A stretch of 64,000 nt of DNA, taken from Flavobacterium sp. N2820. Its GTDB lineage: Bacteria > Bacteroidota > Bacteroidia > Flavobacteriales > Flavobacteriaceae. This document shows positions 1-64,000 of the stretch, one piece after another (the stretch's first letter is position 1; every line of letters begins with the position of its first letter). The stretch covers positions 1,751,001 through 1,815,000 of the forward strand of contig NZ_CP110008.1 of the NCBI RefSeq assembly GCF_025947285.1, written 5' to 3'. A program made the position numbers and the translations under genes. The notes beneath the pieces were generated by a model that saw only the letters and a list, made by a program, of their open reading frames with translations, had not been told where the DNA came from and did no database searches.

Positions 1-643
1 AAATTAATCCTATTCCCATGGAAATTAAGGCCATTAAAACAATTACAATTGGCGTTGCAGCAATGTAAGTTGTATTGGGTTCAATTTCGCCTTGAAAATA
101 ATAATACCCAACAAAACAAAGGAACAATAAAAACTGCACTCCAAACTTGATTAAGTTAGAAATCACAATTGTTAATGGCATAATTAATCTTGGAAAATAT
201 ACTTTCCCAAAAATAGATGCATTGGCATTAAATACACCGGAAACGGTGGTCAAACAAGTTGAAAAATAATTCCATAGTGTAATCCCAGCCATATAAAAAA
301 CCAACTTTGGAGCTCCATCAGTCGACAATTGAGCTACATTTCCAAAAATGACAGTAAAAGTTATAGTCGTTAAAATGGGTTGGATAAAAAACCAAAGAGG
401 TCCTAAGATTGTTTGCTTATAAACGGTTACAAAGTCTCTTCTTACAAACAAGACCAACAAGTCACGATAATGCCAAAGTTCTTTTAAATTTAAATCCAAA
501 AGCGAGTGCTTTGACTCAATAACAGCATCCCATTGCCCAACATCTGCTTGTTTTTGGGAAGAAAAAAAGGTGCTTGTAAATGCATTTTCTTCGTCTGAAA
601 ATTCAGTTTTATTCATGTATGCAGGGAGTTTCATTTTTACCAT
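1..643 (-). CDS. ABC-2 type polysaccharide export permease (Wzm/KpsM/TagG-like), partial
   Basis: The reading frame enters from the window's left edge, so only the N-terminal 214 or so residues are present. After a hydrophilic N-terminus of about 45 residues comes the family signature: a LWHYRDLLVLFVRRDF segment followed by KQTILGPLWFFIQP, then several membrane segments. This is the typical start of the permease that, with a Wzt-type ATPase, exports O-antigen, capsule or teichoic acid precursors across the inner membrane. ATGs at 643, 634 and 616 are all in frame; 643 is the longest and is used here. The partner ATPase would lie beyond the window. It is divergent from the CpsB-like phosphatase gene. 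Confidence 0.88.
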   Translation of the reverse strand, partial: MVKMKLPAYMNKTEFSDEENAFTSTFFSSQKQADVGQWDAVIESKHSLLDLNLKELWHYRDLLVLFVRRDFVTVYKQTILGPLWFFIQPILTTITFTVIFGNVAQLSTDGAPKLVFYMAGITLWNYFSTCLTTVSGVFNANASIFGKVYFPRLIMPLTIVISNLIKFGVQFLLFLCFVGYYYFQGEIEPNTTYIAATPIVIVLMALISMGIGLI

Positions 644-862
644 ATCAAAAATACACTATTTTAAACAGCAGACAAATAAATTCAAGAAATAACGTAAGTT
701 CTATCCAAAAAAGGTGAAATTAAGCTTGCAAAATAAGTATCAAGGTGAAATGCAGCTATTTTAAAGTTTGCTATAATATACTATACAGCACTAATATAGC
801 ACTGATAATTGTTATAAAATGAATGGTATAAAAACACCATCACATAACTTTCTATTCAGATA

Positions 863-890
863 TTGAACTGTATAAAAAAAACTATCTTTG
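863..890 (+). promoter_or_regulatory. Bacteroidota-type promoter of the first CpsB-like gene
   Basis: TTG at 863-865 and TATCTTTG at 883-890 are separated by 17 nt, matching the Bacteroidota primary-sigma consensus TTG/TAnnTTTG. The ATG lies 16 nt further on, leaving a very short leader. Confidence 0.75.
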
Positions 891-906
891 CATCAAATTC
901 CAAATC

Positions 907-1641
907 ATGTTATCCTTTTTTAAATCAAAACCTAAACTTTCTGAACTTATTCCCAACAATTATGTGGACATTCATTCACATGTATTACCTGGAATTGATG
1001 ATGGTGCACAACAAATAAGTGATACCAAGTTCTTGTTAGAATCGATGATAGGCTATGGTTTTTCAAAAGTGATTACGACACCCCATACGATGCAAAATGT
1101 ATGGAACAATACCAGCACAACCATTACGGAAGCACTGCATTTAGTACAAAACCAATTGCCCGATATAGCAAATCAGGTTGCGTTGCAAGGTGCTTCGGAA
1201 TATTTTTTAGATGAAAATTTAATGCATTTGGCCCAACAAGAACAATTATTACCCTTGAAAGATAATTTCATTTTGGTGGAAATGTCGTATTTGAATGCAC
1301 CTATTCAATTGTATGATTTTCTGTTTGAATTGCAGTTGAAAGGATACCAATTGGTTTTAGCACACCCAGAACGCTACACCTTTTTTCATGCCAATAAAAA
1401 AGAATATGAAAAACTAAAAAAAGCAGGCTGCTTGTTTCAAATGAATCTACTCGCTGCTGTGGGCTATTATGGTAGAAATGTAGCTGAAACGGCAGACTAC
1501 CTCCTTAAAGAAAATCTGTACGATTTTGTAGGCTCCGACATACACCATAAAAATCACATAGCTGCTTTTCAAAATAAGGTAGTACTTAAAAACTATGGAA
1601 ATTTAGAAAAGACAATCGCAAAAAACGCTTTTTTTATATAA
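907..1641 (+). CDS. CpsB/YwqE-like PHP-domain tyrosine phosphatase, copy 1
   Basis: A 244-residue PHP-fold metallophosphatase of the CpsB/CapC/YwqE family. The metal-binding HSH pair is at residues 23-25, followed by PGIDDG, TTPH (His60), LAHPERY near 155 and GSDIHH near 212. Family members dephosphorylate the tyrosine-rich tail of Wzc/CpsD kinases and so control capsule or exopolysaccharide assembly. A second copy with the same spacing (HNH at 23-25) lies at 30447-31172, and two Wzc kinases lie in this window, so a kinase-phosphatase pairing is likely. It has its own promoter (863-890) and appears monocistronic. The assignment to family is firm; which Wzc it serves is not visible. Confidence 0.9.
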   Translation: MLSFFKSKPKLSELIPNNYVDIHSHVLPGIDDGAQQISDTKFLLESMIGYGFSKVITTPHTMQNVWNNTSTTITEALHLVQNQLPDIANQVALQGASEYFLDENLMHLAQQEQLLPLKDNFILVEMSYLNAPIQLYDFLFELQLKGYQLVLAHPERYTFFHANKKEYEKLKKAGCLFQMNLLAAVGYYGRNVAETADYLLKENLYDFVGSDIHHKNHIAAFQNKVVLKNYGNLEKTIAKNAFFI

Positions 1642-1651
1642 AACCACCACG

Positions 1652-1680
1652 TTGTCAAATCGAGCGTAGTCGAGAGGATT
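1652..1680. repeat. REP-like short palindromic fragment
   Basis: Contains TCGAGCGTAGTCGAGAGG just after the phosphatase gene. TCGA...TCGA units of this kind are common intergenic repeats in Bacteroidota. Only one copy is seen here and no REP-associated transposase is present. Confidence 0.4.
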
Positions 1681-1695
1681 TACAACATAAAACAA

Positions 1696-2337
1696 TTAAT
1701 ACCAATCAGAATGGTACTTGTTTTCACCAATGTAATAAATCAAGCCTACTGAAAAATTATAAAAACTACCCGGTTCTGGGTCATAATTTTCATTCAATAA
1801 GATCCCATCAAAGCCATAGTGTTGCTTTAACGAATAGTTATACGTGAAATCTGCCTGCACAGCAAACTTATTTGATATTTTATATATCGGTGCTATACCA
1901 AAACCAATTATACCGACTTTTTCATACTTATTTTGACCGATCAAGTGTGCAAAAGCAACTCCTCCATCAATATGTGCATTTAAACCTAATTTATCTCTTG
2001 TTAAATACCCAAGACCAAGCTCTTTTCCTACATTATAAACACCTGATGCACCAACGGTCATATACGTTACGCCAAGTTCACCCCCAGGATCGTTAACAAA
2101 ATGATCTAACTTATAAAATACTTTAGCCCCTAATTTTTCGGTAAACATATAACGAATCCCCACATCAAAATGGTTCATTCCTGAAAAGTTCGAATTGAAA
2201 ACTTTATTGTAAGGCCCTATGGCACCGTTGTAACCATAACCTACTTCTACGGATACATTATTTAAATCAAATTGAGCAAAAAGTGTCGTCGAAAAGAATA
2301 AAAAAGTGGCTACAAGCGATGTTTTGAATAACTTCAT
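1696..2337 (-). CDS. Outer-membrane beta-barrel protein, paralogue of the OmpA-family barrel
   Basis: 213 residues with a clear signal peptide (MKLFKTSLVATFLFFSTTLFAQ region, cleavage after about residue 21) and alternating amphipathic strands typical of an 8-10 strand outer-membrane barrel. It resembles the N-terminal half of the OmpA-family protein at 37936-39270: FDVGIRYMFTEKLGAK against FDLGLRYMVTPKFGFK, and GIAPIYKISNKFAV against GITPQYRITPKLAL, with both barrels ending in a K-x-H-x-DW motif. The copy here stops right after that motif, so it lacks the calcium-binding linker and peptidoglycan-binding domain. Function beyond an outer-membrane barrel cannot be given. Confidence 0.8.
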   Translation of the reverse strand: MKLFKTSLVATFLFFSTTLFAQFDLNNVSVEVGYGYNGAIGPYNKVFNSNFSGMNHFDVGIRYMFTEKLGAKVFYKLDHFVNDPGGELGVTYMTVGASGVYNVGKELGLGYLTRDKLGLNAHIDGGVAFAHLIGQNKYEKVGIIGFGIAPIYKISNKFAVQADFTYNYSLKQHYGFDGILLNENYDPEPGSFYNFSVGLIYYIGENKYHSDWY

Positions 2338-2409
2338 AATTGTTTTTAATTTACAAAGCGCGAATATAAAAAAATTCAGCGCTTTATACGGGATATTTTG
2401 TCGTATATT

Positions 2410-3549
2410 TTACTTGATTATAGCTAAAATTGCGTCCTTAATTCTTATTCTATCGGCTTGCGTTAAATTTGAGCCTGAAGGTAAACATAAACCTTGTTCA
2501 AATAAGGATTCGGCAACTTGGTGGCCATAATAGGGATACGACTCAAAAATGGGTTGTAAATGCATCGGTTTCCACAAAGGACGGGACTCTATATTGGCAC
2601 TTTCCAATGCCAAGCGTAAGGCTTCACGATCTAATCCTTTCGTTTTGATGGGGTCTACGGTAATCGCGGTCAACCAATAATTTGCAAAATAATCTGAATT
2701 AGGCACACGAAACACTTCAATCCCTTCAACTGAAGCAAAAAGAGAAACATAAAAATCATGCATCAGTCTTCTCGAAGCCACATGAGTATCTAGTACTTCC
2801 ATCTGACCTCTTCCAATACCTGCACAAATATTACTCATGCGGTAATTATATCCAATATGACTGTGTTGATAATGGGGCGCATTGTCTCTAGATTGTGTGG
2901 CATAAAAAACTGCTTTTTCTTTTAATGCAGCCGAATGCGTAACAATGGCACCTCCACCAGAAGTCGTAATGATTTTATTCCCGTTAAAAGACAATACACT
3001 AATATCCCCAAACGTTCCGCATTTTATTCCTTTATAAGTACTTCCTAAAGCTTCAGCACTATCCTCTAAAATTGGAATTTGATAGGTATCCGCAATGGTT
3101 CTTATCGCATCAATTTGATAAGGAACACCATACAAATGAACGGCAATAATAGCTTTTGGTTTTTTGCCTTTTTTAATCCGATCCAGAATAGCTACTTCTA
3201 AAGCTACTGGACAAAGGTTCCAAGTTTGAACCTCACTGTCTATAAAAATTGGCGTAGCACCCAAATATAAAATTGGGTTCGCAGATGCTGAAAAGGTCAT
3301 GCTTTGACAAAGCACTTCATCTCCTGCTTGAACGCCTAGCAATAGTAACCCCAAATGAATAGCTGCCGTACCCGAACTTAAAGCACCTACGTAGACTTGA
3401 CCTCCTAAATAGTTTTCTAGATCTTGTTCAAATCCATTTACATTAGGACCCAAAGGGGCTACCCAGTTGGTATCAAAGGCTTCTTGAATGTATTTTTGTT
3501 CGGTTCCACCCATGTGTGGGGAAGACAACCATATTTTAGATTGAGGCAT
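2410..3549 (-). CDS. DegT/DnrJ/EryC1/StrS-family sugar aminotransferase (PglE-like)
   Basis: 379 residues, full length for PLP-dependent nucleotide-sugar aminotransferases. The PLP lysine is Lys192 in SFNGNKIITTSGGG, the PLP-contacting aspartate is Asp163 in LEDSAEALGS, and SSGTAAIHLGL near residue 60 contacts the cofactor phosphate. The N-terminal pattern (IWLSSPHMGG, TNWVAPLGPNV) matches bacillosamine-pathway transaminases, which aminate the 4-keto product of PglF-type dehydratases. A PglF-like enzyme (34549), a PglD-like acetyltransferase (14236) and a PglC-like transferase (14845) occur in the window, supporting a UDP-4-amino-sugar role. It is oddly separated by about 10.7 kb from the acetyltransferase. 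The exact sugar is inferred. Confidence 0.85.
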   Translation of the reverse strand: MPQSKIWLSSPHMGGTEQKYIQEAFDTNWVAPLGPNVNGFEQDLENYLGGQVYVGALSSGTAAIHLGLLLLGVQAGDEVLCQSMTFSASANPILYLGATPIFIDSEVQTWNLCPVALEVAILDRIKKGKKPKAIIAVHLYGVPYQIDAIRTIADTYQIPILEDSAEALGSTYKGIKCGTFGDISVLSFNGNKIITTSGGGAIVTHSAALKEKAVFYATQSRDNAPHYQHSHIGYNYRMSNICAGIGRGQMEVLDTHVASRRLMHDFYVSLFASVEGIEVFRVPNSDYFANYWLTAITVDPIKTKGLDREALRLALESANIESRPLWKPMHLQPIFESYPYYGHQVAESLFEQGLCLPSGSNLTQADRIRIKDAILAIIK

Positions 3550-3674
3550 TGCAATTTTTTTTCAAAGGTAATAAAATTGGATTTTTCACACAAGTTACTC
3601 CACAGCATCCCTTGATAAATTTGATTTTACATATAATTATTTGGTACAATCATGCTACAAAAAAGAACGGATTA

Positions 3675-3701
3675 CTAAAAAAGCACCCTTTCGGGTGCTT
3701 T
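3675..3701 (-). terminator. Rho-independent terminator after the PID-type small protein gene
   Basis: AAAGCACCC and GGGTGCTTT form a 9-bp stem with a 4-nt loop (3680-3701); read on the minus strand it is followed by a run of T. It sits just past the stop codon at 3707. Confidence 0.85.
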
Positions 3702-3706
3702 CGTTC

Positions 3707-3922
3707 TCAAGATTCAGTACATTGTTTTTTCTTCGTGTAATACACCATCATTGCGATTCCTAGGAATACCATTGGAAAAATCCATTCATCAATAGGTGCT
3801 GCTGGCACATCTACTACATCATCGCCATCATCAAAACCTGGTTGGGCTTGTACGAATTGTGCTAAGAATAATACGATTACTACTAGTTGATATTTGATTG
3901 TTGTTCTATTTAATTTTTTCAT
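3707..3922 (-). CDS. Small exported protein with PID-TM-basic C-terminus (PID-CTERM-like)
   Basis: 71 residues from the ATG at 3922 (MKKLNRTTIKYQ); a longer frame from 3952 overlaps the end of the upstream gene and is less likely. A signal peptide ends near AQPGFDDGD, followed by an acidic DDGDDVVDVP stretch, then APIDEW, one hydrophobic helix and a basic KKKQ end. This three-part C-terminus has the shape of PEP-CTERM-type sorting signals, and the Pro-Ile-Asp motif matches what is called PID-CTERM in Bacteroidota. It lies about 15 nt after the 1420-residue T9SS protein gene, so the two are probably cotranscribed, and a terminator follows. The sorting enzyme is not in the window. Function is unknown. 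Confidence 0.7.
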   Translation of the reverse strand: MKKLNRTTIKYQLVVIVLFLAQFVQAQPGFDDGDDVVDVPAAPIDEWIFPMVFLGIAMMVYYTKKKQCTES

Positions 3923-3936
3923 GAGTACTTCTTTTA

Positions 3937-6900
3937 TTAATCTACAATCCATTTAACTTGCTTGATAGTGCTATCTTGAGCGATATGTACAACATAAATC
4001 CCTTTGTTCAAAGCAACTGTTGGTCGTAGGGTAAGTGTAGTTCCGTCTGTAGTGGTTTGAATTGGAATATTTTGTCCTAATACATTGTGTAACGCAACAG
4101 TTGCATTAGAAATTCCTTTTACATAACATACTGCATTTTGCGCTTTAGCCGGATTTGGATACACTACGATTTCATTCGTAAAATCTGGCGCACTCAATAC
4201 CGAAGTTTGGAATACAATTTTAAAACGATTCGCCTGTGTTGAAGTAACATCGGCTGTAGTTGCAAAAGAAACAACTGTAGTACCTGATGCCGTTAACGAA
4301 TGATAAGTTTGTGTAAATGCATCATATAAATAACTGTTCTCACTTGAAAAATTATCTTGAAGTACAACACTCCAAACATAATTTTTATTAGGAACTAAAT
4401 TAAGCGTCGCTAGCGTTAAGACGTCATTAAGTTGTGGTGGGCTCACTTTTTCAACGCCTAATTGTTTATTTTCTCGAACAAAAGCTACTTGTTCGCCATG
4501 ACTCATTAATTTTTTTGCATCATCATTTGCCGAAGCAGTGTTGAAAGCCGTTCCGCTCACGGCAACCGCTCCGTCAATTGGATAATCGCCTAAGCTATAA
4601 GCCAAACTTTCATACAAATTCATCCCTAACTTACCCTCAATAGTAGTGATAGTTGGAGCTGAATTCGTTCTAAAAACATCTGTAAAAGTGGCTGCTTTAT
4701 CCGTTTCTTTCACAGTAATACTTCCTGGCGCTCCTGAAATTGCTTTTTCAATAAAAAAGGCTTGCCCTGGCTGAATAAAAGCATTTACTGCTGAACTAGG
4801 ACCACCACTACCCGAAACGATACTGGTTAATCCTGCTTCATCACAAGAAACATAACGTCCTCTTTGACCTACTGTTCCTAGATTTGGATCCCAAACATAA
4901 TAGGTTGGCGCTATGTCATTTTTAGTTACTGTAGCCCAATCAATTGGACTTACATATGGGTTACCTACTAAAGTATAGTCTTGGCTAGGTAAGGTTGTAA
5001 AAGTTACATCTCCAGTAACTAGTGATCCTGTTGCTGTTAATGTAACCGGCGTATTCATGTTTGCCTCAGAAGGATTGGTTAGTAAAGAAGGTGTTCTGTC
5101 GCCACGAATTAACATTCGATACCCTTTTGTAGCATCCAAAGTAAGTACATTGGTATTGCTAATCGGAGCCCAACCCGAATTTTCGTAAGTATACATCGAT
5201 GGATTACCCGTTGTTGTTGCATCAAAACCATTGGCACCTGTTGTAGATCCGGTGATGAATACTTGTTGTTGCCAGTTGTTTGCAATGGTTCCAGTAGTAG
5301 TTACTCCAGGTGCTAACAATCGATACGCTCGTTTGCCATCAATATAACGCTCCATAGTCACAGTTCCTGAACCTGTAATCGCACTTCCTGTATACGAATC
5401 AAAACGACCAGTGCTAGTGGCATCACTTTTAAATAGAATCGCTCCATTATTGACTAAATTACCCATTACGCTCAATTGATCTGCAGCATTAATGGTTAAC
5501 GTTCTAGTCGCATTAATGGTTACATCTTTAGCGATAAGAGTACCTGTTGAACTAAAATCACCATCAATAATGGCATCCACAGTGCTGGTTGGCGCACCGT
5601 TTGACCAAGTGGTACCGTTCCAAGTAGTAGAAACTAATGCGGTAGTTGTTGTAATTTCATTAGAATTTACAGACTCCGAAGTAGCATCTAAGGCACGCAC
5701 CACATAGTAATAAGCCGTATTTTGATCTAAACCTGTAATCGGATAAGAAGTTACGTTGCCTACGTTTAATGCGTTATATCCTGAAACAAAAACCAGTGAA
5801 GATAAATCTCCAACAACATAAATGTCGTCAATACGAGATGAACCTCCTGAAACAGTTCCATTACCTACCGATGTATTTGAAGTCATTATCCAACGAATCA
5901 ATAAATTAGACTGATTATTACAAACTGAAGGCAATGATAAATCTGTAACAACCCCAGTTGTGAAATTATTTGCAACAGTTATAGCACCACCTGAAACATC
6001 AACCCAACCTGATCCAATGTTGTATTGAACTTTAAAATCTCTTGGCCCTGTACCTGATGATTGTTGTTTAGAACTTAATTTTATATTTGAAAAACCTGTA
6101 GCATTTAATTCAATTTGCCAAAATTTTAAATCACTACCAGACAACCAAGAATTAGCACTTGCTGATTGAGTACTTGCTCCTGCTAAAGAAGTTATTGTCC
6201 CTCCATTAGTAGTTAAATTTTTAGTTGTATTATTTGAAGAAGCAATATCTGGAGTAACGGTAGTTCCACTTATTGGAAATGTCCAAACTGCAATATCTTG
6301 ATTAGCTATAACTCCACCTTCATACACATCAATTTCATAACTCGTTGCCCCAAGTACTGCATCCCAAGTCGCTGTAAAACTTGTAGCGCCTACTCCTGTA
6401 GCATTCAAAGCTAAAGGTGCTGCAATTGCAAGCGTGCTAAAACTAGCCTCAGTAGTATAACTCGTTCCACTAGCCGATGTAGCAAACGCTTTGTAATAAT
6501 AGGTAGTTCCTGATGTTAATCCCGTCACATTTACCGTAAAAGTGCCCGTAGAAAAAGTACCAGATTCAGAAACAACAGTTCCACTTCCGTTTGAAAAGCC
6601 TGGAGTTGTGCTGTATTCAATTCCTCTAGTGGTTACCGAAGTACAACCTACCCCTGTTAAATTTCCACCTAAAACAGCACTAGATACCGTAATTGAAGTA
6701 CTTGCTGGGGTAGTAAGTGTTGGTACAGTATTGACACCATTTGCCACAACCGAACGGTTCAGTGAAGCGGCTCCAACACCTGAAACTACTATATTTCCAT
6801 CATAGGTTTGAACAGCAGTTGGTACAAATTTAACATGAATTGTAGTAGCTGCTAGCGTGCCTCCTGCAGAAGCAATAGTCAACGTTGGTGTAAAATTAGT

Positions 6901-8199
6901 ATTGTCTAACGAATACGTAAAGCCTGATAAAGCCGCTAAAGAAACATTTCCAACTTTAAGATTAGAACCCGAAACTGTAAAAGTTTGTGTGGTTTCTGAA
7001 TTTAAACAAGGCGAACCAAAAGAGGTAATTGTCGAAACAGACAAAGTTTCCGCTACTGCTGTAATGGCCACCGTTGAAGAAGAAAGATTTTGAGCAGCAC
7101 TCAATTCACTAGCCGCAATGGTTACTGAAAAATTTGCAATGGAAGCATCAAAATCGGTATCATCATACAACAAAGTAATCAACGCCGTTGTAGGCGTATC
7201 ATATGCAACAGCATCTATAACAACCCCGGCAGGTGCATTATTTAAAGTAAAATTGGCCGCATCTAAAGTTGCATCTGTAAAAATAGTATTTTCTAGTGTT
7301 AGGGTAAGAATTTCTACATTCAAATTTTGTTCGGTTAAAGCAACCGAAGGGGTCAAAGTTGCTGTTACCGCTGTAGGATCTGTAACCGGTCCTTGCCAAC
7401 TGCTAAACGCCTCGACACCTGGTGATGTACCAGAAGCAGCTACAGGAACCACTCCAAACCGTATGTATTTTCCATTATCAGCAGCTTGAAGCATATAGGT
7501 AGTAGCAGTAGCTCCCGAAATGGCTGCACTATTCAATCCAGAAGCATTATCTGCACGGTACCATTGAAAAGTAGAAGTACCTTCTAAATCGCTGTCAGCA
7601 TCTGTGTAGGTGTAGGTTCCTGTTAAAGTTTGACCAACAATAGTTGTTCCAGAAAATGTAACTGATGAAGCGGTTGGTGCAATATTTGTTGGACCAAAAG
7701 TAGTTGTTACAAAATCATCAATATAAATAGTTGCAACTGTTCTATAAATTTGGATTTTATTTACATTTGAATTGTTTATAGTAATAGTTCTTAATGTCTT
7801 AGTTGTCCCAATAGTAAATGGTGAACCTGTTGCTGGAGTCCAATTTATGCCATTATCTGTTGAGAAATTAACTTGGTAAGCACCACTTGTAGATGATGCT
7901 GTAACATAAAAAGAAACTGTTCCTACGCCACCAGAAATAGTAGGAGTAATAATTTGTGCTGCTGTTGCACTTCTAATTTGAGCAGATTTTGTACCCGTTT
8001 GAACTCCTGTTGTTCCTGCAATAACATCCTTAACCTGCCAAGTACCAGAATTTAAGGTTACATTACTCAGTGATGCATTATAAGATGAAGGTAATCCACT
8101 TTCAAAACTTTCAGAAATCTGCCCCCATCCATAATTACTCATTAATACTAGCAATACCACCAAGGCATACTGCTTCATTTTTTGTAAAATTTGTTTCAT
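3937..8199 (-). CDS. Large secreted multidomain protein with fibronectin-like repeats and T9SS type A sorting domain
   Basis: 1420 residues. An N-terminal signal peptide ends near SNYGWGQ. The first about 160 residues look like a jelly-roll or carbohydrate-binding type fold, followed by beta-rich Ig-like or cadherin-like segments, a choice-of-anchor-like segment near residue 400-490 (FTVSGSNLKVGNVSL), and fibronectin type III-like units (GLTSGTTYYYKAFATSASGT; GLDQNTAYYYVVRALDA). The last about 75 residues (VVYPNPAKAQN, LHNVLGQ, KGIYVVHI, KQVKWIVD) form a type A C-terminal domain for type IX secretion. It is expected to be exported and displayed or released at the cell surface, possibly as an adhesin. 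No catalytic motif was recognised. It is followed closely by the PID-type small protein gene. Confidence 0.85.
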   Translation of the reverse strand: MKQILQKMKQYALVVLLVLMSNYGWGQISESFESGLPSSYNASLSNVTLNSGTWQVKDVIAGTTGVQTGTKSAQIRSATAAQIITPTISGGVGTVSFYVTASSTSGAYQVNFSTDNGINWTPATGSPFTIGTTKTLRTITINNSNVNKIQIYRTVATIYIDDFVTTTFGPTNIAPTASSVTFSGTTIVGQTLTGTYTYTDADSDLEGTSTFQWYRADNASGLNSAAISGATATTYMLQAADNGKYIRFGVVPVAASGTSPGVEAFSSWQGPVTDPTAVTATLTPSVALTEQNLNVEILTLTLENTIFTDATLDAANFTLNNAPAGVVIDAVAYDTPTTALITLLYDDTDFDASIANFSVTIAASELSAAQNLSSSTVAITAVAETLSVSTITSFGSPCLNSETTQTFTVSGSNLKVGNVSLAALSGFTYSLDNTNFTPTLTIASAGGTLAATTIHVKFVPTAVQTYDGNIVVSGVGAASLNRSVVANGVNTVPTLTTPASTSITVSSAVLGGNLTGVGCTSVTTRGIEYSTTPGFSNGSGTVVSESGTFSTGTFTVNVTGLTSGTTYYYKAFATSASGTSYTTEASFSTLAIAAPLALNATGVGATSFTATWDAVLGATSYEIDVYEGGVIANQDIAVWTFPISGTTVTPDIASSNNTTKNLTTNGGTITSLAGASTQSASANSWLSGSDLKFWQIELNATGFSNIKLSSKQQSSGTGPRDFKVQYNIGSGWVDVSGGAITVANNFTTGVVTDLSLPSVCNNQSNLLIRWIMTSNTSVGNGTVSGGSSRIDDIYVVGDLSSLVFVSGYNALNVGNVTSYPITGLDQNTAYYYVVRALDATSESVNSNEITTTTALVSTTWNGTTWSNGAPTSTVDAIIDGDFSSTGTLIAKDVTINATRTLTINAADQLSVMGNLVNNGAILFKSDATSTGRFDSYTGSAITGSGTVTMERYIDGKRAYRLLAPGVTTTGTIANNWQQQVFITGSTTGANGFDATTTGNPSMYTYENSGWAPISNTNVLTLDATKGYRMLIRGDRTPSLLTNPSEANMNTPVTLTATGSLVTGDVTFTTLPSQDYTLVGNPYVSPIDWATVTKNDIAPTYYVWDPNLGTVGQRGRYVSCDEAGLTSIVSGSGGPSSAVNAFIQPGQAFFIEKAISGAPGSITVKETDKAATFTDVFRTNSAPTITTIEGKLGMNLYESLAYSLGDYPIDGAVAVSGTAFNTASANDDAKKLMSHGEQVAFVRENKQLGVEKVSPPQLNDVLTLATLNLVPNKNYVWSVVLQDNFSSENSYLYDAFTQTYHSLTASGTTVVSFATTADVTSTQANRFKIVFQTSVLSAPDFTNEIVVYPNPAKAQNAVCYVKGISNATVALHNVLGQNIPIQTTTDGTTLTLRPTVALNKGIYVVHIAQDSTIKQVKWIVD

Positions 8200-8534
8200 T
8201 ATATACTAATTAAATTTGATCCTGCGTACTTCGCATGTTTTAGAAATAGGGGTGTAGGTTTTATGTTTGGGGACATAATGTAAATCAATGTGTTTTATTT
8301 CACAAATGCACTGCAAAATGTGAAACAAAATAGAGCTCAAAAATATATAATTTTTTAATAGGATGTTTTTTTTATTTGTTAACAAATGGAAATGAAATGG
8401 TTAATAAGTAGAATGCTTAAAGAATAGTATCTATCCAAGCATTCCAAAAATTAGAAATACACTTAACTCCTATTCAAATTAAATTACTTTATTATAACTA
8501 ACACTAAAAAGAATATAGTTAAAATAGTGTTTTT
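8200..8534. other. Intergenic region without recognised features
   Basis: 335 nt of AT-rich sequence upstream of the T9SS protein gene and downstream of the truncated sugar transferase. It must hold the promoter of the T9SS gene, but I see no convincing TAnnTTTG element, RNA gene or repeat. Confidence 0.4.
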
Positions 8535-9059
8535 TTACTTTTTGCTTTTCATATAAGCTTCTACATCAAACGGTACGGGCACAAATGTATACCACAGAAT
8601 TAGAAAGTCCATAGCCAGCGTTCGATGTGCCGCATACCATTTATTGATACGCACCTTATCGGGCCAGATGACCTCATCGTTGTATTGTTTTGGATTGGGT
8701 TGTTGCGCTAAAAGTTGTTCTTCGTTGCGGTATTTTAAAGAAGCTAAACCGGTAATTCCTGGTTTGAGCGTCAGCACAATGCGGTCATCTCCTTCCAGTT
8801 GGTCTGCATATCCTGGGACATCTGGTCTGGGACCTACTAGCGCCATTTCGCCTTTGAGAATGTTATAAAGTTGTGGGATTTCGTCTAACTTGGAGTTGCG
8901 AAGGAATTTTCCCCATGCGTTAGGTGTTGAAGCTCCCTTTGGAATACTCCGAAGCTTATAAATCGTAAAGGGAATCCCATTTTTACCAATGCGCGTTTGG
9001 GTAAATAACATCTGTTCTAATTGAATAACAAATATAGCAATTAATTGATTGCATTTCAA
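8535..9059 (-). CDS. N-terminally truncated sugar transferase (WcaJ/PglC-type catalytic domain)
   Basis: 174 residues as drawn. The catalytic part of a polyprenyl-phosphate sugar-1-phosphate transferase is intact: [40 protein letters not shown] and LKPGITG. Families of this type start with about 35 residues containing a membrane re-entrant helix (for example the neighbour at 14845-15447); here that part is missing and replaced by MKCNQLIAIFVIQLEQ, unlike the family. Upstream the sequence runs straight into the palindromic intergenic repeats at 9151, suggesting a recombination or deletion breakpoint. A possible promoter (CAA at 9057-9059 and CAAATATA at 9029-9036 on the plus strand) points to an ATG at 9011 instead, giving about 158 residues. 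Probably non-functional; could also be a soluble remnant. Confidence 0.75.
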   Translation of the reverse strand: MKCNQLIAIFVIQLEQMLFTQTRIGKNGIPFTIYKLRSIPKGASTPNAWGKFLRNSKLDEIPQLYNILKGEMALVGPRPDVPGYADQLEGDDRIVLTLKPGITGLASLKYRNEEQLLAQQPNPKQYNDEVIWPDKVRINKWYAAHRTLAMDFLILWYTFVPVPFDVEAYMKSKK

Positions 9060-9150
9060 TAGTGGTTTCTAGTGCTTCAACCGTCGCTGAGTTAATGCAT
9101 CAATGAGTCGATGGAATATTAAGTGGCATAGTACAACATAATTCCAACAC

Positions 9151-9303
9151 CGTCGCTTCGAGTATTTTTTATAAAATGGCCGTAGCTATTTTGTGAAAAA
9201 TGTATTGAGAACAACTGAAAATAAAACGTTACTATAGTTCTCGATACAATTTTACAAAGCAAAAATTAGCATTTTTTCTTTATAAAATCACTCGAAATGA
9301 CGA
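9151..9303 (+). repeat. Large palindromic intergenic repeat, full copy (R1)
   Basis: Full-length member of a dispersed family. The outer ends are inverted (CGTCGCTTCGAG / CTCGAAATGACG) and an inner inverted pair (TATTGAGAAC / GTTCTCGATA) flanks the sequence AACTGAAAATAAAACGTT. Both arms carry ATAAAAT-type stretches. Confidence 0.75.
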
Positions 9304-9332
9304 CAGGGTTGTGCAAAGTAAAATTCCAACAC

Positions 9333-9460
9333 CGTCACTTCTGTATTTTTTATAAAGTTGCAGTAGCTATTTTGTGAAAAATGTATTGAGAACTACTGAA
9401 AATATATCGTTGCTATAGTTCTCGATACAGTTTTATAGTTCAAAAACTAAGGTTTTATAG
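9333..9460 (+). repeat. Large palindromic intergenic repeat, variant copy (R2)
   Basis: Same left arm and centre as R1, but the right arm is a variant (TTTTATAGTTCAAAAACTAA, then GGTTTTATAGG) and the outer CACTCGAA end is missing. The same variant right arm recurs in R8. Confidence 0.65.
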
Positions 9461-9576
9461 GGATTGTTTTTGTTTTGTAAATTACAAAGGGCTCACCGTT
9501 TCTACCTATACGGTTTTGTTTGAATAGCATATTTTACTTAAAGAATAAAGATTTTCAAATATAGCAAATTTCATTT

Positions 9577-9891
9577 CTAATGTGTAGGTGCGCTAAAAGA
9601 ATACCCTGAGGAGATGGGTTTTTCTTTACATTGCATATCTGAAACAACTAAAACTTTAGACTTATCTGATTGTTCATTCTTGTCTTTATTTTTTTTTGTC
9701 TCATTTTCTAAAATAATGGAAACAATAGATTCTTTGCTTACACCATAATAGTCACAAAAATCTTCAATTGTTATCGGCTGGTAGTGTTTTTTACCTAATT
9801 CTTTTCTAATGGATCTTATCATTTTGAAGCTCATGCTTTCTTTTTTTCCAAAATAAACTTGGATGTCTATGGCTTTTATAACTTGTCTCAT
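9577..9891 (-). CDS. Small conserved Bacteroidota protein with HTH-like centre, function unknown
   Basis: 104 residues. The central part (YFGKKESMSFKMIRSIRKE, then HYQPITIEDFCDYYGVSKE) reads like a helix-turn-helix or tandem helical DNA-binding fold that recurs in small flavobacterial proteins. The C-terminal 40 residues are lysine- and serine-rich and probably disordered. A possible minus-strand -7 element (TAATTTTG, plus-strand CAAAATTA at 9913-9920) precedes it. It lies downstream of the equally orphan 11024-9984 gene in a repeat-rich island. No function can be assigned. Confidence 0.6.
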   Translation of the reverse strand: MRQVIKAIDIQVYFGKKESMSFKMIRSIRKELGKKHYQPITIEDFCDYYGVSKESIVSIILENETKKNKDKNEQSDKSKVLVVSDMQCKEKPISSGYSFSAPTH

Positions 9892-9983
9892 TTCTTATAC
9901 TTTTATTTGAAGCAAAATTATTTATGGCTTATATGAATATGCATTACTTTTTTATAGTTATTACACTACAAATTTGTAGTTTT

Positions 9984-11024
9984 TTAGATACTCTTTTCTT
10001 TTATTAATTTGTAAAAATTATACTTTTGAGTTTGTCCTTTAATTCTATCATATGTTTTAATTGGATTCTTGAGTTCTATTTTATTACCTGATTCTTCATT
10101 AAACCAAGTTCTAAATGTTGTTTCTTTTGCAATAATTAATCTAGGGATTTCTTTTTCACTCATTTGGCGGAAATAAAATCCAATTTCTTCTTGGTTCTTT
10201 GCATGTGATACTAGTTTTTGAAATAACTCATAAGCACTATAATCTTTAAATATGTGCGTTGGAAAAGTGGTCGTATTATTTTTTGTTTTTTGTTTTGTAA
10301 TTGTAGTAATTTCAGAATCGTTACTGCATACTAATTTTTCTATTTTAAGAATCAATTTCTTGAAGAAGGTTTCAATTAATTGGAAATAAAGTGAATCTGT
10401 ATTTGCAAATGCTTTAAAATCATAATAAAAAGCCTTGATTCCTTTATACAACAATGTTATGTATTTTTCGTATTTATGCTGATTAATAAGTTTAAGTGCA
10501 ATATTATCGGTAAAAAAATCCATTCCTATTCTGTTCATTTCTTTTTCACAAAGTTGATCTATTACATATTCTTCAAATTCAATTGTGTATTGTAACACAA
10601 GATTCACTAATGAACTAGTTAACTCATTTACGAACGTTTTAATTTTAGTGTTTTCTATTCCTTGTTCTTCTGCTTCTTTTTTTAGTTGATTGGTAATACT
10701 TTTAATTGGATAGGTCTTTATTTTAAAGAGCATGTCATTCAAATCTTGTGCTCTTGTATTTAAAGAACTTAGGTATGATTCTAAATTTAATGGTGCTTTT
10801 TTTAGATGGTTTTTGCAGGTATTTTGAATTTCTTGAATTTCAGCTGTGAAATGACCAATACCTATTGTACCTGTTTTTATTTTTACTTTTTTAGTTTCTG
10901 CAATTATAACCTCTTGAACAATACTGGATAAAGATTTCATTAGATCAGACATTCTAATTGAAATTAAATCAAATGGAATTTCATCTTTTGGATTGGAGCT
11001 TTTTTCTTTTTTACTAGTAATCAT
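9984..11024 (-). CDS. Uncharacterised helical protein of an accessory island
   Basis: 346 residues from the ATG at 11024 (MITSKKEKSS). A longer frame from 11051 is unlikely because a good promoter -7 box lies at 11049-11056. The protein is lysine- and isoleucine-rich and mostly predicted helical, with no signal peptide or membrane segment. The C-terminal about 80 residues (FYFRQMSEKEIPRLI, TTFRTWFNEESGNK, KTYDRIKGQTQKYNFYKLI) look like a compact small domain that may recur in other Bacteroidota hypotheticals. Not recognised by function. It neighbours 11-bp tandem repeats upstream and a small HTH-like gene downstream. Confidence 0.65.
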   Translation of the reverse strand: MITSKKEKSSNPKDEIPFDLISIRMSDLMKSLSSIVQEVIIAETKKVKIKTGTIGIGHFTAEIQEIQNTCKNHLKKAPLNLESYLSSLNTRAQDLNDMLFKIKTYPIKSITNQLKKEAEEQGIENTKIKTFVNELTSSLVNLVLQYTIEFEEYVIDQLCEKEMNRIGMDFFTDNIALKLINQHKYEKYITLLYKGIKAFYYDFKAFANTDSLYFQLIETFFKKLILKIEKLVCSNDSEITTITKQKTKNNTTTFPTHIFKDYSAYELFQKLVSHAKNQEEIGFYFRQMSEKEIPRLIIAKETTFRTWFNEESGNKIELKNPIKTYDRIKGQTQKYNFYKLIKEKSI

Positions 11025-11048
11025 CGTTTTACATATAATTATTTGACG

Positions 11049-11078
11049 CAAAATTATCTGAAAATGCTATCTAAACAA
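11049..11078 (-). promoter_or_regulatory. Bacteroidota-type promoter of the 346-residue orphan gene
   Basis: On the minus strand, TTG (complement of CAA 11076-11078), 19 nt, then TAATTTTG (complement of 11049-11056). Spacing and both boxes fit the consensus. It places transcription start near 11043, supporting translation from ATG 11024. Confidence 0.7.
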
Positions 11079-11170
11079 AGATAACTGGTTTAAAATTAAA
11101 GTAAGTTTTCAACAAAATTGTTGATCAATAAATTTAGTTTTTATTATCTAGTTTATTTATGATATACCAT

Positions 11171-11224
11171 AAGTATCCCGTACTTATCCCGTACTTATCC
11201 CCTAAGTATCCCGTAAGTATCCTC
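11171..11224. repeat. Five 11-bp tandem repeats (iteron-like)
   Basis: Units AAGTATCCCGT, ACTTATCCCGT, ACTTATCCCCT, AAGTATCCCGT and AAGTATCCTCA run head to tail. The core TATCCC is constant and the period of 11 bp is about one helical turn, so a protein would meet all copies on one DNA face. They lie roughly 100 bp upstream of the orphan gene's promoter. Confidence 0.75.
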
Positions 11225-11340
11225 AAAGATGTTGTGAAGGGGTTTCTATTCGTTTGACAATATCTTTTATTATGAGAACATCGTTTGTACGAGAGAGGCG
11301 ACAGTATGACCAACTGTGTGGGGAGTCTTTGTTTAATTGT

Positions 11341-11690
11341 TTTCAGTTGAAATTAGCTACACCCCTGAAGACCTTCCGAAGTGAAGTAACAGGCACTCAA
11401 GGGGACAATCCTGCTATAGAATTGTTGTTTTTTAAGATTTCAGTTGAAGAATTTTACACCCCTAAAGTCCCCTCAAGGGGACAATCCTACGATTGAATTT
11501 TATATTTTTAAGTTTTCCAGTTGGACTTCTTTACACCTCTAAAGTCCTTCCGAAGTGTCGGAACAGGCACTCAAGAGGACAGTACTTCTAAGGTACTTTG
11601 ATTTATATGAGTTTCAGTTGAGCATAAATTTCACTCCTAAAATACTTCCGAAGGGTCGGAACAGGCGCTTGAGGGGACAATCGTTATAAA
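11341..11690. repeat. Cluster of DUF559-associated hairpin repeats (left cluster)
   Basis: Four forward copies of a module: A 11341-11418 (long), B 11456-11490 (short), C 11515-11585 (long) and D 11611-11683 (long). Each runs from a CAGTTG-type start, through ACACCCCTAAAGTCC, to CAAGGGGACAATCC. The short form has the hairpin GTCCCCTcaAGGGGAC; the long form replaces its left arm with a TTCCGAagtgTCGGAA hairpin plus CAGGCACTC. No gene is supported in this stretch. Confidence 0.75.
11456..11583. repeat. 128-bp direct repeat, left copy
   Basis: Matches 12233-12360 at 126 of 128 positions with an offset of exactly 777 bp; differences are near 11490 and near 11576. It covers modules B and C. The DUF559 gene lies between the two copies. 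Confidence 0.85.
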
Positions 11691-11771
11691 GACTATTGAC
11701 TTTTAATAATTTTAAAGACGATAATTTCGAATTATGATTATACTACTAATAAATAAATGGTGAAGCTAGGA

Positions 11772-11803
11772 ATTGTCCCCTTGAGGGGACTTTAGGGGTG
11801 TTA
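11772..11803 (-). repeat. Left terminal inverted repeat of the DUF559 unit
   Basis: Inverted relative to all neighbouring modules. It starts 10 nt beyond the DUF559 stop codon and could also act as its transcription terminator, since CCCCTTGAGGGG-type pairing forms a hairpin. Confidence 0.8.
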
Positions 11804-11812
11804 CCGATTCTT

Positions 11813-12181
11813 TTATTTATCAATCAATTCTTGAACAACTTGTTCTAATGTCATACCAACCGAAAACATATTGTGTTTTATTTCTAAATCTGTAAATCGT
11901 AAAAAAACAACACCTTCTTCTTCTAATTCACCTTGACGCTTATTATCATAGTCATACTTGAATAAATGACTGTCCCCATCGATTTCAATGGCTAACATTA
12001 ATTCATGACAATAAAAATCTACGATGTACTCTAACATTGGTACTTGCCTGTGAAATTGAACGCCTAGCGCTTTATTTTTAATGTTTTTCCATAATAAGAC
12101 TTCGCTTAGTGTGCTGTTTTTTCGAAGTTCTCTAGCGTATTCTTTTAGTTTTGGATTATAGGGAATGATTTTGTTTTTCAT
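11813..12181 (-). CDS. DUF559-domain endonuclease-like protein (Vsr-type PD-(D/E)XK fold)
   Basis: 122 residues from the ATG at 12181 (MKNKIIPYNP); a start at 12202 is possible but adds non-family residues. The DUF559 pattern is clear: LRKNSTLSEVLLW near residue 20-31, FHRQVPMLEYIVDFYC (Asp55), LAIEIDGDSH (Glu66, Asp68, His72) and VVFLRFTDLEI near 91-101. These residues match the Vsr-like restriction-endonuclease-fold active site, so metal-dependent DNA cleavage or nicking is expected, although the family's true role is unknown. The gene is bracketed by a 32-bp inverted repeat and a 128-bp direct repeat, and related hairpin repeats crowd both sides, which suggests that the protein acts on or spreads with those repeats. 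Confidence 0.88.
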   Translation of the reverse strand: MKNKIIPYNPKLKEYARELRKNSTLSEVLLWKNIKNKALGVQFHRQVPMLEYIVDFYCHELMLAIEIDGDSHLFKYDYDNKRQGELEEEGVVFLRFTDLEIKHNMFSVGMTLEQVVQELIDK

Positions 12182-12230
12182 TTTTAAAAAGTAGCTATAC
12201 AAATATATTATATTTATTCAAGAAACTCCC

Positions 12231-12262
12231 TAACACCCCTAAAGTCCCCTCAAGGGGACAAT
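12231..12262 (+). repeat. Right terminal inverted repeat of the DUF559 unit
   Basis: Perfect inverted match to 11772-11803, about 50 nt upstream of the DUF559 start codon. It also forms the left edge of the second 128-bp direct repeat. Confidence 0.8.
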
Positions 12263-12360
12263 CCTGCGATTGAATTTTATATTTTTAAGTTTTCCAGTTG
12301 GACTTCTTTACACCTCTAAAGTCCTTCCGAAGTGTCGGAACAGGCACTCAAGGGGACAGT
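12233..12360. repeat. 128-bp direct repeat, right copy
   Basis: Second copy of 11456-11583 (two mismatches). Covers one short and one long hairpin module. Confidence 0.85.
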
Positions 12361-12570
12361 CCTGCGATTGAAGTATTTGTTGTTTTATGTTTCAGTTGAA
12401 ATTAGCTACACCCCTCAAGTCCTTCCGAAGTGTCGGAACAGGCACTCAAGGGGACAATCCTGCGGTTGAAGTATTTGTTGTTTTATGTTTCAGTTGAAAT
12501 TAGCTACACCCCTCAAGTCCTTCCGAAGGGTTGGAACAAGTGTTCGAGGGGACAATCCTGCTATAGAACT
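12292..12570. repeat. DUF559-associated hairpin repeats, right cluster
   Basis: Three further long-form modules: G 12292-12370, H 12389-12466 and I 12487-12570. H and I are tandem with a 98-bp period (AAGTATTTGTTG at 12371 and 12469). The last copy ends CCTGCTATAGAAC like the first copy A of the left cluster. From 12570 to 12917 the sequence is AT-rich with no gene I can support. Confidence 0.7.
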
Positions 12571-12917
12571 ATTGCTTTTTGGGTTTTCAGGTGCTATTTT
12601 CTACACTCTACTGTAATTTTTACACTCTACTCTATTTTTCTTGGTTCTACAGCATTATTTTTTATTTTAAAGTATTGCAATACAATACCTTACACTATTT
12701 ATACCCTTTTTTTTGAGGTGCTTTTTTATGCTTTAGTTTTGGGGTGTTGAAAGGCAAAATTGGATGGCCAACGGTTTTGATTTCGACACAAAAAAATTTT
12801 TATAATGAACTTATATTTTAGAATGGAAACGGGGTTTCAGAAATCGCGTTCCGCAGCAAGAGGATCAAAAAGAAGTAACAACTTCAATGTATTAATTTTA
12901 ACTAAAAACAAGTAGTC

Positions 12918-13667
12918 ATGGCAAAATTTGATGGAATTTTTGAGATTAAAGGAACTTTACAGGGCATGTCATTTTACAAATCGAAAGATGGTATGATGAT
13001 TCGAAAAAAGGGTGGTATTGACAAAAGTCGCATTAAAAACGACCCTGCTTTTCAACGTACCCGTGAGAATGGTACTGAATTTGCCCACAATGCAAAAATG
13101 GGACAATTGATTCGAAAATCGGTCGCTAATTTATTGTCACTAGCTAAGGATTATCGCGTAAGTAGTCGAATGTCGCAAGCGATGAGTAGAGTTAAGAATT
13201 TAGATCTTGACTCGCCACGAGGAGCGCGCAAAGTATGGATTGGAATTGTTAACCCTGAAGCGAAACAATCGCTCCGTGGTTTTGATTTTAATTTGAATTC
13301 GCCTTTTAATTCTGTTTTCAGAGCCCAATATACATTAGATACCGCTACTGGTGTTGTAAGTATTTTAGGTTTTAATCCCGCCACTAATTTGAGTATTCCT
13401 CAAGGCGCTACTCATGCTAGTTTAAGTGTTGCTGTTTCCAATGTGGACTTCCAATTGGATAATTATGGTACTACTTACAGTCCAAAAGAAAATTTTGCTT
13501 TAGTAGATGGCTCTGTAGATTTGACACTCACTCCAACGGGGATGCCTGGAGGCACTGGCAGTACTTTTTTCTATTTCTTGATTGAGTTTTTTCAAGAAAT
13601 GAATGGATTGCAGTACCCCTTAAAAAACAACTCGCATAATGTGTTGTATTTGATGGAGGTGGTTTAA
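12918..13667 (+). CDS. Orphan Bacteroidota family protein (MAKFDGIFEIKG type), function unknown
   Basis: 249 residues. The N-terminal half is rich in basic residues and conserved-looking motifs (GIFEIKGTLQGMSFYKSKDG, MIRKKGG, DPAFQRTRENG, SVANLLSLAKDYRVSSRMSQ) that resemble a family found repeatedly in Bacteroidota, often alone. The C-terminal half is beta-rich (ASLSVAVSNVDFQLDN). No signal peptide or membrane helix is seen. It is followed by a good terminator and stands alone between repeat clusters, so it appears to be a one-gene cargo. I do not assign a function; a phage or surface-structure origin is only a guess. Confidence 0.75.
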   Translation: MAKFDGIFEIKGTLQGMSFYKSKDGMMIRKKGGIDKSRIKNDPAFQRTRENGTEFAHNAKMGQLIRKSVANLLSLAKDYRVSSRMSQAMSRVKNLDLDSPRGARKVWIGIVNPEAKQSLRGFDFNLNSPFNSVFRAQYTLDTATGVVSILGFNPATNLSIPQGATHASLSVAVSNVDFQLDNYGTTYSPKENFALVDGSVDLTLTPTGMPGGTGSTFFYFLIEFFQEMNGLQYPLKNNSHNVLYLMEVV

Positions 13668-13712
13668 ACTTTTCACTTAAAGGCTCTCCAATAGAGAACA
13701 GATTAGTTTTAG

Positions 13713-13743
13713 AAGTCCGTATCGTTAGGTACGGACTTTTTTT
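13713..13743 (+). terminator. Rho-independent terminator after the orphan family gene
   Basis: AAGTCCGTA and TACGGACTT form a 9-bp stem around an 8-nt loop, followed by five T. Confidence 0.9.
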
Positions 13744-13853
13744 GAATAGCAGTTTTGAAAACCTTTACCAATACTGAGTTAATGTGTCAATGAGCCAATA
13801 AATCAATGAGTCAATGGGAAATTAAGTGGTATAAAACTATATAATTCCACTAT

Positions 13854-14005
13854 CGTCACTTCGAGTATTTTTTATAAAATTGCCTTAGCTATTTTGTGAA
13901 AATTGTATCGAGAACTATTGAAAATAAAACGTTGCTAGAGTTCTCGATACAATTTTATAGTTCAAAAATTAGCATTTTTTCTTTATAAAATCACTCGAAT
14001 TGACG
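13854..14005 (+). repeat. Large palindromic intergenic repeat, full copy (R3)
   Basis: Full copy closely matching R1: outer CGTCACTTCGAG / CTCGAATTGACG and inner TATCGAGAACT / AGTTCTCGATA. It is preceded by a TCAATGAG-rich stretch (13788-13850) also found before R1. Confidence 0.75.
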
Positions 14006-14049
14006 ATAGGGTTGTACAAAGTAAAAAGTACAAAGTAAAAATCCACCAC

Positions 14050-14185
14050 CGTCACTTCGAGTGTTTTTTTATAAAATTGCCTTAGCTATTTTGTGAAAAA
14101 TGTATCGAGAACTATTGAAAATAAAACGTTGCTAGAGTTCTCGATACATTTTTATATTTCAAAAACTTTACATCGAAAAGAATGA
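14050..14185 (+). repeat. Large palindromic intergenic repeat (R4)
   Basis: Left arm and centre nearly identical to R3; the right arm is shortened and degenerate, ending CATCGAAAAGAATGAC. Confidence 0.7.
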
Positions 14186-14186
14186 C

Positions 14187-14210
14187 AAAAAAAATCCGCA
14201 CAAGGCGGAT
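14187..14210 (-). terminator. Terminator of the polysaccharide operon
   Basis: ATCCGC / GCGGAT stem with a short loop; on the minus strand it is followed by a T run. It lies just after the acetyltransferase stop, the last gene of the long minus-strand operon. Confidence 0.7.
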
Positions 14211-14235
14211 ACATTTTATCATGTGAATTAAAAGT

Positions 14236-14844
14236 TTAATGAAATTTAATGGATTTAGCCGGAATACCGACAGCGGTACAATGATTTGGGATATCTTGTG
14301 TAACTACCGCACCCGCTCCTATTGTTGACCACAAACCAATACAAACAGACTGTATAATAGTAGCATTAATACCTACATGAGTGCCTTCTTTAATTTCAAC
14401 GCCTCCTGCTAGAGAAGCTTTTGGTGAAATATGCACATAATCATGTACTACACAATCGTGTTCTACAACAGCAGCTGTATTTATGATGCAGTTTTTACCA
14501 ATACTGACCGCTGCGTTTACAACTGCATTCGGCATAATAACTGTTCCATTACCTATGGATGCACTTGGAGAAATTATAGCACTAGGATGCACTAAGGGAG
14601 GCGCTAAATTCAATTTAAACTTGTCATGAATCGCTTTCCTTACTTTATTGTCGCCTATGCTTATGATGATGGGATTAGCATTTAAAAGTTCAAGATTGTA
14701 AACCGAATGGACTTTTCTACCCATAAAATTTTCCACTTTGGTATTATCATCAAATATATACCCCACCTCAAAACCATTGCACTCAATGATATCGATGATG
14801 ACTTTAGCGTGTCCGCTTGCACCAAAAAGATTAATCTTTCTCAT
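14236..14844 (-). CDS. PglD/NeuD-like sugar O/N-acetyltransferase
   Basis: 202 residues with a Rossmann-like N-terminal domain (INLFGASGHAKVIIDII, residues 3-20) that binds the UDP-amino sugar, and a left-handed beta-helix of hexapeptide repeats from about residue 85 (HPSAIISPSASIGNGTVIMP). The catalytic histidine region is VVEHDCVVHDYVHISP near 125, as in PglD. It would acetylate the 4-amino group of a UDP-linked amino sugar. The stop codon of the preceding sugar transferase directly abuts this ATG, so the two are translationally linked as in pgl-type loci. The matching aminotransferase is displaced to 2410-3549. Confidence 0.88.
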   Translation of the reverse strand: MRKINLFGASGHAKVIIDIIECNGFEVGYIFDDNTKVENFMGRKVHSVYNLELLNANPIIISIGDNKVRKAIHDKFKLNLAPPLVHPSAIISPSASIGNGTVIMPNAVVNAAVSIGKNCIINTAAVVEHDCVVHDYVHISPKASLAGGVEIKEGTHVGINATIIQSVCIGLWSTIGAGAVVTQDIPNHCTAVGIPAKSIKFH

Positions 14845-15447
14845 TTAATTTCCTTCAAATTTTGTGGTTGTTGCTTGTCCAGTTTGACTGATTCCTTCTG
14901 AAACAAACACTTTTTTAATCGTTAAAAATATAATTTTTAAATCCAATAAGAAACTTTGGTTTTCCACATAGTAGACATCTAATGTAAACTTATCTTCCCA
15001 AGAAATGGCATTTCTACCATTTATCTGTGCCCAACCTGTTATGCCTGGCTTTACGTGGTGTCTTCTTTTTTGGGTTTCATTGTATAACGATAAATATTCC
15101 ACTAACAAAGGCCTAGGGCCAATTATACTCATATCCCCTTTCAAAACATTAAACAATTGCGGGATTTCATCTAAAGAAGTTTTACGCACCAATGCCCCTA
15201 TTTTAGTTAAACGCTCCGCATCCGACAATAAATTACCAGCGGTATCTTTTTTATCGTTCATGGTTTTGAACTTTATGATAGTGAAGATGGTACCGTTTTT
15301 ACCTGGTCTTGGTTGCAAAAAGAAAGGCTTTCCTTGATTGGCAAAAAATAAACCTACAATAACTAGAATAAATAACGGACTTAGCAGCATCAAACCTACT
15401 AATGCTACTATAAAATCGAAGAGGCGTTTAAGATAATTTTTGTACAT
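14845..15447 (-). CDS. PglC-like initiating sugar-1-phosphate transferase
   Basis: 200 residues, the size of minimal monotopic phosphoglycosyl transferases. An N-terminal re-entrant membrane helix ([17 protein letters not shown], about 11-27) is followed by [38 protein letters not shown] and [15 protein letters not shown]. It transfers a sugar phosphate, probably diNAc-bacillosamine or related, from UDP to undecaprenyl phosphate, starting the repeat unit on the inner membrane's cytoplasmic face. The C-terminal tail ends in TKFEGN. It is coupled to the acetyltransferase downstream and lies 7 nt after the GT4 gene upstream. Compare the truncated paralogue at 8535. Confidence 0.92.
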
Positions 15448-15454
15448 CGTATTT

Positions 15455-16627
15455 TTAACCTTTTGTTTTTTTATTTTGTGTTATCAAAGAATTGTATTCT
15501 GCTAACAATGCCTGCCACACAACAGACTGCTCATAACGAGATTGAATCATAGATCTAGCATTTTGTTTTAGTTGCTTATAAAAGTCATGGTCAGTATACA
15601 TTTTTTTCATAGCCTCAACAATTGCCTCAACATTTTTCACAGGGATAATGGTGCCGTTTTCACTTTGTATTATTATCTCATTACACCCATTAATATCTGT
15701 AACAATACTAGGCAATTCCATAGCACCAGCTTGTAGTACCACATTTGGAAAACCTTCCCGATAACTTGGAAAAACCAAACAATCACTAATAGCGAAATAA
15801 GGGCGAACGTCATTTTGATAACCAACACTTATAATTGATTTATTGTGTTCAATCTCTTCTAACGTTTGAGTTGCTAATGGGTCTAATTCAGTTTCTAAAG
15901 GCCCTACAAGTAATAATTTTGTATTAGCAAATAATGCAGTAAATTTTTTAAATGCTGTAATTAATTCATTTATACCTTTGTCTGAAACTAGCCTCCCAAC
16001 AAAAATAAATACAAAATGCTCTGGAAGAATCTCTAATTTTTCTTTCAATATGGTACGTTCACTTAGCGAATATATTTCGGCACTAAAAAAAGAGGTATCG
16101 ATACCATTGGTACTTCCATTTCCTAAAACTTTTAGTTTTTCAGTATTGCAAAATTTTTCTCGGATAATAATCTCATTTAAACCAAAAGAATTAGGGTATA
16201 TCTTAGTAGCACAACTGTAGGTTACTTTTTCTACAAAATTTAATAATCTGCGTTTGTTTCCAGTAGTTTCTAATAGTGGTAATCCTGCAATAGTATGCAA
16301 TCTATTTGGAACACCTGCTAACTTGGCTGCAATCATACCAACCGTTCCTGCTTTTGGTGTATGAGTGTGTACTATAAAAGGCTTTTGTTTTTTAAAAAAA
16401 CGATATAATTTTAAAACTGAAATTAAATCTTTAATAGGCGTAATTTGTCTTGTCATTTCAACGTGAAATACTGGAACCTCTTGCAGTTGTCCCACTCGCT
16501 CTAAATAGGATTTGTCTGAGGAAATAGCCGTCACTTCATAATGCGATTTCATAAAACGCAATTGGTTTTCCAAAAGTTTTTCCAACGAAATTGGGACGGT
16601 GGTGATGCGGATGAGTTTGTTTTGCAT
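15455..16627 (-). CDS. GT4 glycosyltransferase (PglA-like candidate)
   Basis: 390 residues with a GT-B fold. The N-terminal domain holds [20 protein letters not shown] near 85-105 and HTIAGLPL near 112; the C-terminal domain has [17 protein letters not shown] near 208 and the donor-binding [16 protein letters not shown] near 290 (E-x7-E type). The HTHTPK and AGLP signatures resemble enzymes that add the second sugar to an undecaprenyl-diphospho-bacillosamine acceptor. Adjacent to the initiating transferase, this is the best candidate for the second step, but the donor sugar cannot be read from sequence. Confidence 0.85.
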
Positions 16628-16767
16628 TCAGTAAAATTTCAATTTATGAAACAAAGTTTTAATACTTATATAATCATATTGATAAAACAAAAACTAATCT
16701 GATTATTTAATAACTTTTTCAAATGAGTATTATGGTGCATAGAATGTATCTGAAAACTTTTAATTGT

Positions 16768-18063
16768 TTAACTTAATTCAATAATATCATTATAAAATCT
16801 GTTTCTAATTAATTCTAAATCAAACATATCTTTACAATGATCAAACATTTTAACTCTATATTCATTAATTATTTCATAATCTGAACTAATTTTTTTTAAT
16901 TGACCTACTATATCTTCATAACTGTTAGCGACTATTGCCCCTTTTGATATTTTTAGAAAATTTATTGATGCTAGTTCACTTGGACCAACTGCCATAATAC
17001 AATTACCACTTTGAATACAATCGGTAATTTTTGTTGAAAATGAATACTTTGTCGTTTGAATATTTTTTTTTTCAAATGCTTCGACATGTAGAACAAGATC
17101 AGCGGTACCTAAAATATTTTTAACTTCATTGAACGAGACAGCATCAAAAACGACTGAGTTTTTTGTGTTAAGATTACTTCGCATTTTTTTTGAAAGCGGA
17201 GTTCCTGTATAGATTTCCAATTCAAACTCATTTTCATTTTTAGAAACTTCACTAATTGCTTTTGAAATTAAAGACAAAGTTTTCCACCTTCCGTAAAGTA
17301 AATTTCCTGCATATACTATTTTTATTGGTTTTAAATATTTTTTAGGAGCAGGATTTAAAACAGAAATTCCTTTGTGTAATACTTTGAATTTTTTACCTGA
17401 AATTATTGAATAATAATCACTTAATTCTGGAGTAGCAGCATAATTAATACTAGAAATTGAGATTGTTTTTCTAATCCAATATCTTAAAAAAAACTGATAT
17501 AAAAGACTTAAGGGCCAATAACTTTTATAACTATAGTTCTCATCACCATAGAACACGACGACTTTTGCATTTGTGATCTTATGACAATAATGCAATATTC
17601 TGTGCGCATAAAGCAAACTAGAACAATGAACATGAATTAAATCGGGGGCATTTGTTCTTAAAAAATCATTCAATTTTCTTTTTTTTTGGAAGCCTATCTT
17701 CCAATATATTTCTCTTAAGAGCAAAATTATTGTTGGTCTAATCCTTATTAGGTGATTCTTTATTTTTGACTTTCTTATTTTTTTTTGAATTGATTGTTCT
17801 TTAACTTCTGTTTTTTTTTCAATTTGAACACCCAAATCTTTTTTAAAGAAAAATGATGTCAAAATATCCTTTTCATCTATCTTAAAATAGGTATCACAAC
17901 AATCGTTATCTATTTTTTCATTTCTTAAATAAAGATTAGACAATTTTGACTTATCCCAACCGCCAAGATGATTAGAAATTGTATTTCCTGATGCTATTTT
18001 ATCCGACCAAGCATTTACCGTGATCACTAATAATTTGGGTAAATTTTCTGCATTCATTTTCAT
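16768..18063 (-). CDS. GT4-type glycosyltransferase
   Basis: 431 residues, with an extended lysine-rich insertion (about 70-125) before DLIHVHCSSLLYAHRIL. The C-terminal domain shows KIVYAGNLLYGRWKTLSLI, a DLVLHVEAFEKKNIQTTKYS segment and a TKITDCIQSGNCIMAVGPSE donor-site region. These fit a GT-B glycosyltransferase of group 1, but similarity to the classic E-x7-E motif is weak. ATG at 18063 or 18057 is equally possible. It lies within the operon with 140 nt of AT-rich spacing before the next gene, more than other junctions. Substrate unknown. Confidence 0.75.
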   Translation of the reverse strand: MKMNAENLPKLLVITVNAWSDKIASGNTISNHLGGWDKSKLSNLYLRNEKIDNDCCDTYFKIDEKDILTSFFFKKDLGVQIEKKTEVKEQSIQKKIRKSKIKNHLIRIRPTIILLLREIYWKIGFQKKRKLNDFLRTNAPDLIHVHCSSLLYAHRILHYCHKITNAKVVVFYGDENYSYKSYWPLSLLYQFFLRYWIRKTISISSINYAATPELSDYYSIISGKKFKVLHKGISVLNPAPKKYLKPIKIVYAGNLLYGRWKTLSLISKAISEVSKNENEFELEIYTGTPLSKKMRSNLNTKNSVVFDAVSFNEVKNILGTADLVLHVEAFEKKNIQTTKYSFSTKITDCIQSGNCIMAVGPSELASINFLKISKGAIVANSYEDIVGQLKKISSDYEIINEYRVKMFDHCKDMFDLELIRNRFYNDIIELS

Positions 18064-18086
18064 ATATTAGGATTCAAACAAATTAT

Positions 18087-19283
18087 TCATATTTTTTCAT
18101 AAATTTTTTTATAGCCTTTAATCATATTTAATATTGAATATTTATTATTAACCCGTTGAATTACATCATAACAATCAATATCTTTAGCCAGCCAAGTCCT
18201 AACAGATTGTTCCAAAGCATCTATGTTTCCGTTAGTTACAAATTCACTATACGCTGCTATTGCAATTTGCTCTGGAGCACCGGCTTTAAAACCAACTACT
18301 GGTGTGCCACAAGAAAGTGATTCTGCACAAACCATTGAAAAAGTTTCTAATTTACTAGTCAATAAAGTAATATTTGCCAAAGAATAAAATTCAGCTAATT
18401 CTTCTTGCGAAGTAGTATGACTAATGGGTATAATATTTGAGGGTAATTTTTCTTTAAAACCATCATACCCCACAATAATAATTATTACATTTTCTTTTTG
18501 AAATCTTTTGGCAAGTTCAACTACATGTTCTCCACCTTTAACAATGCTTTTAAAAGATGGGGTTACATGTAATATTACTTTTTCATTTTTTAGGCCAAGT
18601 CTTTCCTTTAAAGTAGCTGTATTAACGGGTTTATATATGGTCGTATCAACACCATTTCCCACCACATAAAAATCACGATTCTTAAACATTGGAGATTGCT
18701 TTGCCCTGTTTTCCAACCAAGCTGAAACACTTACTATTGTTAACGAACTGAATCTTTCAAAAGCTTTTGCTTTTTTTTGCCATTCCATTGCTGTCCTGTC
18801 AAAAAATAAAGATTTGTATTTTTTATGGACTTGCGGGCAATTGCCGCAACCTGTTTTCCACCTTTCACAATCGAAAGCATGTTCACAAATACCTGTGTAG
18901 GTAATTTCGGCATGAAGTGTAATTACAGTCTTATAATTATTTTCGGCTAAAAACGAAAGTAATCTATAATTATTAATATAGTTTCCATTCATAAGATGTA
19001 AATGAACAACTTCAGGAGCTATAGTTTTAATTTTGTTTATTAATTTGTAGGTAGAATAGAATGCTCCTCCATAAAAATCTCCTGTGAGCCTTCCATATAA
19101 TGCTTGAAGTTTGCCTTCCCAATTTGGAGAAGTTTTATAAACATTAGATTCTGAAGTCGTTTTCCCTCTACCGTAAATTACGAATGATTCTTGTCCTGAC
19201 TTTAGTAATTGATTATGGATCTCGTTAACAATTTTACCTGTACTACCAACTTTATAAACAACATTGATTTGAAGTATTCTCAT
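18087..19283 (-). CDS. GT4 glycosyltransferase with cysteine-rich acceptor loop
   Basis: 398 residues. The start MRILQINVVYKVGSTGKIV is the typical GT4 glycine-rich entry, followed by VVHLHLMNGNYINNY near 93 and a cysteine motif YTGICEHAFDCERW then TGCGNCPQ near 130-150 that is characteristic of colanic-acid-type GT4 enzymes. The C-terminal half has VILHVTPSFKSIVKGGEHVV and SKLETFSMVCAESLSCGTPV (E-x7-E). It adds one sugar to the lipid-linked unit at the cytoplasmic membrane face; donor unknown. Confidence 0.87.
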   Translation of the reverse strand: MRILQINVVYKVGSTGKIVNEIHNQLLKSGQESFVIYGRGKTTSESNVYKTSPNWEGKLQALYGRLTGDFYGGAFYSTYKLINKIKTIAPEVVHLHLMNGNYINNYRLLSFLAENNYKTVITLHAEITYTGICEHAFDCERWKTGCGNCPQVHKKYKSLFFDRTAMEWQKKAKAFERFSSLTIVSVSAWLENRAKQSPMFKNRDFYVVGNGVDTTIYKPVNTATLKERLGLKNEKVILHVTPSFKSIVKGGEHVVELAKRFQKENVIIIIVGYDGFKEKLPSNIIPISHTTSQEELAEFYSLANITLLTSKLETFSMVCAESLSCGTPVVGFKAGAPEQIAIAAYSEFVTNGNIDALEQSVRTWLAKDIDCYDVIQRVNNKYSILNMIKGYKKIYEKI

Positions 19284-19329
19284 TAAATTTATATTAATTA
19301 AATATTTTGTACTGTATGATTTAGCAAAA

Positions 19330-20436
19330 CTATAAATCTCTGTAAATACTACTCTCTTCCCAAAAAAACTTATATGAGCTTGGTGTTTTTAAAATAAAAG
19401 AAAGTAAAATTACAATACAAATAAAATAGGCAATCCTTTTGAAAAGAATATTCTTACGATATACAACCTCAATTATTTTTGGTGCAAATACAATTAAAAA
19501 TATTGAATAATATTGAACCACTCTCATGGCATTAGAGTTTACCCATGTTAAAGGCACCAATACCAATGCCATCAAAACACCATTATAATAAAGAATATAA
19601 TTTGGATAAACCTTAGCCATTTTATCAACCACAAAATAAGAAAGCAAAACTACCAAAAGTAAAAATGAAGTAAAACCCAATGTACCACGACCTACTAAAT
19701 CTGATAAATAAATTTCATAAACAGTATCAGTAATTAGAAATGTCACGACATATTGTTTAAAAATAAAAATAATCATGAATAATAATAAAGCTATCAGGAA
19801 ATTCAATTTTATTTTTTTTAACCCTGAAAAGAAGTAAAAAGGCAAGAACACCAATACAGAGAAATGTATAAAAGATGCTAAGATTATAGGAATTACAAAA
19901 TGCAATAATTTCCTTTCTTTAATATACCTAATGCTAAATAAAGCCACTGATGTTGTAATAGTCTGCTTGATCCCAGTTATTGAAAAAAAATAATAAAACA
20001 GGGCACTATAAATTAAAAATGCTAGAATTAATTCGTACAAATTAAAAGTGTTTCTTAATAAAAAATAATACAAAGACGAAAAAAAAACTATGGCGATAAA
20101 AAAAAGATAAACTCTAAAATCGTCGGAAAAAAGCTGAAATATCTTCTGAAATAAATCATAACCCTGATTACGATTTTCATAACTATTATCGGTAAAGAAT
20201 GTAAAATAACGAAAAACTTCAACCCACGAACTATATTTTACCGATTGGAATGAATCAAAATACGTCAATGTATCATCTCCAACGGACATACCTCTCAAAG
20301 CTGATTCTAGAATAAGTATAACAGACACAATTAACAAATAGGTCTTCCTTATTTGTAGAGAGTTTTCATTTTTAAGAACTGAAAAAAACAACCCTAATAT
20401 AATAATTGAAAAAGTAGTGAATACGTGAAAATCCAT
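19330..20436 (-). CDS. EpsG-family polysaccharide polymerase (Wzy-like)
   Basis: 368 residues with about ten hydrophobic segments across the whole length. The EpsG signature is present: ESALRGMSVGDDTLTYFDSF after the first helices, NQGYDLFQKIF near 110, and TGIKQTITTSVALFSI followed by FIHFSVLVFLPFYFF around 170-210. Family members polymerise exopolysaccharide repeat units on the periplasmic face. It is the only polymerase seen in the operon, pairing with the flippase at 23550. Spacing to both neighbours is short (under 50 nt), so it is cotranscribed. Confidence 0.85.
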   Translation of the reverse strand: MDFHVFTTFSIIILGLFFSVLKNENSLQIRKTYLLIVSVILILESALRGMSVGDDTLTYFDSFQSVKYSSWVEVFRYFTFFTDNSYENRNQGYDLFQKIFQLFSDDFRVYLFFIAIVFFSSLYYFLLRNTFNLYELILAFLIYSALFYYFFSITGIKQTITTSVALFSIRYIKERKLLHFVIPIILASFIHFSVLVFLPFYFFSGLKKIKLNFLIALLLFMIIFIFKQYVVTFLITDTVYEIYLSDLVGRGTLGFTSFLLLVVLLSYFVVDKMAKVYPNYILYYNGVLMALVLVPLTWVNSNAMRVVQYYSIFLIVFAPKIIEVVYRKNILFKRIAYFICIVILLSFILKTPSSYKFFWEESSIYRDL

Positions 20437-20457
20437 TTTTTTTAGATTAAAGTGTTT

Positions 20458-21459
20458 TTATAATGCATCATATATTTGACAATATTGATTAACTACTTTT
20501 GCTGGTAAATATTTGACAACATTTTTTTGTGCTTTTTCCAAAATAATTTGTCTTAAAACATCATCAGAAATTAATCTTGTAAATCCATCATTTATTGATT
20601 CTAATTTAGATGGATTCACTAAAAAAGCTCCTTCGCCAGCCACATCATCCATTGGAAAAATATTTGATGTCAAAACAACTCTCCCTATCATTTGTCCTTC
20701 TATAATAGGTAGCCCAAACCCTTCATAAATTGAAGGAAATGATACAATGTCACAATTTTCATATTCCTTTACTACCTGATTATTTGAAATGAATTCCTCA
20801 TTAGAATAAATTATATCATTTTTCAACAACAAATTTAATTGTAATTTTGTTAGCTTTCCTATTATTCTTAAATGACACTTAAGCCCTTTCAGTGATTGTA
20901 TTACAAGATCAAGATTTTTATTACTTCTTGTTCCAATGTGTAAAATAATTGGATTATTTTTATTGAATAATTTAGGGCTATATTTAAATTCTAAACCAAT
21001 AGGATTTGGAATAATAGTAATTTTCCTCTTAGCCCAAGGAAACAATTTAATTAGTTTTCGTGCTGTAAAAGGAGAGATACATGTTATATTTTTGGCAGAT
21101 ATTAATGGTAAAAAATACCAAAAAAGCCAAATAAATCTTCTTTTTATACCTTTAAGATTTTCAAGTGAAACGGTATCATGAATAGTTAAAACTGTTGTAG
21201 AATAGGGTAAAAACATAGCACAATAATGAATATCTCCCGTAATATGATTTATTTCTCCTGCATTCTTTTTGCAAAATTCACGAACTTTAAAAAATGCCTT
21301 AATTAGACTGAAAAACCCTTTAACTTCACTTAAGTAGTTTGGTAAAATTACGTATTCGTATGAATATCCCTCAGGCAAATTTGTAGAAACTGTGTTAAAA
21401 ACTCTTTCAATACTTACATTCTGACTTAGGGGTCGAAAGAAATATGTTATTTTTTTCAT
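20458..21459 (-). CDS. GT4 glycosyltransferase
   Basis: 333 residues, slightly short for GT4. Recognisable parts are TTVLTIHDTVSLENLKG near 88-105, ITCISPFTARKLI near 125, IPNPIG, PIILHIGTRSNKNLDLVIQ near 170, and CDIVSFPSIYEGFGLPIIEGQMIG (E-x7-E type) near 235. A mannosyltransferase-like set of motifs (HDTVSLEN; SNKNLDLV) is suggestive but not conclusive. Its ATG overlaps the stop of the preceding GT2 gene by 4 nt, so the two are translationally coupled. Confidence 0.85.
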   Translation of the reverse strand: MKKITYFFRPLSQNVSIERVFNTVSTNLPEGYSYEYVILPNYLSEVKGFFSLIKAFFKVREFCKKNAGEINHITGDIHYCAMFLPYSTTVLTIHDTVSLENLKGIKRRFIWLFWYFLPLISAKNITCISPFTARKLIKLFPWAKRKITIIPNPIGLEFKYSPKLFNKNNPIILHIGTRSNKNLDLVIQSLKGLKCHLRIIGKLTKLQLNLLLKNDIIYSNEEFISNNQVVKEYENCDIVSFPSIYEGFGLPIIEGQMIGRVVLTSNIFPMDDVAGEGAFLVNPSKLESINDGFTRLISDDVLRQIILEKAQKNVVKYLPAKVVNQYCQIYDAL

Positions 21460-22421
21460 TGTCTAAATCTCTTAATCATCCTTAAAAAATCATAAACCTT
21501 TGATGTAAAAGTTGGGGATATGAAAATCCCTAAAAGTATAAAAACCCTTTTGGCTCCCAATTTTAGGCATATTTTTGGTTGTAATAAAACCGATGGTGTA
21601 CAATATTTTGAGAGTTCATCACTCCAATACCCATATAAAATGAAACTGACTTGCTCTTTAGACATAAAATAATCAATTTCGGGCTTTATAGAATTATAAA
21701 ATCTTTGTTTTACAGCATAATCAACCGTTAGCATACACGCTTTAGCACGTTGAGCTACATTATTTAAGTTAATACTATTAGTTACCGATTCATTACGCTG
21801 AACATAATGAAGTACTATTCCATTGTAATAGGCAGCACATTGCATATTCCACGCCATTTGTGTTATTGCAATATTATCTTCTCCAAATGTAATATCATTA
21901 GGAATATCTAATTTGCATTTTTGCATAATTTCCTTATTTATTAAACATCCCGTTATATAAAAAAAAGTGTTTTCAAAGCAATATTTTAAAAATGTGATAT
22001 TATTTATTACTGTAAAACTTGGAAATACCATTTCGTAATTCTGCAAAGAATTTTCATACTCTATGATAAAATTTCCAAATACATAATCTGCTTTGTTTTG
22101 TTCAGCTATGCTGAATAATTTTGCTAAAGCATCATCTTCAATATAATCATCTCCATCAAGAAAAAAAACATATTTCCCTTTAGCTATTGCCAACCCAGTA
22201 TTTCTGGCTGATGTTACACCCCCATTTTCTTTGTGAATAGCAATTATCCTATTATCTTCCAATGCTTTTTTGTTAATAATAGTTTTTGAATTATCGGGAG
22301 AACCATCATTGACAACAATAATTTCAATTTCGATCAAAGTTTGGGATTGGCAAGAACTGATTGTGCGATCTATGTATTTCTCAACTTTATATACAGGTAT
22401 AATAACTGAAACTTTTATCAT
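21456..22421 (-). CDS. GT2-family glycosyltransferase
   Basis: 321 residues with a GT-A fold. VSVIIPVYKVEKYIDRTI starts the nucleotide-binding fold, NDGSPDNS follows near 39, HKENGGVTSARNTGLA near 64 and the metal-binding FFLDGDDYIEDDAL near 90. The C-terminal part has two weakly hydrophobic stretches and may associate with the membrane. It probably adds one residue from a UDP or dTDP sugar. Overlaps the following GT4 gene by 4 nt. Confidence 0.9.
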   Translation of the reverse strand: MIKVSVIIPVYKVEKYIDRTISSCQSQTLIEIEIIVVNDGSPDNSKTIINKKALEDNRIIAIHKENGGVTSARNTGLAIAKGKYVFFLDGDDYIEDDALAKLFSIAEQNKADYVFGNFIIEYENSLQNYEMVFPSFTVINNITFLKYCFENTFFYITGCLINKEIMQKCKLDIPNDITFGEDNIAITQMAWNMQCAAYYNGIVLHYVQRNESVTNSINLNNVAQRAKACMLTVDYAVKQRFYNSIKPEIDYFMSKEQVSFILYGYWSDELSKYCTPSVLLQPKICLKLGAKRVFILLGIFISPTFTSKVYDFLRMIKRFRQ

Positions 22422-22553
22422 TATTAATTTGGGGATTTAAATAGATACTAAAAACAGCAAGTATTATTTAAGTTTAAATTATTATCAACATTAATTATGT
22501 TTTAATTTGACACTGTGTTTTTAGGATTATTTTTTTTTAATGCAATATTGTAG

Positions 22554-23483
22554 TTAAGAATAAAGTAATTTCCTTCCTTTAATTTTTAAAATCAAAATAA
22601 TAAGCTGTATTAAATTTTGAAACATTTTCAGCAAATTATTCTTTAGTAGATGGGAAAAAGCTTGATTTATGGCAGATTGTCTCGCATTAACACACCTTAA
22701 GGCATTCATTTTTTCCGCAAATTCAATGTAATACTTTGATATATTGTTTTTTGAAAAAAGTTTGATTTCTTCTTCTCTAATGTTTAAAATGAAATTATTA
22801 TGTAAATTATCTCTTTCTTCAAAAACAATGTCACTCAGTTTTATGGTATCTTGATTATCATGTATCCGAGAATAAACTAATATACATGGCAAATGAATGA
22901 AATGGAATTTTGCAGAAAACCTAAACCAAAGCTCATAATCTTGAGTAGTCCGTAATGAAGTATTGAATACGCCACACTCTTCAAAACAAATCCTAGGAAT
23001 TAGTAAGGTGCAGCCATGAACTAAACCATTTACTATAAATGCTGGTCTGAATTCTTCAGGAGTATAATGAGGAAATTTATTTACCGAAATAAACTTTGAA
23101 TCTTTATCTATATATTCAATATCGGAGTATAATAATACATTTTTGGCCTTATTTTTTATTAGAAAATTTATTTGGCTTTCGATTTTTTCGGGAAAATATT
23201 TATCATCATGGCTTAACCATGAAAAATAATCACCTTTCATTTCTTGTATACCAAGGTTTAACGCAGTAGACACCCCTCCATTCTCTTTTTCAAAATATCG
23301 AATCGTATTTCCATAAGAACATGCTACCTTTTTTGTTTCACCAAAATCATTAGAACCATCATTAACAACTATAATTTCAATATTTGAATAAGTTTGTGCC
23401 AAAGCTGAATCAATAGCTTCTGCAAGATAATTAGATCCATTATAAACTGGAATAACAATTGATACCAAAGGAAAATTATTCAT
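22554..23483 (-). CDS. GT2-family glycosyltransferase
   Basis: 309 residues. LVSIVIPVYNGSNYLAEAID, VNDGSNDFGET, FEKENGGVSTALNLGI and YFSWLSHDDKYFPEKIESQ (the DxD position reads HDD) identify a GT-A glycosyltransferase. RTTQDYELWFRFSAKF near 180 is the catalytic-base ED-like region found in many repeat-unit GT2 enzymes. It stands 132 nt from the next gene downstream, with AT-rich sequence and no terminator between them. Confidence 0.9.
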   Translation of the reverse strand: MNNFPLVSIVIPVYNGSNYLAEAIDSALAQTYSNIEIIVVNDGSNDFGETKKVACSYGNTIRYFEKENGGVSTALNLGIQEMKGDYFSWLSHDDKYFPEKIESQINFLIKNKAKNVLLYSDIEYIDKDSKFISVNKFPHYTPEEFRPAFIVNGLVHGCTLLIPRICFEECGVFNTSLRTTQDYELWFRFSAKFHFIHLPCILVYSRIHDNQDTIKLSDIVFEERDNLHNNFILNIREEEIKLFSKNNISKYYIEFAEKMNALRCVNARQSAINQAFSHLLKNNLLKMFQNLIQLIILILKIKGRKLLYS

Positions 23484-23549
23484 ATTTTAATAAATTATTT
23501 TTTAAAGTTTATATAAATCTAATGAATATTAAAATTTTAATTATATCTA

Positions 23550-25082
23550 TCAGAAAGGAACATTTTTTTTTCTTTTGATTATTTGATTCGCAAATAATAG
23601 TATACTTTCTCTTTCGTTTTTGGTTGTTCCAAAAACCCACACAAAAAATATTGTTGATATTATGCCAGACATTATTATAAGAAAAAAACGTACCCAAACT
23701 AATTCAATATAAAACATACAAATTACTGGCAAAATTGAAGACATGAAAAATACTTTCAAAATAGGGTTAATAACTTCATTCAAAAATGTTGAAATAGAAA
23801 AGGAAACCAAAAATTTAAGAATATACAATCTAGCAACAAGTGCAATAACTGAAATAAGAATTGTAGACCAAAGAACAGCTTGTATGTTTAAACCAAACGA
23901 TAATATCAAATAAGCTATTGGTAAATCTAACAATAATATACCACTTACTATTATTTGATAATATTTTATTCTACCTGTAGCTTGTGCTAATATCTGAAGA
24001 GGTCCTGAAATGGATCCAATCATTATATTTATTAATCCTAAATTTACAAACAAAATTGTATTTTCAGGAACTTTTTTCAACCATAACCCTAATACAATAT
24101 CAGCATTTAATATTAACGGTAATGAAAAAAGGAAAATCAGAAAAAATGATAGTTTTGAAGAAAAAAAAACAAGCTTATTTTGATTAAACACACCTTCTGA
24201 AGCATAGGCTTTGGTAATTTGAGGGTTTATTGCTGTTTGAAAATTAATAACCAAATTTGTTACAGCATTATTTACCTGAGCTCCTATACCACGTGCTGCA
24301 TTAATAACAGGTCCATAAAAAATATTTAAAATAATGTTAATTCCTTGATCTTGTGCTAAACCAGCAAAAACACCAATTAAATTCCACCCAGCAAAGCTCG
24401 CCATTTGTTTAAATAAGTTCTTCTCCCAGTAAAATTTATAATGTGATTCAGGATGATTTTTTCTACAATATACTTGATATATTATTCTTATTACAAGAGA
24501 TATAATAAAAACTAGTGCACTAAAGAGAATAAGTTTATCAAAATCTGATATAAATAATAGATATACAATCAATAATTTAAGAAAAATTTCTAATATACCT
24601 ATGTATGCAAATACATTCATTTTTTCCCTTGCAATAATCAAAGCATTATAAGGGACACTCAATATCGTTAAAATTAATGTGAAAACCGAAAACTGAAAAA
24701 CCCAATTTGCTGCTACAATTCTATCATATGGTATTGTCAATTTATTATTTAAAAACCAAATTCCAATTGTTTCTGCTAGTAAAAGAACAATTAAAGAAAT
24801 ACACAAATGTAGATTAACACTAATACTAAATATATTGTTTAGTCTATTTTTGTCTCCCTTCCCAATTTCAAAAGTCAAAAAACGTTGTGTTGATGCAGCC
24901 ATTGCACTATTTAAAAAACTAAATAATGCTACTACACCTCCCACGACACTATAAATCCCAAAATCAGTAATTCCAAGTGCACTTAATATCAATCGTGACG
25001 TATACAAAGATACTATCATAGAAAAAAACATTCTAAAATATAGTAATAAGGTATTTTTAGCGATTAATTTATTATTTGTCAC
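23550..25082 (-). CDS. Wzx-type polysaccharide flippase (MOP superfamily)
   Basis: 510 residues with 12 to 14 hydrophobic segments. The N-terminus (NTLLLYFRMFFSMIVSLYTS, RLILSALGITDFGIYSVVGG) is the common signature of Bacteroidota lipopolysaccharide or capsule flippases. It moves the undecaprenyl-linked repeat unit to the periplasmic face, where the EpsG-like polymerase acts. It starts 135 nt after the reductase gene. Confidence 0.9.
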   Translation of the reverse strand: MTNNKLIAKNTLLLYFRMFFSMIVSLYTSRLILSALGITDFGIYSVVGGVVALFSFLNSAMAASTQRFLTFEIGKGDKNRLNNIFSISVNLHLCISLIVLLLAETIGIWFLNNKLTIPYDRIVAANWVFQFSVFTLILTILSVPYNALIIAREKMNVFAYIGILEIFLKLLIVYLLFISDFDKLILFSALVFIISLVIRIIYQVYCRKNHPESHYKFYWEKNLFKQMASFAGWNLIGVFAGLAQDQGINIILNIFYGPVINAARGIGAQVNNAVTNLVINFQTAINPQITKAYASEGVFNQNKLVFFSSKLSFFLIFLFSLPLILNADIVLGLWLKKVPENTILFVNLGLINIMIGSISGPLQILAQATGRIKYYQIIVSGILLLDLPIAYLILSFGLNIQAVLWSTILISVIALVARLYILKFLVSFSISTFLNEVINPILKVFFMSSILPVICMFYIELVWVRFFLIIMSGIISTIFFVWVFGTTKNERESILLFANQIIKRKKNVPF

Positions 25083-25217
25083 GAATATTTATTTTAACAT
25101 ATTGATACCGTAATTGTAGTTTATCTTAATGATTTAAAAAAATAAATCACTAAATTATTTGAAGCAAAAAATATTAATCATAGAAATTATTTAACGAATA
25201 GAAATCTTAATAATTTT

Positions 25218-26081
25218 TTATAAATAGTGGGGATAATTACTGGAATGTTTTATGATCCAGTCTTTTTGCATTTCGAGCATATATAGATAATCAGGAACTT
25301 GATAATCAAAATCAGTTCTGATGCTCACTAAACTTTTATCAATTTGGTAATCTTCATTAGGTTCAATTGTCATTTTACCATTTTTATAAATAGAATTAAA
25401 CAAAGAGATTAAGCTGTATTTATCAATTTTAGCAGCGGGTGCAACTTGTATCAAACCACTAATGTTTTGTTCAATAATTTCCAATACAACTTTTGCTAGC
25501 TCCAAAGTAGTTAAGCCCGACCAAAAAGCTTTCGTAAAACCTTTTAATCGTGTCTCTTCTGATTGAGACATAAACCAATGAAATAAGCCAATCCCATCTT
25601 TATTTAATTCAGGCCCAATGATAGAGGTACGAATAGTTACATCTTTATCATTTATTAATTCTCCTAAAGCTTTAGACTGAGCATAGAAACCTACGCCATT
25701 TTTTATATCATTTTCAGTATAGCCGCCTTCTTTGCCCGAGAATACGCAATCAGTGCTGATGTGAACTATTTTTGTCTTTATCTCTTTTGTGATTTCTTCT
25801 AAATAATGAGGAAAATAACTATTAAACCAAATCGCTTTGGATGGATGATCTTCTGCATCTTTATTTAAAATTCCGATACAATTGACTACATAATCAAATT
25901 GATACTTCACAAAAAGAGAACGCAATTTTGCAGTTTCCGAAACATCAATATTAAATATTTTATGAGTTGACTCAATATTTCTGGCTAAACCATAAACATC
26001 ATACCCTTTATTTTCATTAAAATAATTGTGAATCATATGGCCCGCCATTCCTTTAATCCCTATTACCAATATTTTTTTCAT
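25218..26081 (-). CDS. RmlD-like SDR reductase (CapF N-domain / WbvR-like)
   Basis: 287 residues. An NAD(P)-binding GIKGMAGHMIHNYF start, VNCIGILNKDAEDHPSKAIW near 68, the catalytic VHISTDCVFSGKEGGYTEND with FYAQSKALGE (Y-x3-K) near 130, and RTSIIGPELN identify a dTDP-4-dehydrorhamnose-reductase-like enzyme. With CapE-like, cupin and WecB-like neighbours it likely reduces the 4-keto group of a UDP-2-acetamido-6-deoxy-hexulose, giving L-FucNAc- or L-QuiNAc-type sugars. In CapF this domain is fused to a cupin; here they are separate genes. Confidence 0.85.
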   Translation of the reverse strand: MKKILVIGIKGMAGHMIHNYFNENKGYDVYGLARNIESTHKIFNIDVSETAKLRSLFVKYQFDYVVNCIGILNKDAEDHPSKAIWFNSYFPHYLEEITKEIKTKIVHISTDCVFSGKEGGYTENDIKNGVGFYAQSKALGELINDKDVTIRTSIIGPELNKDGIGLFHWFMSQSEETRLKGFTKAFWSGLTTLELAKVVLEIIEQNISGLIQVAPAAKIDKYSLISLFNSIYKNGKMTIEPNEDYQIDKSLVSIRTDFDYQVPDYLYMLEMQKDWIIKHSSNYPHYL

Positions 26082-26088
26082 TTGTAAA

Positions 26089-27219
26089 TTATTTATCCCA
26101 AATTACTTTATTAATAATTGAAGTATAACCCTGAATTACTTTAATAACACGAGCAGATGTGTTGTTGACTTCATACTCTTTCGGTAATTCGATATTTACA
26201 TCAAATAAGCCTCTAGCAATTTCAATTGCATTTATGACTTGGTCTGTAGTTATTCCTCCTAATACTATTGTACCTGCGTCTATTGCTTCAGGCCTTTCCG
26301 TACTTGTGCGTATGCTGACAGCTGGGAATCCCATCATCGCAGATTCCTCACTAATCGTTCCACTATCAGAAAGTACGATGAAGGCATTTTTTTGCAACTG
26401 CACATAATCAAAAAAACCTAAAGGGGGCACGTTGGAAATTAGCGGATGAAATTTGATTTTATTTTTTTCTATTCGATTCTTTGTTCGAGGATGTGTAGAA
26501 AAGATAATAGGCATTTTATATTTTTCTGCTACTTGATTTAAAGATTGCACTAAAATTTCAAAATGATTTTCCAAATCAATATTTTCTTCGCGATGCGCAC
26601 TGACTACTATATACTTTTGTACTTTTAAATCTAATCGAGACACAACGTCACTGTTTAAAATTTGATTGGTATATTTTAACAAGACCTCTTTCAAAGGAGA
26701 TCCTGTTACAAACACATGGTCTTTTCGGAAACCTTCACTCAATAAATAACGACGGCTATTCTCGGTATAAGTCAAATTAATATCGCTAATATGGTCAGAA
26801 ATCTTGCGATTAATTTCTTCAGGGACATTTTGGTCAAAACAACGGTTACCCGCTTCCATATGAAAAATAGGAACTTTCAATCGTTTCGCCGCAATGGTAC
26901 TCAATACACTGTTTGTATCTCCTAAAACCAATAAGGCATCAGGCAGTTCTTGTGACAAAATCTCAAACGATTTTGAAATTACATTTCCAATTGTTTCTCC
27001 TAAATGATTTCCCGCAACATTCAAAAAATAATCTGGTTTTCTTAAATCTAAATCTTCAAAAAAGATTTCATTTAATTCGTAATCGTAATTTTGACCCGTA
27101 TGAATTAAAATATGATCAAAATAGATGTCACATTTTTTGATACATTCTGCTAACCTTATAATCTCAGGACGAGTACCTAAAATCGTTGCTACTTTTAATT
27201 TTTTTGTTTTTATTTCCAT
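26089..27219 (-). CDS. Non-hydrolysing UDP-HexNAc 2-epimerase (WecB/FnlC/CapG-like)
   Basis: 376 residues, full length for the WecB family. VATILGTRPEIIRLAECI opens the protein; HTGQNYDYELNEIFF near 41, VLGDTNSVLSTIAAK near 97, FHMEAGNRCFDQNVPEEINR near 116, VSAHREENID near 208, SDSGTISEESAMMGFPAVSIR near 285 and RPEAIDAGT near 309 are the family's substrate and UDP-binding segments. In a CapE/CapF context it would invert C2 to make UDP-L-FucNAc or an analogue. It overlaps the end of the cupin gene by 10 nt. Confidence 0.9.
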   Translation of the reverse strand: MEIKTKKLKVATILGTRPEIIRLAECIKKCDIYFDHILIHTGQNYDYELNEIFFEDLDLRKPDYFLNVAGNHLGETIGNVISKSFEILSQELPDALLVLGDTNSVLSTIAAKRLKVPIFHMEAGNRCFDQNVPEEINRKISDHISDINLTYTENSRRYLLSEGFRKDHVFVTGSPLKEVLLKYTNQILNSDVVSRLDLKVQKYIVVSAHREENIDLENHFEILVQSLNQVAEKYKMPIIFSTHPRTKNRIEKNKIKFHPLISNVPPLGFFDYVQLQKNAFIVLSDSGTISEESAMMGFPAVSIRTSTERPEAIDAGTIVLGGITTDQVINAIEIARGLFDVNIELPKEYEVNNTSARVIKVIQGYTSIINKVIWDK

Positions 27220-27620
27220 TGTGTCGGATTAAATTTAAAATTATCTTCAACTTCTCCTATCTTGTAATTGGAAAAAACTAACAATCTAGAATCGATATCT
27301 AATGCTTGAATTGAAGATGCATAACCTGGTTCAATAAGAATTGCTTCTAAGTTATTAGAATCAAGTTCAAAAGTCACATAATTTACACTATCTGAAGGAT
27401 TTTGAAAATCATCAATTTTTACTAATTTAATTAAAAATTTCCCTTTAATCGCAATAAACCACCTTTTTTCAATTTGATGACCTTGCCAAGCTCTTATTAT
27501 ATCTAAATCTTTATTCTCAATAATATACATTCGTTTAATTTCGGAAAGATCAAGTTCGTTATTAAACAATATTTTTCCTCTCTCATCTATAAAAAAATTT
27601 CCACTTATTTTATTAAGCAT
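27210..27620 (-). CDS. WxcM/FdtA-like cupin sugar epimerase or isomerase (split CapF C-domain)
   Basis: 136 residues forming a single cupin fold. IIRAWQGHQIEKRWFIAIKG near 58-77 is the family's conserved strand pair, and ILIEPGYASSIQAL near 105 is the second cupin motif. In staphylococcal CapF a C-terminal cupin catalyses C3 epimerisation before reduction by the SDR domain. Here cupin and SDR are separate genes in the same operon, so this protein probably does the C3 step. A 3,4-ketoisomerase role as in FdtA is the main alternative. Four nt separate it from the CapE-like gene. Confidence 0.8.
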   Translation of the reverse strand: MLNKISGNFFIDERGKILFNNELDLSEIKRMYIIENKDLDIIRAWQGHQIEKRWFIAIKGKFLIKLVKIDDFQNPSDSVNYVTFELDSNNLEAILIEPGYASSIQALDIDSRLLVFSNYKIGEVEDNFKFNPTQWK

Positions 27621-27624
27621 TAAT

Positions 27625-28623
27625 TTACTTTTTAAAAAGATCTAGTTTTTTTAATAAAAATTTTACCCCTTCAACATCTTCTCTCTTTGTATTGTGCGAA
27701 TTGTAGTCTTCTACTTCAGGTTGAATCTCTTTCCCTTCCGAAAAATATTGTGCATAATTTAAATCACGGTTGTCAGAAGGGATGCGATAAAAATCACCCA
27801 TGTCTTCTGCTTTAATCATTTCCTCACGGGTACACAAGGTCTCGTATAATTTTTCGCCGTGACGTGTTCCTATTATTTTAATCTCGTTATCGGCATTACA
27901 AAGTTCCTTTAGGGCCTTAGCCAAATCACCGATAGTTGCTGCAGGTGCTTTATTGACAAATAAATCACCTGGATTACCGTGTTCGAAAGCAAACAACACT
28001 AACTCCACCGCTTCATCCAGTGACATCAAGAAGCGAGTCATGTTGGAATCCGTAATCGTTAATGCTTCTCCGCTTTTTATTTGTTTCAAAAATAATGGAA
28101 TCACGGAACCTCGGGACGCCATTACATTTCCGTAACGCGTCAAACAAACTGTGGTATCGGTCAAATTACGTGATGCCGCCACCGCAACTTTTTCCATCAA
28201 CGCTTTCGAAATCCCCATGGCATTGATAGGATAAGCCGCTTTATCAGTACTCAAACAAATGACTTTGCTAACTTTGTTGACACCAGCGGCATCAATCACA
28301 TTTTGAGTACCAAATACGTTAGTCTTGGTAGCTTCCAATGGAAAAAACTCACATGAAGGGACTTGTTTTAAAGCTGCTGCATGAAATACATAATCTACAC
28401 CTCTCATAGCACGTTCTATACTAGAAAAATCACGTACATCACCAATATAATATTTGATTTTATCGTTTTTATATAAATTTCTCATGTCATCCTGCTTTTT
28501 TTCATCACGTGAAAAAATACGGATTTCTTTGAAATGGTCCGTGTGTAGAAAACGATTAAGCACAGCGGTTCCGAACGAACCGGTACCGCCTGTGATTAAT
28601 AAAACTTTATCTTTTATTTTCAT
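27625..28623 (-). CDS. UDP-GlcNAc 4,6-dehydratase/5-epimerase (CapE/FnlA/WbjB-like)
   Basis: 332 residues, an SDR of the polysaccharide biosynthesis (CapD/CapE) family. NAD-binding GGTGSFG lies at 12-18 and the catalytic segment is LSTDKAAYPINAMGISKALM near 120, with Met in place of the usual Tyr as in FlaA1/CapE enzymes. TRYGNVMASRGSVIPLF and TDSNMTRFLMSLDEAVELV follow. It opens the L-amino-sugar pathway by converting UDP-GlcNAc to a 4-keto-6-deoxy L-sugar. First gene of the long minus-strand operon; upstream lies a palindromic repeat. Confidence 0.92.
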   Translation of the reverse strand: MKIKDKVLLITGGTGSFGTAVLNRFLHTDHFKEIRIFSRDEKKQDDMRNLYKNDKIKYYIGDVRDFSSIERAMRGVDYVFHAAALKQVPSCEFFPLEATKTNVFGTQNVIDAAGVNKVSKVICLSTDKAAYPINAMGISKALMEKVAVAASRNLTDTTVCLTRYGNVMASRGSVIPLFLKQIKSGEALTITDSNMTRFLMSLDEAVELVLFAFEHGNPGDLFVNKAPAATIGDLAKALKELCNADNEIKIIGTRHGEKLYETLCTREEMIKAEDMGDFYRIPSDNRDLNYAQYFSEGKEIQPEVEDYNSHNTKREDVEGVKFLLKKLDLFKK

Positions 28624-28660
28624 AAAATCTATATTTATAATTTTACTTTTTACTTACTAA

Positions 28661-28762
28661 AAATCATATCGAGAACTATAACAACGTTTTATTTTCAGCT
28701 GTTCGCGATACATTTTTTACAAAATAGCTACGGCAATTTTATAAAAAACACCGAAGTGACGA
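28661..28762 (-). repeat. Large palindromic intergenic repeat, partial inverted copy (R5)
   Basis: Reverse orientation of the R1 family: begins near CATATCGAGAACTATA, includes AACGTTTTATTTTCAGCTGTTC, and ends CACCGAAGTGACG. It lies right upstream of the long operon, in its probable promoter region. The next 100 nt contain TTGACACATTGACT-type runs and no gene. Confidence 0.65.
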
Positions 28763-28909
28763 TGGTGGAATTAAGTTGTACAAAACTCCATTTTTACATT
28801 GACTCATCGACACATTGACTAATTGACACATTGACTAAATACCCCACGGCTTCGCCACATGAGTCACATCTAAGCGCTCACATAGCAGTAATTTAGGGAA
28901 ATAACCCCT

Positions 28910-29446
28910 TTATGTGTTTTCAAAAATCAATAAACCATGTCCCTCAAAATGTGAGGTAATGGTAAAATGGACTTCTTTCTGAATTTCGTTTTTAATCTTG
29001 GGTGCTAATTGATGAATATAAGATGCGTCTACTTGTGATCCTTCCACCACTATTTCTATAGCGCCTGAATCAATACCTTTCGCATAATCCCCTATAATGT
29101 ATATTTTAGAAACCGAACCCATTCGTTCCACTACTTGCGCGACAATCTTGTCAATTCCTATGTGTTTGCGAACCAATTGTTGTAAGGTAGAAAACAAAGG
29201 ATGTTCTGTATTTGCTCTATACATGACTTTTGTTTCAGCTGCATCGCGCAAAATATAGCCCGCTTCGCTAAGATGATTCAGTTCTTTGCGAATAGCATTT
29301 GTGTTTTCTTGCATTTCTTGAGCCAATCCACGCAAATAGCCCGCATTGGCTGCATTGACAAAAAATTTGACCAATAAGCGAATTCGGGTTTTTGATGTAA
29401 TTAAGCTTTCGAGCATTGTTTTGTTTTGAATAACAAAAGTACTCAT
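28910..29446 (-). CDS. Winged-helix regulator with nucleotidyltransferase-like C-terminal domain
   Basis: 178 residues. The N-terminal half (TSKTRIRLLVKFFVNAAN, YLRGLAQEMQENTNAIRKEL, LSEAGYILRDAAETKVMYRA) is an ArsR/MarR-like winged helix. The C-terminal half, with KIYIIGDYAKGIDSGAIEIV near 113, resembles an MNT nucleotidyltransferase fold whose catalytic motifs appear reduced. Such fusions recur beside Bacteroidota polysaccharide operons, and this one precedes the capE-led operon. An internal ATG at 29416 (MLESLITS) may be the true start. DNA target unknown. Confidence 0.8.
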   Translation of the reverse strand: MSTFVIQNKTMLESLITSKTRIRLLVKFFVNAANAGYLRGLAQEMQENTNAIRKELNHLSEAGYILRDAAETKVMYRANTEHPLFSTLQQLVRKHIGIDKIVAQVVERMGSVSKIYIIGDYAKGIDSGAIEIVVEGSQVDASYIHQLAPKIKNEIQKEVHFTITSHFEGHGLLIFENT

Positions 29447-29487
29447 TAATTTGTTGTTGACAAATTTCCAACAGTACTATTTATCGT

Positions 29488-29817
29488 TTACTGGCAATTT
29501 AGATAGAAGTTAAAAAACATTAAATTGGCTTTTAAAGTTTCTTTATCACGCATTATAATTGGCAAGTACTTTACAGTGCCATCCTTATAAATTACTTTTA
29601 AGTAGTAACGCCGATACCATTTTGTATGAAAGAGGTCTATCTTTCTTAACCATTTAGACTCTTTGTACTTCACAGATACTTTGTAAATATATTGCCATTG
29701 GTCTTTGGAAATATAAGATTCAAAAATTTTATGGATTCCCTCGCTCATAATTTTATCAAATTTTAAGAATTTGTCTAAAAGTTGCACAAGACAAGTTTTC
29801 TTTTTGCATTGAAACAA
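29488..29817 (-). CDS. Small basic hypothetical protein
   Basis: 109 residues, lysine- and aromatic-rich, possibly starting at MSEGIHKIFES (29748). No motif is recognised. It ends 41 nt before the regulator gene and could be cotranscribed with it. Its location among repeats and the lack of any known relative mean it might be spurious. Confidence 0.4.
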   Translation of the reverse strand: MFQCKKKTCLVQLLDKFLKFDKIMSEGIHKIFESYISKDQWQYIYKVSVKYKESKWLRKIDLFHTKWYRRYYLKVIYKDGTVKYLPIIMRDKETLKANLMFFNFYLNCQ

Positions 29818-29924
29818 ATTAAAACTATGCCTGTAGAGGAGGTTTACAAAAATGTACTAATTAATTTTTAAAGAGCAATATATAAAATTTATAGCAGTTT
29901 TCACGTTTTTCAAGTGTATTTTTA

Positions 29925-30003
29925 ACGTTCTATTTTCAGTAGTTCTCGGTACATTTTTCACAAAATAGCTATGGCCATTTTATAAAAAACACTCGAAATG
30001 ACG
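29925..30003 (-). repeat. Large palindromic intergenic repeat, left-arm half copy (R6)
   Basis: Inverted left arm only: from AACGTTCTATTTTCAG to ACACTCGAAATGACG. Confidence 0.6.
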
Positions 30004-30050
30004 ATGGTGGAATTTGAATGTTTTAAGAACTATAGCAACGTAAAATTTAC

Positions 30051-30126
30051 CGTCTCTTCGAGTGATTTTATAAAGGAAAAATGCTAATTTTTGCTTTGTA
30101 AAATTGTATCGAGAACTATAACAACG
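30051..30126 (-). repeat. Large palindromic intergenic repeat, right-arm half copy (R7)
   Basis: Inverted right arm of the R1 type: CGTCTCTTCGAGTGATTTTA to TATCGAGAACTATAACAACG. Confidence 0.6.
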
Positions 30127-30136
30127 AAACAACACC

Positions 30137-30214
30137 AACGTCACTTCGAGTGATTTTATGGTTTAAAAACCTTAGTTTTTGAACTATAAAATTGTATCGA
30201 GAACTTTAGAAACG
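30137..30214 (-). repeat. Large palindromic intergenic repeat, variant right-arm half copy (R8)
   Basis: Right arm with the variant inner segment also seen in R2 (AAAAACCTTAGTTTTTGAAC). R6, R7 and R8 fill most of the 629-nt gap between the hypothetical gene and the second phosphatase gene. From 30215 to 30446 nothing else is recognised except a possible TACATTTG box at 30270-30277. Confidence 0.6.
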
Positions 30215-30446
30215 AAACAACACCAACGTTACTTCAATCTATATATCTCCAAAAAAAAACACCATCACCTACATTTGCGTTTGTATATTTCTAACTTATG
30301 CTACCAGCTAAATTTAAAAATGAAATAAAATACCATTATAAAATGAGTAGACTATTCAAAATTATGCTTACTTTTAAAACTTGAATTAAAGCCCCCCCTT
30401 ATTTAAATTATTTAAGAAATTAATGAACAAATAAACGGGTAATAGT

Positions 30447-31172
30447 ATGTTTTGGATTTCAAAAAAAACAGTAGGGTTAAGTGAAGCATGGAAAAATGGG
30501 TTTGTAGACATACACAATCATTTGCTGCCAGGAATTGACGACGGCTCCAAATCAGTAGCACAAACTGAAGCAATGATTCAAGGCATGCAAGAATTAGGAA
30601 TTACAGAAGCGATAGCTACACCACACATCTATCCTGGACTTTGGAACAATAATTCAGAAACCATAAGCGCTGCCTTCAAAACGGTACCACACGCCTTTAT
30701 CACCAAAAGTAGTAGCGAGTATCTTGCAGATGCCTACTTACTAGAAAGAGCAGAAAAACAACAATTGATTCCCTTAAAAGATGACTTTTTGCTTATCGAA
30801 TTTGCCATGATGAGCGAACCAGTAGATGCTATTATGGACGTGCTATTTGAATTGAAACTTAAAGGATATCGCTTAGTACTAGCGCACCCTGAACGTTATA
30901 GTTATTGGGAAAAGAACTTAAATATATTTGAACAATTAAAATCATTTGATTTAGATTTTCAATTAAATGCCTTATCTGTGGTAGGCTATTATGGCCCTAC
31001 CTGTAAAAAAATGGCGGAATATTTATTGGAAAATGATTACTATGATTTTTTAGGCACTGATTTCCACACACTAGAACAGATCGCATTTGCCAAAAACCAT
31101 TTGTTTGCTGAAAAATACCTAAAAAAAATCATGCCCCTAGTTGAAGCAAACCAATTTTTTAGTACTAAATAA
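30447..31172 (+). CDS. CpsB/YwqE-like PHP-domain tyrosine phosphatase, copy 2
   Basis: 241 residues. HNH at 23-25 in FVDIHNHLLPGIDDG, ATPHIYPGLW near 58, LVLAHPERYSYW near 150 and FLGTDFHTLE near 207 supply the PHP metal ligands. It aligns end to end with copy 1 at 907. It converges with the first wzc-like gene, whose tyrosine-rich tail is its most likely substrate. Together they would set the phosphorylation cycle that drives chain export. Confidence 0.9.
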   Translation: MFWISKKTVGLSEAWKNGFVDIHNHLLPGIDDGSKSVAQTEAMIQGMQELGITEAIATPHIYPGLWNNNSETISAAFKTVPHAFITKSSSEYLADAYLLERAEKQQLIPLKDDFLLIEFAMMSEPVDAIMDVLFELKLKGYRLVLAHPERYSYWEKNLNIFEQLKSFDLDFQLNALSVVGYYGPTCKKMAEYLLENDYYDFLGTDFHTLEQIAFAKNHLFAEKYLKKIMPLVEANQFFSTK

Positions 31173-31198
31173 ATACTTCTTGAACAAAAAAATTCAGA

Positions 31199-33589
31199 TT
31201 ACCTTTTGAATAAAAGCTTCAATCGTTTTAATTCTTTTGCGAACCAATTTCTCTTACGTCCACTTCCTACTTCATCTGCCTCGTAGCCATAGCCGTAGCC
31301 ATAATTATACTTATAACTATACGAATAACCATACCCTTTTTGCTCACCCACATTATTTAAAACGATTCCTGCATTATTGATTTTTTTCAAGGCTTTTAGT
31401 TCGTTGATGAAATGCAATAATTTTTTATCGGTATGATTGGCTCTGATAACAAAAACAATTAAATCTGCTAAATTGGCAATTAAAGTAGTATCGGTAACCA
31501 ATAAAGTCGGAGCGGTATCGACTATAACAAAATCATATTCTTTTTTTAATTCTTCAAGCAACACTTCAAATCGTCCATTAGACAATAATTCGGCCGGATT
31601 GGGCGGAATGGTTCCCGAAAAAATCAAATCAAACTTTAAATTGTATTCCTGCCCGGTTTCAATGATATCATTTAAAGCAGTAGTAGTATCATGTAAATAA
31701 TTGGTTACCCCTTTTTTATGGCGCGTGCTTTTTAGCATTTTATGCAATTGAGGATTACGCAAATCGGCACCCACTAAAATTACTTTTTTATTTAACGTAG
31801 ATAAAGTAATCGCCAAGTTCATCGAAACAAACGTTTTCCCTTCTCCTTTTATAGTAGAAGTGGTAAAAAGAACCTGTGGTTTGTGTTCGTCTTGAATCAA
31901 AAAGCTCAAATTCGTTCGCAACATTCTGAAAGCTTCAGAAAGCACAGAACGATCTAGATATTTAACCAACTTATCTTGACCAGGAATATGCGGAATTTCG
32001 GCCAATACCGGAATTTCGGTTACTATCGCTTGAACGTCTTTTTTAGAATGTATTTTTGTATCCAATAAAAAATACACGTATAAAATACCAATTGGAATAC
32101 CTAAACCAAGCAATAATGCGGCTAAATAAATAATTGCCTTTTTAGGACTAATAGGCATTGAAGAGGCTTTCGCCAAATCCACCATTTTAATAGAAGGATT
32201 GATAATAGCCAAGTTTACGGCTGCTTCTTCACGTTTTTGTAATAAAATAATATAAAGAGCTTCCTTAATTTCTTGCTGACGCTCAATAGAACGGATGGCT
32301 TTTTCTTGATAAGGTAAAGCGGCATATTGCTGCGACTGTCCGCTACTAATTTGTCCAATGGAATTGATTTTGGACTGCAACACTTTTTTATAGGTCGCTA
32401 AAGACGCTTTTAAATTATTTTTAAGTTCGTTTTGCGTGGCACGTAGTTCTACTAAATTAGGATGATTTTCCCCAACAGATTGCAACATTTTTTGCTGTTG
32501 CAATACCAAGTCATTGTATTGATTAATAAGCGCTGCTACTTCAACTTGTTCCAAGCCAATGTTAGCAGGTAGCAATTCATTTAATTTGGTTTTACTCAAG
32601 GTTTCAATCAAAATTCCACTCAAAACCGCTTGAGTTTTAGCTTGGTTAAGCTCTACATCCGTACCCGATTTGGTAGCCAATAAAGCACCGGCATCCGCCT
32701 GAAAATCGGCTATTTGTTGCCCTTGTTTATAGTTGGCTTTATTGCTTTCTATCGAATCTAATTCTTTGAATAAAAAACCAAAACGTTCGTTAACAAAATC
32801 AATGGTTTTTTTATGCACCAGCTGACGATCCTTTACACCATCAGCATCAAAAACATTGGCTAACGTGTTGGCAATAGCTGCTGCTTTATCAGGATGATTT
32901 GCCGTTACTGTTAAACGCAATAGCTCACTTTGCTTCCCAACAGGTGATACGGCTAATGATTTTTTTACAGCTTGTATAGTATGTTCTTTTGTGGTCTTTA
33001 CAATTTGGTAGGTACCTGGATTTTTTTTGGTTTTGCTTGTATCTTTTAAATAAATGCTAAAGTTATTTCCCTTAAAAACATAAGGCTTACCAAATATTTT
33101 TAAATCTTTTTGTTGATCCAAATAATACCCCTTTGGTGTCACTTCAATTTCGAGCATTGCTTCAATTTCATTTACTTTCTCAGGCACATCATTCCATTGA
33201 ATAAAAAACGGCGCTTTAGAGGCAATTTCTGTTTCTTTAATTGTTCCTTTCGAATAGTATGAATTTTGAAGATCTAATTCATCTACTACCCGTTCAATTA
33301 ATAAGGAAGATTGCAATACTTCCGTTTCATTTTCTAAATTAACTTTTCCTTTCGAAAAAAAAGACAAAGCATCAGTAGGCATTTTGAAGCCCGAATTATT
33401 GTTGTCTAATATTTTTATTACATTAGAGGCTTGGTAGGTTTCTGGCGCATAACGTAAGTAAAAAAAAGCTACTGCAAGTGCCAAAACTGCTCCCAAAATA
33501 ATCCAATGCAAGAAAGACAGGTATTTGTAAACCAATTCCTTAATATCGATGGAAGCTGATGTGTTTTCTTGAAATTCAGTTGATTGCAT
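31199..33589 (-). CDS. Wzc-like polysaccharide co-polymerase and tyrosine autokinase, copy 1
   Basis: 796 residues. Two membrane helices (near 35-52 and 505-525) flank a periplasmic, coiled-coil-rich domain (Wzz-type). The cytoplasmic BY-kinase has Walker A KGEGKT at 581-586, A' VGADLRNP near 606-613 and Walker B FVIVDTAP at 687-694. The tail carries nine tyrosines on alternate residues, 753-769. It controls chain length and export together with the Wza-like outer-membrane channel encoded 6 nt upstream. Copy 2 lies at 43292. Confidence 0.95.
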   Translation of the reverse strand: MQSTEFQENTSASIDIKELVYKYLSFLHWIILGAVLALAVAFFYLRYAPETYQASNVIKILDNNNSGFKMPTDALSFFSKGKVNLENETEVLQSSLLIERVVDELDLQNSYYSKGTIKETEIASKAPFFIQWNDVPEKVNEIEAMLEIEVTPKGYYLDQQKDLKIFGKPYVFKGNNFSIYLKDTSKTKKNPGTYQIVKTTKEHTIQAVKKSLAVSPVGKQSELLRLTVTANHPDKAAAIANTLANVFDADGVKDRQLVHKKTIDFVNERFGFLFKELDSIESNKANYKQGQQIADFQADAGALLATKSGTDVELNQAKTQAVLSGILIETLSKTKLNELLPANIGLEQVEVAALINQYNDLVLQQQKMLQSVGENHPNLVELRATQNELKNNLKASLATYKKVLQSKINSIGQISSGQSQQYAALPYQEKAIRSIERQQEIKEALYIILLQKREEAAVNLAIINPSIKMVDLAKASSMPISPKKAIIYLAALLLGLGIPIGILYVYFLLDTKIHSKKDVQAIVTEIPVLAEIPHIPGQDKLVKYLDRSVLSEAFRMLRTNLSFLIQDEHKPQVLFTTSTIKGEGKTFVSMNLAITLSTLNKKVILVGADLRNPQLHKMLKSTRHKKGVTNYLHDTTTALNDIIETGQEYNLKFDLIFSGTIPPNPAELLSNGRFEVLLEELKKEYDFVIVDTAPTLLVTDTTLIANLADLIVFVIRANHTDKKLLHFINELKALKKINNAGIVLNNVGEQKGYGYSYSYKYNYGYGYGYEADEVGSGRKRNWFAKELKRLKLLFKR

Positions 33590-33595
33590 GTAGGG

Positions 33596-34372
33596 TTATA
33601 TGTTTTTGATGATAATAATACTGGATAACAAGACCGAAATAATAGAGATTAAATTGCCTGGATTGCCAATTACACCCGCAGATTTTACTTTTGCAGTATT
33701 TGGATCAACAATAATCACATCATTAGGTTTTACAAAATAAAATGGCGTATTAAACCAATCATTTTTTGTCAAGTCAATAGTCCCATACGTTTGCTTTCCG
33801 TTTTCGGTACGAATAATGGTGATTTTTTTTCGAACACCATTAATTGTTAAATCACCTGCCAAACCTAAAGCTTGCAAAAGCGTCAGGTTGTTTTCATAAA
33901 ATGTGTACGTCCCGGGTACTTTTACTTCACCTAACACAGTAAACTTAGCATTTAACAACCTACAAACCACAACTGGATTTTTTAAATACCCTTTATCTAT
34001 TAACGCCTGTTGTACTTGCTTTTCTGCTTGTTCTAAAGTCAATCCACCTATTTTTTGCACCCCTAAAACAGGAATATTTACAGTCCCATCATTGGCAACT
34101 AAATACCCTTGCAATTGCAATTGAACACCTTGTAACGCATTTTGTTGCAATGGCGATATATTGTAAGCCGCGGCTAGTTCTGGTACATCAGAAGTAACTT
34201 TTACACTCACTATATCATTAGGCTGAAGGTACATTTCAGACCACTTGAATTCGGCATCTGCAGTATTAGTGGTGCCGTTAAGATAAATCAATTCTTTTTT
34301 GGTAGCACAGGAAGTAAACACAGTTACTACTAAATAGCAAGAAACGATAGCAACAAGGGAATGTATTTTCAC
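33596..34372 (-). CDS. Wza-like outer-membrane polysaccharide export lipoprotein, copy 1
   Basis: 258 residues. A lipoprotein signal with Cys22 (VVTVFTSCATKKE), then a poly-export domain (LQPNDIVSVKVTSDVPELA, NDGTVNIPVLG) and a SLBB-like domain (FTVLGEVKVPGTYTFYENN, LTLLQALGLAGDLT, TIIRTENGKQTYG). The C-terminal LLSSIIIIKNI is hydrophobic, fitting an outer-membrane helix or anchor as in shorter Bacteroidota homologues. It is the upstream partner of Wzc copy 1. Confidence 0.93.
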   Translation of the reverse strand: MKIHSLVAIVSCYLVVTVFTSCATKKELIYLNGTTNTADAEFKWSEMYLQPNDIVSVKVTSDVPELAAAYNISPLQQNALQGVQLQLQGYLVANDGTVNIPVLGVQKIGGLTLEQAEKQVQQALIDKGYLKNPVVVCRLLNAKFTVLGEVKVPGTYTFYENNLTLLQALGLAGDLTINGVRKKITIIRTENGKQTYGTIDLTKNDWFNTPFYFVKPNDVIIVDPNTAKVKSAGVIGNPGNLISIISVLLSSIIIIKNI

Positions 34373-34393
34373 GGAATAAGTATTTTAATGCAA

Positions 34394-34401
34394 CAAAGAT
34401 A
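34394..34401 (-). promoter_or_regulatory. -7 promoter element of the first wza-wzc operon
   Basis: TATCTTTG on the minus strand, 22 nt before the wza-like ATG. No TTG at the expected -33 spacing was found. Confidence 0.5.
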
Positions 34402-34548
34402 CTTTTTTTATTTTTTTTAAAAAATTTAAACTACAAAAACCCCCTTTTTAACACATTAAATGCCTGAATAAAAAACATTACCATTTTTAACATAAAAATA
34501 ATAACCCAACAAGGCAATTATAATTCGTTTTTTAAATAAATTTGCACC

Positions 34549-36429
34549 ATGAAGAAAATGTCCCTTATCTTTAAAATTCTAGCCAAAATAAGAATCTTAC
34601 CTTCTTGGCTAATTTTGTTTATTGATATCATCTTATTAATAACATCTAGTACTATCAGCTACTTATTATTTAGAGAGCTTGGGATTAAATTCTACAAAGA
34701 TTTTCCATTAGAAATTCGTTTAACAATAGCTTTAATCGTTTACATTTTCTTTTTCCTAGTCTTTAAAACTTACACTGGAATCATTCGGTATTCTACACTA
34801 AATGACATTGGCAGACTCTTTAAAGCTGTTTTTTCTGCTTTTTCAACATTACTTATCATTGATACTGCCTATTATTTATACAAGGGAACACATATTTTTG
34901 TAATTTTTACATTGTTTTACAGCACCTTTGTTATCTTTTTCACATTAATGGGATTTAGAATTCTGGTAAAAATTGCATTTCAAAACTTGAACCAAGGCAA
35001 TAAAGTTTCATTCAAAGAAAGCATTGCTATTGTAGGCGTTAATCCTCATAATATTAGTTTAGTAGAAACACTCACCTCATCACAAAGCAATTTTAATTTA
35101 GTCTGTTTTATTGATACAAACAAGGCATTAAATGGCAAAAAAGTAGCTGGAATTAGTGTATTAGCCTACAATAAAAAACCAATAGTTGCCTATCTTAGAT
35201 GGAAAGGAATTAAAAACATTGTTTTAACAAAAGGCTATTTACCAGAAGATGTAGAGCAAAAATTGATTGAAGACTGTATAGACAATGAAATCATTGTTTA
35301 CAAACCCGAATTACTAGAAAATAACAATACCAAAAACAAAGAGACCTTAAAAACATATAACTTAGAAGAGCTATTGTTTAGAGAAACCATTGAAATCAAA
35401 AATGCTAGGGTAATTGAACAATTTAGACATAAAACCATTTTAGTAACAGGTGGAGCAGGTTCTATTGGTTCAGAATTAGCTAAACAACTAGGCAGCTTTG
35501 AACCAAAAGAACTAATCATTCTTGATCAAGCTGAAACGCCTTTGTATGAAATTGAAATGTACTTTAAAAAGAACATTCCGTCGTGCAACTGCCATTTTGA
35601 ACTGGTTGATGTTACTAATTTAGAAGAATTTGAAACGGTTTTTAAAAAATACCGCCCGGAAATCATTTTTCATGCCGCTGCTTATAAACATGTTCCTTTA
35701 TTAGAGAAAAACTTCAAACAAGCAATTAAAGTCAACATCTTTGGAACAAAAATTTGTTTGGATTTAGCAATGAAATATGGCGTAAATAAATTTGTTTATG
35801 TATCTACGGATAAAGCCGTAAATCCAACCAACATAATGGGTGCAAGTAAGCGATTTGCAGAAATGCTAGGACAAACCGCCTACAACTGCAAAAAGAACGT
35901 ACACAAAATGCAAATCATGTCTACACGTTTTGGAAACGTATTAGGGTCAAATGGTTCAGTTGTAAATTTATTCCAAGAACAAATTCTAGCAGGTGGTCCA
36001 ATTACTGTAACCCATCCTGATGTGAATCGTTTTTTTATGACCATTCCTGAAGCATGTAAATTAGTAATTGAAGCCGCAGCAATGGGATCAGGTGGTCAAA
36101 CGTATTTATTTGACATGGGTAGATCCATCAAAATTGTAGATTTGGCCGAAAAAATGATTCGATTGGCAGGTAAAATCCCCAACAAAGACATTAAAATTGT
36201 TTTTACAGGATTGCGCCCAGGTGAGAAATTGTTTGAAGAAGTATTAACAGCTTCAGCAGAAACACTTCCAACCTATCATCCAAAAATAGTGATTGCTAAG
36301 GAGGAAAATCCTTGCGTCGATACGATGGATGAAGTAATGGTTTATTTACAACGGTTAAATCATTTGAACAGAAAAGAAGTAAATGAACAATTACAACTTA
36401 TTGTACCTGGATTTGTTCCGTATGAATAA
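34549..36429 (+). CDS. PglF/CapD-like UDP-sugar 4,6-dehydratase with N-terminal membrane domain
   Basis: 626 residues. Four membrane helices occupy about 15-145, a Rossmann-like linker domain follows (IAIVGVNPHNISL near 160), and the SDR catalytic domain begins at VTGGAGSIGSELAKQL near 298. The catalytic segment VSTDKAVNPTNIMGASKRFA near 425 has Met where typical SDRs have Tyr, as in PglF. It converts UDP-GlcNAc to the UDP-4-keto-6-deoxy sugar used by DegT aminotransferases. A TAAATTTG box at 34537-34544 lies only 4 nt before this ATG, so translation may start at the internal ATG 34558. Divergent from the wza-like gene. Confidence 0.9.
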   Translation: MKKMSLIFKILAKIRILPSWLILFIDIILLITSSTISYLLFRELGIKFYKDFPLEIRLTIALIVYIFFFLVFKTYTGIIRYSTLNDIGRLFKAVFSAFSTLLIIDTAYYLYKGTHIFVIFTLFYSTFVIFFTLMGFRILVKIAFQNLNQGNKVSFKESIAIVGVNPHNISLVETLTSSQSNFNLVCFIDTNKALNGKKVAGISVLAYNKKPIVAYLRWKGIKNIVLTKGYLPEDVEQKLIEDCIDNEIIVYKPELLENNNTKNKETLKTYNLEELLFRETIEIKNARVIEQFRHKTILVTGGAGSIGSELAKQLGSFEPKELIILDQAETPLYEIEMYFKKNIPSCNCHFELVDVTNLEEFETVFKKYRPEIIFHAAAYKHVPLLEKNFKQAIKVNIFGTKICLDLAMKYGVNKFVYVSTDKAVNPTNIMGASKRFAEMLGQTAYNCKKNVHKMQIMSTRFGNVLGSNGSVVNLFQEQILAGGPITVTHPDVNRFFMTIPEACKLVIEAAAMGSGGQTYLFDMGRSIKIVDLAEKMIRLAGKIPNKDIKIVFTGLRPGEKLFEEVLTASAETLPTYHPKIVIAKEENPCVDTMDEVMVYLQRLNHLNRKEVNEQLQLIVPGFVPYE

Positions 36430-36498
36430 ATAAACCGCTTTAAAAAAGCAGTTATAAAGTGTAATCTAATTTGATTTTTATAAATCAGTCCAAATATA

Positions 36499-36963
36499 TT
36501 ATCTTTCAATAGTAATATACATGTTTAAGGACTTAAGTAGCAAACGTACTTTATTGGTTGTTATTTTATCTACAATTGCATCCTGTCCTTTAAAGACTCC
36601 TTCGGTAATTTGAATCGTTTCATTCGAACGCCAAGTCGTCATTTCAAAATGCACAACTGGAACAGAGGAATCGAGTTGTTGTTTTAGCGCTTCAATTTCA
36701 TTCGGTTTTATAATCGCCGGTTTTCCTAACCAAAAAACATACTGCACAACCCCACCTACCTGAAAAACATCTTTTCGATTGTGTTCCTCAATTTGAACAA
36801 ATACATATGAAGGAAGCAAAGGAACTAAAACTTTCTTTTTTCGATCCGACCATTGCTTAATACTGAGCACCAATGGACAATAAGCTATTATTCCTAATGC
36901 TTGTAATTTTTGAGCCACTTTTTGCTCGTTACGTGGTTTTGTATAAAGGGCATACCAATTCAT
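36499..36963 (-). CDS. UpxY-type NusG-family transcription antiterminator
   Basis: 154 residues. NWYALYTKPRNEQKVAQKL and the LLPSYVFVQIE segment near 50 give the NusG N-terminal domain; QITEGVFKGQDAIVDKI near 117 is the KOW region. In Bacteroidota such NusG paralogues travel with capsule loci and prevent early termination in the long operon. It is a single gene placed after the terminator of the neighbouring barrel gene and converges with the PglF-like gene. Which operon it serves is not shown. Confidence 0.87.
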   Translation of the reverse strand: MNWYALYTKPRNEQKVAQKLQALGIIAYCPLVLSIKQWSDRKKKVLVPLLPSYVFVQIEEHNRKDVFQVGGVVQYVFWLGKPAIIKPNEIEALKQQLDSSVPVVHFEMTTWRSNETIQITEGVFKGQDAIVDKITTNKVRLLLKSLNMYITIER

Positions 36964-36971
36964 AAAAAGAC

Positions 36972-36996
36972 AAAAAAAGCACCTTAATAGGTGCTT
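36972..36996 (-). terminator. Terminator of the small barrel gene
   Basis: AAGCACCT / AGGTGCTT stem with a TAAT loop, followed on the minus strand by seven T. It separates the barrel gene from the UpxY gene. Confidence 0.85.
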
Positions 36997-37018
36997 GTTG
37001 ATTTATAGCTTAAAGATA

Positions 37019-37573
37019 TTATAATTTAAAAACCAATTCTAATGAATGCTGAATCATATTATTTCCAACCGTATTTTGATCAAAAGCAAATTTACCTAAT
37101 GTTTGAAAACGAACGCCATAATACTCATTGAAAAAATAACCTAATGAAAGACCTGCATTAATACTTTGATTAGGAGTGCTATCTGTCCACGAAAGTCCAA
37201 AACCTGCTACAGGCTCAATACTAAATTTTGGTGACAACTTCATCAAGCTAGCAGTATTGTATCGTGTATTTAAATCCCAACCAAAGTAAGCTAAATTAGA
37301 AGCTATTTCCCCTCCATTTTGTGTTTTACCACTATCTAATTTATTCAATGTAAATTCAGAAGATAATGCAAAGTTAGTTGCAAACTCATATTGAGCGGTA
37401 AGTTTAGACACAGAAAGCGTCGAATTCCAATTAGATACATCAAAATAATTACCGTCTTGAGAATTGGTGTTATCAATAAAATTAACCCCAACACCAATCG
37501 TCCATTTATTTGATTCTTGTGCTGATACACTTAAAGTAAGTAAGCAAACTAATACAAATGCTATTTTTTTCAT
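37019..37573 (-). CDS. Small outer-membrane beta-barrel protein
   Basis: 184 residues: signal peptide MKKIAFVLVCLLTLSVSAQ, then alternating strands with aromatic girdle residues and a terminal MIQHSLELVFKL strand ending in a barrel-type residue pattern. It resembles OmpA/OmpW-sized eight-stranded barrels without the peptidoglycan-binding domain. Specific function unknown; it is flanked by a terminator downstream and a palindromic repeat upstream. Confidence 0.8.
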   Translation of the reverse strand: MKKIAFVLVCLLTLSVSAQESNKWTIGVGVNFIDNTNSQDGNYFDVSNWNSTLSVSKLTAQYEFATNFALSSEFTLNKLDSGKTQNGGEIASNLAYFGWDLNTRYNTASLMKLSPKFSIEPVAGFGLSWTDSTPNQSINAGLSLGYFFNEYYGVRFQTLGKFAFDQNTVGNNMIQHSLELVFKL

Positions 37574-37722
37574 AATTAAAAGTAAATATTATATTTCGTG
37601 GCTAAATTAAACTTTTTAATTTTTATTTACAAAACTTGTACAAAAATTAGCAGCAAATTCAACACATTTAACAATTTAGAAATAATTCTTATACTAAAGA
37701 CCTTAAAAAACAAACTCACCAC

Positions 37723-37815
37723 CGTCAATTCGAGTGTTTCTCATAAAATTGCACAAGCTATCTTATGAAAAATGTATCGAGAACTACTGAAAATAAAGCA
37801 TCGCTATTGTTCTCA
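37723..37815 (+). repeat. Large palindromic intergenic repeat, partial copy (R9)
   Basis: Left arm and centre only: CGTCAATTCGAGTGTTTCTC, TATCGAGAACTACTGAAAAT, then TTGTTCTC. The rest of the 362-nt gap (37574-37935) is AT-rich and holds the following gene's promoter. Confidence 0.6.
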
Positions 37816-37888
37816 AAACACTACCAAAAGCATCCAGTGCAATAAATTCAAACTAAATTTATGCGATATAATTACCAAAACTAACTGC

Positions 37889-37915
37889 TTGTTAAATATA
37901 AATAGCTTAAATTTG
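37889..37915 (+). promoter_or_regulatory. Promoter of the OmpA-family gene
   Basis: TTG at 889-891 and TAAATTTG at 908-915 (last three digits of the positions), 16 nt apart, slightly short of the usual spacing; ATG 20 nt downstream. Confidence 0.5.
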
Positions 37916-37935
37916 TATTTATAAAGTCCCTTCAA

Positions 37936-39270
37936 ATGAAAAAAATACTACTCATTACTAGCTTCTTCTTTGTATTTCAAGCAAATGCACAAGAAGACAA
38001 CGAAAACACTTCTGATACTACTAACATTTACAATCGTTGGACTATTGAAGCCATGACAGGCTTTAGCGATGGAAACTACCCTTATGGTACTGGTTTTGGT
38101 CCTGGAGATAAAAAACATGTCCTCAGCCACTTTAAAATAAATAGTTTTGATCTAGGTTTAAGATATATGGTAACGCCTAAATTTGGTTTTAAAGCCAACT
38201 TAGCGTATGCTAAATACACTGAAAGCGACAACAGCAGTTTGCCTTATGAAACCAATCAATATACTTTTGCGTTTCAAGGAGTCATCAATGCTGCTAGAGT
38301 TTTAGATTTTAAATCTGATTCAAGAATAGGTTTATTGGTTCATGGAGGAATTCATGTGGCTAGCCTAACGTCAAAAACAGAAACAACTCTTGATGCAATG
38401 TTTCAAGAAGTTCCAAACCCATATTATGAAAGCACAGAATATCACGGTGGATTTGTAGCGGGTATTACACCACAATATAGAATTACCCCAAAATTAGCAT
38501 TGTTTGCAGACCTTAGCATGTATTTTAACTATAGACAACACATGAATTGGGACGGAACTGTTGCAAATACTGGTGATTTATATGGAAAATCTACTAATCT
38601 TTCTTTTGGTATATCGTATTCGTTAGGAAAAGATAAAATTCATGGCGATTGGAAAGTTTTAAAAAGCGAAAACGAGTTAAAAACAGCCGCTTTACAAAAC
38701 GAACTAAAAAACAAAATCGAAGACATTGAAGTGATGTTGCAAGATACAGATAGAGATGGTGTGGTTGACTATTTAGATGCCGAACCAAATACAATTGGTG
38801 GTGTTGCAGTTGATACTAAAGGAAGAGCAATAGATGTAAATAAAAATGGTGTCCCAGATGAATTAGAGCCAAGAGACGGAAAAAGAGGATTAAACACTTA
38901 CGATGAAAATGAAGCTACTTCATTTAACTATTTGGTAGATCAAGGCATTGTGAATATTTTCTTTGACACCAATAAAGACACACCAAATACTGCATCTGCT
39001 AATAATTTATACTACATCATCAACTTCTTGAAAAAACATCCTGAAGCAAAAGTAAGAGCAAGAGGATTTGCTGACACTACTGGTGATGAGAAAAAGAATG
39101 AAGAATTAGCCCAAAAAAGAGCTATGAACAGTAAAGAATTCATTGTAAAATCGGGCATCAGTGCAGATAGAATTGAAATACTTGGATCAGGAGAAGATGC
39201 AAGCATGGATACTTCAAGCAAAACAGGTCGTCAATTAGCAAGAAGAGTTTCTTTTGAATTGATCAAATAA
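37936..39270 (+). CDS. OmpA-family outer-membrane protein with TSP3-like linker
   Basis: 444 residues. Signal peptide ends at FQANAQ, an eight-stranded barrel spans about 30-235, then calcium-binding thrombospondin type 3-like repeats (DTDRDGVVDYLDAEPN, DVNKNGVPDELEP) near 272-320, and a C-terminal OmpA domain (NIFFDTNKDTPN, RARGFADTTGDEKKNEELAQ) from about 340 that binds peptidoglycan. It anchors the outer membrane to the wall. A terminator follows. The barrel is paralogous to the 1696-2337 protein. Confidence 0.93.
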   Translation: MKKILLITSFFFVFQANAQEDNENTSDTTNIYNRWTIEAMTGFSDGNYPYGTGFGPGDKKHVLSHFKINSFDLGLRYMVTPKFGFKANLAYAKYTESDNSSLPYETNQYTFAFQGVINAARVLDFKSDSRIGLLVHGGIHVASLTSKTETTLDAMFQEVPNPYYESTEYHGGFVAGITPQYRITPKLALFADLSMYFNYRQHMNWDGTVANTGDLYGKSTNLSFGISYSLGKDKIHGDWKVLKSENELKTAALQNELKNKIEDIEVMLQDTDRDGVVDYLDAEPNTIGGVAVDTKGRAIDVNKNGVPDELEPRDGKRGLNTYDENEATSFNYLVDQGIVNIFFDTNKDTPNTASANNLYYIINFLKKHPEAKVRARGFADTTGDEKKNEELAQKRAMNSKEFIVKSGISADRIEILGSGEDASMDTSSKTGRQLARRVSFELIK

Positions 39271-39288
39271 GTAAAACATAAGCATAAA

Positions 39289-39322
39289 AAAGACCGACAG
39301 CGAATACTGTCGGTCTTTTTTT
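39289..39322. terminator. Bidirectional terminator
   Basis: AAAGACCGACAG / CTGTCGGTCTTT forms a 12-bp stem with T runs on both strands, serving the OmpA-family gene and the convergent TviB-like gene. Confidence 0.92.
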
Positions 39323-39358
39323 ATGGTAAAAGAAGTAAATCGTTCTTATTATAACAAT

Positions 39359-40663
39359 CTAAAGTCTACCGTCTACTGTGCCATGTAGAAACCCTTTGAC
39401 ATCATAAATCACATTAGACGATTTCGTTAAGGCTTTTAAATCCAAAGTAGCAAACTCGTTATGCGCAACTCCTAAAATAACGGCATCAAACTTAGGAACC
39501 GATCCAAGTTCATTGTAACAAGTTAAACCATATTCATGCAATACTTCTGCTGGTTTTGCCCAAGGATCATAAATAGTGATATGAATACCATATCCTTTTA
39601 AAGCATGCACAATATCAACAATTTTCGTATTACGAACGTCTGGACAATTTTCTTTAAAAGTGACTCCCAAAAGCAACAATTGTGCTTCATGAAGTACGAT
39701 TTCTTTTTTAATCATCAACTTCACAACTTGCGAAGCTACATATTCTCCCATACTGTCATTCATACGACGACCCGCCAAAATAATTTCAGGATGATACCCC
39801 GCTTCCAATGCTTTTTGAGCCAAATAATAGGGATCAACTCCTATGCAATGACCTCCTACTAAACCGGGTTTAAAAGGAAGAAAATTCCATTTGGTTCCAG
39901 CCGCTTCTAAAACGGCTTGCGTATCGATTTCTAATATATTGAAAATTTTAGCCAATTCATTAACAAAAGCAATATTGATATCACGTTGAGAATTTTCAAT
40001 TACTTTCGCTGCTTCTGCTACTTTAATATTTGGTGCTAAATGTGTTCCTGCAGTGATTACACTATTATATAGCGCATCCACTTTTTTACCAATTGCAGGT
40101 GTTGAGCCGGCAGTAACTTTTAATATTTTTTCAACAGTGTGTTCTTTATCTCCTGGATTAATTCGCTCAGGAGAATATCCTGCAAAGAAATCTTCATTAA
40201 ACTTTAAGCCTGATAAACGTTCTAAAACTGGAACACATTCTTCTTCCGTAACACCAGGGTATACAGTAGATTCATAAATGACAATATCTCCTTTTTTCAA
40301 TACCTTTGCAACCGTCTCACTCGCTTTATAAAGTGGCGTCAAATCTGGCTTATTGTGTTTATCAACAGGTGTAGGTACAGTAACAATATAATAATTACAA
40401 TCTGCTATATCCGCGAATTGATTCGAACAATATAAACCTATTTTATCTGAAGGTTCAACAACCAAAACTGATTTCAACAAATCTTCTTCTACTTCCAAAG
40501 TCAAATCAATACCTTGATTTAATTCTGTAATACGTTGTTCATTAATATCAAAACCAATTACAGGATATTTTGTAGCAAAAAGTCGCGCCAATGGCAATCC
40601 TACATATCCAAGTCCTATAATCGCCAAACGAGGTGATGGTGTGATGGGATGATTTTGAGACAT
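39359..40663 (-). CDS. Nucleotide-sugar 6-dehydrogenase (TviB/WbpO-like)
   Basis: 434 residues. NAD-binding [13 protein letters not shown] near 17-29, TVPTPV near 95, and the catalytic [15 protein letters not shown] with Cys273. The three-domain UDP-glucose/GDP-mannose dehydrogenase layout is complete, ending YDVKGFLHG. TviB/VipA and WbpO oxidise C6 of UDP-HexNAc to a uronic acid. The WbpP-like epimerase at 42294 supports UDP-GalNAcA formation. Substrate by analogy only. Confidence 0.88.
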
Positions 40664-40804
40664 TAGACGTTCCTTTTTTCAGGTTCAACACTCTTTTTAA
40701 CTAACATTCCTAACATCATATTGTATTCTTTATAATTTTTTAGTATTCCTCTTCAGTACTATGTTCGCAAGCAAAATCAGAATCCAATCCTACTTATTTT
40801 TTAA

Positions 40805-42196
40805 CTATGAACCAATTGCTTGGTAAACAAAACCGATTTTTTCTAATGCTGCTTTATCTAATAAATTTCTTCCATCAAAAACAAATGCTGGTTTCAACAT
40901 TCCGTCATATATTTTTTGCCAATCATACGTTTTAAATTCATCCCACTCTGTTAAAACAGCTATAGCATGTGCATTATTACAAGCCTCATATGGATTAGCC
41001 GCTACTTGAACGCCTTCCAGATTTTTACTAGTAGAACGTGTTTCTAAATAATTCAAGTCAAACTGAATTTGTTCTAAACCAACTTTAGGGTCAAAAACAC
41101 TAATATTTGCTTGCTCACTTAATAAATCATCCGCCACATAAATGGCAGCTGATTCTCTTGTATCGTTTGTATCTTTTTTAAAAGCCCAACCCAAAAAGGC
41201 AATTTTTTTACCAGAAACTGTATTGTATAATGTTTTGATGATATTTTTTGCAAAACGACGTTTTTGGTGATCATTCATGATTACAACTTGTTCCCAATAG
41301 TCTGCAACTTCGTGTAAACCATAAGATTTAGCTATATATACTAGATTCAATATGTCTTTTTGAAAACAAGAACCACCAAAACCAACAGATGCTTTTAAAA
41401 ATTTAGGCCCAATGCGACTATCTAAACCAATTGCTTTTGCAACTTCATTCACATCAGCGCCTGTTTTTTCACACAATTCACTCAAAGCATTGATGGAAGA
41501 AACACGTTGTGCTAAAAAAGCATTAGCAGTTAATTTAGACAATTCAGACGACCAAACATTTGTGGTTAAAATTTTATCTTTTGGAACCCAATTGGCATAA
41601 ATTTCAACTAATTGTTGAATAGCCTTTTGGCCCTCAGTAGTTGTGTCGCCACCAATTAAAACTCTATCGGGTGCAAATAAATCTTCAACAGCTGTTCCTT
41701 CGGCTAAAAATTCTGGATTAGATAAAATTTGAAATTGTACGCCATTTCCCGTATTATCTAAAATATCTTTAATAGCACTTGCTGTTCTAACCGGTAACGT
41801 AGATTTTTCAACAACAATTTTATCATTTTTTGCCACACGAGCAATTTGTCGTGCACACAATTCGATATATTTTAAATCGGCAGCCATTCCCTTTCCTACG
41901 CCATACGTTTTAGTAGGTGTATTTACAGAAATAAAAATCATTTCAGCTGCATCAATTGCTTTATCCACTTCTGTTGAAAAAAACAAATTTCTACCTCTTG
42001 CTTCAGCCACTACCTCACTTAAGCCAGGTTCATAAATAGGAATATTATTCACATCCGGATCATTCCAAGCGGCAATTCTTTTTTCATTCAAGTCGACTAC
42101 CGTAACTTTTATGTGGGGACATTTTTGTGCAATAACAGCCATGGTTGGTCCTCCAACATATCCTGCACCGATACAACAAATATTTTTGATATTCAT
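40805..42196 (-). CDS. ugd: UDP-glucose 6-dehydrogenase, eukaryote-like
   Basis: 463 residues, longer than typical bacterial Ugd and similar in motifs to animal [22 protein letters not shown] at 6-23, [18 protein letters not shown] near 92, [12 protein letters not shown] near 163 and the catalytic [12 protein letters not shown] with Cys277. It makes UDP-glucuronate for the surface polysaccharide. Bacteroidota commonly carry this form. It lies between the TviB-like and WbpP-like genes on the same strand. Confidence 0.92.
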
Positions 42197-42293
42197 AAAC
42201 TATATTTATAGTAACAACCGTAAAACCGTTGTCTTTTTTGTAACTTTTTATAAAATTTTATTCTCAATCGTTCTCCTATTTCTCTACTATTGC

Positions 42294-43274
42294 TTATTTT
42301 CTGGTCTCCCAATACCACTTAACAGTCTCTTTCAACCCCTCTCGCATGGAAAATTTTGGCGCATAATTAAGTAGCCTTTTCGCTTTTTCTATACTCGCTA
42401 AAGAGTGTGGAATATCGCCTACTCTATTTTCTCCATACACAATTGGAACAGTAGCAATTTCAGGATCAAATTCAGCTAAAAACTCTTTCAACGAATGCAC
42501 CAACTCATTTAAAGTGGTTCGTTCTCCAAAAGCCGTATTATAAACCGTATTAATTGCTTCAGGATGATCAGACAACATAGCCAATTCATTCATTTGAATC
42601 ACGTTATCGATATAAGTAAAATCGCGAGAGAAATTTCCATCGCCATTAATAATAGGGCTTTCATGATTTAGAAATTGGGCTACAAATTTAGGAATTACTG
42701 CTGCATACGCACCATTAGGATCTTGATTTCTTCCAAAAACATTAAAATAGCGCAATCCAATAGTAGCAATACTATAGGTTTTGCTAAACACATCGGCATA
42801 CAATTCGTTCACATATTTAGTAACCGCATAAGGCGAAAGTGGCTTCCCAATAACTTCTTCGATTTTTGGCAACTTTTCAGAATCGCCATACGTAGAAGAA
42901 CTTGCTGCATAAATAAATCGTTTAACACCTGCATTTCTAGCTGCAGTCAACATATTTAAAAAACCAGAAACATTCACTTCATTTGTAGTAATTGGGTCAT
43001 TTATAGAACGTGGCACACTTCCTAAAGCAGCTTCATGCAAAACAAAATCCACTCCTAAAACCGCACGTTCACAAGTTTCAAAATCTCTAATATCACCTTC
43101 TATCAACTTAAAATTAGGATGCAATAGAAATGATTGAATGTTATGATAATGTCCCGTAGAAAAATTATCCAAACAAATCACTTCATTATCTTCCAAAAAA
43201 TACCCACAAAGATTAGACCCGATAAAACCTGCTCCACCCGTAATCAATATTTTTTTTTTCGCAATTTTTGACAT
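42294..43274 (-). CDS. UDP-HexNAc C4-epimerase (WbpP/TviC-like)
   Basis: 326 residues of the extended SDR family. [14 protein letters not shown] near 13-26, [16 protein letters not shown] near 84 (the RSI-DP substrate pattern typical of WbpP/TviC), [14 protein letters not shown] near 122 and [13 protein letters not shown] (Y-x3-K) near 146. It interconverts UDP-GlcNAc and UDP-GalNAc or the matching uronic acids. It starts 17 nt after the Wzc copy 2 stop and probably shares its transcript. Confidence 0.88.
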
Positions 43275-43291
43275 TACTATTTATTATAAAA

Positions 43292-45748
43292 TTATTTTTT
43301 TAACCTATTTAAGATTTTCTTCCACCCTTTAGGCTCTACTTTATCATCATGATATCCTTCGCCATATGCTCCATAACCATAGCCGTAGCCATATCCATAG
43401 CCATAACCATATTTTGCTTTATTCTGAAAATCATTAAATAAAATACTAATATTATGAAGCTCCCCTCTTTTGTGTTTTTCATTAACAACACTTAGCATTC
43501 CTCTTTTTGTAAACCCTTGTCTTGTTACATAAAGAGTTGCATCGCAAAAATGCGCTAATTCTAATGCGTCTGAAACCAATCCAACCGGTGGTGTATCTAA
43601 AATAATATAGTCATATTTTTGCTTTAATTCCTCGATCATTTCTGCCATAGACTCACTCATTAATAATTCAGCTGGATTTGGCGGAATTGGCCCCGAAGGA
43701 ATTACGTCTAAGAAAGGAATATGTGTTTTTTGAATCACCTCATCAATTGTTTTTTGTCCGATGAGATAATTTACAACTCCGATAATATTGTCAATATTGA
43801 AATCGCCAAAGATTCTTGGTTTTCTCAAATCTAGACCTACAATTACAGTTTTCTTTTCACTTAGCGCAAAAACAGTTGCTAAATTAATTGAACAAAATGT
43901 TTTCCCTTCACCACTCACGGAAGAAGTTAACATCAGAATTTTTGCACCTTCTTTTTGCTGTTTTTTGTATAAAAATTGTAACGAAGAACGAATGGCTCTG
44001 AACGATTCTGCTAGAGGTGATTTTGGTTTTTCAAAAACAGATAAATTATTGTCCGTATTCTTTTTTCCAATTACTCCTATTACTGGAATTTTGGTTTGCT
44101 TTTGAATATCTTCTACATTGTTGATGTTATTATCTAAAAGTGTAATGACAAATACAATTACTAAAGGAAATAAAAAGCCTAATAAAGCTGCCAATATGTA
44201 GTTAACACTTGTTTTAGGACCTCTTAAACCTCCACCAACATCTTTGGCACGATCCAAGAAGTTGATATCTGAAATATTAGAGGCTTTTACAATTTCGGCT
44301 TCACTTCGTTTTTCTAAAAAAGTACTGTATATTTTATCTTTAAGATTGTATTTTCTAGTTATTTTTAAGTGCTCTTGTTTTTGTTCGGGCAATAAACTGG
44401 CTTGGCTTTCTGCAATTCCTATATTTTTATTTACAATAGAAAGATCGATGTTTAATGCCGATTTTGAGCTTGAAATATTTTCTAATAATACACTTTTTAC
44501 GGCAGCCATTTCTCTATCAAAATCCGAGAACATTTCTTTATTTTTGACCGTGTAAGCCATTCTTGAACGTTCTGCTGATAAACCAATTAATTTTGAAACA
44601 TTTGAAATGATGTTTGGGTCTTGAATTCCGGCAACGGTTGGTGCTGGAAGTTTTGAGTAATCTATACTTTTTTCTAAATACGATTTTAATAAATTCAAAT
44701 AGGCTAATTTTCTTGAAATATCGTCTTTTTCAATATCATAAGACGATAATTTTTCTGTTAGAATTCCGCCGCCACCTTCTTCTAGCTCATAAATATTTTT
44801 ACCTTTTCTAAATTCTCTTAATTCGCCTTCAGCGTCTTTAATTTGGTCTTCCATTTGCACCAATGTACTATCGATAAATCGAATAGTATTAATGGCAAAA
44901 AGATTTTTACTTGATAATTCATTTCTACGCAAAACGTCTACTGTAACGTTTAAATATTCAACCAATCTGTTTTTATTAGACCCCTCTAATTGCAATCTAA
45001 CCACTGATAAGGCTTTAGCATCTGCCGAAACATCAATTCCTTTGTATGCAGCAACTGTTTGGTTAAAATCATCAAAGCGTATAAAATATTCTGAATTTAC
45101 ATAATTAATGGCATCCGGTTTTAAAACTAGCTTTAAATTCAAAAATGGAAGCTCAACATTTTCATTAATCTTAAAAGACTTTACAAACTCTTTTTCTCTA
45201 ACATCATATTCAGAAACGGATAAATCTGCATAATGCATCAAAGCCATTTTATTTGCCTCTTCAAAATCAACGCTTAATTCATATTGTGTAGGACTAACAA
45301 ATTTAATTTTAATTAATTTTCCAAATAACTGCCCTTTCGTCTTATCAATTTCTACCACAAATGGAGTTTCACCATAAGCATCTTGAAAAAAATACTCCCC
45401 TTGTTTTAGGTATTTTATATAATATTGTAATTTATCAACTACGATTTCATTGTGAGAACGAGATTTTAATGCTGTAATTATGGTTTGAACTTTATCAGAA
45501 GTTCCTCCCCAATTAAAAATCAAACTTGTATTTGAAGTAAACAATGGATTATTTTGATCTTCAACTACTATTAAAGATTCCATTCCATATATTTTTTCCT
45601 TTCTGATATTGACATTGTAAGCAATTAGAAAAGTAACCCCTAATGACAAAACAAACCATTTCCAATAGCTCACAATTTTTAAAAGAAATCCTTTAAAATC
45701 AAAACTATTTTGTGACTCAAAAAAATTAAAATCTTTTGTATCTAACAT
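43292..45748 (-). CDS. Wzc-like polysaccharide co-polymerase and tyrosine autokinase, copy 2
   Basis: 818 residues. Membrane helices near 30-48 and 520-545 frame the Wzz-like periplasmic part, and the kinase has Walker A GEGKT at 613-617, A' VGLDLRKP near 637-644 and Walker B YIILDTPP near 714-721. The tail holds seven consecutive Tyr-Gly pairs from residue 780, plus two more Tyr (nine in total). It pairs with the Wza-like gene 6 nt upstream and is clearly a second, divergent export kinase compared with 31199. Confidence 0.95.
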   Translation of the reverse strand: MLDTKDFNFFESQNSFDFKGFLLKIVSYWKWFVLSLGVTFLIAYNVNIRKEKIYGMESLIVVEDQNNPLFTSNTSLIFNWGGTSDKVQTIITALKSRSHNEIVVDKLQYYIKYLKQGEYFFQDAYGETPFVVEIDKTKGQLFGKLIKIKFVSPTQYELSVDFEEANKMALMHYADLSVSEYDVREKEFVKSFKINENVELPFLNLKLVLKPDAINYVNSEYFIRFDDFNQTVAAYKGIDVSADAKALSVVRLQLEGSNKNRLVEYLNVTVDVLRRNELSSKNLFAINTIRFIDSTLVQMEDQIKDAEGELREFRKGKNIYELEEGGGGILTEKLSSYDIEKDDISRKLAYLNLLKSYLEKSIDYSKLPAPTVAGIQDPNIISNVSKLIGLSAERSRMAYTVKNKEMFSDFDREMAAVKSVLLENISSSKSALNIDLSIVNKNIGIAESQASLLPEQKQEHLKITRKYNLKDKIYSTFLEKRSEAEIVKASNISDINFLDRAKDVGGGLRGPKTSVNYILAALLGFLFPLVIVFVITLLDNNINNVEDIQKQTKIPVIGVIGKKNTDNNLSVFEKPKSPLAESFRAIRSSLQFLYKKQQKEGAKILMLTSSVSGEGKTFCSINLATVFALSEKKTVIVGLDLRKPRIFGDFNIDNIIGVVNYLIGQKTIDEVIQKTHIPFLDVIPSGPIPPNPAELLMSESMAEMIEELKQKYDYIILDTPPVGLVSDALELAHFCDATLYVTRQGFTKRGMLSVVNEKHKRGELHNISILFNDFQNKAKYGYGYGYGYGYGYGAYGEGYHDDKVEPKGWKKILNRLKK

Positions 45749-45754
45749 ATTGTT

Positions 45755-46540
45755 TTATAGGTTTTTGCTTAATAAAATAGCTGTAGTAACTAGTGACAAT
45801 GCTGAAACAATAGTTGCTACGGTTTGAACACCTGTTGTTCCAGTTCCCCAAGATTTTTGTTTTAGTGGTTTTACCACAATATAATCATTTGGTTGGATGT
45901 AAAAATAAGGCGAATTCATTGACTTAGCATCTGTTAAATCAAGAGAATAGGTTTCAAAACCATGCGGATATTTTCTAATGATCTGCACGTCTTTTCTATT
46001 TCCTGTAATAGTAATATCACCAGAATTTGCAATAGCTTCCATAATGGTAACTTTATCTTGAAACAAGACATTTGTTCCTGGAGAACCAATTTCCCCATTA
46101 ATTGTGTAGCGAAGACCCGCTAATTTAACGGTTACAAAAATATTCGCTTCAGCTTTAAAATAATCGTCTAAAAGTTGTTTTTCGACTTTAAGTCTTATTT
46201 CGTCTAACGTATATCCTAGCACATTTAACTCTCCTAAAACAGGTACTCTAATATTTCCATGGTCATTTACGGTAAATCCGGTGAAATAAAGTCCTTCTTG
46301 TGATGTTTCTTGTGCTCCAGTTTGTGAAGGACTAAACATTTCTACCAATTTTTGGTCTAACGATTTTATCGAAATTGAAATAATATCGTTTGTTTGTACT
46401 CTGTAGGGTTTTGAAGCTTCTTGTGCAACTTCAATTGAATTGCTTTTACCACCTTTATTTTGAAGATAAATTAAATCTTTATTTGGAATACAAGAGACAA
46501 ATAAAGTGGCAAGTAGTGCAATAAAAACTATTTTTTTCAT
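45755..46540 (-). CDS. Wza-like outer-membrane polysaccharide export lipoprotein, copy 2
   Basis: 261 residues. Lipoprotein Cys17 (LLATLFVSCIPNKD), poly-export domain (VQTNDIISISIKSLDQKLV, NDHGNIRVPVLGELNVLG) and SLBB-like region (YTINGEIGSPGTNVLFQDKV, ITITGNRKDVQII, YIQPNDYIVVKPL), then a hydrophobic C-terminal helix. It forms the outer-membrane export channel with Wzc copy 2. A TATATTTG box on the minus strand (46617-46624) precedes the gene. Confidence 0.93.
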   Translation of the reverse strand: MKKIVFIALLATLFVSCIPNKDLIYLQNKGGKSNSIEVAQEASKPYRVQTNDIISISIKSLDQKLVEMFSPSQTGAQETSQEGLYFTGFTVNDHGNIRVPVLGELNVLGYTLDEIRLKVEKQLLDDYFKAEANIFVTVKLAGLRYTINGEIGSPGTNVLFQDKVTIMEAIANSGDITITGNRKDVQIIRKYPHGFETYSLDLTDAKSMNSPYFYIQPNDYIVVKPLKQKSWGTGTTGVQTVATIVSALSLVTTAILLSKNL

Positions 46541-46616
46541 CAGATAAATAACATTAAAGTTAGTCTTGCTGTTTGGTAAAATTTAAACAACCAAAAAACT
46601 AACCTAATTTAGGAAA

Positions 46617-46624
46617 CAAATATA
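46617..46624 (-). promoter_or_regulatory. -7 promoter element of the second wza-wzc operon
   Basis: TATATTTG on the minus strand about 77 nt before the ATG. No matching -33 TTG was seen. Confidence 0.4.
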
Positions 46625-46680
46625 GTTTTTACAATTAAAAAAATGAAGTTATTCAGCTAATTTGATGTAAATTTCATCAA

Positions 46681-47298
46681 TTATTGCTTGATTGAAGTCT
46701 CAAACGGAATTCTATTTAGCAAACTTCTTCCCAAAGTAACTTCATCAGCGTATTCTAATTCGTCTCCCACAGCAATTCCACGCGCAATTGTTGACGTTTT
46801 AATTTGGAACTCCTTAATTTGTTTGTAAATATAAAAATTAGTCGTATCACCTTCCATAGTGGAGCTTAATGCAAAAATAATTTCGGCAACAGTGCCTTCT
46901 TTTACTTTTTCAACTAATGATGTAATTTTTAATTGACTTGGCCCAATCCCTTCAATGGGTGAAATTTTTCCACCAAGTACATGGTACACCCCTTTAAACA
47001 TATTGGTATTTTCAATTGCCATTACATCACGCACATCTTCCACCACACAAATAATTGATTTATCTCTAGCAGCATTAGCACAAATAGTACAAATTTCAGC
47101 ATCAGAAATCGTATGACAAGTAATACAAAACTGAATATCTTTTCGCATCGAAGCCAATGCTGTAGTCAATTCTTCTGTTTGTTCAAGGGGTTGTTTTAAC
47201 AAATGTAAAACCAAACGCAATGCAGTTCGCTTACCAATTCCTGGCAATTGAGACATTTCGTTAACGGCATTTTCTACTAATTTTGAAGGCAATTCCAT
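46681..47298 (-). CDS. recR: Recombination mediator protein RecR
   Basis: 205 residues, full length. Helix-hairpin-helix [17 protein letters not shown] at 18-34, a C4 zinc finger ([18 protein letters not shown], residues 57-74), and a Toprim domain with [14 protein letters not shown] near 79 and [16 protein letters not shown] near 107. It acts with RecO and RecF in gap repair. It marks the end of the polysaccharide region and the return to core genes. Confidence 0.97.
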
Positions 47299-47350
47299 TT
47301 GACAAAATTACAAAACAAAGTGTAATTCTACATTCATTTAGTATTTCTTT

Positions 47351-47358
47351 TATCTTTG
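47351..47358 (+). promoter_or_regulatory. -7 promoter element of the symporter gene
   Basis: TATCTTTG ends 18 nt before ATG 47377 and overlaps an upstream in-frame TTG at 47356, so that TTG is not the start codon. Confidence 0.55.
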
Positions 47359-47376
47359 CGTTTAAAGAATATATTT

Positions 47377-48819
47377 ATGCAACCATCTGCCATACTATTA
47401 CTCATTTTAGGTTATTTCACAGTACTTATTTTATTTTCTTATTTTATTGGAAGAAAAGATGACAACTCTAATGAATCTTTTTTCAAAGCAAACAAACAAG
47501 CTCCGTGGTATTTAGTAGCTTTTGGAATGATTGGAGCGTCGTTATCTGGCGTTACATTTATTTCAGTTCCTGGAAAAGTGGAAGGTTCACAATTTGTCTA
47601 TTTTCAATTGGTTTTAGGGTACATTGTGGGCTATTTAGTAATTGGAACCGTTCTGTTGCCCTTGTATTACAAACTGAATTTGACTTCAATTTATAGTTAT
47701 CTAGGCGATCGATTTGGGCGTTATTCCTATAAAACAGGCGCCTGGTTTTTTATTCTTTCAAGAACAGTTGGCTCAAATTTACGTTTACTTTTGGTTGCCG
47801 ATGTGCTACAAACTTTGGTTTTTGACGCATTAAATATTCCATATTGGATAACTGTTTCTGTTACTATTTTACTCATTTGGGTGTACACTTTTAAGTCGGG
47901 AATCAAAACTATTATTTGGACGGATACCTTGCAAACATTCTTCATGCTTTTATCGGTTGGTATTTGTATTGTAATTGTTTCGCAAGATTTAGGTTTAAAC
48001 ATTAATACTATTTCTGGTTTTATTGCTGATAGTGATTTTTCAAAAACGTTCTTTTTTGAAGACCCAAGCTTACCAAGTTATTTTTGGAAACAATTCATTT
48101 CAGGCGCATTCATTGCTATTGTAATGACTGGTTTAGATCAAGACATGATGCAAAAAAATCTAACGTGTAGAAGTTTAAAAGACGCTCAAAAAAACATGTT
48201 TTGGTTTACCATTGTATTAACCTTTGTAAACTTCATGTTTTTAGTTCTTGGGCTTTTATTTACAGAATATGCCTTGAAACACAATATCGATGTACATCAA
48301 GATAAATTATTTCCCATTTTAGCCAATGAACATTTAGGGATTTTTGTTGCATTCAGTTTTCTTCTTGGCTTAATTGCTGCGGCTTATTCAAGTGCTGATA
48401 GTGCTTTGACATCATTAACCACATCATTTAGTATTGATATTTTAGAAATTGAAAAAAAATATGATGTTGCCAAACAAGTTGCTGTTCGAAAACGGATTCA
48501 TTTGAGTTTTGTTTTTGTTTCGATACTGGTCATTTTATTTTTTAAATATGCCTTTAACGATTCAAGTATTATTGATAAAGTATTAAAATTTGCAGGATTT
48601 ACTTATGGGCCATTATTAGGATTGTATAGTTTTGGATTGTTTACAAAATGGCAGATAAAAGACAAATTCACTCCAATTGTAGCGATATTATCTGTTATTA
48701 CCTCTATTATTTTAAACCTAAAAAGCGAAGCCTGGTTTGGTTTCGCCTTTGGATTTGAAATTTTAATTGTAAACGGATTATTGACGTTTATTGGCTTAGT
48801 ACTGATTCGTCGCAAGTAA
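47377..48819 (+). CDS. Sodium:solute symporter (SSS family)
   Basis: 480 residues from ATG 47377 (MQPSAILLLILGYF). About 13 hydrophobic helices. Family features: FFKANKQAPWYLVAFGMIGA near 36-55, LSGVTFISVPGKV, YIVGYLVIGTVLLPLYY, TGLDQDMMQKNLTCRSLKDA near 255, and a helix pair AAAYSSADSALTSLTTSFS near 340 (SSS signature). It couples Na+ entry to uptake of a sugar, amino acid or other organic solute; the substrate cannot be predicted. The 3' end overlaps the convergent CoA-binding protein gene by 24 nt. Confidence 0.9.
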   Translation: MQPSAILLLILGYFTVLILFSYFIGRKDDNSNESFFKANKQAPWYLVAFGMIGASLSGVTFISVPGKVEGSQFVYFQLVLGYIVGYLVIGTVLLPLYYKLNLTSIYSYLGDRFGRYSYKTGAWFFILSRTVGSNLRLLLVADVLQTLVFDALNIPYWITVSVTILLIWVYTFKSGIKTIIWTDTLQTFFMLLSVGICIVIVSQDLGLNINTISGFIADSDFSKTFFFEDPSLPSYFWKQFISGAFIAIVMTGLDQDMMQKNLTCRSLKDAQKNMFWFTIVLTFVNFMFLVLGLLFTEYALKHNIDVHQDKLFPILANEHLGIFVAFSFLLGLIAAAYSSADSALTSLTTSFSIDILEIEKKYDVAKQVAVRKRIHLSFVFVSILVILFFKYAFNDSSIIDKVLKFAGFTYGPLLGLYSFGLFTKWQIKDKFTPIVAILSVITSIILNLKSEAWFGFAFGFEILIVNGLLTFIGLVLIRRK

Positions 48820-49152
48820 AACTAACGTACAAGCCACTTCATATTGAATGTTGTTCGCTTCCAAAATTTTATAGAATGCTGGATTTTCTGTTCCAGGATT
48901 AAAAATTACTCGTCTTGGTTTTAACGACAAAATATAATTGTAATAGTCTTCTTGCGCTTGAGGATTTAGATACAAAGTAACCGTATCAACTCCATGAAAA
49001 TCTGCTTTTTCAGTTTCGATTGGAATATCAAACGCCATTCCTTTTTTGGCACCAATTGCTACAACTTGATGACTTTTGTCTACTAAATTATGAATGGCTT
49101 TATACGAATAGCGTTCTTTATTTGTTGATGCGCCTATGACTAATGTTTTCAT
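48796..49152 (-). CDS. CoA-binding domain protein (YccU-like)
   Basis: 118 residues, a single Rossmann-type CoA-binding domain: TLVIGASTNKERYSYKAI at 3-20, VVAIGAKKGMAFDIPI near 30, and VIFNPGTENPAFYKILE near 82. Stand-alone proteins of this type are widespread, and no enzymatic role is established. Convergent overlap with the symporter gene. Confidence 0.88.
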   Translation of the reverse strand: MKTLVIGASTNKERYSYKAIHNLVDKSHQVVAIGAKKGMAFDIPIETEKADFHGVDTVTLYLNPQAQEDYYNYILSLKPRRVIFNPGTENPAFYKILEANNIQYEVACTLVLLATNQY

Positions 49153-49257
49153 GTATGTAAAATTTATTTAGTATAAAGTTACGAATAAATAAACAAATAA
49201 TAAAAATTTGCTAAAGTGTGAATTGAAACAGAAATTTTGAAGTAATTTTAAACAAAA

Positions 49258-49689
49258 ATGCTTTACAATATATCTTATAACGACCCCAAAATAACGAAGC
49301 AAATTAACGAATCGGTAGGCAAGCCTTACTCATTTATTGAAAATTTAAAAAAAGGAGGAATCGGTTCGCCAAAACTATTTATCACAAGATGTAGTGCTGC
49401 AATTTATGATATATTGCATGTAAATGAATCTGTAAAATTTTGCAATATTGAACTTCGACCTAACGGAATCATAATTGGTTTTCAATCACGATTAGAAGTT
49501 TATGCATTAGTCATTCCATACTACAAATTGGTCCTGTTTAAACCCGGCAATAGTGTTACTTTTCATATAGATCATCATTACATAAGTATCGATTGCTCAA
49601 AAAACAGAAAAAATACCTGCAATTTTTTAGAAAAAATTGAACATGAAAAAACAAAAAACACACCCTATTCTCCACTGGATGCTTATTGA
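49258..49689 (+). CDS. Conserved hypothetical protein, PH-like fold possible
   Basis: 143 residues. The central part (NIELRPNGIIIGFQSRLEVY, then IPYYKLVLFKPG) reads as a run of beta strands like a bacterial PH domain. No signal peptide or catalytic motif. Single gene between the CoA-binding protein and the MarC-like gene. Function unknown. Confidence 0.65.
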   Translation: MLYNISYNDPKITKQINESVGKPYSFIENLKKGGIGSPKLFITRCSAAIYDILHVNESVKFCNIELRPNGIIIGFQSRLEVYALVIPYYKLVLFKPGNSVTFHIDHHYISIDCSKNRKNTCNFLEKIEHEKTKNTPYSPLDAY

Positions 49690-49805
49690 GCATAGTGTTT
49701 TTGAAACCTAGTACATAAATAAAAGTTTCACAGGTATCAAAAATTAAAATAATAAGTATAACTTTGAGTTTACATTATTTTAATACGCTTTCAAGAAAGC
49801 TCAAA

Positions 49806-49813
49806 TACCTTTG
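49806..49813 (+). promoter_or_regulatory. -7 promoter element of the marC-like gene
   Basis: TACCTTTG ends 9 nt before the ATG at 49823, implying a very short leader. No -33 TTG at standard spacing. Confidence 0.45.
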
Positions 49814-49822
49814 TAAAAAAAC

Positions 49823-50446
49823 ATGGAACTATTTATTTACCTTTTTGCAGCTTTATTTTCTGTACTAAATCCTATTGGAACAGTACCAATTTTTGTTGGA
49901 TTAACCCAAGGTTACACAAAAGCAGAGCGTTCAAAAGTATCGTTACTAACATCTTTCAATGTATTTGTTATTTTGATTATTTCTTTTTTTATTGGCCAAT
50001 ATGTATTACAGTTTTTTGGAATTACAATAACCGCCCTACGAATTGCAGGCGGAATCATAATTACTAGTTCTGGATTTGGATTATTGAATGGAAATTTTAG
50101 CAAAAACAAAGGGATCAACAAAAAAGTTCAAAAAGATGTTGAAAACCGCCATGATATTGCATTGACACCTCTAGCTATGCCTATGTTAGCCGGCCCAGGT
50201 TCGATTTCATTATTGATAGCCTTTTATCAAGACCATAATAGTACTAATGAAATCATCATTTCTTCATTAGCCATTTTAGTTGTGGCCGCAACAATTTATT
50301 TAATTTTAAGAAGCGCACATTATTTAGCTAATATTTTAGGTGCTTCTGGAATTGTTGCTATTTCAAGAATTATTGGATTTTTAACTATTGCCATTGGTAT
50401 TCAATATATTATTAGTGCAGTTTTAAGTATTGTTCGAGGTATTTAA
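49823..50446 (+). CDS. MarC-family integral membrane protein (UPF0056)
   Basis: 207 residues with six hydrophobic helices. The N-terminal FAALFSVLNPIGTVPIFVGL and the central TPLAMPMLAGPGSISLLIAF (about 118-137) are the two family signatures. Role unknown; once linked to antibiotic resistance, now considered unproven. The SDR gene follows 29 nt later and may be cotranscribed. Confidence 0.92.
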   Translation: MELFIYLFAALFSVLNPIGTVPIFVGLTQGYTKAERSKVSLLTSFNVFVILIISFFIGQYVLQFFGITITALRIAGGIIITSSGFGLLNGNFSKNKGINKKVQKDVENRHDIALTPLAMPMLAGPGSISLLIAFYQDHNSTNEIIISSLAILVVAATIYLILRSAHYLANILGASGIVAISRIIGFLTIAIGIQYIISAVLSIVRGI

Positions 50447-50475
50447 AAATTTCTTTTTAGTACCTTTAAAAAAAA

Positions 50476-51897
50476 ATGCGAATTTTATTAACCGGAGCTA
50501 ACGGCTATGTTGGACGAAGATTGTTACCCGAACTTCTATCTAAAGGTCATGAAGTAATTTGTTGTATCCGAGATAAAAATCGCCTTGGATTAGACAAAAG
50601 TACTTTAGAAAAAATTACAATTTGGGAAGTTGATTTTTTACACCCAATAGACTTGAACAATCTTCCTAAAAAAATTGATGTCGCTTACTATTTAATACAT
50701 TCGATGACTTCTTCTACGTCAGACTTTGATGTTATGGAAGGAAAATCAGCTCGGAATTTCAATTTGTACATGAACGAAATTGGTGTTACACAAGTTGTGT
50801 ATTTGAGTGGAATTGTGAATAATTCAGAACTTTCAAAACATTTACAATCTAGAAAAAATGTAGAAGATATTCTATTTGAAGGCAACTTTAAGACCACTGT
50901 GCTTCGTGCAGGAATTATTGTGGGTTCAGGAAGTTCGTCGTTTGAAATCATTCGCGATTTGTGTGAAAAATTACCTGTTATGGTAACTCCAAAATGGGTT
51001 CTAACCAAATGCCAACCCATAGCGATTCGAGATGTAATTCATTACTTAACTGGTGTTTTGCTTCAAGAAGAACATTACAATAGATCTTACGATATTGGCG
51101 GACCAAATGTAATTACCTACAAAGAAATGATGCTTTTGTATTCCAAAACAAGAGGAATAAAACTTTGGATTTTTACGTTACCTGTAATGTCGCCAAAGCT
51201 TTCTTCTTATTGGTTGTATTTTGTAACTTCTACTTCCTATAAATTAGCAGTAAACTTGGTAGACAGTATGAAAATGGAAGTTGTTTGTCAAAATAATGAT
51301 CTTCAAAAAGCATTAGACATAAAACCCATTACTTATGTAGATGCTATCAAATTAGCCTTCTTAAAAATGGAACAAAACTTAGTTATTTCGAGCTGGAAAG
51401 ATAGTTTGGTAAGCAGTCGTTTTAAAGAAAATTTTTCAGAATTTATACAAATCCCCACTTACGGTTGTTTGAAAGACCACAAAATCAAACCGGTGACTAA
51501 TATTGAAAAAACACTTAATAATATTTGGTCTATTGGTGGTGATAATGGGTGGTATTATGGAAACTGGATGTGGAAAATTAGAGGTTTTCTAGACAAACTT
51601 TTTGGCGGTGTAGGTTTAAGAAGAGGAAGAACACATCCAACGCATTTAGACAATGGAGATGCCCTTGATTTTTGGCGTGTTTTAGTAGCCAATAAAGAAG
51701 AAAAAAGATTGCTTTTATATGCAGAAATGCGTTTGCCCGGTGAAGCTTGGCTCGAATTTAGAATTGATAACGAGAATAAACTCCATCAAATTGCAACTTT
51801 TAGACCAAAGGGTATTTTAGGAAGAATGTATTGGTACAGTTTAGTGCCTTTTCATTTTTTTATTTTTGGCGGTATGATTAAAAATATTACAAAATAA
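50476..51897 (+). CDS. SDR-family NAD(P)-binding protein with DUF2867 C-terminus
   Basis: 473 residues. The N-terminal LLTGANGYVGRRLLPELL is an atypical SDR cofactor site (TGANGYVG), followed by HSMTSSTSDFDVMEG near 76 and VVYLSGIVNN. From about residue 325 the DUF2867 domain follows (NIWSIGGDNGWYYGNWMWKI, LDFWRV, EMRLPGEAWLEFRI, YWYSLVPFHFFIF). Such proteins are thought to be NAD(P)-dependent oxidoreductases of unknown substrate. Terminator directly after. Confidence 0.87.
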   Translation: MRILLTGANGYVGRRLLPELLSKGHEVICCIRDKNRLGLDKSTLEKITIWEVDFLHPIDLNNLPKKIDVAYYLIHSMTSSTSDFDVMEGKSARNFNLYMNEIGVTQVVYLSGIVNNSELSKHLQSRKNVEDILFEGNFKTTVLRAGIIVGSGSSSFEIIRDLCEKLPVMVTPKWVLTKCQPIAIRDVIHYLTGVLLQEEHYNRSYDIGGPNVITYKEMMLLYSKTRGIKLWIFTLPVMSPKLSSYWLYFVTSTSYKLAVNLVDSMKMEVVCQNNDLQKALDIKPITYVDAIKLAFLKMEQNLVISSWKDSLVSSRFKENFSEFIQIPTYGCLKDHKIKPVTNIEKTLNNIWSIGGDNGWYYGNWMWKIRGFLDKLFGGVGLRRGRTHPTHLDNGDALDFWRVLVANKEEKRLLLYAEMRLPGEAWLEFRIDNENKLHQIATFRPKGILGRMYWYSLVPFHFFIFGGMIKNITK

Positions 51898-51931
51898 AAA
51901 AGCCTGATTTTAATTTTAAATCAGGCTTTTT
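51896..51931. terminator. Bidirectional terminator
   Basis: AAAAAGCCTGATTT / AAATCAGGCTTTTT stem, shared by the convergent SDR and CtlX-like genes. Confidence 0.92.
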
Positions 51932-51949
51932 ATTCAATTATTGTAATAA

Positions 51950-52885
51950 TTATGCTTTAGGCAAGAAAATCTCAGCCATCATGCAGCGCGCACTTCCACC
52001 ACCACAAGCTTCAATTGTATCTAAACTTGAACTTACAATGGTTACATGTTCTTCTAATTGTGCAATTTGCTTTTTAGTCAAACTTTGATGTGCCGATGCG
52101 CTCATGATTAAATATCTTCTGTCATCAGTTCCTTTCACCTCTAACATATTTCCAGCAAAATTATTTACTTGGTCTTCTGTGATTAAAACAACTTCTTTTT
52201 CATCGCCTTTTAAACTATCCAATACCATTTTGCGTTCTTTTTTGTCGTCTATACAATCTGCACAAATTACAGCAAAGGTTTCCCCTACACACATAATTAC
52301 ATTGGTATGATAAATGTGTTTTCTTTGTCCGTTTACGGTTTGAAACGCTTCAAAAATTACAGGTGTAAATTCAAAATCTTCACAAAATTCGATAAATAAT
52401 TCTTCGTCTGCTCTTGGTGATAAAGCACAATACGCTTTTCCATTGGCTCTGTCTAAAACAATACTTCCAGTTCCTTCTAAAAAAACATCATCTTCTTCAG
52501 CCGAGGTATAATCCATGATTTCGTTGATCATAAATCCTTTTTCTTCTAAAGTATCTAAAATATCTTCTCTTCTTTCTAATCTTCGATTTTCGGCAAACAT
52601 AGGATATAAAACTACATCGCCATTCTCGTGAAATGAAATCCAGTTGTTAGGAAAAATACTATCTGGTGTGTCTGGACTTATCGTATCTTCAACCACTACC
52701 ACGTTTAATCCTATCATTTTAAGTTTTTGTACAAAAGTATCAAACTCTTCTTGCGCTTTGGCATTTACCGATTCTGGTGTTAAATTATCCAATACTTTTT
52801 GGTAATAATTATTTACAGCCGTTTGTTCGTTCATACGGAAAGCTACTGGACGAATCATCAATATGGAATTGGTTGTTTGGTTCAT
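51950..52885 (-). CDS. ctlX: Citrulline utilization hydrolase CtlX-like guanidino/ureido hydrolase
   Basis: 311 residues in the guanidine-modifying (arginine deiminase-like) superfamily. MIRPVAFRMNEQTAVNNYYQ opens it, DSIFPNNWISFHENG near 76-90 and VFLEGTGSIVLDR near 132 bind substrate, HTNVIMC gives the catalytic His, and ACGGGSARCMMAE near the C-terminus gives the nucleophilic Cys. CtlX hydrolyses citrulline to ornithine. A second superfamily member follows upstream in the same direction (49 nt gap). Confidence 0.87.
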   Translation of the reverse strand: MNQTTNSILMIRPVAFRMNEQTAVNNYYQKVLDNLTPESVNAKAQEEFDTFVQKLKMIGLNVVVVEDTISPDTPDSIFPNNWISFHENGDVVLYPMFAENRRLERREDILDTLEEKGFMINEIMDYTSAEEDDVFLEGTGSIVLDRANGKAYCALSPRADEELFIEFCEDFEFTPVIFEAFQTVNGQRKHIYHTNVIMCVGETFAVICADCIDDKKERKMVLDSLKGDEKEVVLITEDQVNNFAGNMLEVKGTDDRRYLIMSASAHQSLTKKQIAQLEEHVTIVSSSLDTIEACGGGSARCMMAEIFLPKA

Positions 52886-52934
52886 GGTTTATTTTTGTTT
52901 AAAGTTTCAGGTTTTACATCTTGAAACAACGTTT

Positions 52935-53849
52935 TTAATCTCTAATTAATGGTAAAGTTGAACATCTCAACAAACCTTCTTGTTTGGCAATTTCGGCATA
53001 TGGAATCTCTTCCACTGTAAATCCGTTTTCACGAAGCCAATTATTTAATCTAGTGAAATTTCTTTCCGAAACTACAACATCGGGAGCAATCGAAAAAACA
53101 TTTGAATTCATGTGATACATTTCTTCTCTTTCGATGTGGAATAGATTTTCTTTTCCAAATAAATTCACTAAAAACATATAATCTGCTTCTTCACGGAAAC
53201 CACTTTTATAAATTATTCCTTTGTTGGTTCCAACAGGCTGAAAACAGCAATCTAGATGTAAAGCGTTATCACGAGGCTCAATTTTAGATTTAACTAAGTC
53301 AAATGCTTTCACAATTTTATTTGGAAACAAAGCTTTAATATAATCTACACCTTGCCAATTGGTTCTTGCAGTAATATAATCTTTATAATCTGAACCTTTA
53401 TATGTTCCTATAAAAATATAATCGTTCCAAGGCATTACATCGCCACCTTCAATATGCACTTCTTCAGGTGGGCGCACAACTTTTTTGGGATCAATTTGAT
53501 CAATTACATACTGAATTGCTTCTAATTCGCGCTCTCTATCTGGTAAAATATTAGCTTTGATAAAAATATCATCAATTACAAATCCGATGTCTCTTGCAAA
53601 TATTTGGTTGTAGTTTTCTATGATTTCTGGTCTAAAAACTTTGACATCATATTTTTGAAAAACGGCATTAAAGGCTTCCATTTCTTTTACCATATCAGCT
53701 TCCACTGGATAGGTACCCGCTTTAATGTGCTCTAATGATTTAGGATCATAAGCTTCTTCTATCGTAGGTGTTGGACCATTGCTTATAGCAGTTCCTAACA
53801 CCACTGCCCTCAAACGCGATGTTTCATTTTTTACATTTAATTGCAACAT
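52935..53849 (-). CDS. Amidinotransferase/DDAH-family protein
   Basis: 304 residues. RAVVLGTAISNG at the N-terminus, FARDIGFVIDD near 89-99, HIEGGDVMPWNDYIFIG near 132, HLDCCFQPVG near 199 and the C-terminal LLRCSTLPL supply the penta-fold motifs, with the nucleophilic Cys at LLRCST. The exact reaction (arginine deiminase, dimethylarginine hydrolase or amidinotransferase) cannot be decided by eye. It precedes the CtlX-like gene in the same orientation, so both probably work on arginine or citrulline. Confidence 0.8.
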   Translation of the reverse strand: MLQLNVKNETSRLRAVVLGTAISNGPTPTIEEAYDPKSLEHIKAGTYPVEADMVKEMEAFNAVFQKYDVKVFRPEIIENYNQIFARDIGFVIDDIFIKANILPDRERELEAIQYVIDQIDPKKVVRPPEEVHIEGGDVMPWNDYIFIGTYKGSDYKDYITARTNWQGVDYIKALFPNKIVKAFDLVKSKIEPRDNALHLDCCFQPVGTNKGIIYKSGFREEADYMFLVNLFGKENLFHIEREEMYHMNSNVFSIAPDVVVSERNFTRLNNWLRENGFTVEEIPYAEIAKQEGLLRCSTLPLIRD

Positions 53850-53978
53850 AACTTTAGTTTTTATTTCCGTTTATGGTTTTTATGGTATAATTACAAATAT
53901 AACAAAAGCAAACGATATAGTAATTGCTAGGCTTTGTATAATTTATAAAATCTAACTATCTATTTCACAATATTTTAC

Positions 53979-53986
53979 TACATTTG
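53979..53986 (+). promoter_or_regulatory. -7 promoter element of the LEA-like gene
   Basis: TACATTTG, 23 nt before the ATG at 54010. Confidence 0.5.
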
Positions 53987-54009
53987 ATAAAACTTAAAAA
54001 CAAAATATC

Positions 54010-54375
54010 ATGGGATTATCAAATTTTTTTAGCTCTCTTTTTGGAAAAGCCAAACAAACTGCTGAAAATGCAAAAGAAAATTTAAGTGAAGTTGCTGATA
54101 ATGCAATGGAAAAAGTAACAGAAGTTGCTGCTGAAGTAAAAGAAACTGTAGAAAATGTTGCAGAAACGGCTTCTCAAAAATTAGATGAAATGGGTGTTTC
54201 TGAAAAAGTAGCAGATTTTGTTGAAACTGCAAAAGAAAAAGTAGCAGATGCAACAGAATGGGTCGAAGAAAAAGCGCATCAAGCTAAAGAAGCTGTAGAA
54301 AATGTAGTTGAAAAAGCTGAAGATAAAGTTGAAGATGTAGCGAATGACGAAGCTACTGAAAAACCTGCTGAATAA
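54010..54375 (+). CDS. LEA/apolipoprotein-like amphipathic helical protein
   Basis: 121 residues made almost entirely of A, E, K, V, D and T in repeating amphipathic helix units (EKVTEVAAEVKETVENVAET, EKVADATEWVEEKAHQAKEA). The N-terminal GLSNFFSSLFGKAKQT is the only hydrophobic patch. The composition resembles LEA-like or YtxH-like stress proteins that coat membranes or prevent aggregation, a family-level resemblance only. It has its own promoter and a strong terminator. Confidence 0.75.
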   Translation: MGLSNFFSSLFGKAKQTAENAKENLSEVADNAMEKVTEVAAEVKETVENVAETASQKLDEMGVSEKVADFVETAKEKVADATEWVEEKAHQAKEAVENVVEKAEDKVEDVANDEATEKPAE

Positions 54376-54394
54376 ACCACAAGCAAAAAAAAAC

Positions 54395-54426
54395 AAAAAT
54401 CCCACTAAATTTAGTGGGATTTTTTT
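54395..54426. terminator. Bidirectional terminator
   Basis: The perfect palindrome ATCCCACTAAA/TTTAGTGGGAT with A and T runs on either side, between the LEA-like gene and the convergent citrate synthase gene. Confidence 0.93.
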
Positions 54427-54430
54427 ATGC

Positions 54431-55714
54431 TTATCTATCTTTAACTTCTTTAAAATCGCGTAAAGTATAACCTGTATATACTTGTCTTGGACGACCAATT
54501 GGTTCTTTATTGATACGCATTTCTTTCCATTGCGCAATCCAACCTGGTAAACGGCCAATAGCAAATAAAACAGTAAACATTTCAACTGGAATTCCCATTG
54601 CACGATAGATAATTCCTGAATAGAAATCTACGTTTGGATATAAATTTCTTGCTTTGAAATACTCGTCTTCTAAAGCTACTTTTTCTAATTGTTTTGCAAT
54701 ATCTAATAATGGATCATCAACACCTAATGCTGTTAATACATCATCAGCTGCTTTTTTAATGATTGTTGCTCTTGGATCAAAGTTCTTATAAACTCTATGT
54801 CCAAATCCCATTAAACGGAATGGATCATCTTTATCTTTTGCTTTTAAAACGAATTTAGCCACATCACCACCATTATCATGGATTTCTTGTAACATTTCTA
54901 AAACCGCTTGGTTAGCTCCACCATGAAGTGGTCCCCAAAGAGCAGATACACCAGCAGAAATTGAAGCAAATAAACCGGCATGTGAAGAACCAACGATTCT
55001 TACTGTAGAAGTAGAACAATTTTGTTCATGGTCTGCGTGAAGAATAAATAATTTATCTAATGCATCAATAACTTTTTTATCTGCTTTATAAGGAGCTGTT
55101 GGCAATTCAAACATCAAACGCATAAAATTTTCAACATATCCTTTAGTATTATCGTAATAATTTAAAGGATAACCCATTGTTTTTCTGTACGTCCATGTAG
55201 CAATTACTAAAAATTTACCCATAGTTTTACAAACTGCATCATACATTTCTTTTTCGTTGTGAGGATTCACAGACTTAGGATTGAAAGCAGTTAATGCACT
55301 TGTTAATGAAGCTAAAACACCCATTGGATGAGCTGTTTTTGGAAAACCATCAATGATGTTTTTCATTTCTTCATTAACTAAAGTATACTTACGAATATCG
55401 TTTTCAAATTTTTCTAATTGTGCTGCGGTTGGAAGTTCTCCAAAAATTAACAAGTAAGAGACTTCTAAGAAATCTGCTTTATCTGCTAAATCTTCGATTG
55501 AATATCCTCTATAGCGTAAAATTCCTTCCTCACCATCTAAAAAAGTTATTTCACTTGTACATGAACCTGAGTTTTTATACCCTGGATCAATTGTAATAGC
55601 ACCAGAAGCACTTCGTAACTTGTCGATGTCGATAGCAACCTCATTTTCAGTCCCTACGATAACTGGGAACTCATACTTCTTGCCATCAAGCTCTAATATT
55701 GCAGTTTTTGACAT
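54431..55714 (-). CDS. gltA: Citrate synthase
   Basis: 427 residues, type II bacterial citrate synthase. The catalytic residues sit in LHADHEQNCSTSTVRIVGSS, in SALWGPLHGGANQAVLEML (His near 264) and in GFGHRVYKNFDPRA (His near 305 with Arg), with Asp in the C-terminal YSGIIYRAMGIPVEMFTVLF region. An N-terminal small domain (residues 1-55) precedes DPGYKNSGSCTSEITFLDG. It condenses acetyl-CoA and oxaloacetate in the TCA cycle. Confidence 0.97.
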   Translation of the reverse strand: MSKTAILELDGKKYEFPVIVGTENEVAIDIDKLRSASGAITIDPGYKNSGSCTSEITFLDGEEGILRYRGYSIEDLADKADFLEVSYLLIFGELPTAAQLEKFENDIRKYTLVNEEMKNIIDGFPKTAHPMGVLASLTSALTAFNPKSVNPHNEKEMYDAVCKTMGKFLVIATWTYRKTMGYPLNYYDNTKGYVENFMRLMFELPTAPYKADKKVIDALDKLFILHADHEQNCSTSTVRIVGSSHAGLFASISAGVSALWGPLHGGANQAVLEMLQEIHDNGGDVAKFVLKAKDKDDPFRLMGFGHRVYKNFDPRATIIKKAADDVLTALGVDDPLLDIAKQLEKVALEDEYFKARNLYPNVDFYSGIIYRAMGIPVEMFTVLFAIGRLPGWIAQWKEMRINKEPIGRPRQVYTGYTLRDFKEVKDR

Positions 55715-55822
55715 ATTATTATAATGTGTTTTTTGATAAAAATTTATGTATGTTGCGAATTTAACAAATAATCCTCGAACAATAAAGAAAATTATTATAA
55801 TTTATGGTTAAATAGTATACAT

Positions 55823-55857
55823 AAAAAAAACTCAAAAAATTTTACTTTTTTGAGTTT
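55823..55857 (-). terminator. Terminator of the T9SS leucine-rich protein gene
   Basis: AAACTCAAAAAA / TTTTTTGAGTTT stem with T run on the minus strand. Confidence 0.8.
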
Positions 55858-55882
55858 CTCTGCTTAAAAATAATTACTTAAC

Positions 55883-58213
55883 TTACTCTTTAACTATTTT
55901 TTTGATTTGGCTTCCAACATCTGTAGTAACTTTAATAAAGTATATTCCCGAATTATAAGAAGAAATATCAAGAACAACTTCATTTGAGTCTTCCTTATTA
56001 ATTTGAATCAATCTTCCTTGTACATCATATAATTCTGTAGATTTTATTGTGTTTTCCGCTTTAATATTAACCAAGGAAGAAGTAGGATTTGGATACAAAC
56101 TAATTGCTACATCTTTCGTTGGAATCGAATTACTTAACACTTGAAACGTTGTATTGGCATCATTTGTTAGAATTGGAAAATTATAGTCAAAATATATTTT
56201 AGCGCTTTTTGTAACGATATCATTGGTAACCAAATTTTCTTTAGACTTCACTTTTAAAAGCACATTCCCATGACCACCAGTATCTAACATGATGGTTTGA
56301 AAAATAATTTCTAAAATAGTATTTGTAATTTTGATTGTAGCATTATGTGATGATTCTAAAATGCGTAATGAGTTAATATCAAAATCATTTGGATTTACTT
56401 CTATTTTAACAACTACATTTTCTGCTGCTGCTGTTCCTGTATTTTCAAAATTAATCACATAATGCATGTATTCGCCAATGTAACTTGGTGCAACTACATC
56501 GCCTTCTATACAAGTAATATCATTAGGATCATATGAACCAACAACCGTTTGATTGAATTGAAATAAATTATCAGTAGTTAATTCGTCTCCTGCCATTGGC
56601 ATTATTGAAGAAGTAAATTGTAAAACATCACCAATATTAACTGGATTGGTTGCTGTTGGAGCGTTTATTAGCATTACAACATTTATTGAACGACTTTCTA
56701 GCGGCATCAAATTTGCAAAATCCCAAGACATTCCACCAGATACAATACTGCTTGGTGTTTGTGTAGCAGAAACAAAAGACATTAAATTTTGATTGTAAAA
56801 GAAGTTAACTCCATATACTTGAGACATTACTTGATTTCCCTTATTCTTGTACACAATTTGATATTCTGCCTCAAAACCTGGTCGCGCTGGAATTATTGGA
56901 GCAATTACGATTTCTAAATCTGGATGCACTCCGTTTGCAGTTATACAGAAATTTTGTGTTGTTGTGCTATCATCAATCACTGGAATATTTACAACTGCAG
57001 GATTTGGGCTTATTGTAAAATAAGATGGATTTTCAAGATTCGGAATCAATTCATATACTCCTTGCTGACTTGTAAACAAAGCATAATTGCCTAAATTATT
57101 TGTAAAAACTGATGAGTTAGTAGTAACTCCATTCAAATTAACTTCAAATCCTAAAAAAGGAACTGGAATATCATTACTATCGCATCCGTTATTATCAAAA
57201 TCAAATTGAGTAATTCCACTCACAGTATTAAAACTGCCCCCTGGTGTAAACGAACAATAAGTATTTGCTATTGGATTTGGTGTTGTAAAGTAATATTCAT
57301 AAGTATCATTATCATCCACACATATATATTGTTGTGTATTATTCAAATTTCCCGATGACAAGCTAATATTTATATTAGGATAGCCGTTTTTTAAATTAAT
57401 GTGATTTAAATTAACATTATTATTTACAGAAATATCTAAAACATTAGCCTGTGGTAAATTATTAGGCTCATATTGAAAAGCTATTGTAGAAAAATCTACA
57501 CTGGTTAAATTATTATTTTGTGCCTGAACTCTATACAAAAACGGCAAATTAACTAGTTGTAAGTTTGATAATTGATTAAACCCAATATGCAATGTTCTTA
57601 AATCTTTATCTTGTATTTGAAAATTAGTAATTGCATTATAGAAAGCAACAATTGATTCTATTTGTTGGTTTGTATCTAAGTTTAAACTTGTTAGTAAATT
57701 ATTTCTAATAACTAGATTTCTTAAACTAGGACATTGTGTAAAATCAACAGAAGAAATTGAATTATATCCACAGTTTAATGTTTGTAAATTTGAACAATTT
57801 GTTAAACCTAAATTTACAATTCCACTATTACTAGCATAAAAATACTCAAGTTGAGGACACACACTCAAATCAACAGTAATTATTTGATTATAACTACTTC
57901 TCAACCACTTAAGATTCACAAAAGCTTCTAAACCTTGTAAACTTTGAATCCCGCCATTAACTGAAGAAGTTCCATCGATATTTAAATACACAATTGCCTG
58001 CGCTTCAGAATATTGAATTTCACCATCGAGATTTGTATCTACTTTTGTATAAATATTCCAAGTTGATGTGTTGTTTGGATTTACATTTGAAGCAATATTA
58101 TTTGTAACATCGGCCTGTAACAATTTTGCTTTGAAATTTGCATCAGGAATATTCACAATTTGAGAATGAGCAATTGTGGTTATAAAAAACAGGAATAGTA
58201 CTATTTTTTTCAT
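55883..58213 (-). CDS. Secreted leucine-rich-repeat protein with DUF7619-like and T9SS type A domains
   Basis: 776 residues. Signal peptide MKKIVLFLFFITTIAHSQ, then IPDANFKAKLL and an LRR-like array (LEAFVNLKWLRSSYNQI, LTNCSNLQTLNCGYNSI, CPSLRNLVIRNNLLTSLNLD) over about 60-280. A segment from about 565 (GSYDPNDITCIEGD, YMHYVINFENTGTAAAENV, AKIYFDYNFPILTNDA) matches the DUF7619 pattern that often precedes sorting domains. The last about 70 residues (SLYPNPTSSLVNI, LYDVQGRLIQ, SGIYFIKVTTDVGSQIKKIV) form the T9SS type A sorting domain. Surface protein of unknown ligand. Terminator follows. Confidence 0.9.
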   Translation of the reverse strand: MKKIVLFLFFITTIAHSQIVNIPDANFKAKLLQADVTNNIASNVNPNNTSTWNIYTKVDTNLDGEIQYSEAQAIVYLNIDGTSSVNGGIQSLQGLEAFVNLKWLRSSYNQIITVDLSVCPQLEYFYASNSGIVNLGLTNCSNLQTLNCGYNSISSVDFTQCPSLRNLVIRNNLLTSLNLDTNQQIESIVAFYNAITNFQIQDKDLRTLHIGFNQLSNLQLVNLPFLYRVQAQNNNLTSVDFSTIAFQYEPNNLPQANVLDISVNNNVNLNHINLKNGYPNINISLSSGNLNNTQQYICVDDNDTYEYYFTTPNPIANTYCSFTPGGSFNTVSGITQFDFDNNGCDSNDIPVPFLGFEVNLNGVTTNSSVFTNNLGNYALFTSQQGVYELIPNLENPSYFTISPNPAVVNIPVIDDSTTTQNFCITANGVHPDLEIVIAPIIPARPGFEAEYQIVYKNKGNQVMSQVYGVNFFYNQNLMSFVSATQTPSSIVSGGMSWDFANLMPLESRSINVVMLINAPTATNPVNIGDVLQFTSSIMPMAGDELTTDNLFQFNQTVVGSYDPNDITCIEGDVVAPSYIGEYMHYVINFENTGTAAAENVVVKIEVNPNDFDINSLRILESSHNATIKITNTILEIIFQTIMLDTGGHGNVLLKVKSKENLVTNDIVTKSAKIYFDYNFPILTNDANTTFQVLSNSIPTKDVAISLYPNPTSSLVNIKAENTIKSTELYDVQGRLIQINKEDSNEVVLDISSYNSGIYFIKVTTDVGSQIKKIVKE

Positions 58214-58316
58214 AATCGTTTAGTTTGTGTTTTTCTTTTAATAGAATATAAAAGTAAAAACTATTAATTTTAATTTTTTTGTAATTGAGTATAGCTATGT
58301 TTTAAATTAGAATTTG

Positions 58317-59078
58317 CTAAAAACTCTTTAATATTTCTTGTAATCTTTCTTTTTTCCGCTGTGAAATTGGCAAATGGCTGTCATCAGCCATTACAATATA
58401 ACCGCCATCTTTTTTTATATAGGATTTTAAATAATTCAAATTAATCAAATGCGATTGATGAATGCGTTCAAAACCATGTTCGGTTAATAATTCTTCGTAT
58501 TCCTTTAATGTTTTAGAAATCAAAATCGGTTTTGAGTTTTTGATAAAAAACTTGGTATAATTATCTTCACTTTCACATCTAATGATATCACTCACATCAA
58601 AAAGATGAATTCCATCTGAAGTTGATAATGCGATTCGTTTAAAATTATCTACCTTTTTTCTGATATTTTCTAACAATAAATCAATGTGTGAAGAACTATC
58701 GTTTTTTTCAATCTCTGCTTTAATTTTCTGAATCACTTTTTGCAATTCATCTGGGTCAACAGGCTTCAATAAAAAATCCAAAGCACTAAATCGAAATGCT
58801 TTAATAGCATATTGCTCATGAGCCGTAATGAAAACAATGTGCGCCTTTGTAGTTCCGTTTAAAGCTGTAATTTTTTCTAAAATATCAAATCCAGTTCCGT
58901 CATTCAATTGAATATCTAAAAAAACAACTTGCGGTTTTAATGATTCTATTGCTTCAACGCCAGAAACTACGCTGTCAGCTTCTCCAATAATATTAATTTG
59001 TGGCGCATACAATTGAAGCAAACCCTTCATGCCATTTCTTAAATTTATATCGTCATCTATCAGTATAGCAGAAATCAT
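58317..59078 (-). CDS. LytTR-family response regulator
   Basis: 253 residues. A receiver domain with acidic pocket DDD at 8-10, phosphoacceptor Asp55 (VVFLDIQLNDG), Thr in VFITAHEQYAI and Lys in FLLKPVDPDEL, then a LytTR DNA-binding domain from about 150 (ALSTSDGIHLFDVSDIIRCE, ILISKTLKEYEELL, IHQSHLINLNYLKSYIKKDG). It overlaps the sensor kinase gene by one base (TGATG-type junction). Targets are unknown. Confidence 0.93.
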   Translation of the reverse strand: MISAILIDDDINLRNGMKGLLQLYAPQINIIGEADSVVSGVEAIESLKPQVVFLDIQLNDGTGFDILEKITALNGTTKAHIVFITAHEQYAIKAFRFSALDFLLKPVDPDELQKVIQKIKAEIEKNDSSSHIDLLLENIRKKVDNFKRIALSTSDGIHLFDVSDIIRCESEDNYTKFFIKNSKPILISKTLKEYEELLTEHGFERIHQSHLINLNYLKSYIKKDGGYIVMADDSHLPISQRKKERLQEILKSF

Positions 59079-61036
59079 TATTGTATATATTGAATTGGTA
59101 ATTTTAAAACCACTTTTGTTCCTGTATTATTTTCATTGGCATCCATTTCTTCAATTGTAATGGTTGCATTCTTATGCGTTGAGGAAGCTATCATTTCCAA
59201 GCGCTTCTTAATAATGTTAATTGCCATTGATTTGTGAACCGAAACGGAATTTTCTTTCGCTTTTTTTGATGTTTCACAACCCACTCCATCGTCTTCAATG
59301 GTGCAAACCAAACTGTCTTTATCAATTTGAAAATCCACTTTAATTTTTCCTTTTGCCTTCTTAGGAATTACTCCATGAATAATTGCATTCTCAACAAATG
59401 GCTGTAATAAAAGTGGCGGCAAAGCAACATCATCTTCAATTTCAGTACTTTTTGTAATCGTAAAATCAAAATTATTATTGAATCGCAATTGCTCTAATTC
59501 TAAATAGTTTTGCAAACTTTCTATCTCTTTATCAATTGGAATAAGCGATTCTTTTGAATATTCTAATGTTAAACGCATTAATTTTGAAAATTTTGCCAAA
59601 TATTTAATTGCAGAATCGGTTCCGTTTTGTACAATGAAACTTGAAATCGAACCTAAACAATTGAATACAAAATGAGGGTTCATTTGTAAATGCAATGCTT
59701 TTTGTTCATATTCTGCTAATTCTTTTTGAAGTGTGAGCGTTTTTTTAAGTTGACTTCGATTATAAATCAAGAAAATAATTCCTAAAACTAATAAACCAAT
59801 TAGAGTTCCAAAAAGCATTTTTAATTTAAAACTTTTTGCCTGTTCTTGAATTAAAAATTCTCGTTTTTCTTGCGCCTCTTTTTGAAGTAATTCTTTCTTT
59901 TCAAATTCATAATTCATTGAAGATTCTACTGATTTTCTGATGTTTTCTTCGTTAATCAATTGGTCTTTTAATGCACTATAATTCTGAAAGTGTAGCAAAG
60001 CTTGTGATGCATTTCCTTTCTTACTGTAAATATCGCTAATTAATTTTTCGCATAACATTTGTTGTTCAACCACTTCAATTTGTTTTGCAATTAGCAATGC
60101 TTGATTTGTGCTTTCAAGTGCTTTATCAAAATTTTGCTGTTCAAAATACAATTGACCTAAATATAAATAGGTGTCGGCCAAACCAAATTTATCATCAATA
60201 CTTTGAAATGTTGTAATTGCATTTTGCCAATTTTCAGTCGCTTCTTTGCTGCTTTTTTCGGCTTTTTTCAATAAACCTATATTATTGTACCATTCACCTA
60301 AAGCTCTTGGATTAGGATATTTATCTAATATTTTTTTTGCTTCGTTATAATAAAAATTAGCTTTTTCAAGATTATTTTGATTCAAATAACAATTTGCCAT
60401 ATTGGTTAATGTTATCGAAATATTTTCATCTTTTAGTTTCGATTGAATTTTTTCAGCTTTTACAAAAAACTCTAACGCTTTAAAGTCTGATTTTTGAGAT
60501 TTGTATATAACTCCAATATTGTTGTACAATTTTGCACAACGGACTTGGTCACCTAATTTTTCATATATTTTAACCGATTTCAGATAAAATTGAAGTGCTT
60601 TTGCATAATTACTTTGTTCCGATAAAACTATTCCGATACTTCCATACGATTTTGCTAATCCTGATGCGATTTCGTCTTTTGTATTTGGTGTTGGGCTTTC
60701 ATTTTCGAAAATTTCTTGAGCTTGCTGAAAATAATTGGTAGCCACTTTATAATCTCCTTCGATAATTTTTGAATTCCCAAGATTTAAATACGCATTTCCT
60801 TGCGCAATTGTGTAGTTAATTTTTTTAGCTAAATCCAAAGCTTGATTCCCATACATAACCATTTTTTTTGGATCTACAACTTTATAACAATCTGAAATAG
60901 CATTTAATACATTAGCTCTATCAATATCATTTTTGGTCTTACCCAAAATCTGCATCAAACTGTCAGCAGATTTTTGTTGGGCAAAACCTAAAAAAGAGAG
61001 TAATAATATACTATAAAGAAATCTTATTTTGTTCAT
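59078..61036 (-). CDS. LytS-type histidine kinase with TPR sensor domain
   Basis: 652 residues from ATG 61036. Signal peptide ends near LGFAQQKS; TPR repeats fill about 30-370 (AYLNLGNSKIIEGDYKVATN, AKLYNNIGVIYKSQKSDFKA); a membrane helix (MLFGTLIGLLVLGIIFLIYN) near 405-425 is followed by a His-kinase domain with QMNPHFVFNCLGSISSFIVQ (phosphoacceptor His) and an ATPase domain (LQPFVENAIIHGVIPK, EDDGVGCE). Bacteroidota use such TPR-kinase plus LytTR pairs. Coupled to the regulator gene. Confidence 0.93.
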   Translation of the reverse strand: MNKIRFLYSILLLSFLGFAQQKSADSLMQILGKTKNDIDRANVLNAISDCYKVVDPKKMVMYGNQALDLAKKINYTIAQGNAYLNLGNSKIIEGDYKVATNYFQQAQEIFENESPTPNTKDEIASGLAKSYGSIGIVLSEQSNYAKALQFYLKSVKIYEKLGDQVRCAKLYNNIGVIYKSQKSDFKALEFFVKAEKIQSKLKDENISITLTNMANCYLNQNNLEKANFYYNEAKKILDKYPNPRALGEWYNNIGLLKKAEKSSKEATENWQNAITTFQSIDDKFGLADTYLYLGQLYFEQQNFDKALESTNQALLIAKQIEVVEQQMLCEKLISDIYSKKGNASQALLHFQNYSALKDQLINEENIRKSVESSMNYEFEKKELLQKEAQEKREFLIQEQAKSFKLKMLFGTLIGLLVLGIIFLIYNRSQLKKTLTLQKELAEYEQKALHLQMNPHFVFNCLGSISSFIVQNGTDSAIKYLAKFSKLMRLTLEYSKESLIPIDKEIESLQNYLELEQLRFNNNFDFTITKSTEIEDDVALPPLLLQPFVENAIIHGVIPKKAKGKIKVDFQIDKDSLVCTIEDDGVGCETSKKAKENSVSVHKSMAINIIKKRLEMIASSTHKNATITIEEMDANENNTGTKVVLKLPIQYIQ

Positions 61037-61133
61037 TCTTTGTAAATTGATAAACAAAAATAAGCTTTAGTTTTATTAAATCGTTAATGAATGAGAATTT
61101 GACGCTTTTGAATGAGAATTTGCGTACAATAGA

Positions 61134-61167
61134 AAACCCTTTCAAAATTTACATTTTGAAAGGGTTT
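61134..61167 (-). terminator. Terminator of the enolase gene
   Basis: AAACCCTTTCAAAAT / ATTTTGAAAGGGTTT stem with a TTAC loop; T run on the minus strand. Confidence 0.88.
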
Positions 61168-61209
61168 CATACTAGGTACTGAAACGAGTTCAGTATAACA
61201 ATAAGATTA

Positions 61210-62520
<1,311 letters not shown>

Positions 62521-62541
62521 TTAGTATTTTACGAATAATAA

Positions 62542-62549
62542 CAAATTTA
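62542..62549 (-). promoter_or_regulatory. -7 promoter element of eno
   Basis: TAAATTTG on the minus strand, about 36 nt before the enolase ATG. No -33 TTG at usual spacing. Confidence 0.4.
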
Positions 62550-62604
62550 AAACTTAAAATTGAACTATTTTATGAATTTCAAAAAACTTATAAACGATAA
62601 CGTT

Positions 62605-63714
62605 TTAGTTGATTGAAGATTTAATATTATCGATAAATTGGTCAAACAAATAGCTTGAATCATGAGGTCCAGGACTAGCTTCTGGGTGATATTGCACTGA
62701 AAAACAGTTTTTAGATTTCATACGCATTCCTGCAACAGTTCCATCATTCAAGTGTTCGTGCGTTAATTCAAAGTCGGGATGTTTATCTAATTCTTCTCTC
62801 ACGATAGCAAAACCGTGATTTTGAGACGTAATTTCACCTTTACCCGTAATTACATTTTTAACTGGATGATTGATTCCACGATGACCGTTGAACATTTTAT
62901 AAGTTGAAATTCCATTCGCTAAACCAATGATTTGGTGACCTAAACAGATTCCGAATAATGGTTTATTTTCATGTAAAATTTGTTTTGCAACTTCTTGAGC
63001 GCTTTCTAAAGGTTCTGGATCGCCAGGACCATTAGATAAGAAATATCCGTCAGGGCTAAATGATTTCAAGTCTTCAAATGAAGCATTGTATGGGAAAACT
63101 TTGATATAGCAATCTCTCTTCGCTAAGTTTCTAAGGATATTGGTTTTAATTCCTAAATCTAAAGCTGAAATTTTATATTTAGCCGTTTCTTCACCAAAAA
63201 AATAAGGTGCTGTAGTTGAAACTTTCGAAGCTAATTCCAAACCATTCATATCTGGAACTTGTGCCAATTTTTCTTTTAATACTTCAATTGGAGTTCCATC
63301 TGTACAAATAACTGCATTCATTGCTCCGTTATCTCTAATATAACTTACCAATGCTCTTGTATCTACATCAGAAATTACGATAAGATTTTGTTTACTTAAA
63401 TAATCAAATAAACTTTCAGAAGCGTCTTCGCGAGAATAATTAAAGCTAAAATTTTTACAAACCAATCCTGAAATTTTTACCGAATCAGATTCAACCTCTT
63501 TTTCATTAACACCATAATTACCAATATGCGCATTGGTTGTAACCATGATTTGCCCGAAATAAGAAGGATCTGTAAAAATTTCTTGATAACCTGTTGTTCC
63601 TGTGTTAAAGGCGACTTCACCAAAAGTTACACCTTCAATTCCGATTGATTTTCCGTGAAAAATAGTACCGTCTTTAAGAAGTAAAACGGCCTTAGAACGA
63701 TTGTTGTATTTCAT
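62605..63714 (-). CDS. carA: Carbamoyl-phosphate synthase small subunit
   Basis: 369 residues from ATG 63714 (MKYNNRSKAVLLLKDG); the longer frame from 63738 adds a glutamine- and histidine-rich start unlike the family. A small-subunit N-domain (IEGVTFGEVAFNTGTTGYQE, GNYGVN, AMNAVIC) is followed by a class I glutamine amidotransferase domain: NGPGDPEPL, FGICLGHQI with the nucleophilic Cys, and YHPEASPGPHDSS with the His-Glu pair. It supplies ammonia to CarB for pyrimidine and arginine synthesis. carB is not adjacent in the window. Confidence 0.96.
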   Translation of the reverse strand: MKYNNRSKAVLLLKDGTIFHGKSIGIEGVTFGEVAFNTGTTGYQEIFTDPSYFGQIMVTTNAHIGNYGVNEKEVESDSVKISGLVCKNFSFNYSREDASESLFDYLSKQNLIVISDVDTRALVSYIRDNGAMNAVICTDGTPIEVLKEKLAQVPDMNGLELASKVSTTAPYFFGEETAKYKISALDLGIKTNILRNLAKRDCYIKVFPYNASFEDLKSFSPDGYFLSNGPGDPEPLESAQEVAKQILHENKPLFGICLGHQIIGLANGISTYKMFNGHRGINHPVKNVITGKGEITSQNHGFAIVREELDKHPDFELTHEHLNDGTVAGMRMKSKNCFSVQYHPEASPGPHDSSYLFDQFIDNIKSSIN

Positions 63715-63784
63715 TGTGTTGTGTTGTTGTGGTTGCAAATTTAGTTATAAAAGTTGTTTTTTTCAACTGTTTGATTCGTAAAAC

Positions 63785-63820
63785 CAAAAAAAAAGGATAA
63801 ACTTAAAAAAGTCTATCCTT
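63785..63820 (-). terminator. Terminator of the ribosomal L17 operon
   Basis: AAGGATAAACTT / AAGTCTATCCTT imperfect stem followed on the minus strand by a T run, between rplQ and carA. Confidence 0.78.
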
Positions 63821-63847
63821 ATTATTTTTACATGAATGGATTCATGA

Positions 63848-64000
63848 TTATTCTGTAGCTTCAGTAGTTGAAGAAGTTTCAGCTGCTGGAGCTTCAGGAG
63901 TACCTTCTGCTTTTTTAGCTTTTCCACGACGAGTCGTTTTCTTAACTTCTTTTTTACCACCATTGTACAATGTGTTGAAATCTACTAATTCAATCATTGC
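63848..64000 (-). CDS. rplQ: 50S ribosomal protein L17, C-terminal part (partial at window edge)
   Basis: The frame entering from the right edge gives AMIELVDFNTLYNGGKKE, then a basic and an alanine/threonine-rich tail (RRGKAKKAEGTPEAPAAETS) ending TEATE. The IELVDFN segment and the acidic-rich extension are typical of Bacteroidota L17. About 51 codons are visible; the rest lies beyond the window. Confidence 0.9.
   Translation of the reverse strand, partial: AMIELVDFNTLYNGGKKEVKKTTRRGKAKKAEGTPEAPAAETSSTTEATE

Follow-up and report, generated by a model that had tools for sequence, protein, structure and literature searches.

The DUF559 unit in the window

The window is the whole 64-kb stretch of DNA that was analyzed. 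It contains a gene for a DUF559 or Vsr-like endonuclease of 122 amino acids on the minus strand (11813 to 12181). The ATG is at 12181, the 122 codons run from 12181 to 11816, and the stop codon occupies 11813 to 11815. The gene lies between two 32-bp inverted ends that match perfectly. The left end (11772 to 11803, plus strand) consists of ATT, the hairpin GTCCCCT(TG)AGGGGAC (11775 to 11790), TTT, an inward-facing tag, AGGGGTGT, and TA. The right end (12231 to 12262, minus strand) is the same 32 nt with its tag toward the gene and its hairpin at 12244 to 12259. A repeat finder returned a 43-nt inverted pair (88%) that contains both ends. Folded as DNA, the left end gave -5.6 kcal/mol with a z score of -2.06, and the right end gave a z score of -1.85.

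The sequence-only reading had described a Vsr-like nuclease gene between perfect 32-bp inverted ends, each with a hairpin, and no known transposase. The coordinates were confirmed, and the protein matched PF04480 in a profile search (E value of 6.3e-27; 94 bits, with a cutoff of 20.6). The DUF559 gene is the only listed open reading frame (ORF) of at least 60 amino acids between the ends. No DDE, HUH, or serine or tyrosine transposase was found between them among the listed ORFs of that length.

The same reading had placed gene-less relatives of the ends on both sides of the gene, and these were recovered. A perfect copy, tag before hairpin, lies at 11456 to 11485 on the minus strand and is 100% complementary to 11772 to 11801. 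It forms an inverted pair with the left end, with the tags facing out. Degenerate gene-less copies of the D1 and D2 families, also on the minus strand, have a longer, interrupted hairpin and mostly a 98-bp spacing. Those on the left (11341 to 11684, a stretch that includes the perfect copy) match the reference copies at 60 to 67%, and their hairpins are broken by inserts like TTCCGAAG. Those on the right (12331 to 12606, 98-bp spacing) match at 66 to 80%.

Hairpins of the end form occur at 11467, 11775, and 12244, and these are all that the window contains. Shuffled windows contained a mean of 0.27 such hairpins with up to 3 mismatches, and none of 100 shuffles reached three. With up to 2 mismatches, the 3.06-Mb genome has these three sites and no others. 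The genome encodes one further DUF559 domain, inside an 848-amino-acid reading frame that has no such ends.

Two other repeats lie nearby. The first is a family of direct repeats of 241 bp (86%) whose inverted arms measure about 58 nt, at 9083 to 9456 and 13786 to 14175. It had only sub-threshold Rfam matches. These repeats bracket the 9.4- to 13.8-kb stretch that holds the DUF559 unit and could be the bounds of a larger mobile stretch. The second is a tandem repeat like TATCCCGTACT, with four copies at an 11-bp spacing (11163 to 11222), between a 355-amino-acid ORF and the hairpin array.

The DUF559 protein

An alignment of 49 family members, Escherichia coli YcjD among them, shows no variation at E27, D55, E66, D68, H72, or D79. 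The active-site residues named from the sequence (Asp55, Glu66, and Asp68) are therefore all kept. From its profile match, conserved residues, and AlphaFold model, the protein is predicted to be a Vsr-like PD-(D/E)XK nuclease. The model matches 3HRL, and it matches Vsr less closely. The predicted fold matches both a homing endonuclease and Vsr. Mitoribosomal proteins scored as Vsr did in the fold search, so the Vsr match alone says little. The gene is under purifying selection, with a median dN/dS of 0.22 (67 pairs). At two loci (L043, 3001 to 3363, and L167), the DUF559 gene contains an in-frame stop, and these are likely decayed units.

Linkage of the ends to DUF559 genes

Relatives were sought in one genome per species across 84,980 species. 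The best 80 of 172 stretches represented 79 distinct loci. With six loci from the genus and the window, they formed a set of 86 loci. The strict detector searched up to 350 bp away for a perfect stem of at least 5 pairs with CCCC, followed by a G-tag oriented toward the gene. It found a 5' end at 54 of the 86 loci, a 3' end at 56, and both at 42. At 272 random positions in the same loci, it found a 5' end at 2, a 3' end at 2, and both at none. These control positions matter because the detector was designed after inspection.

Linkage varied with protein identity among 59 loci from the genus and family. DUF559 domains in long ORFs had an end in 0 of 11 cases. Small DUF559 genes below 46% identity had an end in 2 of 14 cases and both ends in none of the 14. 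Those with 46 to 60% identity had an end in 10 of 12 cases and both in 4 of 12. Those with at least 60% identity had an end in 16 of 22 cases and both in 9 of 22.

The pooled set contained 114 loci with at least 46% identity in 61 flank clusters; short contigs may split clusters, so 61 is an upper estimate of the number of sites. Ends in either orientation were present within 350 bp at 98 of these loci (50 of 61 clusters). They were present on both sides at 63 of the 114 (35 of 61 clusters), and on both sides with inward tags at 52 of the 114 (29 of 61 clusters). Several of the misses were visibly decayed ends. More distant loci, below 46% identity, had an end in 3 of 35 cases and both ends in 0 of 35; they include loci from other phyla with differently built ends, which this detector misses because it sees Bacteroidota-type ends only. 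The expectation that related DUF559 genes would be flanked by such ends was mostly borne out in this comparison. Searches of plasmid and phage collections returned only relatives below 60% identity.

The ends are polar. The nearest ends faced their tags inward on both sides at 52 of 149 loci, controls included, and outward on both sides at 4 of 149. Away from the gene, tag-out pairs with the hairpins inside made up 40 of 68 neighboring pairs within 200 bp, and 18 of these 40 had 91 to 101 bp between them (near-duplicate loci are counted in both figures). At L169, three near-identical dimers adjoin the gene.

End classes and the protein tree

Four main classes of end were distinguished by stem and tag. 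Class F has the stem TCCCCT..AGGGGA and the tag AGGGGTGT. Class B has CCCCCTT..AAGGGGG and GGGGATGT. Class P has CCCCTCC..GGAGGGG and AGGGGTGG. Class I has CCCCTCT..AGAGGGG and shares the tag of class F. A fifth class, G, is rarer. The two ends of a unit were of the same class at 53 loci and of different classes at 7.

Mapped onto a tree of 110 proteins, the classes required 22 label changes. Shuffled labels required a mean of 56.4, and 0 of 200 shuffles were as low; the tree rests on few columns, and its forks are weak. Class P falls on a single side of a branch (support of 88/52); its hosts belong to Planctomycetota, Fidelibacterota, and Reichenbachiellaceae, and two further genomes are from the window's family. 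Class I likewise falls on a single side of a branch (89/77), with two members of the window's genus among its genomes. The other units of that genus are of class F (the window and G027) or class B (G023 and G067). Classes F and B each change several times on the tree. Because classes P and I span taxa and the window's genus holds F, B, and I, the end class tends to track the protein and not the host.

The stems are paired. Across 132 ends, 919 of 924 pair cells were paired with G-T allowed; the ends were chosen by likeness to the class consensus, which favors pairing. At least two Watson-Crick types occurred at 5 of 7 pairs, and this variation is mostly between classes. Within classes, 8 double changes and 10 single changes kept the pairing, and 5 pairs were broken. 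The clustering on the protein tree indicates that the hairpin class coevolves with the DUF559 protein.

Dispersed copies

The smallest shared unit is a hairpin plus tag of about 30 nt. In G177, about 30 nt are common to the 13 copies compared, out of 27 (ATTGTCCCCTTGAGGGGACNTTAGGGGTGT, with small variants). In G133, the class I core is common to the 12 copies compared, out of 101. Some copies have more flanking sequence in common. No open frame of more than 120 amino acids spans any of these 25 copies (13 from G177 and 12 from G133). Some class I singletons of G133 (L257, L258, and L262) are centered within a larger inverted repeat, itself imperfect (TTATCACGTTT...AAACGTGATAA). At L071, L048, L014, and L008, some ends carry a longer insert (TTGAGGATTATTGAG...GAGCGTAGCTC) that replaces or extends the hairpin and leaves the tag unchanged. 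These inserts are comparable to the interrupted hairpins of the 98-bp repeats in the window.

The F pattern occurred in 32 of 299 family genomes, the B pattern in 14, and the I pattern in 11. Reversed control patterns had no matches in the 299 genomes. The highest copy numbers, counting the ends at genes, were 101 (G133), 27 (G177), and 26 (G233). Gene-less derivatives, as the sequence-only reading had proposed, are present as dispersed copies.

A class was present in 29 of 45 genomes with a linked DUF559 gene versus 23 of 254 others (Fisher P = 3e-15). A gene counted as linked at an E value of up to 1e-43, or from 1e-22 to 1e-43 in a short frame (by manual reading of the match table). Close homologues (E value of up to 1e-43) have a patchy distribution and occur in 21 of the 299 genomes. 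The F pattern was found in 15 of these 21 genomes versus 17 of the 278 without them (P = 3e-12). Both comparisons include the ends at the gene itself, and the genomes are related.

The association has exceptions. G256 has 15 copies and no DUF559 match at an E value of 1e-10. G267 has 9 copies and a distant DUF559 match only. F-class copies also occur in G080, G081, and G090, which have no close gene. In G023 and G067, the units carry B ends, yet F-class copies are present at other places in these genomes. In G233 (C1:218817-219267), F-class hairpins form clusters, with four at a spacing of about 141 bp. All 26 F-class matches in this genome are reverse and 0 are forward, with the strand as the contigs give it.

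Sites with and without the unit

Some sites are occupied in one genome and unoccupied in a relative. At four loci (L019, L020, L021, and L188, with L188 and L020 seemingly one species), two genes abut, stop to start. The matching site has about 60 bp between the genes in L008 and about 110 bp in L014, with one AATTGTCCCCTTGAGGGGACTTTAGGGGTGT in each. The gene-bearing unit precedes rnpA at ten loci in Muricauda, Croceitalea, Maribacter, and their relatives. For comparison, rnpA was searched for throughout the family. Among the six rnpA loci compared, L199 and L201 alone had the same upstream gene, and both join it to rnpA without a unit or hairpin. G133 has 101 copies and its sister G358 has 2, at 90% identity at one locus. 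G358 has no hairpin at 4 of 4 alignable sites; these 4 are the ones among 11 G133 hairpins with an orthologue in the stretches compared. A clean insertion was sought at these sites, but the spacer differs throughout, so that insertion and replacement cannot be told apart. For the gene-bearing unit, no site separates insertion from deletion base by base.

No clear target duplication was found in 54 units. Abutting repeats of 2, 3, 4, and 5 nt numbered 4, 5, 6, and 0, with 1.8, 6.8, 3.4, and 0 expected. The mean best direct repeat was 2.65, and shuffles gave a mean of 2.3 and a maximum of 2.83. Conserved bases beside the stem blur both comparisons. Comparison of filled and empty sites, which had been proposed as a check, thus gave hairpin absence at some syntenic sites in relatives and no clear duplication.

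Some units are read in frame with a neighboring gene. At the ten rnpA-site loci (L012, L016, L023, L024, L025, L032, L038, L039, L041, and L047), the DUF559 ORF continues in frame through the 3' end (often as TPLKSPQGDN) into rnpA, for the RNase P protein. The usual rnpA start appears to be replaced. Another site, thrDH, is common to L006, L007, L008, L010, L011, L014, L019, L020, L021, and L162. In those translated (L006, L008, and L011), DUF559 runs in frame into a threonine-dehydratase-like PLP enzyme. In Scalindua/Brocadiaceae (L069, L072, and L074), an hsdR-like ORF contains, in frame, a DUF559 unit together with several palindromes. The palindromes encode repeated peptides, such as TPGPSQEGN, and the frame in L072 ends early.

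Occurrence beyond Bacteroidota

Flanking inverted repeats scored above 30 base shuffles at 8 of 20 plasmid-collection loci with a distant DUF559 gene (20 of 36 records). Among these 8, Neisseria gonorrhoeae did so by a single point only, and the DUF559 of L242 is part of a very long ORF. The scores were 53 for Deinococcus psychrotolerans, 47 for D. proteolyticus, and 40 for Pseudanabaena. On three Deinococcus plasmids (L235, L237, and L239), DUF559 lies at differing positions of the same hpa gene cluster.

E. coli ycjD encodes a protein 37% identical to the window protein. A hairpin-tag element, CCCCTCGCCCCTCTGGGGAGAGGG TTAGGGTGAGGGG, lies 166 bp 3' of its stop codon (L332, 2310 to 2346), and ycjD has such an element on one side only. 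The hairpin plus TTAGGGTGAGGGG occurs at 79,720 places in 5,375 of 5,426 E. coli genomes, with a median of 16 and a range of 1 to 29 per genome that has any. The ycjD region (at least 80% of the query) is present in 3,361 of the 5,426. A simple empty site for ycjD was sought and rejected, as three genomes that lack the region carry an efflux operon after sapF. At the ypfG-tkt site, KE48 has the hairpin and MG1655 and AR_0058 have another repeat; the flanks of KE48 and AR_0058 are identical. The case for the system beyond Bacteroidota, including E. coli, is weaker.

Interpretation

The unit is probably a minimal selfish or domesticated REP-like element that uses a Vsr-type nuclease in place of an HUH enzyme. 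The Vsr-like PD-(D/E)XK nuclease would recognize its own hairpin plus G-tag. The hairpin might be recognized either in single-stranded DNA that has folded (on the lagging strand, for instance) or in cruciform shape. The nuclease would nick or cut beside it, and replication or repair would then put copies elsewhere. The gene-bearing form usually has its hairpins outside and its tags toward the gene. Gene-less singletons of 30 to 35 nt and tag-out dimers of about 150 bp would spread in trans. Binding and cutting of the hairpin, the mode of copying, and movement by the nuclease are what we infer. The central proposal of the sequence-only reading, a nuclease and hairpin-end unit with derivatives, gains support from the linkage, the class clustering, and the dispersal.

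Another enzyme, of the RAYT/IS200-type HUH family or other, might instead spread the REP-like hairpins and leave DUF559 trapped as a passenger between two of them. REP palindromes are tied to RAYTs elsewhere (PMC3733652), and inverted repeats of consensus GGGG[AT][CG]A[CG] border RAYT subclass 2.1 (PMC6006769). Some Y1_Tnp (PF01797) match occurs in 13 of the 20 genomes with a close DUF559 gene, and some hairpin-bearing genomes have no close or class-matched DUF559. However, the Y1_Tnp profile found no match in the other 7 genomes, which are the window genome (99.99% complete in a single contig) and 6 from the remaining 19; one of these 6, G259, is without detected ends. Ends accompany this gene family in 50 of 61 contexts, their classes cluster by clade, and none of the 272 random positions was enclosed. 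Tag-in pairs 300 to 700 bp apart among the matches listed (G000, G144, and G183, the sole genome of its genus) enclose DUF559. We consider a passenger gene unlikely. A homing or recombination cassette, in which the nuclease breaks preexisting hairpins and host recombination copies the gene in, would make the hairpins targets more than ends. This is also improbable, given the gene-less single hairpins at sites without a hairpin in relatives and the two readable relatives (L199 and L201) without one at the rnpA site. Because gene-less hairpins occupy sites that are hairpin-free in relatives, the hairpin itself seems to spread.

The nuclease might also be useful to the host. As a Vsr-like repair or policing enzyme, it would remove cruciforms or mismatches and be kept beside its substrate, and the repeats would spread by slippage or recombination. 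Purifying selection, the rnpA and thrDH sites common to ten loci each, and the mismatch repair role proposed for a Caulobacter DUF559 protein (PMC12907096) are in keeping with this. The patchy presence (21 of 299 family genomes), the up to 61 contexts, and the clustering of classes by protein across phyla make it very improbable. Stable inverted hairpins that flank a gene could be transcription terminators or stabilizers of its RNA. Neither end was called by terminator prediction, Rfam gave no match above threshold at 9000 to 15000 (sub-threshold ones only), and the dispersed copies examined lie without the gene, so we give this explanation almost no weight.

The preferred reading, a REP-like element with its own Vsr-type nuclease, suggests that the enzyme and its hairpins move together as a mobile DNA system that is minimal and undescribed. 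Palindromes of the REP type are frequent repeats in bacteria. Linkage, polarity, and coevolution now connect DUF559, a widespread family of "unknown function," with palindromes of its own in several phyla. If the reading is true, it gives DUF559 a function and places a PD-(D/E)XK enzyme in the role of HUH in REPtrons. It would also make this a very small candidate self-spreading unit, with one 122-amino-acid gene in less than 500 bp. More tentatively, and with greater doubt than belief, the palindromes with a C-rich hairpin and G-tag may form a second, independently evolved REP class. They would be the progeny of DUF559/YcjD, mobilized via folded DNA without a transposase or target duplication, in Bacteroidota, Planctomycetota, Cyanobacteriota, Deinococcota, and E. 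coli. E. coli ycjD with its roughly 16 dispersed hairpins would be the model case.

Comparison with known systems

Among Vsr-fold proteins, I-Bth0305I is a homing endonuclease (EDxHD) tied to an intervening sequence; the DUF559 unit differs from it in having hairpin ends, and no intron or intein was noticed there. E. coli Vsr repairs T:G mismatches. In Vsr, the (D/E)XK half-motif is replaced by FXH (PMC1189080), whereas DUF559 keeps E66-x-D68. N. gonorrhoeae NGO0050 (3HRL) is, with E. coli Vsr, among the closest known systems. Rickettsia palindromic elements are in-frame intragenic palindromes. The palindromes in frame in host ORFs here (TPLKSPQGDN) are similar, but the DUF559 unit has a nuclease gene inside.

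The unit shares inverted ends and gene-less derivatives with pairs of an insertion sequence (IS) and a MITE. It differs in that there is no transposase gene inside and the ends are hairpins in themselves. The 54 units gave no clear target duplication, although conserved bases beside the stem blur that comparison. The sequence-only reading had likened it to RAYT/REP or IS/MITE pairs. The first analogy is apt; the second is less so, given the lack of a clear target duplication and the unit of about 30 nt. In form, the ends resemble REP palindromes more closely than they resemble the ends of transposons.

A literature search covered open-license PMC papers, and absence there leaves absence from print unproven. 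It returned no DUF559 paper with inverted repeats, no paper that joins Vsr, REP, and Bacteroidetes, no paper with one cyanobacterial core sequence, and, for six core hairpin sequences, no related paper by title. The RepRanger paper makes no mention of an endonuclease (PMC12306157). In a 2013 survey, the GTAG superfamily alone is tied to an enzyme, CGTC-tagged REPs are reported without a dedicated transposase, and the question is posed whether untagged palindromes have specific protein partners (PMC3733652). The palindromes of the CGTC-tagged and untagged REPs are like the DUF559 ends; the sequence differs, and a cognate enzyme is proposed for the DUF559 ends.

In REPtrons, the palindrome is small and carries an unpaired tag, copies occur singly or as inverted dimers, palindromes flank the nuclease gene, and enzyme and palindrome coevolve (PMC8266576; PMC3733652). 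The DUF559 system has a tagged palindrome, dispersed gene-less singletons and inverted dimers, a gene flanked by its own palindromes, and coevolution. It differs in its enzyme, which is predicted to be PD-(D/E)XK/Vsr-like and is HUH in REPtrons. It also differs in its tag, which is AGGGGTG(T/G) or GGGGATGT and is GTAG (or CGTC) in REPtrons. With no HUH (Y1_Tnp) match in the window genome and no GTAG tag, the unit would work like a REPtron without being one. With no transposase gene between the ends, it is not an IS. Its layout is convergent with that of the known REPtrons.
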